Notes under the pieces: generated by a model
Seen by the model: the letters and a program-made list of their open reading frames with translations, nothing else
Databases searched by the model: none
What the model was told of the DNA's origin: nothing
NCBI RefSeq assembly: GCF_947500125.1
Contig: NZ_CANMRA010000020.1
Location: forward strand, 1 to 64,000
Reading direction: 5' to 3'
DNA from: an uncultured Kocuria sp.
GTDB lineage: Bacteria; Actinomycetota; Actinomycetes; Actinomycetales; Micrococcaceae
DNA length: 64,000 nt
Shown here: positions 1-64,000 of the stretch, piece after piece
Layout of the letters: each line of letters begins with the position of its first letter
How positions within the stretch are numbered: position 1 is the stretch's first letter
Position numbers and translations under genes: made by a program

Positions 1-122
1 ACAAACATGGCACACTATTGAGTTCTCAAACAACAGACCAGCAACCAGGCCGAACACCCGGAAACCGTGTTGGAATTTTCGGTGCCCTCCGCGTCGGAAC
101 TTCGTTCCCCGCCTCAAGCAGC
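1..122 (-). promoter_or_regulatory. rRNA operon leader with boxA-like antitermination element
   Basis: Read on the minus strand, positions 36-1 contain TTTGAGAACTCAATAGTGTG, the boxA-like motif found in the leader of actinobacterial 16S rRNA transcripts. Together with the strong promoter at 129-158 this says that a 16S rRNA gene begins just beyond the left edge and is transcribed leftward. The rRNA gene itself is not in the window. The motif is seen directly; assignment to an rrn operon rests on known actinobacterial leaders. Confidence 0.8.
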
Positions 123-128
123 TCGACC

Positions 129-158
129 ATCCTACGCAGTCCGTTCTCGGCGTGTCAA
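129..158 (-). promoter_or_regulatory. strong sigma-70-type promoter of the rRNA operon
   Basis: On the minus strand TTGACA (158-153) and TAGGAT (134-129) are separated by 18 bp. The -35 is perfect and the -10 matches 4 of 6, which makes this the best promoter in the window. The start site should fall near 122, giving a leader that runs into the boxA-like element at 36-1. Confidence 0.75.
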
Positions 159-296
159 CTTGCGTTGTTCCGGGTTCGGACCGACCTGAACGGTCGCTCC
201 CGCATGAACTAGGCAGTACCCGTTGGTCCTGCTGCTCTTTGCGGTGTTGCCGTCCGCCGGCCTCTCGGCCCTGCCTGACGACTCGATGAACACTAC

Positions 297-339
297 ACCC
301 CCGCCCAGGGGCCTGCAAGCTCGGCTCCCGGACGGGGGT
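297..339 (-). terminator. candidate tyrS terminator hairpin
   Basis: ACCCCCG (297-303) pairs perfectly with CGGGGGT (333-339) around a partly paired interior (308-311 with 326-329). It lies just past the tyrS stop and before the rRNA promoter, where a terminator is expected. There is no T-run on the minus strand, so the call is tentative. Confidence 0.4.
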
Positions 340-373
340 GGCGGGTGGATCGGCGCGCGGACCAACCCTCAGA

Positions 374-1684
374 TCAGGCCTCCACGGTGACGGCCGCGAG
401 GTGTTTCTTGCCGCGGCGCAGCAGCGCCCACCGGCCGTGCAGGAGCTGGTCGGGGCCGAGCTCGGCGTCCTCGCCGACGACCTTCTCGTTGTTGACGTAG
501 GCGCCGCCCTCCTTGAGGGTCCGGCGGGCGGCGGACTTCGACTCGGACAGCCCGGTGGCCACGAGGAGGTCGGCGACCTGGAGCGGGCCCGCGGCCACGC
601 TGGCGCCGGGCAGCTCGCGGGCCACCGAGCCCAGGGTCTCGGCGTCGAGCTCCGCGAGCTCGCCCCGCCCGAAGACCGCGGCCGAGGCCGCGATCGCCTT
701 CTCGGTCGCCTCCACCCCGTGCACCAGCGAGTTGACCTCCCAGGCCAGGACCTTCTGGGCCTGCCTCTTGTAGGGCTCCTCCTCGACGGCGCGGGCCAGC
801 TCCTCGATCTCGGCACGGGTGAGGAAGGTGAAGACCTTGAGCCGGTCGACCACGTCCGCGTCGGCCGTGTTGAGCCAGAACTGGTAGAAGGCGTACGGCG
901 AGGTCAGCTCCGGGTCCAGCCACACGGCGTTGCCCTCGGACTTGCCGAACTTCGTGCCGTCCGAGTTGGTGATCAGCGGGGTGCCCACGGCGTGCACGGC
1001 CGCGCCCTCGACCTTGCGGATCAGATCGGTCCCGGAGGTGAGGTTCCCCCACTGGTCGGAGCCACCGGTCTGCAGGGTGCAGCCGTGGTCGCGGTAGAGG
1101 TTCAGGTAGTCCAGTCCCTGCAGGATCTGGTAGCTGAACTCGGTGTAGGAGATGCCCTCCTCCGAGTGCAGCCGCTTGGCCACGATGTCCTTCTTGATCA
1201 TCGTGCCGACGCGGAAGTGCTTGCCGATGTCGCGCAGGAAGTCGATGGCGGAGAGCTGCGAGGTCCAGTCCAGGTTGTTGACCATCACGGCCCGGTTCTC
1301 GCCCTCGAAGGAGAGGAACCGCTCGACCTGGGCCCGGAGCAGCTCCACCCACTGCGCGACGGTCTCCCGGGAGTTCAGGATGCGCTCGGAGCTCTGGCGG
1401 GGGTCCCCGATGAGACCGGTGGACCCGCCCACGAGCCCGATCGGGTGGTGGCCGGCGAGCTGGAGCCGTCGCATGAGCAGCAGCTGCACCAGGTGCCCGA
1501 GGTGCAGGGACGCCGCGGTGGGGTCGAACCCGCAGTAATAGGTGACCTTCTCCTCGGCGAGCGACCTCTCGAGCGCCGCCTCGTCGGTCGAGACGTGCAC
1601 GAGCCCGCGCCACTGCAGCTCCTGCCACACGTTGGCGAAGGACGGATCGTTGTGCTGGAGGTCCAGGTCTATTGCGTTCGACAC
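374..1684 (-). CDS. tyrS: tyrosyl-tRNA synthetase, class I
   Basis: Cytoplasmic enzyme that charges tRNA-Tyr with tyrosine using ATP. The 436-residue product has the class I signatures HLGH (residues 61-64) and KFGKS (245-249, the KMSKS loop), the tyrosine-site sequence SYQILQG, and a C-terminal S4 RNA-binding domain (about 370-430). The length is normal for bacterial TyrRS. A TTG at 1693 would add three residues, but a TACCTT -10 box at 1692-1697 lies 7 nt before GTG 1684, so I take the GTG as a leaderless start. It is monocistronic, between the rRNA promoter and helD. No T-box leader is visible upstream. Confidence 0.96.
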   Translation of the reverse strand: MSNAIDLDLQHNDPSFANVWQELQWRGLVHVSTDEAALERSLAEEKVTYYCGFDPTAASLHLGHLVQLLLMRRLQLAGHHPIGLVGGSTGLIGDPRQSSERILNSRETVAQWVELLRAQVERFLSFEGENRAVMVNNLDWTSQLSAIDFLRDIGKHFRVGTMIKKDIVAKRLHSEEGISYTEFSYQILQGLDYLNLYRDHGCTLQTGGSDQWGNLTSGTDLIRKVEGAAVHAVGTPLITNSDGTKFGKSEGNAVWLDPELTSPYAFYQFWLNTADADVVDRLKVFTFLTRAEIEELARAVEEEPYKRQAQKVLAWEVNSLVHGVEATEKAIAASAAVFGRGELAELDAETLGSVARELPGASVAAGPLQVADLLVATGLSESKSAARRTLKEGGAYVNNEKVVGEDAELGPDQLLHGRWALLRRGKKHLAAVTVEA

Positions 1685-1691
1685 GGCTTCC

Positions 1692-1697
1692 AAGGTA
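1692..1697 (-). promoter_or_regulatory. -10 box placing a leaderless tyrS start
   Basis: TACCTT on the minus strand ends 7 nt before GTG 1684 and overlaps the alternative TTG start. This favours the GTG as first codon of a leaderless transcript. No convincing -35 is seen. Confidence 0.4.
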
Positions 1698-1751
1698 CCA
1701 GGACGCGGAGGGGGATCCCCTCCGCGTCCCGGTGGCTCCGGTGGCCGGGGC

Positions 1752-4010
1752 TCAGAACCGGTCGAGACCGGCCGGCAGCGGGCGGGCCGCGACGACGCGC
1801 AGCCGCTGGGTGGGGCGGGTCATGGCCACGTAGAGGTTGCCCACTCCGCCGCCCACCTCCTCGACGAGGGCCTGCGGTTCGACGACCACCACCGAGTCGA
1901 ACTCGAGTCCCTTGGCGTCCCACGCGGAGAGCACCACGATCTGCCGGTCCAGCCGGCGCACCCCGGCGCCCACGAGACCGGGCAGGGCTCCGGCGAGCGC
2001 GGTGCCGATCTCCTGCACGCGGTCCTCGGGCACGATCACGGCCACGAGACCGCCGTTGACGAGCTCGAGCTCGGTGCGCACCTGGTCGAGCACGCCCTCG
2101 GCGACGTCCGCGGCCTCGACCCGCTGCACGATCGGTGCCTCGCCCTCGCGGACGGCCCGCGGGGCCGAGATGTCCAGGCCGGCGGCCCGGGCGACGTCCA
2201 CCGCGGCCTCGGCGATCTCGGCGGGGGTGCGGTAGTTGACCGTGAGCTCGTCGAGGACGAACCGCTCCCCCACGAAGGGCTCGAGGGCGTCCTGCCAGCT
2301 GCGGGCCGCGGTGGCCGAGCCCGCCTGGGCGATGTCGCCGACCACGGTGAACGACTTCATGGGGCACCGGCGCATGAGCACGCGCCACTGCATGGGCGAG
2401 AGCTCCTGGGCCTCGTCGACGACCACGTGGCCGTAGGCCCACGTGCGGTCCGCGGTCGCGGCCTCGGCCGCGGTCATCCGGTGCTGGGTCACCGCGTTGA
2501 AGTCCGTGAGCTGGGCCGCGGTCACGATGCCGTCCGCGCCGACGTCCTCGAGGCTCTGGTGCATGTTCGCCAGCGCGTGCTCGGCGTTGTCCGTGGCCTT
2601 GCGGTGCTCCCGCTCCGTCTCGGCCCGCCGGCGCACCCCGGCCTCGTCGAGGTCGCCCAGCAGCTCGGCGGCCTCGTCCAGCAGCGGCACGTCCGCCACG
2701 GTGAAGGGGGCATCGGCCGGGCGCAGCAGGGCGTCGATCTGCGCGGCGTCCAGGTGCGGGGCGGCGGACTCGAGGTAGTGCCGCTTGCTGAACAGCTGGC
2801 CCACGAGGGTCTGGGGGGACATCGGCATCCACGCGAGGTTGAGCGCGATCCGCACGTCCCGGGACTGCCGGATGTCCTCCGCGAGGTAGGAGCGGTCCAT
2901 GACGTTGCCGCTGGTGGTGTTGAGGTGCTCGCCGAGCTGCTCGGTGAGCTCGCGCAGGGCGATCTTCACGAAGGTGTTGCGCGCCTCGTTGTGCGGCTTG
3001 CCGGTGGCGCGGGCCTTGTCCCGGGCACGCTTGACCGTGCGCGGGGTGAGCGTCACGCGGTGGGAGTCGACGCGCAGGACCTGGTCCTGGGCCGGGACCT
3101 TCTGCCGGTCCCGCACGGCGCGTGCGATGACGTCGGCCATGTCGAGGCCCGCCTTGAGCCGGGCGGTGCCCGGATCGCGCTCGGGGACGGCGGCCACGCC
3201 CGGGAACAGCTCGGACAGGGACGACATCACGACGCCGGTCTCCCCGAGCGCCGGCAGCACCCGTTCGATGTACCACATGAACGACGACGACGGGCCGACG
3301 ATCAGCACCCCGGCCTTGCGCAGCCGCTCCCGGTGCTCGTAGAGCAGGTACGCCGCCCGGTGCAGCGCCACGGCGGTCTTGCCGGTGCCGGGCCCGCCCT
3401 GCACCACGCGGACGCCGGGCAGCGGGGCGCGGATGATCTTGTCCTGCTCGGCCTGGATCGTCGCGACGATGTCCGACATCCGCCCGGTGCGCTTCTGGTT
3501 CAGCGCCGCGAGCAGGGCGCCCTCCCCGTGGAGCACGCCCTCGTCCTCGAGCATGTCCGGGTCGAGGACGTCGTCCTCGAGCGCGGCGACGTCGCGGCCC
3601 TCGAGGATCAGGTGGCGGCGCCGCCGGATGCCCATGGGGTTCTGCGCGGTCGCCTGGTAGAAGGCGGCCGCCTCGCGGGCGCGCCAGTCCACCATGAGCC
3701 GCTGGTGGTCCGCGGTGGCCAGACCGATGCGCCCGACGTACCGGCGGTCGCCGTCCTGGCCGTCCAGGCGGCCGAAGACCAGCCGGTGGTCCACGGCCTC
3801 GAGCTGAGCGAGACGGTCCTCGTAGTGGGACGCGAACGCGTCCCGCTCGGCGCGGTTCTGGTGGTTGCCGAACGACTCGCTGCGCCGCACGGCCGCGAGC
3901 TCGGCGGTCTTCTCGGCCCGCAGCTCGTCGAGCCGGTCGTAGAGCATCGCGACGTACGCGCGTTCGACAGCAAGTTGCTCGGCCGCCATCGTGGCGACGG
4001 TCTCTGCCAT
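1752..4010 (-). CDS. helD: HelD-like RNA polymerase-recycling helicase
   Basis: UvrD/Rep-type superfamily 1 ATPase of 752 residues. An N-terminal coiled coil (about 10-75) is followed by a Walker A motif GGPGTGKT (about 205-212) and, in the second half, the Walker B/DEAQ stretch VVVDEAQELSPMQW and SF1 helicase motifs such as WDAKGLEFDSVVVVEP near the C-terminus. Actinobacterial HelD proteins of this size bind RNA polymerase and release stalled complexes from DNA, and the coiled coil plus truncated helicase layout fits them better than true UvrD/PcrA. ATG 4010 has GAGGTG at a good distance. It appears monocistronic, with a TAGAAT -10 about 37 nt upstream. A DNA helicase role cannot be excluded from sequence alone. 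Confidence 0.85.
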   Translation of the reverse strand: MAETVATMAAEQLAVERAYVAMLYDRLDELRAEKTAELAAVRRSESFGNHQNRAERDAFASHYEDRLAQLEAVDHRLVFGRLDGQDGDRRYVGRIGLATADHQRLMVDWRAREAAAFYQATAQNPMGIRRRRHLILEGRDVAALEDDVLDPDMLEDEGVLHGEGALLAALNQKRTGRMSDIVATIQAEQDKIIRAPLPGVRVVQGGPGTGKTAVALHRAAYLLYEHRERLRKAGVLIVGPSSSFMWYIERVLPALGETGVVMSSLSELFPGVAAVPERDPGTARLKAGLDMADVIARAVRDRQKVPAQDQVLRVDSHRVTLTPRTVKRARDKARATGKPHNEARNTFVKIALRELTEQLGEHLNTTSGNVMDRSYLAEDIRQSRDVRIALNLAWMPMSPQTLVGQLFSKRHYLESAAPHLDAAQIDALLRPADAPFTVADVPLLDEAAELLGDLDEAGVRRRAETEREHRKATDNAEHALANMHQSLEDVGADGIVTAAQLTDFNAVTQHRMTAAEAATADRTWAYGHVVVDEAQELSPMQWRVLMRRCPMKSFTVVGDIAQAGSATAARSWQDALEPFVGERFVLDELTVNYRTPAEIAEAAVDVARAAGLDISAPRAVREGEAPIVQRVEAADVAEGVLDQVRTELELVNGGLVAVIVPEDRVQEIGTALAGALPGLVGAGVRRLDRQIVVLSAWDAKGLEFDSVVVVEPQALVEEVGGGVGNLYVAMTRPTQRLRVVAARPLPAGLDRF

Positions 4011-4046
4011 GGGTGGACACCTCGTTCCGGATCGAACAGACCATCG

Positions 4047-4052
4047 ATTCTA
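4047..4052 (-). promoter_or_regulatory. helD promoter -10 element
   Basis: TAGAAT on the minus strand, 36 nt before the helD ATG; the start site would fall near 4040, giving a leader of about 30 nt that carries the Shine-Dalgarno. The -35 region is not recognisable, as often in high-GC actinobacteria. Confidence 0.5.
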
Positions 4053-4128
4053 CCGGTCCGCGGGCGTTCGCACGGCGACCAGGCCGTGCGGTGCGTAACA
4101 GGCGTTCCTCCCGTGGCGGCGTCCCTGG

Positions 4129-4656
4129 TCAGACCCGGTACAGTGCCCGGACACGGTGTCCGCCGAGCTGGCTGCGCCCCCGCAGGTCGGTGAGCTCCAT
4201 GATCAGCCCGAACCCGGCGACGTGCAGCCCGGCCCGGTGCAGCAGCTGGGCCGTGGCCCCGAGGGTGCCGCCGGTCGCGAGGATGTCGTCGAGCACGAGC
4301 ACGCGGGCGCCGCGCGGGACGTCGTCGGTGTGGATCTCCAGCACCGCCGAGCCGTACTCCAGGACGTACTCCTCGCGGAAGGTCTCCCGGGGCAGCTTCC
4401 CGGCCTTGCGCACCGGGATGAGGCCCACGCCCGTCGCATAGGCCACGGCCCCGGCCATGAGGAAGCCGCGGGCCTCGATGCCGGCCACGTAGTCGAACTG
4501 GCCCCTGAAGGCGTCGGCCAGGGCGTCGACGGTCCGCCGGAAGCCGGGACCGTCCGCGAACAGGGGCGTCAGGTCGCGGAAGAGGATCCCCGGCTCCGGG
4601 TAGTCGGGGATCTTCACGCACAGGCGCTCGATCATCTGCTCAACGGATTCAGTCAC
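4129..4656 (-). CDS. apt: adenine phosphoribosyltransferase
   Basis: Salvages adenine to AMP using PRPP. The type I phosphoribosyltransferase fold is shown by the PRPP-binding loop VLVLDDILATGGT (about 115-128) and the APRT-specific N-terminal stretch PDYPEPGILFRDLTP. The 175-residue length is typical. ATG 4665 would add three residues, but a TAGCAT box at 4664-4669 overlaps that ATG and sits 7 nt before GTG 4656, so a leaderless GTG start is more likely. It is probably monocistronic; in many actinobacteria apt lies beside relA, which is not present here. Confidence 0.95.
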   Translation of the reverse strand: MTESVEQMIERLCVKIPDYPEPGILFRDLTPLFADGPGFRRTVDALADAFRGQFDYVAGIEARGFLMAGAVAYATGVGLIPVRKAGKLPRETFREEYVLEYGSAVLEIHTDDVPRGARVLVLDDILATGGTLGATAQLLHRAGLHVAGFGLIMELTDLRGRSQLGGHRVRALYRV

Positions 4657-4663
4657 GTGGCTC

Positions 4664-4669
4664 ATGCTA
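4664..4669 (-). promoter_or_regulatory. -10 box deciding the apt start
   Basis: TAGCAT overlaps the upstream ATG candidate (4665-4663) and ends 7 nt before GTG 4656. If transcription starts 7-8 nt after the box, only the GTG is on the mRNA. Confidence 0.45.
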
Positions 4670-4689
4670 TCCGCCCGGGCCCCGCGGAC

Positions 4690-6944
<2,255 letters not shown>

Positions 6945-6959
6945 CTACGTGGTCCCGCT

Positions 6960-8171
6960 CTACCTGCCCTCGGCCGCGAGGCGCTGCTCGCGCGACGCCG
7001 CGACCTTCGAGGACATGCCGAACAGCTCGATGAAGCCGCGCGCCTGGGACTGGTCGAACGCGTCGCCCTCGTCGTAGGTGGCGAGGTTGAAGTCGTACAG
7101 GGAGGTGTTCGAGCGGCGGCCGGTGACCGTGGCCTGCCCGGCGTGCAGGGTCATCCGGATGTCGCCGTCCACGTACTTCTGGGTGTCCTGGATGAACGCG
7201 TCGAGGGACTGCTTGAGCGGGGAGAACCACTGGCCGTCGTAGACGAGCTCGGTCCAGCGCTGGGTGGCCATCCGCTTGAAGCGGGCCTGCTCGCGCTCGA
7301 CCGTCACGTTCTCCAGCTCCCGGTGCGCGGCGATCAGGGCCATGGCGCCGGGGGCCTCGTAGACCTCGCGGGACTTGATGCCCACGAGCCGGTCCTCGAC
7401 GATGTCGATCCGGCCCACGCCCTGGGCGCCGGCGCGGCGGTTCATCTCCTGGATCGCCTGCAGCGGGGTGACCGGCTGGCCGTCGAGGGCCACGGGGATG
7501 CCGCCCTTGAAGCTGATCACGACCTCGTCGGCCGGCGGGGGGAACGTGGGGTCGTCCGTGTAGTCGTAGACGTCCTTGGTGGGGGCGTTCCAGATGTCCT
7601 CGAGGAACCCGGTCTCCACGGCGCGGCCCCACACGTTCTGGTCGATCGAGAAGGGGTTCTTCTTGGTCGTGGCGATGGGCAGGTGGTGCTTCTCGGCGTA
7701 GTTGATGGCCTTGTCGCGGGTCAGGGCGAGGTCGCGGACCGGGGCGATGCACTTGAGCTCCGGGCCGAGGGTCTGGATGCCGACCTCGAAGCGGACCTGG
7801 TCGTTGCCCTTGCCGGTGCAGCCGTGGGCCACGGTGGAGGCGCCGAAGCGCTTGGCGGCGGCCACGAGGTGCTTGACGATCACCGGGCGGGACAGCGCGG
7901 AGACCACGGGGTACGCGTCCATGTACAGGGCGTTCGCCTGCAGGGCCGGCATGCAGTACTCGGCCGCGAACTCGTCGCGGGCATCGGCCACGTAGGCCTC
8001 GACGGCGCCGCAGTCGAGGGCACGCCGGCGGATGGTCTCCAGGTCCTCCCCGCCCTGCCCGACGTCGACGGCCACGGCGATGACCTCGGCCCCTGTCGCC
8101 TCGCCGATCCAGCCGATGGCCACGGAGGTGTCGAGGCCTCCGGAGTAGGCCAGCACAACGCGCTCGGTCAC
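6960..8171 (-). CDS. argG: argininosuccinate synthase
   Basis: Joins citrulline and aspartate with ATP to make argininosuccinate. The PP-loop YSGGLDTS is at residues 9-16, followed by typical family segments such as [10 protein letters not shown] and [13 protein letters not shown]. The 403-residue length is normal. GTG 8171 is chosen because AAGGAG lies 6 nt before it; the reading frame stays open upstream but without family similarity. The gene heads the argG-argH pair and has two ArgR boxes at 8224-8257, so it should be repressed by ArgR with arginine. Confidence 0.98.
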
Positions 8172-8544
8172 GGTGTTCTCCTTCGTCGGTGGTCCGGGCG
8201 CCACGACGTGGCCCCGCCTTCTGTGCATGACTATACACGCCAACTTGTATTTATGCATCATGCCCCGACCGCCCGCCGCGAGCCCTCCGGCGTCCCCCGG
8301 ACGCGACCTTGACGGCCCCGGGGCCCGGTGGTCGACCGGGACCGCCCGCCGGGGTGGTCGACCCCGCCCCCGCCTGGACCGGCGCGGCGCGCCACTCCGC
8401 AATTATGAGTCGCTAGCAATAGCCTGGTGCATCCGACATACTGGACGAGAGGTGTCGTCCTCACCGATGAGCACACCCGGGCAGGCAGGAGCGCTCGCGC
8501 CCCGGCCCTCCCGGACACCCGGTCCCTACCCCGAGAGGAACCCC
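8172..8544. other. argG/katA divergent intergenic region
   Basis: The 373 bp hold the ArgR operator pair near argG (8224-8257) and, nearer katA, an AT-richer patch (8400-8460). The patch includes ATTATGAGTCGCTAGCAATAG, whose GCTAGC core is palindromic, and a weak -10 candidate CATACT. I see no Fur- or OxyR-type box that I can name and no coding signal. Confidence 0.5.
8224..8257 (-). promoter_or_regulatory. paired ArgR operators (ARG boxes) of argG
   Basis: The 14-bp core T-N2-AT-N4-AT-N2-A is matched perfectly at 8224-8237 (TGCATGACTATACA) and by its right half at 8244-8257 (CTTGTATTTATGCA). The centres are 20 bp apart, two helical turns, as known for ArgR hexamer binding. The minus-strand -10-like TATAGT lies inside the first box, so binding would block the promoter. 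Confidence 0.75.
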
Positions 8545-10221
8545 ATGACGAACGTTCCCGACCAGACCCTGACCACGCGCCAGGGCCACCCCGTCCGTGA
8601 CAACCAGAACACCCGCACCGTCGGCTCGCGCGGGCCCGCGACCCTCGAGAACTACGCGTTCCTCGAGAAGATGAGCCACTTCGACCGCGAGCGCATCCCC
8701 GAGCGCGTGGTCCACGCCCGCGGCACCACGGCCTTCGGCTACTTCGAGTCCTACGGCACGTACGGCGACGAGCCCATCGCGAAGTTCACCCGCGCGAAGG
8801 TGTTCGCCGAGGCCGGCAAGCGCACCGACGTGGCCGTGCGGTTCTCCACCGTGGCCGGCGGCCGGGACTCCTCCGAGGTGGCCCGCGACCCGCGCGGCTT
8901 CGCCGTGAAGATGTACACGGAGGAGGGCAACTGGGACCTCGTCGGCAACAACCTCGGCGTGTTCTTCATCCGCGACGCCATCAAGTTCCCCGACTTCATC
9001 CACTCCCAGAAGCCGGACCCCGTGAACTTCGAGGCCTCGGTGGCCAACCGCGCCTTCGACTTCTTCAGCCAGTCGCCCGAGGCGATGCACATGATCACGA
9101 TCCTGTTCTCCCCGCGCGGGATCCCGGCGGACTACCGCCACCAGCAGGGCTTCGGCGTGAACACCTACAAGTGGGTCAACGCCGCCGGGGAGTCCCTCCT
9201 GGTGAAGTACCACTGGATCCCGAAGCAGGGCGTGAAGTCCCTGACCTCGGCCGACGCCGCGAACATCCAGGCGCAGACCCTCGGCTCCCACACCAAGGAC
9301 CTCTACGACGCGATCGAGGCCGGCGACCACCCCGAGTGGGAGCTGCAGGTCCAGGTGATGGAGGACCACGACCACCCGGAGCTGGACTTCGACCCGCTGG
9401 ACGACACCAAGGTCTGGCCGGAGGAGATCTTCCCGCCCAAGCCGGTCGGCCGGATGGTCCTCAACCGCAACGCGGAGAACTTCTTCGCCGAGAACGAGCA
9501 GATCGCCTTCGGCACCGGCGTGCTCGTGGACGGCCTGGACTTCTCCGACGACAAGATGCTCGTGGGGCGCACCTTCTCCTACTCGGACACCCAGCGCTAC
9601 CGGGTGGGCCCGAACTACCTGCAGCTTCCCGTCAACGCTCCGAAGGCCCCCGTGGCCACCAACCAGCGCGACGGCCAGATGGCCTACGGCGTGGACCACG
9701 CCCCGGGGCAGAACCCGCACGTCAACTACGAGCCGACCATCACCGGCGGTGTCCAGGAGACCCCGAAGGGCGAGGACTACCACGCCGAGGTCGGCCCGGA
9801 GATCAACGGCCGCGTGACCCGCGCCCGGATCGAGCGGACCAACGACTACCAGCAGGCCGGCGAGCGCTTCCAGCTCCAGGAGGAGTGGGAGAAGGAGGAG
9901 CTCATCGCCAACCTGGTCGACGCGCTGTCCCAGTGCGACCGCCCGATCCAGGAGCGCATGGTCTGGCACTTCTACATGGTCGAGGACGAGATGGGCCGCC
10001 GCGTGGGCGACGGCATCGGCGTCTCCCTCGAGGACGTCAAGGACCTGGGCCCGCTGCCCACCCAGCGACTGTCCGAGGAGGAGCAGCGGCGCGTGGCGAA
10101 CCTCGGCGACAACGGCCCGCGCGACGTGGCGGGTCTGACCATGACCCACTGCGTGCCGAACGAGCGCGTCGTCGTCGAGCGGGAGCCCCAGGAGCAGAGC
10201 CCCGCGATGATGTCCAGCTGA
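8545..10221 (+). CDS. katA: catalase, monofunctional haem enzyme
   Basis: Destroys hydrogen peroxide in the cytoplasm. The 558-residue protein has the distal histidine in ERVVHARG (His57), the distal asparagine in DLVGNN (135/136), and the proximal haem-ligand tyrosine in [17 protein letters not shown] (Tyr346). It is a small-subunit type without the extra C-terminal domain of large catalases. ATG 8545 is preceded by GAGAGGAA at good spacing; the reading frame upstream to 8173 has no catalase similarity. It is monocistronic, ended by the hairpin at 10284-10319, and lies between argG and argR, away from any visible redox regulator. Confidence 0.97.
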
Positions 10222-10283
10222 CCCGGTGCACGGAGGCGCCCCGCCCGGGGCGCCTCGCCGGGGTCCTGGTGGACCCGTGACGT

Positions 10284-10319
10284 GAAGGGCTCGGCCGCTG
10301 TCCAGCGGCCGGGCCCTTC
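10284..10319. terminator. bidirectional terminator between katA and the acyl-CoA ligase gene
   Basis: A 16-bp stem with one T-G wobble (10284-10299 with 10304-10319) closes a 4-nt loop GTCC. It sits between two convergent genes and can serve both. Confidence 0.85.
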
Positions 10320-10330
10320 CGCGTGCGTGC

Positions 10331-11851
10331 TCAGCCGCGGCGCCCGGCGCCCTCGAGGTCGAGGGAGCGCTTGAGGATCTTGCCGGTCGGGCCCTTCGGC
10401 AGCTCGTCGACCACCTTGTAGTAGCGCGGGTGCTTGTACTTGGCCACGCGCTCGCGGACGAAGGCGTCCAGCTCGTCGACCTTCGCGTCCAGCTCCTCCT
10501 CGGGCACGTCGCGGAAGGCGACGACGGCGGCGACCTCCTCCCCCATCGCCTCGTCGGGGACCCCGATCACCGCGGCCTCGGCGATGCCGGGGAACTGGTA
10601 GATCACTTCCTCGACCTCGCGCGGGTAGACGTTGTAGCCGCCGCGCAGGACCATGTCCTTCTTGCGGTCCACGATGTAGTAGAAGCCGTCCTCGTCCACC
10701 CGGGCGAGATCCCCCGTGGAGAACCAGCCGTCGCGGATCGCGGCCTCGGTGGCCTCGGGGTTGCGCCAGTAGCCGGCCATCACGTACTCCCCGGCCACCA
10801 CGAGCTCACCGATCTCCCCGACGGGGACCTCCTCGCCGAGGTCGTCCACGACCTTCAGCTGCGCCCCTCGCACCACGGTCCCGATCGACCCCGGCTTGCG
10901 CCCGTGCTCCCGCTGGTTGAAGCACACCACCGGGGAGGTCTCGGACAGTCCGTACCCCTCGTAGATGGGCGCCCCGAACACCTTCTCGAAGCGCTCCAGG
11001 ACCTCGACCGGCAGCGGGGACCCGCCGGAGACCCCGGCCCGCAGGTGCGGCACCTCGACCGGCCCCTCGCCCGCCGCGTGGAGCAGCGCCACGTACATGC
11101 TCGGCACCCCGGCGAAGACCGTGACCTCGTCCCGCACCAGGATCTCCAGCGCCTTCGCCGGATCGAAGCGCGGCAGCAGCGTGACGGCGGCGCCGGCCCG
11201 GACGACGCCGTTGAGCGCCACGGTCTGGCCGAACACGTGGAAGAACGGCAGGGCCCCGAACATGACGTCCCCGGGCTGCAGGTCGAAGAGGCTCGCGGAC
11301 AGCTCCGCGTTGGTCCGCAGGTTGTGGTGCGTCAGGACGGCGCCCTTGGGCCGGCCCGTGGTCCCGGAGGTGTAGAGCAGGACGGCGGGCTGGTCGTCCT
11401 CGCGGTCGGCGACCCCGGGCCGCGGGGGCACGTCCCCGAGCGCCTGCAGCGTCCCGGCGGCCGAGACCTCGACCACCGGGACGTCCCGGTCCAGGTCGCC
11501 GACCGCGGCCCGGGTGGCCTCGGCCATGGCCTCCCAGACCAACACGAGGGACACCTCGGCGTCCTCGAAGTGGTACGCCAGCTCCCGGGGGCTGAGGAGG
11601 GGGTTGAGGGGCACGACCACGCCGCCCGTGCGCAGGATCCCGTAGTAGGCGATCGGCATGTGCGGGACGTTGGGCAGGATCATGGCCACCCGGTCCCCCG
11701 GCCCGATGCCCCTGGCGGCCAGCATCGACGCGACCCGCGCGGACAGGTCGTCGAGGGCCCCGTAGGTCAGGACCCGGTCGTCGAGGAGCACGGCCCGGGA
11801 GTCCGGGGAGGCCGCGGCCGTATCGGTCAGCAGGGTGGCGAGATTCGTCAT
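10331..11851 (-). CDS. long-chain acyl-CoA ligase (AMP-forming)
   Basis: Activates a carboxylic acid, probably a fatty acid, to its CoA thioester through an acyl-AMP. The ANL-superfamily motifs are clear: YTSGTTGRPKGA (P-loop), GYGLSETSP, WFSTGDLARVDEDGF, DRKKDMVLRGGYNVYP, and the C-terminal catalytic lysine in PTGKILKR. The 506-residue length suits the soluble FadD type. ATG 11851 has GGAG at good spacing. A TTGACG -35-like box at 11946-11951 lies upstream with only a weak -10. The exact substrate cannot be read from sequence. It is a single gene, not part of a beta-oxidation cluster. Confidence 0.9.
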   Translation of the reverse strand: MTNLATLLTDTAAASPDSRAVLLDDRVLTYGALDDLSARVASMLAARGIGPGDRVAMILPNVPHMPIAYYGILRTGGVVVPLNPLLSPRELAYHFEDAEVSLVLVWEAMAEATRAAVGDLDRDVPVVEVSAAGTLQALGDVPPRPGVADREDDQPAVLLYTSGTTGRPKGAVLTHHNLRTNAELSASLFDLQPGDVMFGALPFFHVFGQTVALNGVVRAGAAVTLLPRFDPAKALEILVRDEVTVFAGVPSMYVALLHAAGEGPVEVPHLRAGVSGGSPLPVEVLERFEKVFGAPIYEGYGLSETSPVVCFNQREHGRKPGSIGTVVRGAQLKVVDDLGEEVPVGEIGELVVAGEYVMAGYWRNPEATEAAIRDGWFSTGDLARVDEDGFYYIVDRKKDMVLRGGYNVYPREVEEVIYQFPGIAEAAVIGVPDEAMGEEVAAVVAFRDVPEEELDAKVDELDAFVRERVAKYKHPRYYKVVDELPKGPTGKILKRSLDLEGAGRRG

Positions 11852-12033
11852 GGAGGAACTCCGGATCCCCGGTGCGCGGGCACCGGCGCGAGGAACGGGC
11901 GGGAGGTGAGCTGTGTCACACGAGCGTGCCAGTCGGTTACTGCAACGTCAAGACCCGGGTATCTCCGGGCAGGCGCGTGTCGCGGGCCCCGCCTTCGATA
12001 AACTGGCCGGCAGGAACCCCGCTCGACCGACAG

Positions 12034-12085
12034 CTTCCACCGACCGCTTCCACCGACCGCTTCCACCGACCGCTTCCACCGACCG
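12034..12085. repeat. 13-bp tandem repeat, four perfect copies
   Basis: CTTCCACCGACCG is repeated four times without change at 12034-12046, 12047-12059, 12060-12072 and 12073-12085. It ends 2 bp before the AAGGA Shine-Dalgarno of the ankyrin gene. As 13 is not a multiple of three, the array does not look like coding repeats. Confidence 0.95.
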
Positions 12086-12098
12086 CGAAGGACCACCC

Positions 12099-12533
12099 GT
12101 GACCCAGACCCCCCAGCAGCCCCAGGACCAGGCAGCGCCCCAGCTGACCGAGGAGGAGATGGCCTACGTGCTCTCCCTGTTCGAGATGGCCAGGACGGGC
12201 GACACCGAGAACCTCCTGCCGGCCGTGCGCGCGGGCGTCCCGGTCAACCTCACCAACAGCAAGGGCGACACCCTGCTGATCCTCGCGGCCTACCACCAGC
12301 GCGAGGAGACCGTCACGGCGCTGCTCCAGGCCGGGGCGGACCCCGACCGGGTCAACGACAACGGCCAGACGGCGTTGATGAGCGCCGTCTTCCGCGGCAA
12401 CGAGCCGATCGTCCGCGCGCTGCTCGAGGCCGGGGCCTCCCAGACGGCGGGCGCCCACTCCGCCCTGGACTTCGCCCGGGTCTTCGAGCGCACGGACCTC
12501 GTCCCCGTCCTGGAGGAGCACGCGGCCCGCTGA
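12099..12533 (+). CDS. small ankyrin-repeat protein
   Basis: The 144-residue cytoplasmic protein has at least two ankyrin repeats, about 43-75 (GDTLLILAAYHQREETVTAL) and 76-108 (GQTALMSAVFRGNEPIVRAL), with degenerate repeats on each side. Ankyrin repeats bind other proteins; the partner is not known. In other bacteria small ankyrin proteins beside catalase genes (for example AnkB with KatB in Pseudomonas) support catalase activity. Here katA is two genes away, so such a link is only a suggestion. GTG 12099 has AAGGA 6 nt upstream. It converges on argR. Confidence 0.85.
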   Translation: MTQTPQQPQDQAAPQLTEEEMAYVLSLFEMARTGDTENLLPAVRAGVPVNLTNSKGDTLLILAAYHQREETVTALLQAGADPDRVNDNGQTALMSAVFRGNEPIVRALLEAGASQTAGAHSALDFARVFERTDLVPVLEEHAAR

Positions 12534-12566
12534 GCGCGCGGCCGGCACGAGGCGGCGGCGGGACCT

Positions 12567-13061
12567 CTACTCGGCGAGCTCCAGGAAGCGACGGGCCACG
12601 GCGGGCCCGCCGTCGGCCTCCCGGCACACGACCATGATCGTGTCGTCGCCGGCGATCGTGCCGAGCACGGCCGGGAGCACGGAGGTGTCGATGGCGGACG
12701 CGAAGTACTGGGCGGCCCCCGGCGGGGTGCGCAGCACCACGAGGTTCGCGCTCGCCTCGGCGGTGACCAGCAGCTCGCGGCACAGGCTGGCCAGGCGCGC
12801 GTCGAGCACCTCCTGGGTGATCCCCGAGGCGGGTGAGCGGTCGGCCCCGGCCTGCGGGACGGCGTAGACGAGGGTGCCGGAGCCGTCGCGGACCCGGACG
12901 GCCCCGAGCTCCACGAGGTCGCGGGAGAGCGTGGCCTGGGTGACCTGCACGCCGTCCTCGGCCAGCCGGGCGGCCAGCTCGGCCTGCGAGTGGATCGCCC
13001 CGCCGGTCACCAGGGCCACGATCCGGGCCTGCCGCGCGGTCTTGGTGGCGGGGATGCTCAT
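12567..13061 (-). CDS. argR: arginine repressor ArgR
   Basis: Arginine-dependent hexameric repressor of arginine genes. The 164-residue protein has an N-terminal winged helix (about 5-70, with [17 protein letters not shown] as the recognition-helix region) and a C-terminal arginine-binding oligomerisation domain ([14 protein letters not shown]). ATG 13061 overlaps the argF stop by 4 bp (ATGA), so argR is the last gene of argCJBDFR. Its targets are evident in this window: the ARG-box pairs before argC and argG. Confidence 0.97.
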
Positions 13062-14038
13062 GCCGGGACGGCAGGGGCGTCGGCGGCGTCCAGGTCGTAC
13101 CGTCCGGAGCGGGCCATGAGCCACACCAGGAGCGCCTTCTGGGCGTGCAGCCGGTTCTCCGCCTCGTCCCACACGACGGACTGCGGGCCGTCGATGACCT
13201 CGGCCGCGACCTCGGAGCCGCGGAACGCGGGCAGGCAGTGCAGGAACAGCGCCCCGGGCGCCGCCCGGCCCATCGCCGCGGCGTCCACGGAGTACTTCCG
13301 GAAGACCTGCGCCCGGGCCTCGGTCTCCGCCTCCTGCCCCATGGACACCCAGGTGTCGGTGCAGACCACGTCCGCCCCGGCGAGCGCCTCGGCCGGGTCC
13401 GTGGTCACGCCCACGGACCCTCCGGTCTGGCCGGCGCGCTCCTCCGCGGCCCGCACGACCGCCGGGTCCGGGTGGTGGGTCTGCGGGCCGGCGACGCGCA
13501 CGTGCATGCCGGCGGTGGCCCCGCCCAGCAGGTAGGAGTGGGCCATGTTGTTGGCGGCGTCCCCGAGATAGGCGAAGGTCAGCCCGGCGAGGCGCCCCCG
13601 GTGCTCCCGGATCGTGAGCAGGTCCGCGAGGATCTGGCACGGGTGGTAGGCGTCGGAGAGCCCGTTGACGACGGGCACGGCCGAGGCCGCGGCCATCTCC
13701 TCCAGGCCGGACTGGGCGTAGGTGCGCCACACGATCGTGGAGACCATGCGGGAGAAGACGCGGGCGGTGTCCGCCACGCTCTCCTTGCCCAGCTGGGACT
13801 CCCCCGGGTTGATCATCAGGGGATTGCCGCCGAGGTCGGCGATCCCGGCGGAGAAGGAGACCCGGGTGCGGGTCGAGGTCTTGTCGAAGATCACGGCCAC
13901 GGTCTGCGGTCCGGCGTAGGGCCGGTGGGCCCAGCGGTCGGTCTTGAGGCGGGCGGCGAGCTCGAGCACCTCCTCCTGCTCCTGCTGGGAGAGGTCGGTG
14001 TCGACGAGGAAGTGGCGGGGGGTCATGGACGGGTTCAT
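13058..14038 (-). CDS. argF: ornithine carbamoyltransferase
   Basis: Makes citrulline from ornithine and carbamoyl phosphate. The 326-residue protein has the carbamoyl-phosphate site STRTR (55-59), HPCQ (132-135) and the ornithine-site HCLP (267-270). It overlaps argD upstream and argR downstream by 4 bp each, which implies coupled translation in the arginine operon. Confidence 0.98.
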
Positions 14039-15363
14039 GCTTCTTTCGGCGGGGTGTCGGGCGCGGTCGCGGCGGGGGCCGTGACGGCGGCGGTGGCGGT
14101 GTGCAGGATCTCGGGGAGCGCGTCGAGGAACGTGTGCGCCTGCTCCTGGGTCAGGATCAGGGGCGGTGCCAGGCGCAGGGTGCCGGGGCCGGTCGCGTTG
14201 ACGATGAACCCGGCGTCCCGGGCGGCCTCGACCACGGCGGGACCGAACGGGGCGGTGGCCCCTGCGGGGACCTCGAGGTCGGCGCCGATCAGCAGGCCGT
14301 GCTGGCGCACGTCCCCGATCCCGGGGACCGCCCGCAGGCCCTCGCCGAGCACGGCGCCCACGGTGCGGGCGTGCTCGAGCAGGCCGTCCTCCTCGATCAC
14401 CGTCACGGTCGCGAGGCCCGCGGCGGTGGCCGGCGGGTTGCCGCCGAACGTGGTGCCGTGCTGGCCGGCGCCGAGCAGCGCGGAGACCTCGGCGCCGACG
14501 GTCAGCATCGCGCCGATCGGGAAGCCGCCGCCGAGCCCCTTGGCCAGGGTGATCGCGTCCGGCAGGTCGCTGCCGGTGAGCTCGGCGGAGGAGGCGAACC
14601 AGCGGCCGGTGCGGCCCATCCCGGTCTGCACCTCGTCCACGACGAGCAGCGCGCCGTGCCGGCGGGTGAGCTCCCGCGCCCGCCGGAGGTAGCCCTCGGG
14701 CAGCTCGCGCACGCCGGCCTCGCCCTGGACGGGCTCCACGATCAGCGCGGCGACGGTCCCGTCGAGGTGCTCCTCGAGGGCCTCGACGGTCGCGGGGATG
14801 TGCCGCACCCCGCCGGGCAGGGGCTCGAAGGGCGCCCGGTAAGCCTCCTTCGCGGTCAGGGCGAGCGCGCCCATGGTGCGGCCGTGGAAGGCGGACTCGA
14901 GGGCGAGGACGGTGCCGCGGGGCCGGCCGTCCGGGCCGGGGTGCTCGTGGCCGTGGCGGCGGGCGAGCTTGAACGCGGCCTCGTTGGCCTCCGCCCCGGA
15001 GTTCGCGAAGAAGACGTGGGAGCCCGCGGGCGCGCCGGCCAGGGATAGCAGCTTCCCGGCGAGGGCGATCTGCTGCGGGGAGGTGAAGAAGTTGGAGACG
15101 TGGCCGAGGGTGGCGAGCTGGCGGGAGACGATCTCCACCCAGCGCGGGTGGGCGTGGCCGAGGGCGTTGACGGCGATGCCGGCGAGCAGGTCGAGGTAGT
15201 CCCGGCCGTCGGCGTCGGTGACCACGGCGCCCTTGCCGTGGGTGAGCACGAGCGACGGGCTGCCGAAGACGCCGAGCAGCGAGTCGGCGTACTCGCCGAG
15301 CAGGGCGGTCTGGGCGGAGTACCGGGAAGCGGTGTGCTGGGCGGTGGCGTGCTGGGCGGTCAT
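14035..15363 (-). CDS. argD: acetylornithine aminotransferase
   Basis: PLP enzyme that converts N-acetylglutamate semialdehyde to N-acetylornithine. Class III aminotransferase signatures are present: [10 protein letters not shown] (121-130), [13 protein letters not shown] (241-253) and the PLP lysine in [15 protein letters not shown] (Lys275). The 442-residue length includes a short low-complexity C-terminal tail. It has 4-bp overlaps with both argB and argF. Confidence 0.97.
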
Positions 15364-16289
15364 GACGATGCTCCGTGGTCGGGGACGAGCTGGGTTCCGA
15401 TGCCCGTGTCGGTGAAGATCTCGAGCAGGCAGGTGTGCGGGCTGCGCCCGTCGACGATGGACGCCCGGCGGGCCCCGCCCTCCACGGCCCGCAGGGCCGC
15501 CTCCATCTTGGGGATCATCCCGGCCTGCAGGCTCGGGAGCATCGCGCGCAGCTCGGAGGCGGAGAGGGACGCGATGAGCGAGTCCTTGTCGGGCCAGTCC
15601 GCGTAGAGGCCCTCGACGTCGGTGAGGGCCACGAACTTCTCGGCGCGCAGGGCCACGGCCACCGCGGCGGCGGCGGTGTCGGCGTTGACGTTGAGGATCT
15701 CCCCCGTGGGGCGGCCCTGCGCGTCGACCTCCGGCGCCACGGAGGAGATGACGGGGATCCGTCCGGCGTCGAGGAGCTGGGTGACGGGCTCGGGGTTGAC
15801 GCCGACGACCTCGCCCACGTGGCCGAGGTCCACCTCCTCGCCGTCCACGACGGTGCCCCGGCGCACGGCGCGGAACAGTTCGGCGTCCTCCCCCGAGAGC
15901 CCGACGGCGTACGGGCCGGTGTCGTTGAGCAAGGAGACGAGCTCCCGCTGGACCTGCCCGGTCAGCACCATGCGGATGGCGTCCACGGCCTCCCGCGACG
16001 TGACCCGCAGCCCGCCGCGGAACTCGGACTCGATGCCGAGCCGCTCCAGCATCCGGTTGATCTGGGGTCCGCCGCCGTGCACCACGACCGGCTTGATCCC
16101 GACGTGGCGCAGGAACACCATGTCCTCCGCGAAGGCCTGCCGCAGCGGCTCGGACACCATGGCGTTGCCGCCGTACTTGAAGACCATCACGGACCCGGCG
16201 TAGCGCTGGATCCAGGGCAGGGCCTCCATCAGGACGGCTGCCTTCAGCTGGGCGGTCTCGTAGCGGGTCGGGTCACTGGGGTCGGTCAT
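15360..16289 (-). CDS. argB: N-acetylglutamate kinase
   Basis: Phosphorylates N-acetylglutamate and is usually the arginine-inhibited step. The amino-acid-kinase fold is shown by VFKYGGNAM near residue 40, [17 protein letters not shown] and [15 protein letters not shown]. The 309-residue length is typical. ATG 16289 has AGGAGAA 3-8 nt upstream. It lies 46 bp after argJ and overlaps argD by 4 bp. Confidence 0.97.
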
Positions 16290-16335
16290 GGTTCTCCTGC
16301 GCCGTCGGTCGGTGCTGTCCTGGTGGGCGGGCTGG

Positions 16336-18644
<2,309 letters not shown>

Positions 18645-18929
18645 CGCTACGGGACGAGGGCGGACGAGGCGGAGGAGCGGGTGCGCCCTCGTCGGGGCGC
18701 GTCGGGACCCCCTCGTCGCGCCGGCCACGGCCGTTGTCACATCCCCCCGGAACGGCTCTGCCCCTGAATCTACGCTTCCCGTGTGCAAATCTCGATGATT
18801 ACGGGGGCATCCCCGTGCCCCCACTTGTGCTCACGCTACCCCTCGGAGACCCCCGCAGGGAGAGCGCGGCCGGGCTCGCCGCCTACCATGGCAGGAGTTC
18901 CCGTCCGCGATCCCCAGGAGGTACCCGTC
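18645..18929. other. argC/qor divergent intergenic region, remainder
   Basis: The 285 bp show no coding signal. A TACCAT box near 18885 and an AGGAGG Shine-Dalgarno at 18916-18921 belong to the oxidoreductase gene. GGGGGCATCCCCGTGCCCCC near 18809-18828 can form a small hairpin. Nothing else is recognised. Confidence 0.4.
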
Positions 18930-19898
18930 ATGATCCGTTCCGTCATGGTCGAGCGAGCCGGAGGCCCCGAGGTCCTGACCCTCGGCGAGCGCCCGGACCT
19001 CGAACCGGGCCCGCGCCAGCTGCTCGTCGAGACCCGTGCGGCAGGGGTGAACTTCATCGAGGTCTACCAGCGCGAAGGCGTCTACCCCGTGGAGCACCCC
19101 TTCACGCCGGGCTCGGAGGGCATGGGCGTGGTCACGGGCGTGGGCTCCGAGGTGCAGCACTTCGCCCCGGGCGACCGGATCACCACGTCGCAGGCCTCGC
19201 GCACCTACGCCGACGCCTTCGTGGTGGACGCCGACAAGGCCCTGCGCGTGCCGGACGGCGTCTCCGACGAGGTCGCCGCGGCCGTCCCCCTGCAGGGCCT
19301 CACCGCGCACTACCTGGTCCGCTCGACGTATCCGGTCCAGGAGGGCGACGTCGCCGTGGTCACCGCGGGCGCGGGCGGGGTCGGAGGCCTCGCCGTGCAG
19401 CTGCTGAAGTCGCTCGGGGCCACGGTCATCGCGCTGGTGGGCTCCCAGGCCAAGGCGGAGACCGCGCGCTCGCTGGGCGCCGACTTCGCGCTGGTGGGCT
19501 ACGAGGGCTTCGCCGAGCACGTCCGCGAGGTCACCGGCGGCCGCGGCGCCGACGTCGTCTACGACTCCGTGGGCAAGGACACCTTCGACGAGTCCCTCCG
19601 GGCGCTGCGCACGCGCGGGATGCTGGTGCTCTTCGGCGGCTCCTCCGGCCAGGTCCCCCCGTTCGACCCGCAGCGGCTCGCCCAGCACGGGTCCCTGTAC
19701 ATCACCCGGCCCACGCTCAACGACTACCTGCTCGATCCGCAGGAGCGGGCCTGGCGCGCGGGCGAACTGTTCGACGCGGTGCTCGACGGGTCGCTGACCA
19801 TCCGGGTCGCCGAGACGTTCCCGCTCGACCGGGCACGGCAGGCGCACGAGCTGCTCCAGTCCCGCGCCGCCCAGGGCAAGCTGCTGCTGGTCCCGTGA
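18930..19898 (+). CDS. NADPH:quinone oxidoreductase, zinc-free MDR family
   Basis: The 322-residue medium-chain dehydrogenase/reductase has a GroES-like N-terminal domain (AAGVNFIEVYQREGVYP; G-S-E-G-M-G) and a Rossmann NADPH site GAGGVGGLAVQLLKSLGA (about 146-163). The structural-zinc cysteines and catalytic zinc ligands of alcohol dehydrogenases are absent, as in the QOR group, which reduces quinones. ATG 18930 follows a near-perfect AGGAGG. Its stop overlaps the start of the M1 peptidase by 4 bp, so the two form an operon. Physiological substrate unknown. Confidence 0.9.
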   Translation: MIRSVMVERAGGPEVLTLGERPDLEPGPRQLLVETRAAGVNFIEVYQREGVYPVEHPFTPGSEGMGVVTGVGSEVQHFAPGDRITTSQASRTYADAFVVDADKALRVPDGVSDEVAAAVPLQGLTAHYLVRSTYPVQEGDVAVVTAGAGGVGGLAVQLLKSLGATVIALVGSQAKAETARSLGADFALVGYEGFAEHVREVTGGRGADVVYDSVGKDTFDESLRALRTRGMLVLFGGSSGQVPPFDPQRLAQHGSLYITRPTLNDYLLDPQERAWRAGELFDAVLDGSLTIRVAETFPLDRARQAHELLQSRAAQGKLLLVP

Positions 19899-21262
19899 GC
19901 ACCGCACAGAGGCACCGCTTCCTCGGCGCGGACGGCGCGCGGGACCCGTACACCCCGTTCGTCGGGTGCTGCGCGGCCACCGTGGAGCACTACGACCTGG
20001 ACCTCGACTACGACGTCGAGGACAACGGCCTCGAGGCGAAGGCGACCCTGACCTGCCGGGCCCTGCAGGACACGGACCGGATCGAGCTGGACCTCACCGA
20101 GCTCGCCGTGACCGACGTCCGCTTCGGCACCGGCGGGCTCGGCGGGCTGCTCGGCGGCCGCAGGGTCCGCGCGGACCACCGCGGCAGCCGCCTCGCGCTG
20201 ACCCTGCCGCGCACGGTCCCCGCCGGGGAGTCCTTCACGCTCACCGTGGCCTACGAGGGCTACCCCGAGTCCCTGGACGGGCCGTGGGGTGAGATCGGCT
20301 GGGCCGAGCTCGACGACGGCGTGCTCGTCGCAGGTCAGCCCACCGGGTCCTCCACCTGGTTCCCGTGCGTCGACCACCCCTCCCACAAGGCCACCTACCG
20401 GGTCGCCGTGCACGCCGACGCCGACTACGAGGTGGTGGTCCACGGCGAGCTGGAGTCCGTGGTGGAGCGCGACGGCGAACGCCACTGGGTGTACACCTCC
20501 CGGGTGCCGCTGCCGCCCTACCTGGCGACCGTGCAGATCGGTCCGTACGAGCGGCACGAGCTCACGGGCTCCCGCGTCCCCCAGTACCTGGTGTGCTCCA
20601 GGAAGCGGCGCAAGAAGGCGGAGAAGACCTTCGCGGAGCAGGGGCGGATGATCGAGGTGTTCAGCGACTGGTTCGGTCCCTACCCCTTCCCGAGCTACAC
20701 CGTGGTGGTCGTCGACGAGTCGCTCGAGGACCCGTTCGAGTGCTACGCGTGCTCGGTGTTCGGCAAGAACCAGCTCGGCACGGACTGGGAGGAGCAGCGG
20801 CTCGTGGCGCACGAGCTCGCCCACCAGTGGTTCGGCAACAGCCTGGTCCTGTCCACGTGGCAGGACATCTGGCTCAACGAGGGGTTCGCGTCCTACTCGG
20901 AGTGGATCTGGTCCGAGGCCTCAGGCGGCAGGCCGGCCCGCTGGCACGCGGAGAAGGCGCACCGGACGCTGTCCAAGATGCGCCAGGACCTCGTCATCGG
21001 GGACCCGGGGCAGGTCCGGCTCTTCGACGACGTGGTGTACGTCCGCGGCGCCCTCACCGTCCACGCGATCCGGGAGACCGTGGGCGAGGAGGCCTTCCGC
21101 GCCCTGCTGCGCGGCTGGGCCACCGCCAACCGGGACGGGTGGGTGAGCACGGAGGGCTTCCGGGAGCACCTGCGCGGCTTCGTGCCCCAGCACCGGTGGG
21201 CGGAGGTCGACGCCCTGCTCGACACGTGGCTGCTCAGGCGGGAGCTGCCCGTCCTGCCCTGA
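19895..21262 (+). CDS. M1-family zinc metallopeptidase (short form)
   Basis: Aminopeptidase-type gluzincin of 455 residues. The zinc site is HELAHQWFGN (306-315) with the third ligand in NEGFASY, 18 residues beyond the motif. The N-terminal beta domain (about 10-200) and thermolysin-like catalytic domain (about 205-440) are present, while the long helical C-terminal domain of PepN-type enzymes is missing, as in many actinobacterial homologues. GTG 19895 overlaps the oxidoreductase stop (GTGA). No signal peptide is seen, so it is probably cytoplasmic. Substrates cannot be deduced. Confidence 0.92.
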   Translation: MSTAQRHRFLGADGARDPYTPFVGCCAATVEHYDLDLDYDVEDNGLEAKATLTCRALQDTDRIELDLTELAVTDVRFGTGGLGGLLGGRRVRADHRGSRLALTLPRTVPAGESFTLTVAYEGYPESLDGPWGEIGWAELDDGVLVAGQPTGSSTWFPCVDHPSHKATYRVAVHADADYEVVVHGELESVVERDGERHWVYTSRVPLPPYLATVQIGPYERHELTGSRVPQYLVCSRKRRKKAEKTFAEQGRMIEVFSDWFGPYPFPSYTVVVVDESLEDPFECYACSVFGKNQLGTDWEEQRLVAHELAHQWFGNSLVLSTWQDIWLNEGFASYSEWIWSEASGGRPARWHAEKAHRTLSKMRQDLVIGDPGQVRLFDDVVYVRGALTVHAIRETVGEEAFRALLRGWATANRDGWVSTEGFREHLRGFVPQHRWAEVDALLDTWLLRRELPVLP

Positions 21263-21338
21263 GCCGCGCCGGGACTCCGTAACCCGGGATCCGGGATCCG
21301 GGGTCCCGGGCCCCGCTCCGGCGGCCCCCGACGCGAAT

Positions 21339-21375
21339 GGGCCCCCGCCCGGCGCTGTGCGTCCGGCGGGGGCCC
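21339..21375. terminator. terminator hairpin after the M1 peptidase gene
   Basis: GGGCCCCCGCC (21339-21349) pairs perfectly with GGCGGGGGCCC (21365-21375). It lies between convergent genes and can act in both directions. Upstream, 21280-21310 has a duplicated GGGATCC motif. Confidence 0.75.
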
Positions 21376-21400
21376 GTTGCGCGGTGCGGTCCGCGCGGCG

Positions 21401-22027
21401 TCAGCGCTGCCGGCGGTAGAGCCGGCGGGCGAACCAGACGCCGCCCGCGGCCGCACCGAGCCCGGCGAGCAGCAGCAGGGCGGCCTGCGCCCGCTGCCAC
21501 GCGATGGTCCCCGCGGTGATGCCGTCCCCGAACTCGCCGGCCTCGGCCGTCTCGACCACCTGCAGCGTGCCGTCCTGCACGGCGAGCAGGGCGTCGGCCT
21601 CCTGGTGGAAGTCGTCCTCGGTGGAGCCCGTCTGCGTGCCGCGGAAGACGATCTCCTCACCCGCCTCCGGGACGCGCGGGTCGGCGAGGCCGGAGTCGAA
21701 GGGCTGCTCGGTGACCGCCTCGTCCGCGGGCAGCACTCCGCGGTAGATGGGGTTCCAGGTCTTGGTCCGCAGGTCGTTGGTGAGGTCCTGGTACTGCCCG
21801 GAGATCACCCACGAGCGGTCCGCGTAGCCGGCCAGCTTCCGGGAGTCGTCCCAGGCGAGCGCCGCGCTCACCGCCAGGACCAGTCCCAGCAGGAGCCCGA
21901 GCAGCCCCACGGCCGTCGGCTTCCAGGCGATCGACCGGCGGGGACGCCCGTCCTGTTCGTCCTGGTCGTCCTGGTCCTCGTCGAAGGCGAAGAACGTGTC
22001 CTGGCGGTCGGTGGTCTCCTCGGTCAT
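21401..22027 (-). CDS. unrecognised two-pass membrane protein
   Basis: I do not recognise this 208-residue protein. It has an acidic N-terminal cytoplasmic segment (about 1-30, rich in D/E/Q), a transmembrane helix (about 37-60, AVGLLGLLLGLVLAVSAALA), an outside domain of about 110 residues, a second helix (about 180-200) and a basic RRLYRRQR tail. With two membrane helices and short cytoplasmic ends, the middle domain would face outside. ATG 22027 has AGGAG at good spacing. It stands alone between the M1 peptidase and pheT. Confidence 0.75.
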   Translation of the reverse strand: MTEETTDRQDTFFAFDEDQDDQDEQDGRPRRSIAWKPTAVGLLGLLLGLVLAVSAALAWDDSRKLAGYADRSWVISGQYQDLTNDLRTKTWNPIYRGVLPADEAVTEQPFDSGLADPRVPEAGEEIVFRGTQTGSTEDDFHQEADALLAVQDGTLQVVETAEAGEFGDGITAGTIAWQRAQAALLLLAGLGAAAGGVWFARRLYRRQR

Positions 22028-22179
22028 GGTGAGCTCCTGGAACGGGGTCGGGGAAGGGGGCCAGATCGCGGTGCCGGGGTCGCGGCCGGGGACCCGGTGC
22101 CACAGTACCGAAGTTCACGCCGTCCGCCCTGGCGTTCGCAAGTGTTACCGAGAGGGCCGGGGCGAGAGCGCCGGGACGA

Positions 22180-22216
22180 CGGACAGCCCGCTCCCGGCGT
22201 GGGGGCGGGCCGTCCG
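22180..22216 (-). terminator. candidate pheT terminator hairpin
   Basis: CGGAC-A-GCCCGC (22180-22191) pairs with GCGGGC-C-GTCCG (22205-22216) with one mismatch. It lies 28 bp after the pheT stop. There is no T-run. Confidence 0.5.
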
Positions 22217-22243
22217 GGGCGGGGTCGTCCAGGGCGCGGTCGT

Positions 22244-24796
22244 TCAGCCGCGGAGCACGGCGCCGTGGCGCTCGGCGGCCACGGCGACGGCCGCCTCGCG
22301 GGCGGCGGAGGCCTCCTCCGCGGTCAGGGTGCGGTCCGGGGCCCGGAAGCGCAGCGCGAAGGCGACGGACTTCCGGCCCTCCTCGATGCCGGGGCCCCGG
22401 TAGACGTCGAAGACGCGGACGTCCTCGAGCAGCTCCCCGGCGCCATCCTCGAGCGCGGCGCGCAGCTCGGCGGCCGGGACGGAGGCGTCGACCACGAGCG
22501 CCACGTCCTGGGTGGCGGCCGGATACCCGGAGATCGGGCGTGCCTGCACGACCTCGACCTCCGCGTCGACGAGCGAGCTGAGGTTCAGCTCCATCGCCAC
22601 GGTCCGCTCGGGCAGGTCCTGCGCGGCCACCAGCTGGGGGTGCAGCTCGCCGGCGTAGCCCAGCGGGGTGCCGTCGTCGGTGGCGAGCACGGCGGTGCGG
22701 CCCGGGTGGAACGCCTGGTGGGTGCCCTGGCGGACGGTCAGCTCGATCCCCAGCACCTCGGCGGCCAGCCGGGCGGCGTCGAGGGCGTCCTGCCAGTCGA
22801 ACGCCCGCGGGGCGGTCCACGGGCCCTCGGCCGCGTCCCGGCCGGCCAGGACCGCGGCGAGGTGGCGAGGCTGGGCGGGAATGCCGGCCTCGATCTCGTC
22901 GAGCACCGCCCGGCCCGGGTGCGCTCCCAGCGGGGGGATGCCCGCGCTGCCGAGCTGCTCGCCGGGGCGGAAGACCCGACCGACCTCGTAGAGCGCCAGG
23001 TCCCGGAAGCCCCGGGAGGTGTTGCGCCGCAGCACCTCCAGCAGGCCCGGCAGCAGGGACACGCGCAGCATCCCCTGGGCCTCGCTGATGGGGTTGGCCA
23101 GCTTGACCGACGGCACGGGCACCCCGGGCTCCGGGGCGCCCCACAGCTCGTTGTCCGCCTGCGAGACGAACGGGTAGGCGAGCACCTCGGTCAGCCCGGC
23201 GGCCGCGAGCGCGTCGGCGACCCGCTTGCGGGCCTGCTGCTCGGCGGTCAGGCCGCGGCCGGGGGGCGCTACCGGCAGCCGCGAGGGGATGGTGTCGTAG
23301 CCGACGAGGCGGGCGATCTCCTCGACCAGGTCCTCCTTGGCGACCAGGTCCGGGCGCCACGACGGGGGCACGACGCGCCACCCGTCGTCGGTGGCCTCGA
23401 CCTGCGCACCGAGCTCGGTGAGGGTCGAGACGACCTGCTCCGCCGTGTACTCCACGCCCGTGCGGCGCCCCGGGTGGTCCCAGGGCAGCTCGATGGGCGC
23501 GGGGACGGTGGTGTCGTCCACGTCGGTGACCTCGGGGCCGGCCGTGCCGCCGGCCAGCTCCACGAGCAGCTCGACGGCGCGCTGGGCCGCCACCGGGGCG
23601 ACCTGCGGGTCCACGCCGCGCTCGAAGCGCTTGGACGCCTCCGAGGGCAGCCGGTGCCGGCGGGTGGTGCGGGCGATCGAGACCTCGTCGAAGCGGGCCG
23701 CCTCCACGAGCACGTCGACGGTGCCGTCCGAGACCTCGGTGGCGGCGCCGCCCATGACCCCGGCCAGGCCGATCGGCCCGGAGCCGTCCGTGATCAGCAG
23801 GTCCTCGGGGTCCAGGGCGCGCTGCTTGCCGTCGAGGGTGGTCAGCGTCTCGCCCGGCGCCGCCCGGCGGACCCCGATGCCCCCGGTCAGCCTGCCGAGG
23901 TCGTAGAAGTGCAGCGGCTGGCCCAGTTCCAGCATCACGTAGTTGGAGATGTCCACCGGCAGGGAGATCGAGCGGATCCCGGCCAGGCGCAGCCGCGCCG
24001 ACATCCACGGGGGCGTGGGGGCGGTCGCGTCGATGCCGGTCACCGTGCGCGCGACGAAGCGGGTGCACCCGGGGTTGCCGTGGATCGGGGCGTCGTCGTC
24101 GACGGCCACGGGGAAGCCGTCTCCGGTGGCCGCGGGCACCCGGGCGGCCACGGTCCCGGCCGGGTCCGTGAAGGGCTCGTGCACGGCGTGGCAGTACTCG
24201 CGGGCCACGCCGCGGATCGAGAACGCGTAGCCGCGGTCCGGGGTCACGTTGATCTCGGCGGCCTCGTCGTGGAGTCCGAGCAGCTCCAGGGCGTCCGCGC
24301 CGAGCTCCGGGTCCAGGCCGAGGGTCGAGAGCACCAGGATCCCGTCGTGGTCCTCGCCGATGCCGAGCTCGCGCACGGAGGCGATCATCCCGGCGGACGT
24401 GTGGCCGTAGGTCCTGCGCGCCGAGATCCTGAAGTCCCCGGGCAGGACGGCGCCGGGCAGGGTCACCACGACCTTGTCCCCGACCTCGAAGTTGTGGGCC
24501 CCGCAGATCACGCCCTGCACGCCGGAGGGGTCGATGCCCTTGCCGGTCAGGATCTGCTCCTGGCCCTCGGGGACCACGCGGACGGTGCACCAGTTGACGG
24601 TCTTGCCGTTGGAGTGGGTCTCCGGCTCCTTGGACAGCACCTGGCCCACCACGACCGGGCCCTTCAGGTGGTCCGTGGGGCGGTGGACGTCCTCCTCCTC
24701 CAGGCCCACCGTCACCAGGGTGGCCAGGACGTCCTCGGCGGTGGCGTCCGCCGGGACGGGGGCGTGCTCGCGCAGCCATGACAAAGGAACTCGCAT
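22244..24796 (-). CDS. pheT: phenylalanyl-tRNA synthetase beta subunit
   Basis: Large subunit of the alpha2-beta2 enzyme that charges tRNA-Phe. The 850-residue chain shows the N-terminal OB-fold tRNA-binding domain (about 40-150, VVVGQVLSKEP...AHNFEVGDKV), the B3/B4 editing region, the B5 domain and a C-terminal anticodon-binding ferredoxin-fold domain (final about 90 residues, RPISGYPAATQDVALVVD). ATG 24796 lies 3 bp after the pheS stop with GGAGATC in the pheS end, so the two are cotranslated. Confidence 0.97.
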   Translation of the reverse strand: MRVPLSWLREHAPVPADATAEDVLATLVTVGLEEEDVHRPTDHLKGPVVVGQVLSKEPETHSNGKTVNWCTVRVVPEGQEQILTGKGIDPSGVQGVICGAHNFEVGDKVVVTLPGAVLPGDFRISARRTYGHTSAGMIASVRELGIGEDHDGILVLSTLGLDPELGADALELLGLHDEAAEINVTPDRGYAFSIRGVAREYCHAVHEPFTDPAGTVAARVPAATGDGFPVAVDDDAPIHGNPGCTRFVARTVTGIDATAPTPPWMSARLRLAGIRSISLPVDISNYVMLELGQPLHFYDLGRLTGGIGVRRAAPGETLTTLDGKQRALDPEDLLITDGSGPIGLAGVMGGAATEVSDGTVDVLVEAARFDEVSIARTTRRHRLPSEASKRFERGVDPQVAPVAAQRAVELLVELAGGTAGPEVTDVDDTTVPAPIELPWDHPGRRTGVEYTAEQVVSTLTELGAQVEATDDGWRVVPPSWRPDLVAKEDLVEEIARLVGYDTIPSRLPVAPPGRGLTAEQQARKRVADALAAAGLTEVLAYPFVSQADNELWGAPEPGVPVPSVKLANPISEAQGMLRVSLLPGLLEVLRRNTSRGFRDLALYEVGRVFRPGEQLGSAGIPPLGAHPGRAVLDEIEAGIPAQPRHLAAVLAGRDAAEGPWTAPRAFDWQDALDAARLAAEVLGIELTVRQGTHQAFHPGRTAVLATDDGTPLGYAGELHPQLVAAQDLPERTVAMELNLSSLVDAEVEVVQARPISGYPAATQDVALVVDASVPAAELRAALEDGAGELLEDVRVFDVYRGPGIEEGRKSVAFALRFRAPDRTLTAEEASAAREAAVAVAAERHGAVLRG

Positions 24797-24799
24797 GTT

Positions 24800-25940
<1,141 letters not shown>

Positions 25941-26086
25941 ACCACGGGAAAGCCCGGATCGGCACGGATCGCGGGCGGATCCCAGTCTATGGCACGCGCC
26001 TCAGGGGCCACCCACCGATCCCCCGCCACGGCACGGCACCCACGACCTGTCCGCACCTGGTCGGACCGGAGCACCGCGCCGCGCTC

Positions 26087-26146
26087 CTCACCGTGGACCT
26101 CACCGTGGACCTCACCGCGGACCTCACCGCGGACCTCACCGTGACC
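26087..26146. repeat. 12-bp tandem repeat, four to five copies
   Basis: CTCACCGTGGAC occurs at 26087-26098 and 26099-26110, the variant CTCACCGCGGAC at 26111-26122 and 26123-26134, and a decayed fifth copy at 26135-26146. It is in the gap between pheS and the next plus-strand gene. Open frames cross it on both strands only because the unit lacks stops. Confidence 0.9.
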
Positions 26147-26213
26147 CAGGTGGGTCTCCCTGGTGATCGCCGGCGTGCTGCTCCTCCGCCTGGGCGGGCG
26201 CACGCAGCGGACC

Positions 26214-26219
26214 TACGCT
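26214..26219 (+). promoter_or_regulatory. -10 box placing a leaderless start at 26226
   Basis: TACGCT ends 6 nt before ATG 26226, with no Shine-Dalgarno between them, which suggests a leaderless mRNA. Confidence 0.4.
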
Positions 26220-26225
26220 GGTGCC

Positions 26226-26648
26226 ATGACGCCCGAACTGAGCCGCGCGGCACGCCTGCGGCAGGTGTGGAACATGACGAACCTGTCGACGCCGCTGGGG
26301 CTGCTGGTCGCCGCGGCCACGCGCACCCGGGTGGTCCGCGGACCCGAGGGGCTGCTCCTGGGCTTCGGCTACCGGCCCCGGCTGCCGAAGGCCGGGGCGT
26401 TCACCGTGGGCAACGTGGTCCTGTTCCGCGCCGGGATCGAGGACGTCGCGGCCCGCCCCCGTCTCCTCGCCCACGAGTCGCGCCACGCGAGCCAGTGGGC
26501 GAAGTGCCTGGGCCTGCCGTTCCTGCCGGCCTATCTGGTCGCCGCGGGGTGGTCGATGCTGCGCTGCGGGCACCCGGCGCTGCACAACCCGTTCGAGGTG
26601 CGGGCAGGTCTCGCCGACGGCGGCTACCACCCGCCCGGCCACCGCTGA
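26226..26648 (+). CDS. small protein with HESRH metal-site-like motif
   Basis: I do not recognise a named family with certainty. The 140-residue protein contains LLAHESRHASQWA (HExxH, about residues 80-84) followed by a hydrophobic stretch LPFLPAYLVAAGWSML, and then HNPFEVRAG. The HExxH-hydrophobic-NPFE arrangement recalls small DUF4157-like metallopeptidase-fold proteins of actinobacteria. The longer reading frame starts at 26163, but ATG 26226 has a -10 box at leaderless distance. Coding is supported by the high GC at third positions and the conserved-looking motif; catalysis is not shown. Confidence 0.65.
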   Translation: MTPELSRAARLRQVWNMTNLSTPLGLLVAAATRTRVVRGPEGLLLGFGYRPRLPKAGAFTVGNVVLFRAGIEDVAARPRLLAHESRHASQWAKCLGLPFLPAYLVAAGWSMLRCGHPALHNPFEVRAGLADGGYHPPGHR

Positions 26649-26663
26649 CACCCACCCCCTCTT

Positions 26664-26737
26664 CGCCGAACTCACCACTTCTGCCCGAGACGGGGAGACT
26701 TCTGCAGGCTGCTCGGGGCGAACCGGTAAGTTCGGCG
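26664..26737. repeat. inverted repeat, left flank of the AbiEi-like gene
   Basis: CGCCGAACTCACC (26664-26676) and GGTAAGTTCGGCG (26725-26737) are complementary with one mismatch over 13 bp, around a 48-nt interior that has its own short pairing (GCCCGAG with CTCGGGGC). Nearly the same ends recur at 27853-27918. Confidence 0.7.
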
Positions 26738-26805
26738 GCGGGAGCGGCGGCGGGAGCGGCGGCGGGAGCGGCGGCGGGAGCGGCGGCGGGAGCGGCGGCG
26801 GGAGC
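26734..26805. repeat. 12-bp tandem repeat GGCGGCGGGAGC, six perfect copies
   Basis: Six identical units run from 26734 to 26805. One plus-strand frame would read Gly-Gly-Gly-Ser repeats, but that is not the frame of the gene at 26909, in which the array would encode Ala/Gly. The array begins inside the right arm of the inverted repeat at 26664-26737. No gene is evident in 26649-26908. Confidence 0.95.
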
Positions 26806-26908
26806 GAGGAGATCATCCGCACTGCAGAGGAGAGGGCTCCGCGGCCGCCGCTCCACAGGGCAGGCCCTGGCCGTGCCCGGGCGCGACGACTCGGCGCAGG
26901 ATTCCTGG

Positions 26909-27823
26909 ATGACCGAATTCCCGCCCCGGCTGCTGACCCTGGCCGATCTGGAGACCATGGGTGTCTCCTCCACCGGCGCCCAGCGCCTCGTCCGGTCGGG
27001 CACGCTGCACCGGGTGGCCCACGGCGTCTACGCCGGCTCCCCCTGGTGGCACGCCCTCGGCGACCGGGAGCGGACCGTGCAGAGGCACCTCGCCGTGACC
27101 CGCACCGCGGCGGCTCCGCCGGTGTTCTGCCAGGACTCCGCGGCACTGCTCCACGGCTGGCGTCTGCTGCGGGACCCCCCGACCCCGCAGGTGCTCCACG
27201 CCCCCGGGTCCGGCACCCGCAGCACCGACCGGGCGGCCCACCCCCACAGCGGCCGGCTGCCCGACGAGGACATCGCCGAGCGGAACGGGGTGCTGCTCAC
27301 CACTCCGGAGAGAACCGCGCTGGACTGCGCCCGGTTCCTCCCACTGGGTTCCGCCGTGGTCGTGCTGGACCAGGCCCTGGCCGCGGGCGTGGAACCGGCA
27401 GCACTCGCGGCGCGGTTGGCCCGGCTGCCCGGGCACCGGGGCGTGCGGCGAGCCCGGACAGCACTGGACCTCGCGGATCCGCTCTCGGAGTCCCCAGGGG
27501 AGTCGCTCACCCGGATCGTGCTGCTGCAGTCCGCGCTGCCACCGTTCGTCTCGCAGCTGACCGTCCGGACCGGCAGGGGCGGATACCGGGCGGACTTCGC
27601 CTGGCCCGAGGCCCGGGTGCTCCTCGAGTTCGACGGCCGAGTCAAGTACTTCCTGGACACGCCGACCGGTGAGGTGCTCTACGCGGAGCGGCAGCGGGAG
27701 CTCGCCCTGGTCGAGGCCGGCTGGACGGTGCTGCGCACCGACTGGGAGACGGTCACACGGAGGCCCGAACAGCTCGTCGCCCGGCTCCACCGCGTCCTCC
27801 GCGGCCGCGCTCCCCGACGCTGA
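26909..27823 (+). CDS. AbiEi-antitoxin-like / DUF559 nuclease-fold protein
   Basis: The 304-residue protein has an N-terminal winged-helix region like the AbiEi antitoxin domain (about 8-60, LADLETMGVSSTGAQRLVRSG then HRVAHGVYAG) and a C-terminal PD-(D/E)xK-like fold as in DUF559/Vsr proteins (YRADFAWPEARVLLEFDGRVKY, about 230-251, then AGWTVLRTDWETV). Such proteins are common and numerous in actinobacteria; they are often annotated as type IV antitoxins, but no AbiEii-type nucleotidyltransferase toxin lies next to it, so an orphan role or a nuclease role is equally possible. ATG 26909 has AGGA at 7 nt. Palindromes with matching ends flank it. Confidence 0.8.
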   Translation: MTEFPPRLLTLADLETMGVSSTGAQRLVRSGTLHRVAHGVYAGSPWWHALGDRERTVQRHLAVTRTAAAPPVFCQDSAALLHGWRLLRDPPTPQVLHAPGSGTRSTDRAAHPHSGRLPDEDIAERNGVLLTTPERTALDCARFLPLGSAVVVLDQALAAGVEPAALAARLARLPGHRGVRRARTALDLADPLSESPGESLTRIVLLQSALPPFVSQLTVRTGRGGYRADFAWPEARVLLEFDGRVKYFLDTPTGEVLYAERQRELALVEAGWTVLRTDWETVTRRPEQLVARLHRVLRGRAPRR

Positions 27824-27852
27824 ACGTGCTGACGCCGAACATCACCGACTCC

Positions 27853-27918
27853 GAACTCACCGGATCAACCCCGGAAGCCAGCGGAAATGCGGCGGTCTCG
27901 GGTCGGAGCGGTGAGTTC
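27853..27918. repeat. inverted repeat, right flank of the AbiEi-like gene
   Basis: GAACTCACCG (27853-27862) and CGGTGAGTTC (27909-27918) are perfectly complementary over 10 bp around a 46-nt interior. The ends match those of 26664-26737 (GAACTCACC/GGTRAGTTC). A decayed copy, CCGAACATCACCG, lies just before. It may also act as a terminator for the convergent genes on each side. Confidence 0.7.
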
Positions 27919-27938
27919 AGCGTAAAAGGGCCGCGGGG

Positions 27939-28400
27939 TCAGGGGGCGAGGTGGTCGAGGTGGTCCAACAGGGCGTGCACGATCGGCAGGTCGGCGGGGA
28001 TCCAGGGGAGCTCGAGCGCGGCGGCCGGGTCGGCGAGCGGGAGCCACCGCACGGCCAGGTGGTCCTCCCCCACCACGGGCCGCGGATCGGCGCCGGCGGC
28101 CACGGCCGTCCAGACCCGCATCGCGGCGGTGTCCTTGAGCGGCCAGCCCTGCGCGTGCGGTCCGCGCACCTCCGCGAGAAGCCGGACCTGCACGCCGAGC
28201 TCCTCGGCGCACTCCCGCACCAGGGCCTGCTCGCAGCTCTCGTCCGGCTCCTGCTTGCCGCCCGGGAACTCCCACAGGCCCCGGAGCGCCGCGGGGTAGG
28301 CCCGCTGCGCGGCGAGGAAGGCCGTGGGGCGCTCGGCGTCGTCGAGGAGGGCGGCACCGACCACCTGGGTGCGGTACGCGGCGGGCAGCGGCGCGGGCAT
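27939..28400 (-). CDS. NUDIX hydrolase, MutT-like
   Basis: Hydrolyses a nucleoside diphosphate-linked substrate, most likely oxidised dNTPs such as 8-oxo-dGTP. The full NUDIX box (G-x5-E-x7-REUxEExGU) is at residues 48-70, ending RECAEELGV, preceded by LRGLWEFPGGK as in MutT-type proteins. The 153-residue length fits. ATG 28400 lies 4 bp after the stop of the RNA methyltransferase gene, so the two form an operon. Substrate choice is inference from family. Confidence 0.9.
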   Translation of the reverse strand: MPAPLPAAYRTQVVGAALLDDAERPTAFLAAQRAYPAALRGLWEFPGGKQEPDESCEQALVRECAEELGVQVRLLAEVRGPHAQGWPLKDTAAMRVWTAVAAGADPRPVVGEDHLAVRWLPLADPAAALELPWIPADLPIVHALLDHLDHLAP

Positions 28401-28404
28401 CGGC

Positions 28405-29319
28405 TCAGCGCCCGTCGCCGGCACCGGGGCGCCGCTGGGCGCGGGCCGAGGCGTAGAGGCACACGGTGGCGGCGGTGCCCACGTTGAGGGACTCCGCCCG
28501 GCCGTGCACCGGCACGGCGACGCGGTGGTCGGCCAGCGCCTTCTCCTCCTCCGAGAGGCCCCGGGCCTCGTTGCCGAACAGCCACACGGTGGGCCGGGCC
28601 AGGTCGTAGCCGGCGTCGACGCCGGCGGCACCGGCGGCGCGGGCGGCGGAGGCGTCCTGGAGCCGGTCGAGGTCGACGTCTCCGTGGCCGTCGGCGGCCA
28701 GCACGCCGCAGCCGGCGGCGCGGGCGGCACCGAGCAGCGCGGGCAGGTCGGCGCCGACGACCACGGGCAGGTGGAAGAGGGACCCGGCGGTCGATCGCAC
28801 GGTCTTGGGGTTGTAGACGTCCACGCTGCCGGCGGTGAGCACCACTGCGTCCGCCCCCGCGGCGTCCGCGGCGCGGAGCACGGTGCCGGCGTTGCCGGGG
28901 TCCTGCACCCGGGCCAGCACGGCCACGAGCCGGGGCCGGGCGGCGAGCACGGTCCCGAGGTCCGCGTCGAGGGGACGGCACACGACGACGACGCCCTGCG
29001 GGGTCACCGCGTCGCTCATGGCCGCGAGGACCTCACGCGTCACGAGGCGGACGAACACGGAGCGGTCCTCGGCCACGCGCTCGAGCAGGGCCGTGATGTC
29101 CGGGTGGCGGCCCAGGGCGTCCTCAGTGACGTAGACGGCGTCCACGCACGGGGACTCACGGTGCCGGACGAGGGCCTCGCGGGCGTTCTGCGGGCCCTCG
29201 GCGAGGAACAGCCCCCGCTTGGAACGCGCGGAGCGCCCGGCCAGTCCCGCGACGTCCTTGACCCGATCGGCTCGGGGGTTGGACATCGGCTGGGCGGCCA
29301 GGCGCTCCGTGAGGTTCAC
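28405..29319 (-). CDS. SpoU/TrmH-family RNA methyltransferase
   Basis: SPOUT-fold 2'-O-ribose methyltransferase of 304 residues. Motif 1 is ARVQDPGNAGTVLRAADAAG, motif 2 VWLFGNEARGL and motif 3 VPVHGRAESLNVGTAATVCLYA, forming the trefoil-knot SAM site; an N-terminal substrate-binding domain (about 15-100) precedes it. Genes of this group commonly follow rplT in actinobacteria and are assumed to modify rRNA; the exact site is unknown. GTG 29319 is the likely start, 14 bp after the rplT stop; ATG 29286 is the alternative. Confidence 0.9.
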   Translation of the reverse strand: MNLTERLAAQPMSNPRADRVKDVAGLAGRSARSKRGLFLAEGPQNAREALVRHRESPCVDAVYVTEDALGRHPDITALLERVAEDRSVFVRLVTREVLAAMSDAVTPQGVVVVCRPLDADLGTVLAARPRLVAVLARVQDPGNAGTVLRAADAAGADAVVLTAGSVDVYNPKTVRSTAGSLFHLPVVVGADLPALLGAARAAGCGVLAADGHGDVDLDRLQDASAARAAGAAGVDAGYDLARPTVWLFGNEARGLSEEEKALADHRVAVPVHGRAESLNVGTAATVCLYASARAQRRPGAGDGR

Positions 29320-29333
29320 TGCTCCGACTGGGC

Positions 29334-29723
29334 TCAGGCGGCGGCTTCGCGCGGCGCGGAGGTGTCCTCCGGCAGTGCGTTCTTGGCGATCTCGACCAGA
29401 CCGGCGAACGCCTTCTCGTCGTTGACGGCCAGCTCGGCGAGCATCCGGCGGTCGACCTCCACCTCGGCGGCCTTGAGGCCCTGGATGAAGCGGTTGTAGG
29501 TCAGGCCGTTGGCGCGGGCCGCGGCGTTGATGCGCTGGATCCACAGCCGACGGAAGTCGCCCTTGCGCTTCCGGCGGTCGTTGTAGCTGTAGACGAACGA
29601 GTGGGTGACCTGCTCCTTCGCCTTGCGGTACAGGCGCGAGCGCTGGCCGCGGTAACCGGAGGCCTGCTCGAGGATGACCCGGCGCTTCTTGTGGGCGTTG
29701 ACCGCCCGCTTCACACGTGCCAC
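29334..29723 (-). CDS. rplT: 50S ribosomal protein L20
   Basis: Early-assembling 23S rRNA-binding protein. The 129-residue sequence has the typical basic N-terminus ([12 protein letters not shown]...[11 protein letters not shown]) and the conserved [20 protein letters not shown]. It is the third gene of infC-rpmI-rplT, 94 bp after rpmI; the gap holds a short GC hairpin (CCCGGCCG/CGGCCGGG). Confidence 0.98.
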
Positions 29724-29817
29724 GTGTGTACTCCTTCACTTCGGTCCCGGCCGCTCGGCCGGGAGGTCAAATCTGTGCGGGGCGGGGAGGCGTGCTCCCC
29801 AACGGATGCGGTGGAGG

Positions 29818-30012
29818 CTACTTGCCCAGCATCTTCTTGATGACCTTGGCGTCGCCGGGGGCCACGATCTGGTCGGAGGCCAGGCGACGGGTCAGCCGGG
29901 AGGACTTGTGCTCCAGGTAGTGGCGGCGGTTGGCCTGCTGGCGCTTCACCTTGCCGGTACCGGTGAGCTTGAAGCGCTTCTTCGCCCCGCTGTGGGTCTT
30001 CATCTTCGGCAT
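29818..30012 (-). CDS. rpmI: 50S ribosomal protein L35
   Basis: The 64-residue protein has the family start [15 protein letters not shown] and the [14 protein letters not shown] core. ATG 30012 gives the usual length; an upstream in-frame ATG would add 24 residues without similarity. AAGGAG is 10 nt before the ATG. It is the middle gene of infC-rpmI-rplT. Confidence 0.98.
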
Positions 30013-30086
30013 GTGGGCCGCTCTCCTTGCGTTTCTTCCGGTGGTGGCCACCGGAGGGCGCGGCGACGTCCGCCGCACCTCCACGG

Positions 30087-30127
30087 TGCCCCTGGGCGCA
30101 GCCGGTCCCGGCTGCGCCCACGGGGCG
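30087..30127 (-). terminator. long hairpin between infC and rpmI
   Basis: TGGGCGCAGCC (30093-30103) pairs perfectly with GGCTGCGCCCA (30110-30120), extended outward by GCCCC/GGGGC with one bulge. No T-run follows. It may be a partial terminator, an RNase site or a structure for L20 control of rpmI-rplT. Confidence 0.5.
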
Positions 30128-30168
30128 CTGTCAGTTCTGCTCCGCTCGCGCGGAAGTTCGTGCTCCGC

Positions 30169-31122
30169 TCAGGCCTGCGGCCCGGGCTTGGCGCCCGGCT
30201 TGGGTCCGGGCCGGGGTGCCTTCGGCGCCGGCGGCTTCGGAGCGGCCTTCGGTGCCGGGGTCTCGGCGGCCTTCGGTGCCGGGGCCTCAGCGACCTCAGG
30301 CTCCGGGGCCTCGACGACCTCGGGCTCCGGGGCCGGGGCCTCGGCGACCTCGACGACCTCGGGGGCGGCGGGCTGCGCCGTCTCCGGGGCCTCGGGGGCC
30401 GGCGCCGACTCCTGAACCTCGGGCTCCGGCTGCTGCACCGGCTCCTCGGCCTGTCCGGCCCGCTCGCGCAGCTCGGCCGGGAACGCGTCCCCGATCGACT
30501 GGGTCACGGGCTCCGCGGAGGACGTGTCGACCTTGTCCTTCGCCTTGCGCTCGTTCTCGGCCTTCGCCTCGTCGCGCTGCTTCTGGCGGCGCGCCTCGGC
30601 CTTGGCCTCGGCCTTGTTCTTCAGCGGGCCCACGACCATCACCATGTTGCGGCCGTCGACCCGGGGGCTCGACTCGACCGCGCCGACCTCCGCGACGTCG
30701 TTCGCGAAGCGCTCGAGCAGGCGAACGCCCATCTCGGGGCGCTGCTGCTCGCGGCCGCGGAACTGGATCATGGCCTTGACCTTGTCGCCGGCCCCGAGGA
30801 ACCGCTTGGCGTGGCCGACCTTGGTCTCGTAGTCGTGGGTGTCGATCTTGAGCCGGAACCGGACCTCCTTGAGGACCGTGTTCGTCTGGTTCTTGCGCGA
30901 CTCCCGGGCCTTGACCGCGGCTTCGTACTTGTACTTGCCGAAGTCCATGAGCTTGGCCACCGGCGGCTTGGCGTTGGGCGCCACCTCGACCAGATCGAGA
31001 TCCGATTCGCGGGCCAGCCTCAGTGCGTCCTCGACGCGGACGATGCCGACCTGCTCGCCTGCGGGTCCGACGAGACGGACTTCGGGGACTCGGATTCTGT
31101 CATTGATACGTGGATCGCTAAT
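30169..31122 (-). CDS. infC: translation initiation factor IF-3 with ATT start and long C-terminal tail
   Basis: IF-3 binds the 30S subunit and checks initiator tRNA and start codon. The family N-terminus [19 protein letters not shown] is encoded only if translation begins at ATT 31122, which has CAGGAG 6 nt upstream; standard start codons would cut off 46 conserved residues. An AUU start is the classic IF-3 autoregulation device. The N-domain (about 1-75, [20 protein letters not shown]) and C-domain (about 80-170, ending [12 protein letters not shown]) are complete. A tail of about 145 residues follows, first Lys/Ala/Glu charged, then Pro/Ala/Glu repeats ending [11 protein letters not shown]. 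Total 317 residues against about 180 in E. coli. Confidence 0.95.
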
Positions 31123-31170
31123 GCCGTGCTCCTGATGTTCTGCGTGATCACCCGGAGGTTTCCGGGGACC

Positions 31171-31233
31171 TCATGGTTCGGTCCGGTCCGCAACGACAAA
31201 AGCCCCCGCTGCGGTCGGCAAGCGGAGGCTCAT
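31171..31233 (-). CDS. possible 20-residue leader ORF in the infC leader
   Basis: ATG 31233 opens a 20-codon frame (MSLRLPTAAGAFVV...) that runs straight through the hairpin at 31201-31230 and ends with TGA at 31171-31173, before infC. The Shine-Dalgarno is weak. Ribosomes on this ORF would melt or block the hairpin, as leader peptides do. Expression is not shown; the frame also continues open upstream. Confidence 0.35.
   Translation of the reverse strand: MSLRLPTAAGAFVVADRTEP
31201..31230 (-). terminator. terminator-like attenuator in the infC leader
   Basis: On the minus strand AGCCTCCGCT (31230-31221) pairs with AGCGGGGGCT (31210-31201), 10 bp with one wobble, followed directly by TTTTGTCG counting the last stem base. 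This is the only hairpin in the window with a fair T-run. It lies about 80 nt before the infC ATT, inside a leader of about 280 nt, so it probably controls read-through into infC-rpmI-rplT. Confidence 0.7.
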
Positions 31234-31409
31234 CGGTGCGGCACCCGTGGGGTGACGCGCTGCGTGACGGAGCGGACGCGGGATGTCCCGGCCGTGCCGT
31301 CGTGCGGACGATGTCGTCGCGGACCCGGCGGCCGTGGGCAGGTCGTCCGAAGGCTCGGGGACCGTGGCCGGCGCGGGTGGGAGTCTCCTCCACTTGCACA
31401 CTGCCGACC

Positions 31410-31415
31410 AGTCTA
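31410..31415 (-). promoter_or_regulatory. infC operon promoter -10 element
   Basis: TAGACT on the minus strand, about 290 nt before the infC start; a start site near 31403 would give the long leader with the attenuator. The -35 region (TTCCCG at 18 bp) is weak. Confidence 0.45.
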
Positions 31416-31459
31416 GCCCATAGGCCGCGGGTTCGGGAAACAGCGGCCGCGCCGGCGCC

Positions 31460-31756
31460 TCACTCGTCCTCGGTGCTGTGCAGGGCCCGCCGGGCCGAGA
31501 GCAGCTCCGTCTCCGGCCGGGCGGCGACGAAGCGCTCGACCTCGTCGAGGACCTCGACGAGACGGGCGGCGTCCGCCGCGACCACGGCGGTGCCCACGAG
31601 GGCCCGGCGGTGGAGCTCGAGGTGGCCGACCTCGGCGGCGGTCACCGGGAAGCGGCGGCGCAGCTCCGCGACGAGGGGCCGCACCACGGAGCGCTTGCCC
31701 TTGAGGGAGTGGACGTCCCCCAGGAGAAGGTCGAACTCGATCCACCCGATCCACAC
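31460..31756 (-). CDS. DUF503 (YlxP-like) protein
   Basis: Small cytoplasmic protein of 98 residues with the DUF503 core: VWIGWIEFDLLL...HSLKGKRSVVRPLVAELRRRFPVTAAEVG and a final EVLDEVERFVAARPE helix. The family folds as a ferredoxin-like domain and often sits beside ribosome-maturation genes (infB, rbfA); the function is not settled. GTG 31756 has AAGGGGG upstream and gives the family N-terminus; the frame upstream of it is not conserved. It lies upstream of the infC operon on the same strand. Confidence 0.88.
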   Translation of the reverse strand: MWIGWIEFDLLLGDVHSLKGKRSVVRPLVAELRRRFPVTAAEVGHLELHRRALVGTAVVAADAARLVEVLDEVERFVAARPETELLSARRALHSTEDE

Positions 31757-31861
31757 GGCGCCCCGCCCCCTTCCGGCCGGCTCCCGGCCTCCCCTGCAGG
31801 ATAGTGCGGGGAGGCCGCAGGGCGGTCCGGCCGGCGACCGGTGGTGTGGCAGAGTTGGGCC

Positions 31862-32272
31862 ATGACTTCCGAGAACACCTTCCGCTTCGACGACGACGCC
31901 GCCAACTCCGGCCAGGAGATCCCGCAGGAGACGGTCAGCGCCGTCGACGAGCAGATGCGCGACATCGCGGAGGTCCCCGCCATCGAGGTCATCACGACCG
32001 CGGCCGTGCACCTCATGAGCGCGGCCGCCGTGAAGTGCGGGCTCGCCGCCGGCGAGGACGCCGAGGAGCTCAAGGACCTCGACGAGGCGCGCAAGCTCAT
32101 CACGGCGCTGGCCGGCTTCGTCACCGCCGCGGCCCCGGAGATCGGCTCGCAGCACGCCGCTCCGCTGCGCGACGGGCTGCGCACCCTCCAGCTCGCGTTC
32201 CGCGAGGCCTCGCGCTACCCGGACGCCCCCGGCCAGGGACCCGGCGAGCGGTTCACGGGCCCCGTCACCTGA
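31862..32272 (+). CDS. DUF1844 protein
   Basis: The 136-residue cytoplasmic protein has the DUF1844 pattern: VPAIEVITTAAVHLMSAAAVKCGL, then a LKDLDEARKLITALAGFV helix and a second helix at RDGLRTLQLAFREA. It is conserved in actinobacteria near infC and the his genes; function unknown. ATG 31862 fits the acidic N-terminus of the family. There is no Shine-Dalgarno, and the start may be leaderless. It converges on the sseB-like gene. Confidence 0.85.
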   Translation: MTSENTFRFDDDAANSGQEIPQETVSAVDEQMRDIAEVPAIEVITTAAVHLMSAAAVKCGLAAGEDAEELKDLDEARKLITALAGFVTAAAPEIGSQHAAPLRDGLRTLQLAFREASRYPDAPGQGPGERFTGPVT

Positions 32273-32317
32273 GCGCGGTCCGTGCCGTCCGTCGCGGGCT
32301 GATCCGGGTTCCCCGGG

Positions 32318-33172
32318 TCAGCCCGCGGTCGTGAGGCGCAGCTGCATCGAGTCCACGTCTTCCGCGAGGGCCGGCTCGACGCTCAGCCGGGCCTGGAAGC
32401 GGGCGACGACGTCGTCCAGCCCGCCCCGGTCGAGCCCGGCCCGCAGGGTGAGCACGACGGCGAGCTCGGGGCCGGCGCCGCCGCCCTGGACGAGCGCCCC
32501 GTCCGCGGCGCGCACGGCCACCCCGTCACCGGGGGCCGTGCCCACCCCGAGCACTCCCGGCAGGTCGACGGCGCAGCGCCGGACGGCCTCCTCGACGGCC
32601 GGGCTGCGGTAGGAGGGCGTCCAGGCCCGGCCCTGCGCCAGCGCCCAGAGGGCCGGGCGGCGCACCACGAACGGGAGGGCCGTGCCGGGGTCGAGCACGA
32701 GCAGCTGGGTGCCGTCCTTGACCGCGGCCACGGCGGCCCGGCGGACGTCCGTGGCCACGGGCCGCGCCTGGGCGTGCCAGTCCGCGAGCGCCGCCGTGGA
32801 GGTGAAGACCGGCAGCACCTGCCGGCCGTCCGCGGCGCGCAGGGAGACGAGCGCCATGTCGGCCTCCTTGTCCGCCACGAGACCGGCCTCCGTCACCGTC
32901 GAGGCCGAGACCTCGGCCACGACGGGCACGAACACCCGGGTCCCGGCGAGCGCGGCGACCACGGAGGACTCGTCCCCCGTCCCCGCACGCAGGGCCTGGA
33001 GGGCCTGCAGCACGGCCGGGGCGGCGGCGCCGTCGTCCTCCGGGAACCGGTGGGTGTGGCTGGTGCCCTCCCCCAGGTTGCGCCCGGCCCAGGCCTGGCC
33101 GCCGGTGTCCTCCGTGCCGCCCGCGCCGGCGAGCTGGGCGGCGATGTGCCCCGGCAGGGGCCGCTCCGTCAC
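32318..33172 (-). CDS. SseB-family N-terminal-domain protein
   Basis: The 284-residue cytoplasmic protein has the SseB N-terminal domain in its middle ([50 protein letters not shown]) and a C-terminal part ending [16 protein letters not shown]. Molecular role unknown; the family takes its name from an E. coli sulphurtransferase-related gene and that name does not define its function. GTG 33172 overlaps the hisA stop by 4 bp (GTGA), so it is translated as the last gene of the histidine operon. Confidence 0.8.
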
Positions 33173-33921
33173 CGCGCTCCCGGTCGGCCCGCCACGTCGA
33201 GGGCCTCCTCGAGGGTGAACCGGCCCGCGTAGAGGGCCTTGCCCACGATCGCGCCCTCGACGCCCGAGGGCACGAGGGTGCGCAGGGCCGCGAGGTCCTC
33301 GAGCGAGGAGATGCCGCCGGAGGCGACCACCGGCTTGTCGGTGCGGGTCGCGACCTCCTGCAGCAGCTCGAGGTTGGGGCCCTTGAGGGTGCCGTCCTTG
33401 GTGACGTCGGTGACCACGTAGCGGGCGCAGCCGTGGTCCTCGAGGCGGTCCAGGACCTCCCAGAGGTCCCCGCCCTCCTCGGTCCAGCCGCGGGCGGCGA
33501 GGACGGTGCCGCGCACGTCGAGGCCCACCGCGATGACGTCGCCGTGCTCGGCGATGACCTTCTGCGTCCACTCGGGGTTCTCGAGGGCCGCGGTGCCCAG
33601 GTTGATCCGGGCGGGGTCCAGGGACAGGGCCCGCTCCAGCGAGGCGTCGTCGCGGATGCCGCCGGACATCTCGACCTTCAGCTCGAGCTCGGCGGCGACG
33701 CGGCGGAGCACGTCGATGTTGTCGCCGCGGCCGAAGGCGGCGTCGAGGTCCACGAGGTGGATCCACTCGGCGCCGGCCTCCTGCCACGCGAGGGCGGCCT
33801 CGAGCGGGTCGCCGTAGCCGGTCTCGGAGCCGGCCTCGCCCTGGACCAGGCGCACGGCCTGGCCGTCCGCGACGTCGACGGCGGGCAGCAGCTGGAGTCG
33901 GGGTGTCTCGCTCAGGGGCAT
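33169..33921 (-). CDS. hisA: phosphoribosyl isomerase HisA/PriA
   Basis: TIM-barrel isomerase of histidine biosynthesis (ProFAR to PRFAR). In actinobacteria without a separate trpF the same enzyme (PriA) also isomerises phosphoribosyl anthranilate for tryptophan. The 250-residue protein has the N-terminal catalytic Asp in [15 protein letters not shown], the first phosphate site MSGGIRDD, the second catalytic Asp in [15 protein letters not shown], and ASGGISS and [12 protein letters not shown]. Whether it is dual-function depends on trpF elsewhere in the genome. Confidence 0.95.
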
Positions 33922-33976
33922 GGGATCTCTCTTCTCGGGGGTCGGGGTGTGGGACGGACTGACGGGAGGGGCGTGC

Positions 33977-34138
33977 TCAGCGGCCCTGGAACCAGGCGAA
34001 CCAGCCGTAGCCGATCAGGCCCGCCGCCGTCAGGGCCAGGAGCACGACCGTCCAGAGCGGCTTGCGCTGCTGGTGGAAGGAGATGGCGCCGCCGGCGACG
34101 AAGGCCCCGGCCACCATCACGAGGACCGCGGCGCTCAC
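33977..34138 (-). CDS. 53-residue membrane protein in the his operon
   Basis: GTG 34138 overlaps the hisH stop by 4 bp (GTGA) and opens a 53-codon frame with two predicted helices, about 2-20 ([18 protein letters not shown]) and 28-50 ([22 protein letters not shown]), joined by FHQQRKPL. The overlap and the coding-like third-position GC support a real gene. No known function. hisA starts 55 bp downstream. Small membrane proteins at this place are seen in other Micrococcales, from general knowledge. Confidence 0.7.
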
Positions 34139-34902
34139 GCCGCGCCGTCCTCGGTCTCCAGGGTCGGCCGGCCGGCCAGGGTGTCCCCGCCCAGGGGGTC
34201 GCCGGCCTTGAGGTGGTCCAGGCGCCCGGTGCGCGGCAGCGTGCCGAGCCAGTTGCGCAGCAGCTGGATGCCGGCCTCGGAGGACTTCTCCGGGTGGAAC
34301 TGGGTGGCGCACAGGGCCCCGTTCTCCACCGCGGCGACGAAGCGCCCCCCGTGGTCGGACCAGGTGACCTGCGGCGGCCGCATCTTCTCGATGCTCTGCG
34401 GGAAGTCCCACTCCTGCACCCCGTAGGAGTGCACGAAGTAGAACCGCTCGTCCTCGATCCCCCGGAACAGCACCGAGTCCTCGGGCGGCTCGACCGTGTT
34501 CCAGCCCATGTGCGGGACCACGTCGGCCTTGAGCCGTTCGACGACGCCGGGCCACTCGCCCATGCCCTCGGTCTGCCGGCCGTGCTCCACGCCGGACTCG
34601 AAGAGGACCTGCAGCCCCACGCAGATGCCCAGCACGGGGCGGCCGCCGGCCAGGCGGCGGCCGATGAGGCGCAGCCCGTCCACGGAGCGCAGTCCGTCCA
34701 TGACGGCGGCGAACGCCCCGACGCCGGGGACCACGAGGCCGTCGGCGTCGAGCACCGCCTCGGGGTCGGCGCTGAGCACCACGTCCGCGCCGGCCGCCTC
34801 GAGGGCGCGCACGGCCGAGCGCACGTTGCCCGCGCCGTAGTCGAGGACCGTGACGGTGGGCCGGGTGCTGGCGGAGGTCGTGGTGGTGTCCTCGGTGCTC
34901 AC
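34135..34902 (-). CDS. hisH: imidazole glycerol phosphate synthase, glutaminase subunit
   Basis: Class I glutamine amidotransferase that supplies ammonia to HisF. The triad is Cys94 (GICVGLQ), His203 and Glu205 (QFHPEKS). The N-terminal part [12 protein letters not shown] and FVHSYGV are typical. At 255 residues it is longer than most HisH (about 200) because of a 13-residue N-terminal and about 35-residue C-terminal extension. GTG 34902 overlaps the hisB stop (GTGA). No hisF is in the window; it must lie elsewhere. Confidence 0.96.
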
Positions 34903-35528
34903 AGGGCGCCCTTCGTGGACGGGATGCCGTGCACCCGGGGATCGGGCTCCACGGCCTGGCGGAGGGCGCGGGCCACGGCCTTGAACTGCGCCTCGGCGAT
35001 GTGGTGCGGGTCCCGGCCGGCCAGCAGCGTGACGTGCAGGCAGATCCCGGCGTGGTGGGCCAGGGACTCGAAGACGTGCTGGACCATGGAGCCGGTGAAG
35101 TGCCCGCCGATGAGGTGGTACTGCTGGCCCTCCGGCTCCCCCGTGTGCACCACGTAGGGCCGGCCGGAGATGTCGACCACGGCGTTGGCCAGGGCCTCGT
35201 CCAGCGGGACGGTCGCCTCGCCGAAGCGGCGGATCCCGGCCTTCTCGCCCAGCGCCTGGCGCAGGGCGTCGCCGAGGACGATCGCGGTGTCCTCCACGGT
35301 GTGGTGGACGTCGATGTGGGTGTCGCCGGTGGCCCGGATCCGCATGTCGATCAGCGAGTGCTTCGACAGCGCGGTCAGCATGTGGTCGTAGAAGGGCACG
35401 GACGTGTCGATGTCGTTCTCGCCGGTGCCGTCGAGGTCGATCTCGACGGACACCGAGGACTCGCTCGTGCGCCGCTCCAGGGCGGCGCGGCGGGGCGCAC
35501 GGGTGCCGGTGGGGGTCTGGTCGCTCAT
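34899..35528 (-). CDS. hisB: imidazoleglycerol-phosphate dehydratase
   Basis: Manganese-dependent dehydration step of histidine synthesis. The 209-residue single-function enzyme shows the two metal-ligand motifs [14 protein letters not shown] (with FYDHML before it) and [13 protein letters not shown] plus [20 protein letters not shown] 35528 gives the usual length. It lies 141 bp after hisC and overlaps hisH. Confidence 0.97.
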
Positions 35529-35669
35529 ACGGTGGGAACTCCTCGCGGGCGCGGCGCGGCCGTCGGCGGGCCGCGGATGGCCCGGGCCGGGCCGCGGGGC
35601 GGCGGCTCGGGCCCGGGGGTGGTCTGCTTCCATGCTATCCGGGCCGGGGCGGCCCCGGACCCGGGCCGC

Positions 35670-36773
35670 TCAGGCGCCGGAGACGATCCGCTCCATGCTG
35701 GCCAGGAACGCGGTGGTCTCCTCCTCCGTGCCGGCGGTGACCCGCAGGTGGCCGGGGATCCCGACGTCCCGCACGAGCACCCCGTCCTCGAGCAGCGCCT
35801 CCCACATCGCCCGGGAGTCCTCCATGCCGCCGAAGAACACGAAGTTCGAGTCCGACTCGGCGGGTTCGAGCCCGAGCCGCTCCAGCTCCTCGACGATCCG
35901 GTCGCGCTGGACCTTGATGTCCTCCACGTTGGCCAGCAGCGACCCCGAGTGGCGCAGCGCCGCCAGGGCCGTGGCCTGGGTGACGGCCGAGAGGTGGTAC
36001 GGGAGCCGGACCAGGCGCACCGCGTCGGCGACCTCGGGCGCCGCCGCGAAGTAGCCCAGGCGGGCGCCGGCGAGCGCGAACGCCTTGCTCATGGTGCGGG
36101 AGACGATCAGGCGGGGCCGGCCCTCGAGCAGCGTGAGCGCGGTGGGGGTCCCGCCGTGGGAGAACTCGGCGTAGGCCTCGTCGACCACCACGACCGTGCG
36201 GAACTCCTCCCCCGCCTCGTACACGGCGGTGACGACGTCCTCGCCCAGCGCCGTGCCCGTCGGGTTGTTGGGCGAGCACAGGAAGACGACGTCCGGGCGG
36301 TGCCGGCGCACCTGCTCGGCCGCGGACTCGGCGGAGAGCCCGAAGTCCGCCGCACGCTCCCCCGCGACGAAGCCCGTGTGCGTCCCGGAGGCCAGCAGCG
36401 GGTACATCGAGTAGGTGGGGACGAAGGTGAGCAGGGTGCGGCCGGGGCCGCCGAAGGCCTGCAGGATCTGCTGCAGGATCTCGTTCGAGCCGTTGGCCGC
36501 CCACAGGTTCTCGGGCCCGAGTCCGTGGCCGAGGTACGCGGCGAGCTCCTGGCGCAGGGCGGTGAACTCACGGTCCGGGTACCGGTTGAGGGACCAGGCC
36601 GCCTCGGTCACCTCCTGGACGATCGCCGCGTGCACGTCCGCCGGGACCGGGTGGGTGTTCTCGTTGGTGTTGAGCGCCACGGCGACGTCGAGCTGCGGGG
36701 CGCCGTACGGCGTCTTGCCGCGCAGGTCGTCGCGGAGCGGGAGGGCGTTGAGTCGGTCCAGGTTCTGCGTCAC
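35670..36773 (-). CDS. hisC: histidinol-phosphate aminotransferase
   Basis: PLP-dependent fold-type I enzyme of 367 residues. Visible motifs are WAANGSNEILQQILQAFGG (cofactor region), CSPNNPTGT, VVVDEAYAEFS and the PLP lysine in SRTMSKAFALAGARLGY. The start GTG 36773 is 6 nt after a TAAACT box and is probably leaderless. It heads hisC-hisB-hisH-(small membrane protein)-hisA-sseB; hisD, often first in actinobacterial his operons, is absent here. Confidence 0.96.
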   Translation of the reverse strand: MTQNLDRLNALPLRDDLRGKTPYGAPQLDVAVALNTNENTHPVPADVHAAIVQEVTEAAWSLNRYPDREFTALRQELAAYLGHGLGPENLWAANGSNEILQQILQAFGGPGRTLLTFVPTYSMYPLLASGTHTGFVAGERAADFGLSAESAAEQVRRHRPDVVFLCSPNNPTGTALGEDVVTAVYEAGEEFRTVVVVDEAYAEFSHGGTPTALTLLEGRPRLIVSRTMSKAFALAGARLGYFAAAPEVADAVRLVRLPYHLSAVTQATALAALRHSGSLLANVEDIKVQRDRIVEELERLGLEPAESDSNFVFFGGMEDSRAMWEALLEDGVLVRDVGIPGHLRVTAGTEEETTAFLASMERIVSGA

Positions 36774-36779
36774 CCGAAC

Positions 36780-36785
36780 AGTTTA
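36780..36785 (-). promoter_or_regulatory. -10 box of a leaderless hisC start
   Basis: TAAACT on the minus strand ends 6 nt before GTG 36773, with no Shine-Dalgarno. This is the promoter expected for the whole his operon. Confidence 0.55.
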
Positions 36786-36809
36786 GTGCTCCGCCCCGGT
36801 GCTCCGGCC

Positions 36810-36851
36810 CAGGGCTCCCGCTCCGGCTCCTGCCCCTGCTCGGGAGCCCTG
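36810..36851 (-). terminator. terminator hairpin after the LysM gene
   Basis: CAGGGCTCCC (36810-36819) and GGGAGCCCTG (36842-36851) pair perfectly around a 22-nt loop, 44 bp after the LysM gene stop and before the hisC promoter. No T-run. Confidence 0.55.
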
Positions 36852-36895
36852 CTCACGGGGCCTCGCGCCGGTCGCACCGCTCCTCGGGGCGCGGT

Positions 36896-37318
36896 TCAGG
36901 CGGCCGGGACCTCGAGGAGCCGGCCGGCCACGAGCACGGAGCTGTCCAGGTCGTTGAGCTCCACGATCTCGTCCATGACCTCCCGCGGGTCCCGGTCCGG
37001 GTCGGCGGTGACGGCGATCTCCCACAGGCTCTGCCCGGGGAAGACGGTCGTCTGCTCCGTCCCGGGGCCCGGGACGGGCTCGCTCGTGGCCGTGGCCGTC
37101 GAGGGGACGAGGAAGATCACGGCCAGCACGACCAGGGCGGCGGAACCGGCGAGGACGGGCAGCCCCAGGAACACCAGGCGGCCGCGGCGGGTCAGGGTCA
37201 ACGGGGTGCGGGAGCCCGCGGGGCGGGCACGCCGGGCCGCACGGCCGAGGCCGCCCGCCGCTCCTGCGGAACCGCGGCGGCGCGCGACGACGGCGCTGAG
37301 GGTGGCACTGGCACTCAT
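36896..37318 (-). CDS. LysM membrane protein, probable SOS cell-division inhibitor
   Basis: The 140-residue protein has a basic cytoplasmic N-terminus, one transmembrane helix (about 53-77, VFLGLPVLAGSAALVVLAVIF) and a LysM domain outside (about 90-138, VFPGQSLWEIAVTADP...VELNDLDSSVLVAGRLLEVP). Divergent from lexA, this is the place and layout of DivS of Corynebacterium and ChiZ (Rv2719c) of mycobacteria, which stop division after DNA damage. A LexA box at 37404-37419 lies 86 bp upstream. ATG 37318 has AAGGAG 8 nt before it. Function is inferred from synteny and domains. Confidence 0.8.
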   Translation of the reverse strand: MSASATLSAVVARRRGSAGAAGGLGRAARRARPAGSRTPLTLTRRGRLVFLGLPVLAGSAALVVLAVIFLVPSTATATSEPVPGPGTEQTTVFPGQSLWEIAVTADPDRDPREVMDEIVELNDLDSSVLVAGRLLEVPAA

Positions 37319-37403
37319 GACATGAACTCCTTGACGTTCCCGCACGGGGCGGGCGATCTCGAACACCGGTCCGGTCGACGACCCCCTCGGGGTCTTCATT
37401 CGA

Positions 37404-37419
37404 TCGAACATACTTTCGA
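37404..37419. promoter_or_regulatory. LexA (SOS) box for the LysM gene
   Basis: TCGAACATACTTTCGA matches the actinobacterial consensus TCGAAC-N4-GTTCGA with one mismatch. It is nearer the LysM gene side of the divergent region. Confidence 0.8.
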
Positions 37420-37470
37420 ATACCGATGACCCATGTCTAGCACGTGTCTGCGAAGGCTGTCGAGACGGGG

Positions 37471-37486
37471 TCGTACATATGTTTGA
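37471..37486. promoter_or_regulatory. LexA (SOS) box for lexA autoregulation
   Basis: TCGTACATATGTTTGA matches TCGAAC-N4-GTTCGA with two mismatches and overlaps the -35 of the lexA promoter. Confidence 0.75.
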
Positions 37487-37511
37487 ACACCCACGGCGTG
37501 TCGCCTAGGCT
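37483..37511 (+). promoter_or_regulatory. lexA promoter
   Basis: TTGAAC (37483-37488) and TAGGCT (37506-37511) are 17 bp apart. The LexA box overlaps the -35, the expected arrangement for self-repression. The leader to ATG 37665 would be about 145 nt. Confidence 0.6.
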
Positions 37512-37664
37512 GAAGGCGTGTTCCGGCCTCGGGTCGGCGCGCGCCGCGGACCCCCTGGCGCCTGCCGACCGGGACCCATCGAACCACCCGGGTCCGACAT
37601 CGGAACCGGGTCCGCGCACACCGGCTGCGGCACCAGCAGCCGGACGGGAAAGGACGACGCTCCC

Positions 37665-38444
37665 ATGGCCCAGCCCCCCACCCCCGAGGAGCCCCGCGCC
37701 CGGGGCGCGCGCTCCGGGGCGCGCTCGCGCAGCCGCGGGCTCAGCGTGCGCCAGCGCACGATCCTCGAGGCCATCCAGCGCTCCATCGCCGAGCACGGCT
37801 ATCCGCCGTCCATGCGCGAGATCGGGGACCTCGTGGGGCTGGCCTCGCTCTCGAGCGTCACCCACCAGCTCTCCCAGCTCGAGAAGCTGGGCTACCTGCG
37901 CCGCGACCCCAAGCGCCCCCGGGCCATGGAGGTGCTCACTCCGCTGCAGCTGCGCGGGACCGACGCCGCGGAGCCCGCCGCGGCTGCGCACGAGGTCGCG
38001 GCGGAGCCCACCGGCCGCACCGCGCGGCCCGCCGCCCACGACGCCGTGGCCGAGCTGTCCACCTCGGCGGACGTGACGATGGTTCCCCTGGTCGGGCACA
38101 TCGCCGCCGGCGGGCCGATCACGGCCGAGCAGTCCGTCGAGGACGTCCTCGCGCTGCCCCGCCAGCTGGTCGGGCACGGGGAGCTGTTCATGCTCCGCGT
38201 CAAGGGCGACTCGATGATCGACGCCGCGATCTGCGACGGCGACTGGGTGGTGGTGCGCCGGCAGAGCGCCGCCGACAACGGGGACATCGTGGCGGCCCTG
38301 CTCGACGACGAGGCCACGGTCAAGACCTTCCGCCAGCGGGACGGCCACACCTGGTTGCTGCCGCAGAACACGCGGTACGAGCCGATCCTCGGCGACCACG
38401 CCACCGTGATGGGCAAGGTCGTCTCGGTGCTGCGCAGCCTCTGA
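37665..38444 (+). CDS. lexA: LexA repressor, self-cleaving
   Basis: SOS repressor of 259 residues. The N-terminal winged helix (about 25-90, [25 protein letters not shown]) binds the operator; a linker of about 45 Ala-rich residues follows; the S24 peptidase domain has the cleavage site Ala148-Gly149 (GHIAAGG), Ser183 (GDSM) and Lys220. ATG 37665 has AAAGGA about 10 nt upstream. It is divergent from the LysM inhibitor gene, and three LexA boxes in this window (two here, one at recA) define part of its regulon. Confidence 0.97.
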
Positions 38445-38451
38445 GGCCGCC

Positions 38452-38511
38452 GCGCGCCCCGGTGCCCGGGCCCCCGCCGCCGGCGGGGGCCCGGTGCCGT
38501 CCGGGGCGCGC
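38452..38511. terminator. strong bidirectional terminator between lexA and the DinG-type helicase gene
   Basis: An inner perfect 13-bp stem (38466-38478 with 38482-38494, loop GCC) is enclosed by a second stem GCGCGCCCC/GGGGCGCGC (38452-38460 with 38503-38511). It lies between convergent genes. Confidence 0.85.
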
Positions 38512-38550
38512 GTGCTCAGGACGTGCTCCGGGCGGTGCCGGAGGGGCTGC

Positions 38551-40629
38551 TCAGCCCGCGGAGAGCCGCTGCAGCGCCCCGAGCACCACCGACCGGTCCG
38601 TGGTGGTCCACAGCGGCGGCAGGGAACCGCGCAGGAACCCGCCGTAGCGGGCGGTCGCGATCCGGGAGTCCAGGATCGCCACGACGCCCCGGTCCCCGCC
38701 GGCGCGGATGAGCCGCCCGGTCCCCTGGGCGAGCCGCACGGCCGCGTGGGTCGCGGAGACGGACATGAACCCGTTGCCGCCGGCCCGCTCCGCGGCGCGG
38801 CTGCGGGCGCTCGCCAGCGGGTCGTCCGGGCGCGGGAAGGGGATCCGGTCGATCATCACGAGCCGGCACGAGGCCCCCGGGACGTCGACGCCCTGCCACA
38901 GGCTCATCGTGCCGAACAGGCTCGTGGACGGGTCGTCGGTGAACTCCTGGACGAGTCCCGCGAGCGAGGACTCCCCCTGGCACAGGATCGGCAGGTCGGT
39001 GCGCTCGCGCAGGGCCTCGGCCGCCTCCTCCGCCGCCCGGCGGGAGGAGAAGAGTCCCAGGGCTCCGCCACGGGAGGCCTCCAGCAGGGCCAGCATCTCG
39101 TCCAGCTGGGCCTCGGTGAGTCGGCGGCCGGGCTTCTCCAGGTGCTTGGCGAGGTAGAGGATGCCCTGCTTCGGGTAGTCGAACGGGCTGCCGACGTCCA
39201 CGCCCTCCCAGCGCGGGGCGCCCTCGCCGCGCAGCCCGAGGGCACCGGCGGCGGAGTCGAAGGACGATCCGACGGACAGGGTCGCCGAGGTGAGGACCAC
39301 GGTGCGCCCGTCGAAGAGTCCCTCCCGCAGGGTGCCCGCCACGCTCAGCGGCGCCACGTGCAGGGTCGCCGGATCGGAGTCCTCGGCGGGCACGTAGCCG
39401 CGGCCGGGCTCCCAGCCGCCCTGCCGGGAGATCCACAGCACCTCGCGGTGCTCCTCGGCGGCGAGGATCCGCTCGGCCAGCTCCAGGACGTCGCTCACCC
39501 GGGAGCGGGCCATCTGCCGGCCGGCGTCCCCGTCCTTCTCCCCGGCGCCGGCCTTGGACTCGGTCATGACGGTGCGGGCCGCGTCCCGGATCTGGGCCAC
39601 GGCCGCCGCCTGGGCGTCCCCGAGGCCGCGGTGCAGCAGCTCGGCCGGCGCGCCCATCAGGGCGGCCTCGAGGTGGGCGGCCCCGGCCGTGAGGGAGTCG
39701 GGGCTCGCCGAGGTGTGCTTGCGCGCGGATGCGGCGGCCGAGCGCACCATGGCCGCGGAGAGCTGCCCGGTCACGGCGCCCGTGACCCGGTCCTGGAGCT
39801 CGTGGGCCTCGTCGATGACCACGACGTCGTGCTCGGGCAGCACGGTGATGCCCTCGAACGCGTTGATCGCGAGCAGGGCGTGGTTGGTGATGACGATGTC
39901 GGCCTCACCGGCCCGCTGCTTGGCGAGCTCGGCGAAGCAGTCCTCGACCAGGGGGCAGCTGCGGCCCAGGCACTCCTTGGCCGTGACCGACACCTGGCGC
40001 CAGGCGCGGTCGCTGACCCCCGGGAGCACCTCGTCCCGGTCGCCGGTCCCGGTCTCGCGGGCCCACTCGCGCAGGCGCTGGACCTCCTGGCCCAGCCGCC
40101 CGGGGTTCTCGGCGGCCTCGGGCTGCGGCGCACCGGGGTGCGGGGCGGCGTCGGGCAGCGCGAAGAGCGCGCCGGGCTCGTCGTCGGACGGGTAGCCGCC
40201 CTCGATCTTGTGCAGGCAGGCGTAGTTGCTGCGGCCCTTGAGCAGGGCGACGTCCACGTCCCGTTCGAGCTCGCCCTCGAGCGCGGCCAGCAGGCGGGGC
40301 ACGTCCCGGCCGACGATCTGCGACTGCAGCGCGAGCGTCGCGGTGGCCACGACCACCGGCTTGTCCGCGTGCTGGGCGTGCTCGACGAGCGGCGCCAGGT
40401 ACGCGAGGGACTTGCCGGTGCCGGTCCCCGCCTGGACCAGCAGGTGCCGGCCGCGGTCCAGGGCCTCGGCGACCTTGGCCGTCATCAGCCGCTGGCCGTC
40501 CCGGACCTGCCCGCCCATCGCGGTCACGGCGGTGTCCAGCAGGGCCAGGGCGTCCTGGGCCCCGGGCAGGGTCTCCGGGCGCACGTCCGGGACGTCGTGC
40601 CCGGACTCGTCCACGAAGGCGGCGGCCAC
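38551..40629 (-). CDS. DinG/XPD-type ATP-dependent DNA helicase
   Basis: Superfamily 2 iron-sulphur helicase of 692 residues. Walker A is AGTGTGKS (67-74), the DEAH box VVVIDEAHEL, and later motifs SATLS, SLWQGVDVPG and QGTGRLIRAGGDRG. Four cysteines in NYACLHK, KECLGRSCPL and DCF between motifs I and II are placed to hold a 4Fe-4S cluster. It probably unwinds R-loops or forked DNA in repair. GTG 40629 lies 4 bp after the hflX stop, so it is co-transcribed with hflX. It converges on lexA; no LexA box of its own is seen. Confidence 0.9.
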   Translation of the reverse strand: MAAAFVDESGHDVPDVRPETLPGAQDALALLDTAVTAMGGQVRDGQRLMTAKVAEALDRGRHLLVQAGTGTGKSLAYLAPLVEHAQHADKPVVVATATLALQSQIVGRDVPRLLAALEGELERDVDVALLKGRSNYACLHKIEGGYPSDDEPGALFALPDAAPHPGAPQPEAAENPGRLGQEVQRLREWARETGTGDRDEVLPGVSDRAWRQVSVTAKECLGRSCPLVEDCFAELAKQRAGEADIVITNHALLAINAFEGITVLPEHDVVVIDEAHELQDRVTGAVTGQLSAAMVRSAAASARKHTSASPDSLTAGAAHLEAALMGAPAELLHRGLGDAQAAAVAQIRDAARTVMTESKAGAGEKDGDAGRQMARSRVSDVLELAERILAAEEHREVLWISRQGGWEPGRGYVPAEDSDPATLHVAPLSVAGTLREGLFDGRTVVLTSATLSVGSSFDSAAGALGLRGEGAPRWEGVDVGSPFDYPKQGILYLAKHLEKPGRRLTEAQLDEMLALLEASRGGALGLFSSRRAAEEAAEALRERTDLPILCQGESSLAGLVQEFTDDPSTSLFGTMSLWQGVDVPGASCRLVMIDRIPFPRPDDPLASARSRAAERAGGNGFMSVSATHAAVRLAQGTGRLIRAGGDRGVVAILDSRIATARYGGFLRGSLPPLWTTTDRSVVLGALQRLSAG

Positions 40630-40633
40630 GCGC

Positions 40634-42262
40634 TCAGGCGCTCTCGGCGTCGAAGCCGGGGGCGTGCTCGGGGGCGAACTCCGCGAGCTCGGCCGCGAGG
40701 TCCTCGCGGACCTTCACGAGCAGGTGGGTGCCCTCGGGCAGGTGCTCGGTGCGCAGGATCTCGGCGTCCCAGTCGTGCAGCCGGCTGACCACGTCACCGC
40801 GCTGGTACGGGACCAGCAGCTCCAGCACCGTCTCGGGGCGCGGGATGGACTCGCTGATCCGCTGCCGGAGCTCCTCGATGCCCTCCCCCGTGCGGGCGGA
40901 GACCACCACCACGTTGCGCTCGCGCTGCTTGATCCGCTCGACCACGAACGGGTCGGCGGCGTCCACCTTGTTCAGGGCGATGATCTCGGGGATGTTCTGG
41001 GCGTCGATGTCCGTGAAGACCTGGCGCACCGCGCGGATCTGCCCCTCCGGGTCCGGGTGGGAGGCGTCCACCACGTGCAGGATGAGGTCGGAGTCGGCGA
41101 CCTCCTCCAGGGTGGAGCGGAACGCCTCGACGAGCTGGGTGGGCAGCGAGCGGACGAAGCCGACCGTGTCCGAGAGCGTGTAGCCGATGCCGTCCGGCGT
41201 CTGCGCGCGGCGGACCGTGGGGTCCAGGGTGGCGAACAGGGCGTTCTCCACGAGCACCCCCGCGTCCGTGAGCCGGTTCAGCAGCGAGGACTTGCCCGCG
41301 TTGGTGTAGCCGGCGATCGCCACGGACGGCACGGAGTGGCGGCGGCGGTTGAGCCGCTTGGTCTCCCGCGCCGGCTTCATGGCGGCGATCTCGCGCCGCA
41401 GCTTGGCCATGCGGGTGCGGATGCGGCGGCGGTCCAGCTCGATCTTGGTCTCACCGGGGCCGCGGGAGCCGATGCCCTCACCGGCGGCGGCGCGGCCGCC
41501 GGCCTGGCGGGACAGGGACTCGCCCCAGCCGCGCAGGCGCGGGAGCAGGTACTCGAGCTGGGCGAGCTCGACCTGGGCCTTGCCCTCCTTCGACTTGGCG
41601 TGCTGGGCGAAGATGTCGAGGATCAGACCCGTGCGGTCGATGACCTTGACCTTCACGACGTCCTCCAGTCCGCGCCGCTGGGAGGGGGCGAGCTCGGAGT
41701 CGACGACGACGGTGTCCGCCCCGGTCGCGGCGACGATGTCCCGCAGCTCCTTGGCCTTGCCCGAGCCCAGGTACGTGGCCGGGTCCGGCTTGGGCCGGCG
41801 CTGGACGATGCCGTCGAGCACCTCGGAGCCCGCGGTCTCGGCGAGCGCGGCCAGTTCCCGCAGGGAGTTCTCGGCCTCGGCGAGCGTGCCCTCCGTCCAC
41901 AGCCCGGCCAGCACCACGCGCTCCAGGCGCAGCTGGCGGTACTCGAGCTCGGTGACGTCCTCGAGCTCGGTGGACAGGTTGGCGACGCGGCGCAGGGCGC
42001 GGCGCTCCTCGAGGTCCTGCTGGTCGCCGTCGTGGACGGTGTGCCCGTCCTCGGCGTCGGCGAGCTCGCGGGCCCGGCCGGAGAGCCAGCCCGGCGCGGT
42101 GGAGTCGTCCTCGGGGGCGGCGTCCTGCCCGGCGGCCTGCTCCCGGGCGCGGGCCCGGGACAGCACGCGCTCGACGACGTCCTCCAGGTCCTGCCGGCTC
42201 AGGCCGTTCTCGGGCTCCGCGGCGGCGCGGGGCTCGGCAGGGGTTTCACGGGGGTGGGTCAT
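40634..42262 (-). CDS. hflX: ribosome-associated GTPase HflX
   Basis: GTPase that splits stalled or heat-damaged ribosomes. The N-terminal HflX domain (RLERVVLAGLWTEGT, VDSELAPSQRRGLED, RIRTRMAKLRREI) is followed by the G domain with G1 AGYTNAGKSSLLNRL, G3 DTVGFVRSLP and G4 NKVD, then a short C-terminal domain. The first 75 residues are a low-complexity extension. ATG 42262 is preceded by AAAGGA; GTG 42277 would add five residues without a Shine-Dalgarno. Promoter at 42295-42300. Operon with the DinG-type helicase. Confidence 0.95.
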   Translation of the reverse strand: MTHPRETPAEPRAAAEPENGLSRQDLEDVVERVLSRARAREQAAGQDAAPEDDSTAPGWLSGRARELADAEDGHTVHDGDQQDLEERRALRRVANLSTELEDVTELEYRQLRLERVVLAGLWTEGTLAEAENSLRELAALAETAGSEVLDGIVQRRPKPDPATYLGSGKAKELRDIVAATGADTVVVDSELAPSQRRGLEDVVKVKVIDRTGLILDIFAQHAKSKEGKAQVELAQLEYLLPRLRGWGESLSRQAGGRAAAGEGIGSRGPGETKIELDRRRIRTRMAKLRREIAAMKPARETKRLNRRRHSVPSVAIAGYTNAGKSSLLNRLTDAGVLVENALFATLDPTVRRAQTPDGIGYTLSDTVGFVRSLPTQLVEAFRSTLEEVADSDLILHVVDASHPDPEGQIRAVRQVFTDIDAQNIPEIIALNKVDAADPFVVERIKQRERNVVVVSARTGEGIEELRQRISESIPRPETVLELLVPYQRGDVVSRLHDWDAEILRTEHLPEGTHLLVKVREDLAAELAEFAPEHAPGFDAESA

Positions 42263-42294
42263 GGTTCCTTTCGACACGAACTGCTGATCGGTTC

Positions 42295-42300
42295 ATTCTA
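42295..42300 (-). promoter_or_regulatory. hflX promoter -10 element
   Basis: TAGAAT on the minus strand, 32 nt before ATG 42262, leaving a leader of about 25 nt that carries the AAAGGA. No clear -35. Confidence 0.5.
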
Positions 42301-42390
42301 GTGGCGGAGCCGGACATCCCGGCGGCGGAGGCGGAGACCCCCGGGGGTGGCCGATCCGGCGTCGGCTGCGGGCCCGGCGGGCGCTGTCGG

Positions 42391-42396
42391 TAGCAT
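42391..42396 (+). promoter_or_regulatory. -10 box of a leaderless methyltransferase gene
   Basis: TAGCAT ends 8 nt before ATG 42405; there is no Shine-Dalgarno, so the mRNA is probably leaderless. Confidence 0.5.
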
Positions 42397-42404
42397 GGGG
42401 CGCT

Positions 42405-43067
42405 ATGGCACCGCGTCCCGACTCCCCCGATCCCGTGGCCGGCCCGGCGACCCCGAACCCGGGGACCGAGCACTACTTCTCCGAGGACCCTTCGGCGCCC
42501 GAGGTGCGGCGCTCCGTGGCCGTGACCCTGCGGGGGCGGGAGGTCGTGCTGCAGACCTCCAACGGGGTGTTCAGCCCGCGAGGCCTCGACAAGGGAACGT
42601 CCGTGCTGCTGGAAAATGTTCCCGATCCCACCGGTCCGGAGCTCCTGGACATCGGCTGCGGCTGGGGCCCGATCGCGCTGAGCCTGGCCGGGTCCGCCCC
42701 GGGGTCCCGCGTCACGGCCGTGGACGTCAACGAGCGCTCGCTGGGGCTCACCCGGGACAACGCCGCGGCCCTGGGCCTGGCCAACGTGGAGGCCCTGCTC
42801 CCGGAGCAGGTGCCCGGGGACCGGCGTTTCGACACCATCTGGTCCAATCCGCCCATCCGGATCGGCAAGCAGCAGCTGCACGAGCTGCTGCTCCAGTGGC
42901 TGCCGCGGCTGGCCGCCGGCGGAACGGCGTGGCTGGTGGTGCAGAAGAACCTCGGCGCCGACTCGCTGCAGAAGTGGCTCGGCTCCGCGCTGGGCGGCGG
43001 TTTCCGGGTCTCCCGGCACGCGACCGACAAGGGGTTCCGGGTCCTGCTGGTCGAGCGCCGGGACTGA
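42405..43067 (+). CDS. RsmC-like class I SAM methyltransferase
   Basis: The 220-residue protein matches the MTS domain of RsmC/RlmG rRNA guanine-N2 methyltransferases: a strand region GVFSPRGLDKGTSVLLENVP, SAM motif I LLDIGCGWGPIALSLA (about 74-89), the NPPxR catalytic motif WSNPPIRIGKQQLHEL (about 145-160), and WLVVQKNLGADSLQKWL. It lacks the inactive N-terminal half of E. coli RsmC, as in many actinobacterial single-domain homologues. The target may be 16S rRNA; this is inference. It is a single gene between hflX (divergent) and dapF (convergent). Confidence 0.88.
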   Translation: MAPRPDSPDPVAGPATPNPGTEHYFSEDPSAPEVRRSVAVTLRGREVVLQTSNGVFSPRGLDKGTSVLLENVPDPTGPELLDIGCGWGPIALSLAGSAPGSRVTAVDVNERSLGLTRDNAAALGLANVEALLPEQVPGDRRFDTIWSNPPIRIGKQQLHELLLQWLPRLAAGGTAWLVVQKNLGADSLQKWLGSALGGGFRVSRHATDKGFRVLLVERRD

Positions 43068-43101
43068 AGGGCCGCACTGAAGGACCGCACTGAAGGACCG
43101 C
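43063..43101. repeat. 13-bp tandem repeat at the methyltransferase stop
   Basis: ACTGAAGGGCCGC (43063-43075), ACTGAAGGACCGC (43076-43088 and 43089-43101) and a decayed copy from 43102. The first unit contains the stop codon of the gene. Confidence 0.85.
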
Positions 43102-43167
43102 ACAGCAGGACCGGGCTGCAGGAGGGGTCTGGACGACCGTCCCGGGCGCCGGGCCCCGCCCCGGGGC

Positions 43168-44157
43168 TCAGACGAACGTGCCGTCCGCCACCAGCACGGC
43201 CGGTCCAGCCAGCACCACGTGCTCGGCGCCGTCGGGCGCCGGGACGAACGTCACGGAGACGACGCCCCCGGGCACCTGCACGAGCCACTGGTCGGGGGCC
43301 GTGGCGCCGCCCCAGAAGCGGGTCGCGGCCGCGGCGGCGCACGCCCCGGTCCCACAGGACTGCGTCTCGCCCACGCCGCGCTCGTGCACGCGCATCCGCA
43401 CCCGGCCCACACCGTCGTCGTCGCCGTCGGCGGGGACCACGAACTCCACGTTGGTCCCGTCCGCGGGCTCCGGGCGCACGACCGGAGCGGTGTGCAGCCC
43501 GAGCTGGTCGAGCTTCTCCCCCTCCGCGAGCGCCACGACGGTGTGCGGGTTGCCCATGCCGATCGACAGCGCGGGGCGGGGCACCTTCAGCCCCTCGGCC
43601 GTCACCACGGCGTCCGAGCCGCGGGAGCGGGCCGCCGCCCCGTCGAGGAAGGTCCACGGGCCCATGTCCACGGCGTAGCCGGAGTCGGTGCGGGCCACGG
43701 TCTTCACGCCGGCGCGGGTGCCGATGCGCAGCACGTCCCCCTCGGGGACCTCGGCGAGGCCGCGCTGGAGCAGGTAGTGCACGAACACCCGGACGCCGTT
43801 GCCGCACATCTCGGCGACGGAGCCGTCGTTGTTGCGGTAGTCCATGAACCACTCGGCCTCGGGCGCCGTCTCCAGGAGGGCCCTCCCCTCGGGGATCGCC
43901 TCGGAGCGCACGGCGCGGATCAGCCCGTCCCCCCCGATGCCGCGGTGGCGGTCGCACACCAGGGTCACCAGCTCGGCGTCCAGGGCGAGCGCCGCGTGCG
44001 GGTCGGTCAGCAGCACGAAGTCGTTGCCCGTGCCGTGGCCCTTGGTGAAGTCGCGGCCCCGGAGCTCCCCCCACGGGCCGGCGTCGGCGCCCGGGCCGGT
44101 GTCCGGGGCGTGGCGGGTGTCCTGGGGCGGGGCGGCGCGGGTCTGGGCGGAAGTCAC
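43168..44157 (-). CDS. dapF: diaminopimelate epimerase
   Basis: Converts LL- to meso-diaminopimelate for lysine and peptidoglycan. The two catalytic cysteines are Cys118 (EMCGNGVR) and Cys268 (QSCGTGA). The 329-residue length includes a variable N-terminal extension of about 30 residues before FTKGHGTGNDFVLL. GTG 44157 is 6 nt after TATCAT and is probably leaderless. Its partners dapA and dapB are at 55.6-58 kb. Confidence 0.96.
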   Translation of the reverse strand: MTSAQTRAAPPQDTRHAPDTGPGADAGPWGELRGRDFTKGHGTGNDFVLLTDPHAALALDAELVTLVCDRHRGIGGDGLIRAVRSEAIPEGRALLETAPEAEWFMDYRNNDGSVAEMCGNGVRVFVHYLLQRGLAEVPEGDVLRIGTRAGVKTVARTDSGYAVDMGPWTFLDGAAARSRGSDAVVTAEGLKVPRPALSIGMGNPHTVVALAEGEKLDQLGLHTAPVVRPEPADGTNVEFVVPADGDDDGVGRVRMRVHERGVGETQSCGTGACAAAAATRFWGGATAPDQWLVQVPGGVVSVTFVPAPDGAEHVVLAGPAVLVADGTFV

Positions 44158-44163
44158 CCGGCC

Positions 44164-44169
44164 ATGATA
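44164..44169 (-). promoter_or_regulatory. -10 box of leaderless dapF
   Basis: TATCAT (5 of 6 to consensus) ends 6 nt before GTG 44157. No Shine-Dalgarno is present. Confidence 0.55.
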
Positions 44170-44207
44170 CGCGGACGAGGAGGACGGACCGCGGGCCGGT
44201 CCCCGTC

Positions 44208-45128
44208 TCAGCCCCCGGCCGGGGCTCCGCGGACGAGACGCGCGGCGCGCTCCACGAGGCCGGGCTCGGCCGGGTCCAGCCAGTGCACCCGCGGGTCCGC
44301 GCGGAACCAGGTCCGCTGGCGGCGGGCGAACCGGCGGGTGGCCACCACGGTGGCCTCGACCGCCTGTTCCACGGTGGCGCGGCCGTCCACCACGTCGAGG
44401 AACTGCCCGTACCCCAGGGCCCGGGACGCCGTGCGCCCCTCGCGCAGCCCGCGCGCCGCCAGGACGCGCACCTCGGCCTCCAGGCCGGCCTCGACCATGG
44501 CCCCGACCCGCCGGGCGAGGCGGTCGTGCAGCTCGGCGCGGTCGACGTCCACACCGAGCTGCACCGTGGGCTGCACGTGCTCCCGGCGGGGCATGAACGC
44601 GGTGAACGGGCGGCCGGTCAGCTCCCACACCTCCAGGGCGCGCACCACCCGCCGCTCGTCCTGCAGCCGGGCGGCGGACTCGGGATCCACCTGCCGCAGC
44701 CGCTCCCGCAGGGCACCCGGGCCGCGCTCGGCGAGCTCGTCCTCGATCCGGGCCCGCACCGCGGGGTCGGTGCCGGGCAGCTCGAGCACGTCCAGGGCCG
44801 CGCGCACGTAGAGCCCCGAGCCGCCCACCAGGACGGGGACACGCCCGCGAGAGCGGATCCGGGCGAAGCACGATCGCGCGTCGCGCTGGAAGTCCGCGAC
44901 CGAGGCCTCCTCGGTGACGTCGAGAACGTCCAGGAGGTGGTGGGGCACACCGCGCCGCTCCTCCACGGTGGCCTTGGCGGTGCCGATGTCCATGCCGCGG
45001 TAGAACTGCATGGAGTCGGCGTTGACCACCTCCCCGTCCAGCCGCAGCGCGAGCTCGACGCCCAGCGCGGTCTTGCCGGTGCCCGTGGGCCCGACGACGG
45101 CGACGACCGGCAGGTCCGCGCCGGTCAC
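44208..45128 (-). CDS. miaA: tRNA dimethylallyltransferase
   Basis: Adds the isopentenyl group to A37 of tRNAs reading UNN codons. P-loop GPTGTGKT (13-20), [17 protein letters not shown], and the DxxR-containing segment [19 protein letters not shown] are visible; the C-terminal [10 protein letters not shown] matches tRNA-contact motifs of the family. The 306-residue length is normal. GTG 45128 overlaps the miaB stop by 4 bp (GTGA), linking two successive steps of the same tRNA modification. Confidence 0.96.
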
Positions 45129-46657
45129 CGGACCGGCAGGCCCGGCATGCCCAGGCTCACGGGCCCGGGGGCGGCGGCGCCCGGCGCAGCGGGGACGCCG
45201 CAGGACGCGGCCTGGCGGCGGTCCCAGGCGTCCCCGGCCCGGGAGCGCCGCAGCGCGTAGTCCTGCGGGGAGCGGGGGTCGGCGACGAGGTGGTAGGCGG
45301 CGGCGCCGGTGACGACGACCGTCACGAAGTCGCCGGGCCGCGGGACCTCGGCGCCCTCCGGGACGGAGAAGTGCACGAGCCGCTGGTCCCGCGCGCGGCC
45401 CGAGAGCCGGTGGGTCTGCTCGGACTTCTTGCCGGCCTCCGCGGTGACGAGCAGCTCGACCTGCCGGCCGACGACCGCCCGGTTCTCCTCCGCGGCGATC
45501 CGATCCTGCAGGGCCACGAGCCGCTCGAAGCGCTCCTGCACCACGGCCTTGGGCACCTGGTCCGCCATCTCGCCGGCGGGGGTGCCGGGCCGCACGGAGT
45601 ACTGGAACGTGTACGCGGAGGAGAAGCGGGAGGCGGCCACGACGTCGAGGGTGGCCTGGAAGTCCTCCTCGGTCTCCCCCGGGAAGCCCACGATGATGTC
45701 GGTGGTGATCGCGGCCTCCGGGATGCGCTCGCGGACGGTGTCCAGGATGCCGAGGAACCGCTTCGAGCGGTAGGAGCGCCGCATCTCCTTCAGGATCCGG
45801 TCGGAACCGGACTGCAGGGGCATGTGCAGCTGCGGCATGACGTTCGGGGTCTCCGCCATGGCGTCGATGACGTCGTCGGTGAACGCGGCCGGGTGCGGGC
45901 TCGTGAAGCGCACGCGCTCCAGGCCCTCGATCTGCCCGCACGCGCGCAGCAGCTTCGCGAACGCGCCGCGGTCCCCGAACTCGACGCCGTAGGAGTTCAC
46001 GTTCTGCCCCAGCAGCGTGACCTCGACCGCGCCGTCGTCGACGAGCGCCTGCACCTCGGCGAGCACCTCCCCGGGGCGGCGGTCCTTCTCCTTGCCGCGC
46101 AGGGACGGGACGATGCAGAAGGTGCAGGTGTTGTTGCAGCCCACGGAGATCGACACCCACCCGGAGTAGGCGCTGTCCCGCTTGGTGGGCAGGGTCGAGG
46201 GGAAGACCTCGAGAGCGTCGAGGATCTCCAGCTGGGCCTCGGCGTTGTGCCGTGAGCGCTCCAGCAGGGTGGGCAGGGAGCCGATGTTGTGGGTGCCGAA
46301 GACGACGTCGACCCACGGGGCCCGCTCGAGGATCGTGTCCTGGTCCTTCTGCGCGAGGCAGCCGCCGACGGCGATCTGCAGGTCCTTGTTGCGCTTCTTG
46401 GCGGGCACGAGCTGGCCGAGGTTGCCGTAGAGCTTGTTGTCGGCGTTCTCGCGCACGGCGCAGGTGTTGAACACCACGAGGTCCGGTTCGCCGCCGGCGG
46501 CGGGGACGTAGCCGGCGGCCTCGAGCAGACCCGTGATCCGCTCGGAGTCGTGGACGTTCATCTGGCACCCGAACGTACGCACCTCGTAGGAGCGCGGGGC
46601 GGGGGCGGCGGAGGACGCGGTCGGGTCCGGGGACAGGGCTGCGGGGGTCGACATCAC
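45125..46657 (-). CDS. miaB: tRNA-2-methylthio-N6-dimethylallyladenosine synthase
   Basis: Radical-SAM enzyme that adds the methylthio group after MiaA. The N-terminal domain has three cluster cysteines ([21 protein letters not shown]); the radical-SAM motif is [12 protein letters not shown]; a C-terminal TRAM domain follows (about 385-455). The last 50 residues are a lineage-specific tail. GTG 46657 and ATG 46654 are both possible; a TACAAT box lies 6 or 9 nt before them, so the start is leaderless either way. It overlaps miaA. Confidence 0.96.
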
Positions 46658-46663
46658 CGGTCA

Positions 46664-46669
46664 ATTGTA
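46664..46669 (-). promoter_or_regulatory. -10 box of leaderless miaB
   Basis: TACAAT (5 of 6 to consensus) on the minus strand in the 26-bp gap after recX. It separates miaB-miaA transcription from recA-recX. Confidence 0.55.
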
Positions 46670-46683
46670 CGGGCCGGACCCGG

Positions 46684-47316
46684 TCACGGGATGTCCGGGT
46701 GTTCCTCGCCGATCTCGTCGTCCTGGACCGGGGTGCCGGAGCGCGCCTCGAGCTCCTCCTTCACCACGGCGAAGGCCAGTCCGGGCGGGTAGCCCTTCCG
46801 GCCGAGCATCCCGACCAGCCGCCGCACGGCCTTGTCCCGGGCGGCGCGGTCGGCCGGGTCCAGCCCCGCGGGGAGCTTGCGGCGCACCAGCTCGGCGGCG
46901 TCCTCCCGCTCGTCCTCGTCGGTGCGCTGCTCGAGGGCCGACTCGGCGATCTCCCCGGTCACCCCGCGGGTGGCGAGCTCCCGGCGGATCGCGGAGCGGG
47001 AGAGCTTACGGGAGCTCGCCCGGGAGCGGACGTAGAGCTCCGCGAACTGGGCGTCGTCGACGAGGTCGACCTCCTCGAAGCGGTCCAGCACCTCCCGGGC
47101 GACGTCCTCGGGAACGTTGCGGTCCGCGAGCTTGTCCTCGAGCTGCTTGCGGCTTTTCGCCGAGGCGGTGAGCTGGCGCAGGACGATCGCCCGGGCCACC
47201 TCGCGGGGGTCCGGCTCGGGGTCCTGGGCCGGGGACGACGCCGCCGCCGGGCCCTCCGGCCCGCGGTGACGGGCGGAGGACCGGCGGCGCCGGCGTGCGT
47301 ACGGGCTCTCGGTCAC
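46684..47316 (-). CDS. recX: RecX, regulator of RecA
   Basis: Inhibits RecA filament growth. The 210-residue protein has three-helix RecX repeats: [20 protein letters not shown], then [32 protein letters not shown] and a third repeat ending [22 protein letters not shown] 47316 starts 8 bp after the recA stop. It is co-transcribed with recA, the normal arrangement. Confidence 0.95.
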
Positions 47317-47324
47317 GGACCCGC

Positions 47325-48437
47325 TCAGAAGGCCGGGCCGGCGACCTCGGTGGGCAGCCCGACCACCGGCGGCTCCTCCGCGGTCTCCTCGGCCGCCTCC
47401 GGCTCCTGGACGACCCCGAGCTTGACCAGGATCCGGCGCTCGATCTCCTCGGCCAGCTCCGGATTGTCCTTGAGGAACCGGCGCGAGTTCTCCTTGCCCT
47501 GTCCCAGCTGGTCGCCCTCGTAGGTGAACCACGCCCCGGACTTCTTCACGATGCCGTGCTCCACGCCCATGTCGATGAGCCCGCCCTCGGTGGAGATGCC
47601 CTCCCCGTAGAGGATGTCGAACTCGGCCTGCTTGAAGGGCGGGGCCATCTTGTTCTTGACGATCTTGGCCCGGGTCCGGTTGCCCACCGGGTTGGCCCCG
47701 TCCTTGAGGGTCTCGATGCGGCGCACGTCCACGCGGACCGAGGCGTAGAACTTCAGCGCCTTGCCGCCGGTGGTGGTCTCGGGGCTGCCGAAGAACACGC
47801 CGATCTTCTCGCGCAGCTGGTTGATGAAGATCGCGGTGGTGTTCGAGTGCGAGAGCCGGCCGGTGATCTTGCGCAGGGCCTGGCTCATCAGGCGCGCCTG
47901 CAGGCCCACGTGGCTGTCGCCCATCTCGCCCTCGATCTCGGCCTTGGGCACCAGGGCCGCCACCGAGTCGATGACGATGATGTCGATGGACCCGGAGCCC
48001 ACGAGCATGTCCATGATCTCCAGGGCCTGCTCACCGGTGTCCGGCTGGGAGACCAGCAGGCTGTCCGTGTCCACACCGAGCTTCTCGGCGTAGGCGGGGT
48101 CGAGCGCGTGCTCGGCGTCGATGAAGGCGGCGATCCCGCCGGCCTTCTGGACGTTGGCCACCGCGTGCAGAGCCACGGTCGTCTTGCCGGAGGACTCCGG
48201 GCCGTAGATCTCCACGACACGACCGCGCGGGAAACCGCCGATGCCCAGCGCGACGTCCATCGCGATGGAGCCGGTGGGGATGGTCTCGATCTTGGTCGCC
48301 GGGCGGTCGCCCAGGCGCATCACCGAGCCCTTGCCGTAGTTCTTGTCGATCTGCGCGAGGACGGTCTCGAGCGCCTTCTCGCGGTCGCTGCCGAACTGCT
48401 GGTCGGCGCTCTGCTTGTTGTTGCCCTTGGCTGCCAT
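47325..48437 (-). CDS. recA: recombinase RecA
   Basis: Strand-exchange ATPase and co-protease for LexA. Walker A is GPESSGKT (79-86), with [15 protein letters not shown], the L1/L2 DNA loops ([24 protein letters not shown]) and [17 protein letters not shown]. The 370-residue length is normal; the acidic tail is Glu/Pro rich. ATG 48437 has GAGGTGG before it. A LexA box with a TATATT -10 inside lies at 48615-48630. There is no intein. Confidence 0.98.
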
Positions 48438-48614
48438 GGTCCACCTCGTGTTCGGGGGGTTCCGCCGGTGCGGCCGGAACCGTTGCTGCTGATCTTTTCG
48501 TGTTCCACGGTATCGCCGGGGTCGGACACCGTAAGGCTCTCGCGCGGGGCCTGGGGAGGACCGGGAACCACCGTCCCGGGACGGACCGGGCTGTGCAGTC
48601 CGCGCCCCGCTGCA

Positions 48615-48630
48615 TCGAATATACCTTCGA
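48615..48630. promoter_or_regulatory. LexA (SOS) box of recA
   Basis: TCGAATATACCTTCGA matches TCGAAC-N4-GTTCGA with two mismatches, symmetric. On the minus strand a TATATT -10 (48623-48618) lies within it, so LexA would block RNA polymerase directly. Confidence 0.75.
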
Positions 48631-48672
48631 AGCGGTCGTGGGTCCACGGGCACGCCGGGAACCCGATGGGGG

Positions 48673-48894
48673 TCAGTCCCGGGGCGGGCGATCCACGCCC
48701 CACCACCGGGTCTCCGGGACGTCCTGGGCGCGGCAGAGAGCGAACCACACGGTCCGCGGGTCTACGCCGGCCTCGAGGGCCTCGGTGGCCGTGCGGTGGT
48801 CGAGCTCCCCGAGCACCAGGTCCCGGGCCAGGACCTTGCTGTAGCCCGCGCCGAACTCGTCGGCCATGAGCTGCCAGAAGCTGCTCAGCCTCAT
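48673..48894 (-). CDS. DUF3046 protein
   Basis: The 73-residue protein has the family pattern [15 protein letters not shown]...[52 protein letters not shown]3046 genes stand just upstream of recA in most actinobacteria; role unknown. An excellent AAGGAGG lies 7 nt before ATG 48894. The recA SOS box separates the two genes. Confidence 0.93.
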
Positions 48895-49063
48895 CCGCGT
48901 CCTCCTTCGTCGTGCTGCCGGCCGGGGGGGGGCGTGCCCGGCGCCGTGCCGGTCCATCCTGCCATCCGCGCGTCCCGTCCGCCGCAGGCCGGAGGGCCCG
49001 TCGGTCCTGGGACCGACGAGCCCTCCGGGACGTCGTGGACGGGCGGCGGGCCGCCCGGGCGGA

Positions 49064-49495
49064 TCAGCGGGCGCCGGCCGCGGCGGCCTCGCCGCCGTTG
49101 ACCCTGCCGAACTCCCGCGAGTACTGCTCGGTGAGATCGCTGGGCACCGTGTCCGGGACCAGGAGGCCCTCGGCGTAGGCCAGGCGGTCCGCGACCTCGC
49201 GCAGCATCTGGGACATCGGGATGTCGAGCGCCGCGCAGATCGACGCGAGCAGCTCGGAGGAGGCCTCCTTCTGGCCGCGCTCCACCTCGCTGAGGTAGCC
49301 GAGGGACACCCGGGCGCTGTGCGAGACCTCTCGGAGGGTGCGCCCCTGGCGCTGACGGACGCTGCGGAGAACCTCGCCGATCTCCTGGCGGAGTACACCC
49401 ATCTTCATGTCCTTCGTCTCGGTGCTGTCGTCCTCGTCCAGGCCCACGTCCTTCCAACGGACGACGCCATTGACGGACACGGGTTGCTTGGTCAT
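49064..49495 (-). CDS. clgR: XRE-family regulator ClgR
   Basis: Transcription activator of clp protease and other stress genes in actinobacteria. The helix-turn-helix region, about 33-100, reads [45 protein letters not shown] in pieces and resembles mycobacterial ClgR (Rv2745c) closely; position next to cinA-pgsA-ftsK is the same. The 143-residue protein has about 30 extra N-terminal residues ([16 protein letters not shown]...) before the HTH compared with that homologue. ATG 49495 is the likely start although GAGGAG is rather distant; Met32 is the alternative. Confidence 0.88.
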
Positions 49496-49658
49496 GTGAA
49501 TCGCTTGTCTCCTCGTGTGTACGGCAGCTTCACCGCCTGTTGCGGGCGGTGCCCCGGCGCCGGCCGGTCGACATCTTGACTTCGATCGGCTCAACTCGAG
49601 CCTGCGATCATTGCTAACCCCGCTGACGGTTCCATTCTTCCCCGCGAGGGTCGATTTT

Positions 49659-50153
49659 TCACTGGGAGTTGGCTGGGAGCACCACCGCCGCGGTGAGCCG
49701 CTCCAGGGCGGCGCGCACGGCGGCCGCCCGGATCGCGGTCCGGTCCCCCGCCGCGGCCAGCTCGTGGACGGCGGAACCGGCCGGTCCCGCGATGCCCAGG
49801 TAGACCGTGCCCACCGGCTTGCCGTCGTGCGGCTCGGGGCCCGCGACCCCCGTCGTGGAGACGGCCCAGTCCGTGCCGAGGCGGCGGCGGGCGCCCTCCG
49901 CCATGGCGACCGCGACGTCCGGGTCGACGGAGCCCCGCTCGGCGAGCAGCCGACCGGGAACGCCGAGGACCTCGGTCTTCACCCGGTTCGAGTAGGACAC
50001 GACCCCGCCCTCGAAACAGGCCGAGGCACCCGGCACGTCGACGACGGCGGCGGCGAGCGCGCCCCCGGTGAGGGACTCCGCGGTCGCCACCGTGAGCGCC
50101 CGCCGGACGGCCTCCTCGACGAGCGCCCGGGCGGCCGGCTGCGGCTCCGTCAC
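49659..50153 (-). CDS. cinA: CinA C-terminal domain protein (nicotinamide-nucleotide amidohydrolase type)
   Basis: The 164-residue protein is the amidohydrolase domain only, like E. coli PncC, which deamidates NMN to NaMN. Motifs are [44 protein letters not shown] and [13 protein letters not shown]. The N-terminal COG1058 domain of full CinA is absent, as usual in actinobacteria. GTG 50153 overlaps the pgsA stop by 4 bp, so it is coupled to pgsA. Confidence 0.92.
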
Positions 50154-50755
50154 GCCGCGTCCCGCTCGGCCAGCGCCCGGCGGCGCAGCTGCACCGCCTT
50201 GACGACGTAGTCCACGCCGGTCACGACCGTGACCACGAGGGCCGCGCCCATCGCGGTCCAGCCCAGCCACGGCCACCACTCGCCCACCAGCGGCACCAGC
50301 GGGAGCAGCAGGAGCAGGAGCGCCACGGTCTGCAGGACCGTCTTGAGCTTGCCGCCCTTCGAGGCCGCCATGACCCCGTAGCGGATGACGACGAACCGCA
50401 GGAGCGTGATCCCCCACTCCCGGACGAGGATCACCACGGTCACCCACCACCACAGCTCGCCGAGCATGGAGAGGACCACGAACGCGGCGCCGGTCAGCAG
50501 CTTGTCCGCGATCGGGTCCGCGATCTTGCCGAAGCTCGTGATCAGCCCGCGCGCCCGGGCGATGTCGCCGTCGAGCTTGTCCGTGTACATCGCGACCGCG
50601 AAGACCGCCAGGGCGGCCCACCGCATGCCCAGGGAGTCCTCCCCCTGGGTGCCGCCCGCCCACAGGAACCAGACGAAGAAGGGCACCAGCACGATGCGCA
50701 GGGCGGTCAGTGCGTTCGGCAGGTTGAGGTTGGACGCCGGGTCCGCGGGGCTCAT
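50150..50755 (-). CDS. pgsA: CDP-diacylglycerol-glycerol-3-phosphate 3-phosphatidyltransferase
   Basis: Membrane enzyme that makes phosphatidylglycerol phosphate. The CDP-alcohol phosphotransferase signature spans residues 59-84 (DKLDGDIAR ... GKIADPIADK), though its first part reads DKLDG. Five or six transmembrane helices are evident in 201 residues (for example 19-34, 46-57, 87-105, 145-160). ATG 50755 is 38 bp after ftsK. Similar CDP-OH transferases use other alcohols, but similarity is best to PgsA. Confidence 0.92.
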   Translation of the reverse strand: MSPADPASNLNLPNALTALRIVLVPFFVWFLWAGGTQGEDSLGMRWAALAVFAVAMYTDKLDGDIARARGLITSFGKIADPIADKLLTGAAFVVLSMLGELWWWVTVVILVREWGITLLRFVVIRYGVMAASKGGKLKTVLQTVALLLLLLPLVPLVGEWWPWLGWTAMGAALVVTVVTGVDYVVKAVQLRRRALAERDAA

Positions 50756-50793
50756 CGTGTGCTCACTTCCTGGTGGGTGGGGGCAGGGCCGGC

Positions 50794-53784
50794 TCAGCGG
50801 CCGGTCAGCTGCCAGGCGTCCTCGGAGCCCTCGGGGTCCTCGGCGCCGTCGCCGTGGTCGGTCGCGGTCCGGGCCAGCGACGCCTCGACCGGGTCCTCGC
50901 CGTAGTCCACGGACCCGCCCTGCGGCGCGGGCGGGTCCTCGCCCCGGATCACGGCGAGGGTCGCGGCGAGGTCGTCGGGCTTGACGAGCACGTCGCGGGC
51001 CTTGGACCCCTCCGAGGGTCCGACGACGCCGCGGGACTCCAGCAGGTCCATGAGCCGGCCGGCCTTGGCGAAGCCGACGCGCAGCTTGCGCTGCAGCATG
51101 GAGGTGGACCCGAACTGGGTGGTCACCACGAGCTCGGTGGCCTGCAGCAGGACGTCGAGGTCGTCCCCGATGTCCTCGTCGATGGTCTTCTTGGGGGCCT
51201 CCTGCACCACGTCCTGGCGGTAGTGCGCCTTCATCTGGCCCTTGACGTGGTCGACGACCTCGTGGATCTCCGACTCGGAGACCCACGCGCCCTGCACGCG
51301 CATCGGCTTGGACGCGCCCATGGGCAGGAACAGGGCGTCGCCCTGGCCGATGAGCTTCTCGGCGCCCGGCTGGTCCAGGACCACGCGGGAGTCGGTGACC
51401 GAGGACGTCGCGAACGCCATCCGGGAGGGCACGTTGGCCTTGATCAGGCCGGTGACCACGTCTACCGAGGGCCGCTGGGTGGCGAGCACCAGGTGGATGC
51501 CGGCGGCGCGGGCGAGCTGGGTGATCCGCACGATCGCGTCCTCGACGTCGCGCGGGGCGACCATCATGAGGTCCGCGAGCTCGTCGACGATCACGAGCAG
51601 GTACGGGTACGGCCGGATCACGCGCTTCGAGCCGGGCTCGGGCTGGACCTTGCCGTTGCGCACGGCCTTGTTGAAGTCGTCGACGTGCTTGTACCCGTAG
51701 TGCGAGAGGTCGTCGTAGCGGGCGTCCATCTCCCGCACGACCCACTGCAGCGCCTCGGCGGCCTTCTTGGGGTTGGTGATGATGGGCGTGATCAGGTGGG
51801 GCACGCCCTCGTAGGCGGTGAGCTCGACCCGCTTGGGGTCGACCATCACCATCCGCACCTCGTCCGGGGTGGCGCGCATCAGGAGCGAGACGATCATCGA
51901 GTTCACGAAGCTCGACTTGCCCGCGCCGGTGGCGCCGGCGACGAGCAGGTGCGGCATCTTCGCGAGGTTGGCCACCACGTAGCCGCCCTCCACGTCCTTG
52001 CCCACTCCCATGACCATGGGGTGCTCGGTCTTGCGGGCGTTGTGCGAGCGCAGGACGTCGCCCAGGGACACGGTCTCGCGGTCGGTGTTCGGGATCTCGA
52101 TGCCGATCGCGGACCGGCCGGGGATCGGCGAGAGGATGCGCACGTCCGCGGAGGCCACGGCGTAGGCGATGTTCTTGGACAGCGCCGTGACGCGCTCGAC
52201 CTTGGTGCCGGAGCCCAGCTCGATCTCGTACCGGGTGACGGTGGGCCCGCGGGAAAAGCCGGTGACCACGGCGTCCACGTTGAACTGGTCCAGCACGCTG
52301 GTCAGGGCGGCGACCACGGCGTCGTTGGCCTCGGAGCGCTCCTTCGGCGGCGGCCCCTGCACGAGCGCGCCGGGCGCGGGCAGGGAGTAGGCGATGTCGC
52401 CCTCGAGCTTGAGCTGCTCGGCGCGGGCGGGGATGGGCGACTCGGGGGTGTGGGTGCGGGCGGTGACGGACGTGGAGCCGGTGGGCTCGGCGGCCACGTC
52501 CTCGAGCGCCGGCGAGCCGGAGCCCGCGGCGGTGTCCGCGGCCGGCTCGAGGCCCTGCTCCCGGCGGAGCCGGCGGGCCGCGAGCTGCTCCTGGGTGAGC
52601 CGCTTCTGGCCCGGCCGCGGGGCGTCGCCGACGTCCTCCCCGGCGTCCTCACCGGGGTCCGTCCCGGCGGCGGGCTCGGCGGACGTGCCTGCCGCGGTCT
52701 TCGCCGCGGCGGCCCGCTGCCGGGCGGCGCGCGCAGAGTCGACGTCGAAGACGCGGGTGGGCGCCTGGCCGTCGGCGGCCTCCTCGTCGACGACGGCCCG
52801 CTCGAAGGCCTCGTCCCCGCGGTAGCCGTCGAGGGCGCGCCGCTCCGCCTCGGCCTCCTTGCGCTCGCGGCGCTTCTCGCGGCGGGTCTTGGCCGCCTCG
52901 GCGCGCGCGTGGTGCTCCTCGAGGTAGGAGCGGTCGTGCCGGGCGGCGGACACGTCGGTCGCGGAGACCGGGCCCTCCTGGCCCATGAGCCGCCAGTAGC
53001 CCTGCCGCAGACGCGGCAGGATGAGGTTGACCGGCGTCGCGGTGACCACGAGCACCGACAGGAACAGGGCCGCGACGAAGATGGCGCCGGCGCCGACCGG
53101 GGTGATGAGGGCGCTCAGCGGGTCCGCGGCGAGGAAGCCCACGTAGCCGCCGGCGCTCCGGAGCGCCTCCTGGCCCTGGCTCGGGGACGGCCGGCCCAGG
53201 AGCACGTGCGCCAGGCCCGAGCCCGCGACGACGGCGGCGCCCAGCCCGATCGCGATGCGGTTGTTCGCGGACGTGTCCTCGGGGTGGCGGAAGCGGCGCA
53301 GCGCGAAGCCCACGAGCGGCAGCGGCAGCACCAGGGCCGTCCAGCCGAAGGTCCCGGCGAGGACCTCGTGCACCGCGACCGCGGGGAGCGACAGCCACGG
53401 CGCCGGCGCACCGGGCAGGTTCCACCACTCGACGGCCGCCGCGAGCAGGCCGAGCAGCAGCAGGAACAGGGCGCCCCCGTCCCGCAGAGACTCCGCGGGC
53501 ACGTCGGTGCGCAGGGTGCCCATGCGGCGCACGGCGCCGCCGACCACGTGGGCGACGGCCGTCCAGACGCCTCCGACGACGCGGGCGCACCACGCCAGGG
53601 CGGCGCCCAGGCCGGTCAGCACGCGCGGGGGGCTCCCGGCGGGCGCCGAGGAGCCCCGTCCGGCGGTCGACGGACGGCGGGAGGAGGTGGACCGGCTGGA
53701 TCCCGACGACCGCGCAGAAGACGTGCTGTTCTTGCCACGCGACGTCGAGGCGCCCTTGCGGGCAGGGGAAGTACGAGTCGCCAT
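50794..53784 (-). CDS. ftsK: DNA translocase FtsK
   Basis: Septal DNA pump for chromosome dimer resolution. The 996-residue protein has a basic Ser/Arg-rich N-terminus, four or five membrane helices (about 65-285), a charged linker of about 200 residues, a RecA-like motor with Walker A GATGAGKSS (Lys623) and Walker B LLVIVDELADLMMV, and a C-terminal winged-helix gamma domain (about 895-960) for recognising KOPS-type DNA. ATG 53784 is 6 nt after TACCCT and is probably leaderless; the frame opens 15 codons further up without support. Confidence 0.97.
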   Translation of the reverse strand: MATRTSPARKGASTSRGKNSTSSARSSGSSRSTSSRRPSTAGRGSSAPAGSPPRVLTGLGAALAWCARVVGGVWTAVAHVVGGAVRRMGTLRTDVPAESLRDGGALFLLLLGLLAAAVEWWNLPGAPAPWLSLPAVAVHEVLAGTFGWTALVLPLPLVGFALRRFRHPEDTSANNRIAIGLGAAVVAGSGLAHVLLGRPSPSQGQEALRSAGGYVGFLAADPLSALITPVGAGAIFVAALFLSVLVVTATPVNLILPRLRQGYWRLMGQEGPVSATDVSAARHDRSYLEEHHARAEAAKTRREKRRERKEAEAERRALDGYRGDEAFERAVVDEEAADGQAPTRVFDVDSARAARQRAAAAKTAAGTSAEPAAGTDPGEDAGEDVGDAPRPGQKRLTQEQLAARRLRREQGLEPAADTAAGSGSPALEDVAAEPTGSTSVTARTHTPESPIPARAEQLKLEGDIAYSLPAPGALVQGPPPKERSEANDAVVAALTSVLDQFNVDAVVTGFSRGPTVTRYEIELGSGTKVERVTALSKNIAYAVASADVRILSPIPGRSAIGIEIPNTDRETVSLGDVLRSHNARKTEHPMVMGVGKDVEGGYVVANLAKMPHLLVAGATGAGKSSFVNSMIVSLLMRATPDEVRMVMVDPKRVELTAYEGVPHLITPIITNPKKAAEALQWVVREMDARYDDLSHYGYKHVDDFNKAVRNGKVQPEPGSKRVIRPYPYLLVIVDELADLMMVAPRDVEDAIVRITQLARAAGIHLVLATQRPSVDVVTGLIKANVPSRMAFATSSVTDSRVVLDQPGAEKLIGQGDALFLPMGASKPMRVQGAWVSESEIHEVVDHVKGQMKAHYRQDVVQEAPKKTIDEDIGDDLDVLLQATELVVTTQFGSTSMLQRKLRVGFAKAGRLMDLLESRGVVGPSEGSKARDVLVKPDDLAATLAVIRGEDPPAPQGGSVDYGEDPVEASLARTATDHGDGAEDPEGSEDAWQLTGR

Positions 53785-53790
53785 GCTCCC

Positions 53791-53796
53791 AGGGTA
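53791..53796 (-). promoter_or_regulatory. -10 box of leaderless ftsK
   Basis: TACCCT ends 6 nt before ATG 53784 on the minus strand. GGGAG within the gap is too near the ATG to act as Shine-Dalgarno. Confidence 0.4.
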
Positions 53797-53850
53797 GACC
53801 ACGGCCTCCCCCTGTCCGCGGTGCCGCACGGACCGGAGGAGACCGCTCGC

Positions 53851-55542
<1,692 letters not shown>

Positions 55543-55555
55543 GAGACCCCTTTCG

Positions 55556-56512
55556 TCAGTCGATGGTCTCGAGGAGGGTGTCCGAGATGACCGAGTCCGC
55601 CAGGTCCGCGCGGATCAGGGCGGCCTCGGCCTCCGTGGGCGGGACGTGCGGGAGCCGCACGGTGTTGTCCTTGAGCCTGCCCTGCCACATGAGGATCGTC
55701 TTCGCCGCGACGGCCCCGGGGGCGCGGGTCATGGTGGCGCGGACCACGGGCTCGAGCTCGCGGTTGATCCGCTGGGCCGTGCCGAGGTCCTGGGCGAGGA
55801 TCGCGTCGACGAGGCGCCGGTACCGGGCGGTGGCCACGTGGGTGGTGACGCCGATGAGCCCGGCGGCGCCGATGGCCATCCAGGGCAGGGTCAGCCCGTC
55901 GTCGCCCGAGTAGTAGAGCAGGTCGGTCTCGGCCAGCACCCGGGTCGCGGCGACCAGGTCCGCCTTCGCGTCCTTGACGGCCACGATGTTGGGATGCCCG
56001 GCCAGGGAGATCAGGGTCTCGGTGGCGATCGGGATGCCGGCGCGGCCGGGGATGTCGTAGAGCATGATCGGCAGGTCCACGGAGTCGGCGAGGCTGCGGA
56101 AGTGGGCCTCGACGCCGGCCTGGGAGGGCTTGTTGTAGTACGGGGTGACGATGAGCAGCCCGTCCATGCCGATCTTCTCGGCGGCCCGGGAGAGGTAGCG
56201 GGAGTGCTCGGTGTCGTTGGAGCCGGTGCCCGCCAGCAGGGGCACGCGGGAGCCGACGGCGTCCTTGACCACGCGGAACACGGAGAGGTTCTCGTCGTCG
56301 GTCATCGTGGAGTACTCGCCGGTGGTGCCGCACACCACCAGGCCGTCGCAGCCGTCGTCGACGAGCTGCTCGGCCGTGGCCGCGGTGGCGTCCAGGTCCA
56401 CGGAGCCGTCCTCGGCGAAGACGGTGATCATCGCGGTGAGCAGCGTCCCGAACATGGGCTCGGACCGGGTCGAGGGCAGGTCGGCGGGGGAAGGCGAGGC
56501 GTTGGCAGTCAT
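55556..56512 (-). CDS. dapA: 4-hydroxy-tetrahydrodipicolinate synthase
   Basis: First committed step to diaminopimelate and lysine, joining pyruvate and aspartate semialdehyde. The Schiff-base lysine is Lys180 (IVAVKDAK), with CGTTGEY (61-67) and TPYYNKPS (123-130). The 318-residue length is normal. ATG 56512 lies 7 nt after TAACCT and is probably leaderless. It is followed by rnj. Confidence 0.97.
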   Translation of the reverse strand: MTANASPSPADLPSTRSEPMFGTLLTAMITVFAEDGSVDLDATAATAEQLVDDGCDGLVVCGTTGEYSTMTDDENLSVFRVVKDAVGSRVPLLAGTGSNDTEHSRYLSRAAEKIGMDGLLIVTPYYNKPSQAGVEAHFRSLADSVDLPIMLYDIPGRAGIPIATETLISLAGHPNIVAVKDAKADLVAATRVLAETDLLYYSGDDGLTLPWMAIGAAGLIGVTTHVATARYRRLVDAILAQDLGTAQRINRELEPVVRATMTRAPGAVAAKTILMWQGRLKDNTVRLPHVPPTEAEAALIRADLADSVISDTLLETID

Positions 56513-56519
56513 GGGTGCC

Positions 56520-56525
56520 AGGTTA
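56520..56525 (-). promoter_or_regulatory. -10 box of leaderless dapA
   Basis: TAACCT ends 7 nt before ATG 56512; no Shine-Dalgarno is present. Confidence 0.45.
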
Positions 56526-56625
56526 CCGTCTTCGCTCCGGGAGCACCGCCGGAGGAGCCGTCCGGGCCGGCGGTGCGGTGGGCGGTCCCCGTGCCGTGCA
56601 CGGGACCGGTCCTGCTCGCCACGGC

Positions 56626-57258
56626 TCAGGCCCGTCCTTCGTCCGGGCGCTCGGCCGGTTCCACGTTGCGGGCGGCGCGCCCGCGGGAGAGGGCCACGGC
56701 GTCCCGCATCGCGGAGCGCGCGCGGGTCCGGTCCCCGGCGGCCGCGTAGGCGAGGGAGAGCCGGTACCAGTTGCGCCACTCGCCCGGGTCCTCCTCGGTC
56801 TGCGCCCGGTACGTCCCGAACCGCTCGTCGGCGGCCTCGCGCACGACGCGCCCGCCCGGGGTGCGCGGCAGGTCGTCGGGCGGCAGCCCGCCCTCCTCGT
56901 GCAGGGTCCGGCCGAGCTGCTCGGTCCGGACCCCGAACAGGATCTCGCGCACCAGCGCCCACACGCCCACGGCCGGCAGCACCAGCATGGCCACGCCGAA
57001 GGCCTTGGCGATCCAGCCGTCCGTGCCCAGCAGCAGCACGGCCCGGTGCAGGCTCAGCCCCAGGTAGACCACGAGCAGCGACACCATGGCCGCCGCCAGC
57101 AGCTTCGCCCTGCTCGTGGACTCCAGGAGCGTGAAGACGCCCGCGAAGGCGAGCACCGCGAGGATCCACAGCTTCGAGCCGCCGGGGATCGGCAGCAGCC
57201 ACAGGGTCAGCAGGGCCGCCGCGAGCAGGCCCCAGATCCAGGCCCGGATCGAGTCCAT
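56626..57258 (-). CDS. membrane protein with TPR-like tail, next to dapB
   Basis: The 210-residue protein has four predicted membrane helices in its first 110 residues (about 7-22, 29-46, 52-70, 84-105), then a cytoplasmic region with one helix pair like a TPR unit (EEDPGEWRNWYRLSLAYAAAGDRTRARSAMRDAVAL, in two halves about 155-190). It starts 5 bp after the dapB stop, so it is co-transcribed with dapB. Similar genes beside dapB occur in other Micrococcales; function unknown. Confidence 0.8.
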   Translation of the reverse strand: MDSIRAWIWGLLAAALLTLWLLPIPGGSKLWILAVLAFAGVFTLLESTSRAKLLAAAMVSLLVVYLGLSLHRAVLLLGTDGWIAKAFGVAMLVLPAVGVWALVREILFGVRTEQLGRTLHEEGGLPPDDLPRTPGGRVVREAADERFGTYRAQTEEDPGEWRNWYRLSLAYAAAGDRTRARSAMRDAVALSRGRAARNVEPAERPDEGRA

Positions 57259-57263
57259 CGGCT

Positions 57264-58067
57264 CTACAGGCCCAGGTCGAGGTAGTCCTCGAGACCGTGC
57301 GTGAGCCCCGGGTGGGAGACGACCTCCCGGACGCCCAGCACCACGCCGGTCATGAAGGAGATGCGGTCGAAGGAGTCGTGCCGGATGGTGAGCTGCTCGC
57401 CGAGGTTGCCGAGGAGCGTCTCCTGGTGGGCGACCAGCCCCCGCAGGCGCACGGAGTGCACCCGGACGTCGTCCACGAGCGCCCCGCGGGCCCCGTCCGG
57501 GTCCTGCTTGGTGGCGTCCGGCGACGGTGCGACCCCCGCGGCCCGCCGGGCCTCGCCGACCAGGGCGGCCGTGCGCGCGGCCGTCCCGGAGGGGGCGTCG
57601 ACCTTGTCCGGGTGGTGCAGCTCGACGATCTCCACGGACTCGAAGAACCGGGCGGCCTGCGCCGAGAAACGCATGGCCAGGACCGCGCCGATGGAGAAGT
57701 TGGGGGCGATGAGCACGCCCACGCCCGGGTGCTGGGCGAGCAGTGCCCGGGTCCGGTCCAGGCCCTCGTCGTCCCAGCCGGTGGTGCCCACCACGCAGTG
57801 GATGCCGTGCTCCACGGCGAAGCGCACGTTGTGCTCCGTGACCGACGGGACGGTGAAGTCGATGACGACCTGCGCGCCCGCCGCCACCAGGACCTCGAGG
57901 GAGTCCTCGTGGTCCAGCTCCGCGACGAGCTGCAGCCCCTCGGCGCGCCGGACCGCCTGCGCGGCCTCGCTGCCCATGCGGCCGCGGGCGCCGAGGACGG
58001 CGACCCTGAGCTCGGCGGCGGTGGTCGCCGTGGCGGTGGTGGTCTCGGTGGCAGTGCGCTCGGTCAT
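57264..58067 (-). CDS. dapB: 4-hydroxy-tetrahydrodipicolinate reductase
   Basis: NAD(P)H-dependent second step of the diaminopimelate pathway. The nucleotide-binding motif is VAVLGARGRMGS (about 23-34) and the substrate signature VEIVELHHPDKVDAPSGTA. The 267-residue length includes a Thr/Ala-rich N-terminal stretch of 18 residues. ATG 58067 is 7 nt after TAGAGT, probably leaderless. Confidence 0.97.
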   Translation of the reverse strand: MTERTATETTTATATTAAELRVAVLGARGRMGSEAAQAVRRAEGLQLVAELDHEDSLEVLVAAGAQVVIDFTVPSVTEHNVRFAVEHGIHCVVGTTGWDDEGLDRTRALLAQHPGVGVLIAPNFSIGAVLAMRFSAQAARFFESVEIVELHHPDKVDAPSGTAARTAALVGEARRAAGVAPSPDATKQDPDGARGALVDDVRVHSVRLRGLVAHQETLLGNLGEQLTIRHDSFDRISFMTGVVLGVREVVSHPGLTHGLEDYLDLGL

Positions 58068-58074
58068 GGCTCCA

Positions 58075-58080
58075 ACTCTA
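58075..58080 (-). promoter_or_regulatory. -10 box of leaderless dapB
   Basis: TAGAGT ends 7 nt before ATG 58067 on the minus strand. Confidence 0.5.
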
Positions 58081-58158
58081 GGTCACGGGCTCCGGGTCAC
58101 GGGACGGGCGGGGCCGCCGGCCGGGACCCGGCGGCGGCGGTCGGTCAGCGGCGGTCGG

Positions 58159-59583
58159 TCAGCGGCGGGTGGGCGCCACGATGGTCGTCACGACGGGCCC
58201 CTCGGCCAGCCAACCGGCGAGCTCGCGGACCTGCTCCGGGGTCACGGAGCGGATCCGGTCCAAGGACTCGTCGATGTCGAGGAACTCCCCGGACTTCAGC
58301 TCCGCGGAGCCGAGGCGGGACATCCTCGAGCCGGTGTCCTCGAGGGCGAGCACGGTTCCTCCGCCCAGCTGGCCCACGACCTTGCGCAGCTCCTCCGCCC
58401 CGATGCCGTGCCGCGCGAGCGTCTCCAGCTCCCCCGTCATGAGCGCCACGACCTCGTCGGTGCGCGCCGGCAGGCAGCCGGCGTACATCCCGAAGTAGCC
58501 GGCGTCCGAGTAGGCCCCCGAGAAGGAGAACGTGCTGTAGGCCAGGCCGCGCTTCTCGCGGATCTCCTGGAACAGCCGGGAGGACATCCCGCCGCCCAGG
58601 GCCGCGTTGAGCACGGTCATCGCGAACCGGCGGTCGTCCCCGGCCACGAGCCCGGGCCGGCCGACGACCACGTTGGTCTGCTCCACGGGCCGCTCCAGGA
58701 AGTGCTCGCCCCAGTCGGGGTCCAGGGCCGCCGGGGTGCGCTCGCGCCGCGGGAAGGGGGCCGCGGGGGTGGCCGGGTCCCAGCCCGCGCGCTCGAGGGC
58801 CTCGGCGACGAGGGCGACGACGAGGTCGTGCTCGAGCCCGCCGGCGGCCGTCACCACGAGCCCCTCGGGCCGGTAGTGGCGCCGGTAGTGCTCGACCACG
58901 GCGTCGCGGGGCACCTCGAGGATCTCCTCGGGGGTGCCGCCGATGGGCCGGCCCAGGGGGTGGCTCCCCAGCACGCGCTGGGTGAACACCTCGAAGGCGA
59001 CGTCCTCGGGGTCGTCCTTGTCCATCGCGAGCTCCTCGAGGATGACCCCCCGCTCCCGCTCGAGCTCGTCGGGATCCAGGGCGGCCGACGTCACCATGTC
59101 GGTGATGACGTCGATCGACATCGGCAGGTCCTCGGCGAGGACCCGCGCGTAGTAGCACGTGTGCTCCTTGGCCGTGGCCGCGTTGGACTCCCCGCCGACC
59201 TCGTCGAAGGCCTCCGCGATCTGCAGCGCCGAGCGCCGCGCGGTGCCCTTGAACAGCAGGTGCTCGAGGAAGTGCGTGGAGCCCAGGCGGCCGGGCTGCT
59301 CGTCCCGGGAGCCGACGCCGACCCAGAAGCCGACCGTCACGGCCCGCTGGGCGGGCATCCGCTCGGTGATCACCCGGGTGCCGCACGGCAGGACCGTGCG
59401 GCGGACCACGTTGCCGCCGGCGCCCTCGTGGACGGTGTGGCTGAATCCCGCGGCGGCCGTGGTCAGGGCCGCGGCCGCGGCGGAGGGGGAACTGCGGGGA
59501 ACCGCCGAGAGGCGGGCGTCCGGGCCCGGGGTGCTCCCCGGGCCGCGGTCGCCCGCCTCCAGCGGCAGATCGACTGCCGTCAT
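58159..59583 (-). CDS. M16-family zinc peptidase
   Basis: Processing-peptidase-like metalloenzyme of 474 residues. The inverted zinc motif HFLEH is at 104-108 (HxxEH), with the third ligand expected in ERERGVILEELAM. Both M16 lobes are present, the second with GLAYSTFSFSGAYSDAGYFGMY. There is no signal peptide. It lies 54 bp after pnp on the same strand, the common pnp-pepR order of Gram-positive actinobacteria; natural substrates are not known. ATG 59583 lacks a good Shine-Dalgarno; the first 50 residues are low complexity. Confidence 0.92.
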   Translation of the reverse strand: MTAVDLPLEAGDRGPGSTPGPDARLSAVPRSSPSAAAAALTTAAAGFSHTVHEGAGGNVVRRTVLPCGTRVITERMPAQRAVTVGFWVGVGSRDEQPGRLGSTHFLEHLLFKGTARRSALQIAEAFDEVGGESNAATAKEHTCYYARVLAEDLPMSIDVITDMVTSAALDPDELERERGVILEELAMDKDDPEDVAFEVFTQRVLGSHPLGRPIGGTPEEILEVPRDAVVEHYRRHYRPEGLVVTAAGGLEHDLVVALVAEALERAGWDPATPAAPFPRRERTPAALDPDWGEHFLERPVEQTNVVVGRPGLVAGDDRRFAMTVLNAALGGGMSSRLFQEIREKRGLAYSTFSFSGAYSDAGYFGMYAGCLPARTDEVVALMTGELETLARHGIGAEELRKVVGQLGGGTVLALEDTGSRMSRLGSAELKSGEFLDIDESLDRIRSVTPEQVRELAGWLAEGPVVTTIVAPTRR

Positions 59584-59637
59584 CCAGCTGTGCTGCTTTC
59601 TCTGCTCGTGCGGTGCTGTGCGCGGGACGGACCCGGC

Positions 59638-61902
59638 TCAGGCCTCGGTGTCGTCGTCGTCCTCCGGGAAGACGTTGGGCTCCTCCGCGACCACGGGGGC
59701 CAGGGAGAGCTTGCCGCGGTCGTCGACCTTGGTGATCTCGACCTGGACCTTCTGGCCCACGCCGAGGACGTCCTCGACGTCGGTGACGCGCTTGCCCTCG
59801 TTGAGCTTGCGCAGCTCCGAGATGTGCAGCAGGCCGTCCTTGCCGGGGGTGAGCGAGACGAAGGCGCCGAAGGCCGTGGTCTTGACCACGGTGCCCAGGT
59901 AGCGCTCGCCGACCTCGGGCACCTGCGGGTTGGCGATCGCGTTGATCGCCGCGCGGGCCGCCTCGGCCGAGGGGCCGTCGGTGGCGCCGATGTAGACGGT
60001 GCCGTCGTCCTCGATCGAGATGTCGGTGCCGGTGTCCTCCTGGATCTGGTTGATCATCTTGCCCTTGGGGCCGATGACCTCGCCGATCTTGGAGACGGGG
60101 ACGGTCACGGAGATCACGCGCGGGGCGAACTCGCTCATCTCGTCGGGCTGGTCGATGGCCGCGTTCAGCACGCCGAGGATGTGCAGCCGGGCCTCGCGGG
60201 CCTGGGTCAGCGCGGCGTCGAGCACGGAGGAGGGGATCCCGTCGAGCTTGGTGTCGAGCTGGATCGCGGTCACGAACTCCGAGGTGCCGGCGACCTTGAA
60301 GTCCATGTCGCCCAGCGCGTCCTCGGCGCCCAGGATGTCGGTCAGCGCGGCGTAGCGGGTCTCCCCGTCCACCTCGTCCGAGACCAGGCCCATCGCGATG
60401 CCGGCCACCGGCGCGCGCAGGGGCACACCGGCGTTGAGCAGCGACAGGGTCGAGGCGCAGACGGAGCCCATCGACGTGGAGCCGTTGGAGCTCAGCGCCT
60501 CGGAGACCTGCCGGATCGCGTAGGGGAACTCCTCGCGGGAGGGCAGCACCGGGGTGATGGCCCGCTCGGCCAGCGCGCCGTGGCCGATCTCGCGGCGCTT
60601 CGGGGAGCCGACGCGACCGGTCTCGCCGGTGGAGTACGGCGGGAAGTTGTAGTGGTGCATGTACCGCTTGTGCTTGACGGGGGACAGCGAGTCGATCTGC
60701 TGCTCCAGCTTCAGCATGTTCAGCGTGGTCACACCCATGATCTGGGTCTCGCCGCGCTCGAAGATCGCGGAGCCGTGCACGCGCGGCAGGACCTCGACCT
60801 CGGCGGTGAGCTGACGGATGTCCGTCAGGCCGCGGCCGTCGATGCGCACCTGCTCGGTGAGGACCCGCTGGCGCACGGTCTGCTTGGTCAGCGCCTGGTA
60901 GGCGCCGTTGACCTCGTCCTTGCGGTCGGCGAAGGGCCCGTCCTCGCCGGCGAGCTCGGCCAGGGTCGCCTGGTGCAGCTCGTCGGTCGCGGTCTCGCGC
61001 TCCTGCTTGTCGGCGATCGAGTACACCTCGGCGAGCCGGGTGCCGACGGAGGCCGCGACGGCCTCCTTGACGTCGTCCCCGAAGCCGCCGAAGCGGGGCA
61101 GCTCCATGTCCGGCTTGCCGGCGCGGGCCTTCAGGTCCGCCTGGGCGTCGCACAGCGCCTTGAGGGCCGGCTTGGCGGCCTCCAGGCCCTGGGCCACGAG
61201 CTCCTCGGTGGGGGCCACGGCGCCGTTGTTCTTGATCAGGTTCCAGGAGTTGTCGGTGGCCTCGGCCTCGACCATCATGATCGCGACGTCCTCGGTGCCG
61301 TCCTTGCCGGTGACGACGCGGCCGGCCACGGCCATGTCGAACACGGCGTTCTCCAGCTGCGAGTGCTTGGGGAAGGCGACCCACTGGTGCTGGCCGTTCT
61401 CCCCGGCCATGAGGGCGACGCGCACGCCGCCGACGGGGCCCTGGAAGGGCATCCCGGACAGGGTCGTGGCCATCGACGCGGCGTTGATCGCCACGGTGTT
61501 GTAGATCTCGTCCGGGTTCATGGACAGGATCGTGACGACGACCTGCACCTCGTTGCGGATGCCCTTGCCGAAGGCGGGGCGCAGCGGGCGGTCGATGAGC
61601 CGGCAGGTGAGGATCGCGTCCGTGGAGGGGCGGCCCTCGCGGCGGAAGAACGAGCCCGGGATGCGCCCGGCGGCGTACATCCGCTCCTCGACGTCGACCG
61701 TCAGGGGGAAGAAGTCGAAGCCCTGGCGGGGGGACTTGCCCACCGTGGTGGCGGCGAGCATGGTGGTGTCCTCGTCGATGGAGACGAGGGTGGAGCCGGC
61801 GGCCTGCTTGGCGAGGCGGCCGGTCTCGAAGCGCACGACGCGCTTTCCGTAGGAACCGTTGTCGATGACGGCTTCGGCGTACTGGATCTCGGGACCCTCC
61901 AA
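59638..61902 (-). CDS. pnp: polyribonucleotide nucleotidyltransferase (PNPase), TTG start
   Basis: Phosphorolytic 3'-5' exoribonuclease. The 754-residue protein has two RNase PH domains (about 1-150 and 340-560), a helical linker, a KH domain ([21 protein letters not shown]) and an S1 domain ([21 protein letters not shown]), with an acidic tail. The first codon is TTG 61902; the excellent GGAGGTGA 5 nt before it and the family start [15 protein letters not shown] support it. It follows rpsO after 263 bp that contain two hairpins, where self-regulation by PNPase is likely by analogy with other bacteria. Confidence 0.97.
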
Positions 61903-61975
61903 GGGTCACCTCCGTTTCGTGTGGGCGGGACCGTCCGCGCGTCACCCGGTCTTCGATCGAGATCCACGGAAGAGC

Positions 61976-62047
61976 CGGGGCCACGGGGGCCGTCCGGTGT
62001 CCGGAGATCACTACCGAGGACCGCGAATGATCGGCGCGGTGGCCCCG
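61976..62047 (-). promoter_or_regulatory. long-range stem in the pnp leader
   Basis: CGGGGCCAC (61976-61984) and GTGGCCCCG (62039-62047) pair perfectly over 9 bp around 54 nt. It lies in the rpsO-pnp gap near the pnp Shine-Dalgarno and could be a cleavage site for autoregulation. Confidence 0.4.
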
Positions 62048-62121
62048 TCTGGTGTTCGATGGTGCTGTCTCTGGTGGTGCACCACGCCCGTCCGGCTGCC
62101 GTGCCGGGCGGGCGCCGTGCT

Positions 62122-62157
62122 CGGCGGCGTCCTCCCGTTGCCGGGTGGACGCCGCCG
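62122..62157 (-). terminator. hairpin after rpsO
   Basis: CGGCGGCGTCC (62122-62132) pairs perfectly with GGACGCCGCCG (62147-62157), 8 bp after the rpsO stop. It is probably a partial terminator or 3'-end stabiliser between rpsO and pnp. No T-run. Confidence 0.65.
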
Positions 62158-62165
62158 GGTGCCGA

Positions 62166-62435
62166 CTAGCGGCGCAGGCCGAGCCGCTCGATGAGCGTGC
62201 GGTAGCGCGTGATGTCGGTGTCGCGCAGGTAGGTCAGCATGCGGCGACGGCGACCGACCAGGGCCATCAGGCCGCGGCGGGTGTGGTGGTCGTGCTTGTG
62301 CTGCTTCAGGTGCTCCGTCAGATCGGCGATCCGGCGGGTCAGGACCGCGATCTGGACCTCGGGCGAACCGGTGTCGCCCTCGTGGGTCGCGAAGTCCTTG
62401 ATGATCTCCTGCTTGATGGCGGCGTCGAGTGCCAC
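62166..62435 (-). CDS. rpsO: 30S ribosomal protein S15
   Basis: Binds the central domain of 16S rRNA. The 89-residue sequence has the S15 core [35 protein letters not shown] and ends [28 protein letters not shown] in two pieces. GTG 62435 has GGAG 6 nt before it and gives exactly the family length. Promoter at 62546-62551; the leader of about 105 nt is GC-rich and may fold for S15 control. Confidence 0.98.
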
Positions 62436-62545
62436 GTGTAACTCCGTTCGAGTCAGTACCGTGCGGCCCGGACGACGGGCTCGTCGCCGGGTCCCGGGGC
62501 ATCCCGGGGGTCCGACAACCACGGACTGCAGTCGGACCGCCGTCC

Positions 62546-62551
62546 AGTCTA
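62546..62551 (-). promoter_or_regulatory. rpsO promoter -10 element
   Basis: TAGACT on the minus strand, 110 nt before the rpsO GTG. The same hexamer serves the infC operon. No clear -35. Confidence 0.45.
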
Positions 62552-62695
62552 CCGGACGCGGGCGCGCCGCCCCACCCTCGGGCCGCGCGGCGCGCTGGGC
62601 TGGGCGCGCCCCGGCCGGTGGGCCAAGATGGGAGGGACACCGGTCCCGGCGCCCGGGCGCCGGGACGAGCAGGACGAGACGAGCAGGAGCAGCAC

Positions 62696-63565
62696 GTGAG
62701 CAAGGACGAGAAGGACGGACGGGGCCTGGCGGTCGCCGACCGCACGCACACGATGCGGGACGGCCGGCGGATCCCCGCGATCGGGCTGGGCACGTACCCC
62801 ATGGACGACGCCGAGGCCGAGGCCAGCGTCGCAGAGGCCCTGATGCTGGGGTACCGGATGGTGGACACCGCGGTGAACTACGGCAACGAGACCGGCGTGG
62901 GGCGGGCGGTCGCGGCGGCCGGCGTGCCGCGCGGCGAGCTGTTCCTCACCACCAAGCTGCCGGGCCGGGACCACGGCACGGATTCCGTGCGCCGCTCGCT
63001 CGAGGGCTCCCTGCGGCGGCTGGGCACCGACCACGTGGACCTCTACCTCATCCACTGGCCGAACCCGTCGGTCGGCCGGTACGTCGAGACGTGGCGGACC
63101 ATGCTGGAGTTGAAGCAGGAGGGGCTCGTCCGCTCGGTGGGGGTGTCCAACTTCACCCCCGCCCACATCCGGCGCCTGGTCGACGAGACCGGTGAGACGC
63201 CGGTGGTGAACCAGGTGGAGCTGCACCCGCAGTACCAGCAGGAGCGACTGCGCGAGTTCCACGAGGAGCACCGCATCGTCACCCAGGCCTGGTCCCCGCT
63301 GGGCCGCAAGACCGACCTGCTCCAGCACGAGTGGATCGCGCGGATCGCCCGGCGGACCGGCCGTACCCCGGCTCAGGTCGTCCTCCGCTGGCACCTGCAG
63401 TCGCACACCGTGCCGATTCCGAAGAGCTCCGACACCCGGCGCATGGCCGAGAACCTCGACGTCTTCGACTGGGAGCTGGACGAGGACCAGATGCACCGGA
63501 TGCGGATGCTGCACACGGGGATCAGCGGGTCCGGCTACGACCCCAACACCCACGAGGAGATGTAG
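62696..63565 (+). CDS. aldo/keto reductase
   Basis: NADPH-dependent reductase of the 2,5-diketo-gluconate-reductase-like AKR group. The TIM-barrel protein of 289 residues has the tetrad Asp57 and Tyr62 ([11 protein letters not shown]), Lys87 (LTTKLPG) and His120 (LIHWPNP), plus [11 protein letters not shown] and the cofactor segment [16 protein letters not shown] 62696 has AGGAG 6 nt upstream; the longer frame is not conserved. It stands between rpsO and ribF, which are neighbours in many relatives, and is on the opposite strand. Substrate unknown. Confidence 0.93.
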
Positions 63566-63629
63566 CAGCGGACACGCAGCAGCGGTGACGCGGCGGGCCC
63601 GCCGTGGGAGCCGGTCCGGCGGCCGGGGC

Positions 63630-64000
63630 TCAGGCCTCGGCGGCCAGGATCCCCCGGGTGCGCTCGACGTCGTCGTCCATCTGCGCCACGAGCTTGTCGA
63701 CGCCCTCGTAGGCGACCATCCCGCGCAGCCGGGCGACGAACTCCACGACCACTTCCTGGCCGTAGAGGTCGAAGTCCTCGACCCGCTCCTCGGGGCGGTC
63801 GATGACGTGGGCCTCGACCTGCCGGGGCACGTTCTCGAACGTGGGGTTGGACCCCACGGAAATCGCGGTGGGCCAGCGGGTGCCGGAGGCGTCGAGCAGC
63901 CACCCGGCGTACACCCCGTCCGCGGGGACGAATCCGGCCGCGTCCGGGGAGAGGTTGGCCGTGGGGTAGCCGAGCTCCCGCCCGCGGGCGGCCCCGTGCA
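63630..64000 (-). CDS. ribF: riboflavin kinase / FAD synthetase, 3' part only
   Basis: The visible 123 codons encode the riboflavin kinase domain: HGAARGRELGYPTANL (flavin and ATP site) near the window edge, VPADGVYAGW, SVGSNPTFEN and the C-terminal VEVHVID-like and FVARLRGMVAYEGVDKLVAQMDDD segments. The N-terminal FMN adenylyltransferase half and the start lie beyond position 64000, so this is a partial gene, cut by the window and not truncated in the genome as far as can be seen. It makes FMN and FAD. It converges on the aldo/keto reductase. Confidence 0.93.
   Translation of the reverse strand, partial: HGAARGRELGYPTANLSPDAAGFVPADGVYAGWLLDASGTRWPTAISVGSNPTFENVPRQVEAHVIDRPEERVEDFDLYGQEVVVEFVARLRGMVAYEGVDKLVAQMDDDVERTRGILAAEA

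Follow-up and report, generated by a model that had tools for sequence, protein, structure and literature searches.

The infC locus and its leader

The window analysed here, a 64,000-nucleotide stretch of contig NZ_CANMRA010000020.1 from an uncultured Kocuria sp., contains the genes for IF3, L35 and L20, and all features described below lie on its minus strand. The placement in Kocuria agrees with its IF3, whose closest named relatives belong to that genus, and with the genus sample, some leaders of which are identical to loci of named Kocuria. infC (30169-31122) was recognized by PF05198 and PF00707 and by its translation, and starts with an AUU codon (31122-31120), so that a gene caller restricted to ATG, GTG and TTG truncates it at GTG 30984; among the relatives' starts listed, infC begins with AUU or AUC. 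Downstream lie rpmI for L35 (29818-30012; PF01632 and the list of open reading frames), which probably starts at ATG 30012, and rplT (29334-29723; PF00453), whose product L20 is our candidate ligand. Directly upstream of the infC leader and co-directional with it is a DUF503 gene (PF04456; 31460-31754), which ends at 31460 and from which transcriptional read-through into infC would be possible. The leader itself is about 280 nt long. A -10-like box, TAGACT (31410-31415), has a TANNNT counterpart at the same distance in six Kocuria leaders, the transcript would start at about 31404-31401, and a Shine-Dalgarno-like AGGAG (31129-31133) precedes the AUU codon.

Within the leader, sequence and equilibrium folding reveal a hairpin resembling an intrinsic terminator, with four T in a row (31198-31230). 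Its arms, AGCCUCCGCU and AGCGGGGGCU (31230-31201), form 10 pairs, one of them G-U, around a loop of 10, and TTTT lies on the 3' side at 31201-31198. The window's run of only four T, and in Arthrobacter-type leaders a tail broken by C, such as TCTCTATTTG, count against the attenuator proposed below. The -10 box, the leader of about 280 nt, the hairpin with its T-run and a 20-codon open reading frame had all been described in a first-pass annotation of this DNA, and all are present in the sequence where it had placed them. By itself the hairpin is at chance level, a terminator scan finding one terminator-like site per 4 kb vs 1.1 in shuffles. By our own hairpin score, a terminator-like hairpin lies 60-140 nt ahead of infC in 100 of the 122 leaders, the window's among them, that have the 5' motif described below, a few of these picks being plainly other hairpins (e.g. 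leaders L063 and L097); a text pattern detects the hairpin in every one of the 27 Kocuria leaders, again including the window. The full leader of the window has a fold slightly more stable than those of its shuffles (z -2.46); in it a long-range stem surrounds the terminator, and this stem forms only in transcripts extending past the terminator.

A conserved RNA domain in the 5' part of the leader

The conserved and covarying part of the leader is an RNA domain at 31317-31401, close to where the transcript begins; it lies roughly 90-170 nt before the hairpin. This domain went undescribed in the first-pass annotation, whose proposal of a switch at infC is very probably right and whose role for a short reading frame is not supported. 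It was recognized by two covariance models, R2, trained only on a set of 80 infC loci with organism titles and the window, and R3, built from 95 leaders; the window scores 56.9 bits with R2 (E 1e-13) and reaches E 4.9e-12 with R3, its leader being among the rows used to build both. Most relatives' leaders share the motif GCAAGYGGAG-N-CUCCCACCYG...CRGGU near the presumed transcript start. In the window, helix P1 (31380-31391), the putative anti-antiterminator, pairs GGAG (31391-31388) with CUCC (31383-31380), and helix P2 (31323-31378) consists of an outer segment, ACCCG (31378-31374) with CGGGU (31327-31323), and an inner segment, CGGCC (31370-31366) with GGCCG (31333-31329).

Compensatory change supports these helices. 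In a MAFFT alignment (A2) of the window with 36 relatives' leaders, 37 in all, 91.9% of cells are paired and 33 are double-change cells vs 7.0 in shuffles. In the set of 95 leaders fitted to the model, pairing extends to 94.8% of cells, and the count of double-change cells is 72 vs 18.0 (sd 6.6) in shuffles, 0 of 500 of which came as high; since this alignment was fitted to the model its pairing figures lean towards it, and the shuffle tests count related leaders as independent, ignoring kinship. In the same 95 leaders P1 is paired in 99.7% of cells, with both-side changes in two of its four pairs, and the outer and inner segments of P2 are paired in 99.6% and 85.4% of cells, with both-side changes in one of five and five of five pairs, respectively. 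None of the 95 model-matched leaders departs from the unpaired AAG or from the unpaired C that separates P1 from P2, a pattern as in a binding site.

Many of these leaders may also carry a closing helix. GGUC occurs within 16 nt after P2 in 61 of the 95 (8.3 in shuffles) and GACC within 75 nt before the motif in 59 (26.5 in shuffles); 47 have both (Fisher p 1.3e-4, a guide only, because related leaders are not independent). Judged by eye, GACC often lies about 14 nt past a TANNNT box and would then open the transcript. GGUC is absent from the six Kocuria leaders in this set, and the window's element therefore does not include the closing helix.

A predicted antiterminator pairing between the 5' domain and the terminator

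The 5' strand of P1 overlaps a second pairing element. The strand GCAAGUGGAGG (31387-31397), which includes the invariant AAG, is complementary to CCUCCGCUUGC (31218-31228), that is, to the 5' arm of the terminator and the start of its loop, and the predicted duplex between 31397-31387 and 31228-31218 has 11 of 11 pairs and -21.5 kcal/mol. We examined this complementarity in a sample of 129 leaders, from which seven unmatched by the text pattern (three of them Nesterenkonia) were set aside to leave 122; terminators were chosen by a score blind to the 5' strand, and the 100 leaders that passed yielded 83 distinct strand/arm pairs. A strand pairs with its own arm at -15.9 kcal/mol, against -14.16 (sd 0.22) when strands are exchanged between leaders, and 0 of 20,000 permutations, in which kinship was ignored, came as low. 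In 63 of the 83 the leader's own terminator arm is strictly the best partner of the 5' strand within that leader. The antiterminator pairing thus covaries between the 5' strand and the terminator arm, by comparison of sequences.

Folding of the window at growing lengths, an equilibrium calculation, gives P1, then the antiterminator, then the terminator. P1 has a probability of 0.72-0.97 up to nt 173 and is back at 0.97 with the terminator; the antiterminator has a probability of 1.0 at transcript lengths 185-197; and the terminator reaches 0.84-0.95 after its 3' arm is made. P2 has a probability of 0.85-0.89 from nt 182 to 212 and is lost at lengths of at least 230 nt, where its 3' strand is taken by another long-range stem. 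Among the 83 leaders, a probability of at least 0.5 is reached by P1 in 74, by the antiterminator in 78 and by the terminator in 72, and 57 pass all thresholds (P1, antiterminator, terminator and subsequent loss of the antiterminator) while 26 miss one; in a few, L005, L053, L070, L117 and L138, the antiterminator remains the most stable state. When folds of the window up to the T-run are forced, P1, P2 and the terminator together reach -96.8 kcal/mol, which equals the free optimum, and a fold with the antiterminator reaches -91.4 kcal/mol; the antiterminator would therefore have to exert its effect before synthesis of the terminator has finished. Sequence and equilibrium folding hence predict two mutually exclusive structures upstream of infC, one of them a terminator, as in an attenuator. 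Six leaders (L060, L066, L073, L075, L079 and L080), which from their names we take to be Microbacteriaceae, match or resemble P1 and P2, yet have no good terminator by our score; in such leaders the output may differ, possibly being translational or Rho-dependent.

Distribution of the element

At E <= 0.01, R2 matches 95 of the 100 sources searched, missing leaders L062, L068, L071, L077 and L079; these sources were drawn from 136 infC leaders (window included), the rest being mostly close Arthrobacter relatives and duplicates. At the same threshold it matches 9 of 13 further sources. Among 296 genomes drawn from the class, R2 matches 210 at E <= 1 and about 155 at E <= 0.001, and in a phylum-wide draw it matches 34 of 396 genomes at E <= 0.05. 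With strict filters and E <= 0.01, R3 matches 216 of the 296 genomes of the class, 39 of its rows coming from genomes in that same draw, and it matches 27 of 27 Kocuria. In all 49 strong class matches examined, the 29 best and 20 chosen from other families, infC is the first gene behind the motif. R3 left 80 class genomes unmatched. Among 20 of these that were inspected, infC could be found in 17 and leader sequence in 15, and with filters off 14 of these 15 leaders match in the right place at E <= 0.05, the last one weakly in the same place. Outside the class, the motif precedes infC in two (L140 and L142) of eight places fetched. We conclude from these comparisons that the element is widespread in the class as sampled, perhaps nearly general. 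Three Nesterenkonia leaders (L055, L056 and L059) have no trace of the motif in the 330 nt before infC, and they offer a natural test of the consequences of its loss. Weak second matches were also recorded; the seven fetched within the class and four in the window's genome (E 0.45-6.5) all lack infC, and two in Kocuria overlap long open reading frames; these were taken as chance.

Proposed mechanism and ligand

Sequence comparison shows that the domain exists and covaries, that its 5' strand is complementary to the terminator arm, and that it is linked to infC. That infC lies behind a regulated terminator, as the first-pass annotation proposed, is very probable, and the infC-rpmI-rplT operon is probably controlled by a transcription attenuator gated by the structured RNA near the 5' end of its transcript. 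Switching inside the cell, we infer, would proceed as follows. The nascent RNA would first fold into P1 and P2. As the 5' arm of the terminator emerges, GCAAGUGGAGG would leave P1 and pair with it, and RNA polymerase, with the antiterminator formed, would read into infC. If, however, P1 and P2 were held together by a ligand, the strand would be kept in P1, the terminator would fold and transcription would stop near 31198.

Whether this ligand is L20, which would give negative feedback, we consider about evenly balanced. L20 is preferred by analogy with B. subtilis, where the terminator ahead of infC is favoured when L20 binds, according to the passages available from PMC6097659 and PMC10931766. 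In 80 of 80 genomes the L20 gene follows the leader at a distance of 926-1715 nt, on one contig and strand with it, and no split between infC and the L20 gene was found among them; since the IF3 gene lies between the leader and the L20 gene, this position fits either protein as ligand.

The attenuator could be the same and its ligand IF3 or an IF3-30S complex, so that the IF3 operon would control itself both through transcription and through its AUU start. The invariable position of infC as first gene behind the motif is what such a ligand would predict, although it is equally expected if L20, encoded by the third gene, is bound; the AUU start in the window, with AUU or AUC in the relatives listed, and the resemblance of P1 (GGAG/CUCC) to a Shine-Dalgarno/anti-Shine-Dalgarno pair also speak for IF3. 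Against it, we know of no precedent for IF3-controlled termination, and we regard this reading as unlikely. A wider proposal, that the element is a class-wide actinobacterial RNA outside Rfam 15 in which one 5' strand serves as half of the sensing fold and as the antiterminator, with IF3 or free 30S subunits rather than L20 as ligand, seems to us unlikely; were IF3 or free 30S subunits the ligand, transcription of the IF3 gene would directly sense initiation capacity. With the element defined, the choice between L20 and IF3 becomes directly testable in non-pathogenic species.

Alternatives to a ligand-gated attenuator

The hairpin could also act as a constitutive, unregulated partial terminator that fixes a setpoint of expression, the 5' domain serving RNA stability or some other role. 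The terminator, once made, is indeed favoured without any ligand (probability of 0.5 or more) in 72 of the 83 leaders. However, covariation has kept both P1 and the antiterminator that competes with it, and the invariance of the unpaired AAG and C in 95 of 95 model-matched leaders resembles that of a binding site, leaving a fixed terminator a quite unlikely explanation.

A further reading assigns the decision to translation, either of the frame that starts at ATG 31233, the sensor proposed by the first-pass annotation, or of a leaderless frame from GTG 31401, with a ribosome covering the antiterminator strand. A 20-codon frame (31171-31233) does cross the hairpin, forming the tail, with its stop at 31171, of a 76-codon frame that starts at GTG 31401, and leader-peptide attenuators are known in Actinobacteria (PMC8079986, in the part available). 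The frame was found in only 3 of 27 Kocuria leaders (the window, L160 and L164), and an ATG abuts the hairpin in only 7 (window included). L161 and L163 have an altered T-run that shifts the frame, L166 and L172 have lost its stop, and two others, L162 and L184, have an unrelated ATG. No purine-rich ribosome site was seen by eye before ATG 31233. We therefore dropped this frame as the sensor, judging it incidental. As to the GTG start, GTG[T/C]GCAAG stands at the presumed transcript start of all 27 Kocuria leaders (31393-31401 in the window) and its frame ends after five codons, inside P1, in 12 of them. Yet it crosses the hairpin in only 9 of the 27, its end points otherwise varying, and Arthrobacter-type leaders carry TTTGCAAG, without that GTG. 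A conserved reading frame over the switch, as a ribosome-mediated attenuator would have, was thus not found in the 27 Kocuria leaders, and the conserved complementarity between 5' strand and terminator arm needs no translation. The element does not seem dependent on a small reading frame, there being a small chance of a five-codon leaderless mini-ORF special to Kocuria, and we hold control by translation to be improbable. That the hairpin and its complementarities are mere chance in GC-rich DNA, as the chance-level terminator scan alone would allow, is contradicted by the covariation, by class-wide conservation at one gene and by E-values down to 1e-14, and is very improbable.

Relation to known systems

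To place the element among known RNAs, we compared it with Rfam 15. In the window only an Actino-pnp RNA (RF01688; 61945-62025, 56.1 bits) scores over cut-off, far from the leader, and 30900-31600 has two chance-level matches below cut-off; in 20 relatives' loci no family scores over cut-off. The L20_leader family RF00558 has no match in the window and, with strict filters, none over cut-off in 197 class genomes, while the B. subtilis, T. maritima and L. lactis controls were detected; 4 of the 197 have weak matches below cut-off, and in the one with a known infC position (G044) the match lies elsewhere. By this family model, the view of the first-pass annotation that the leader is unlike that of Bacillus is borne out. 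The element is spread through one bacterial class, which holds many antibiotic makers as well as the mycobacteria, yet has no family in Rfam 15; it provides defined bases for mutation, and its alignment (A3) can be used for genome annotation.

No published account of an actinobacterial infC attenuator was found in a literature search made mostly without subscription papers, the negative covering the passages available from PMC3207917, PMC7247131, PMC2965389, PMC10931766, PMC13236596, PMC6097659, PMC4046766, PMC3890552 and PMC8079986; neither infC nor attenuat- occurs in PMC10937400. In M. tuberculosis, the infC 5' UTR of 326 nt has been described as long, abundant and suggestive of regulation, the infA and infC UTRs being similar, and its UTR/CDS signal of 2.6 in exponential and 4.9 in stationary phase (PMC3207917, in the passages available) is as premature transcript ends would give. 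From our family f10, which looks mycobacterial, this leader is probably the same element, whereas the model of P1, antiterminator and terminator is absent from those passages.

Among L20 leaders described elsewhere, the deltaproteobacterial r-leader candidate of Eckert and Weinberg 2020 has an AA dimer and two G-C pairs next to each other (PMC7247131, as far as available). The infC motif likewise has an invariant AA and adjacent G-C pairs, but these features are generic, and the candidate belongs to a different lineage and has a different scaffold. A comparison by eye of the motif with the 23S stretch from the same genome that we take to hold the L20 site likewise found AA and G-C pairs in common, again too generic to speak for or against mimicry of that site. 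The E. coli rpmI-rplT operator shares with the element feedback on the same ribosomal protein genes, but it is translational and leaves E. coli infC outside its control, according to the passages available from PMC10931766. The closest likeness is to the Firmicutes L20 leader of RF00558, with which the element shares the operon, a 5' binding domain (putative here), competing structures and a terminator before infC; the difference is that here a strand of the first helix of the 5' domain itself serves as the antiterminator, and that L20 is assigned as ligand by analogy. In its mode of action the element would thus parallel the Bacillus L20 leader without belonging to RF00558, and it would add, beside those of Bacillus and E. 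coli, a further solution to the control of the IF3, L35 and L20 genes.
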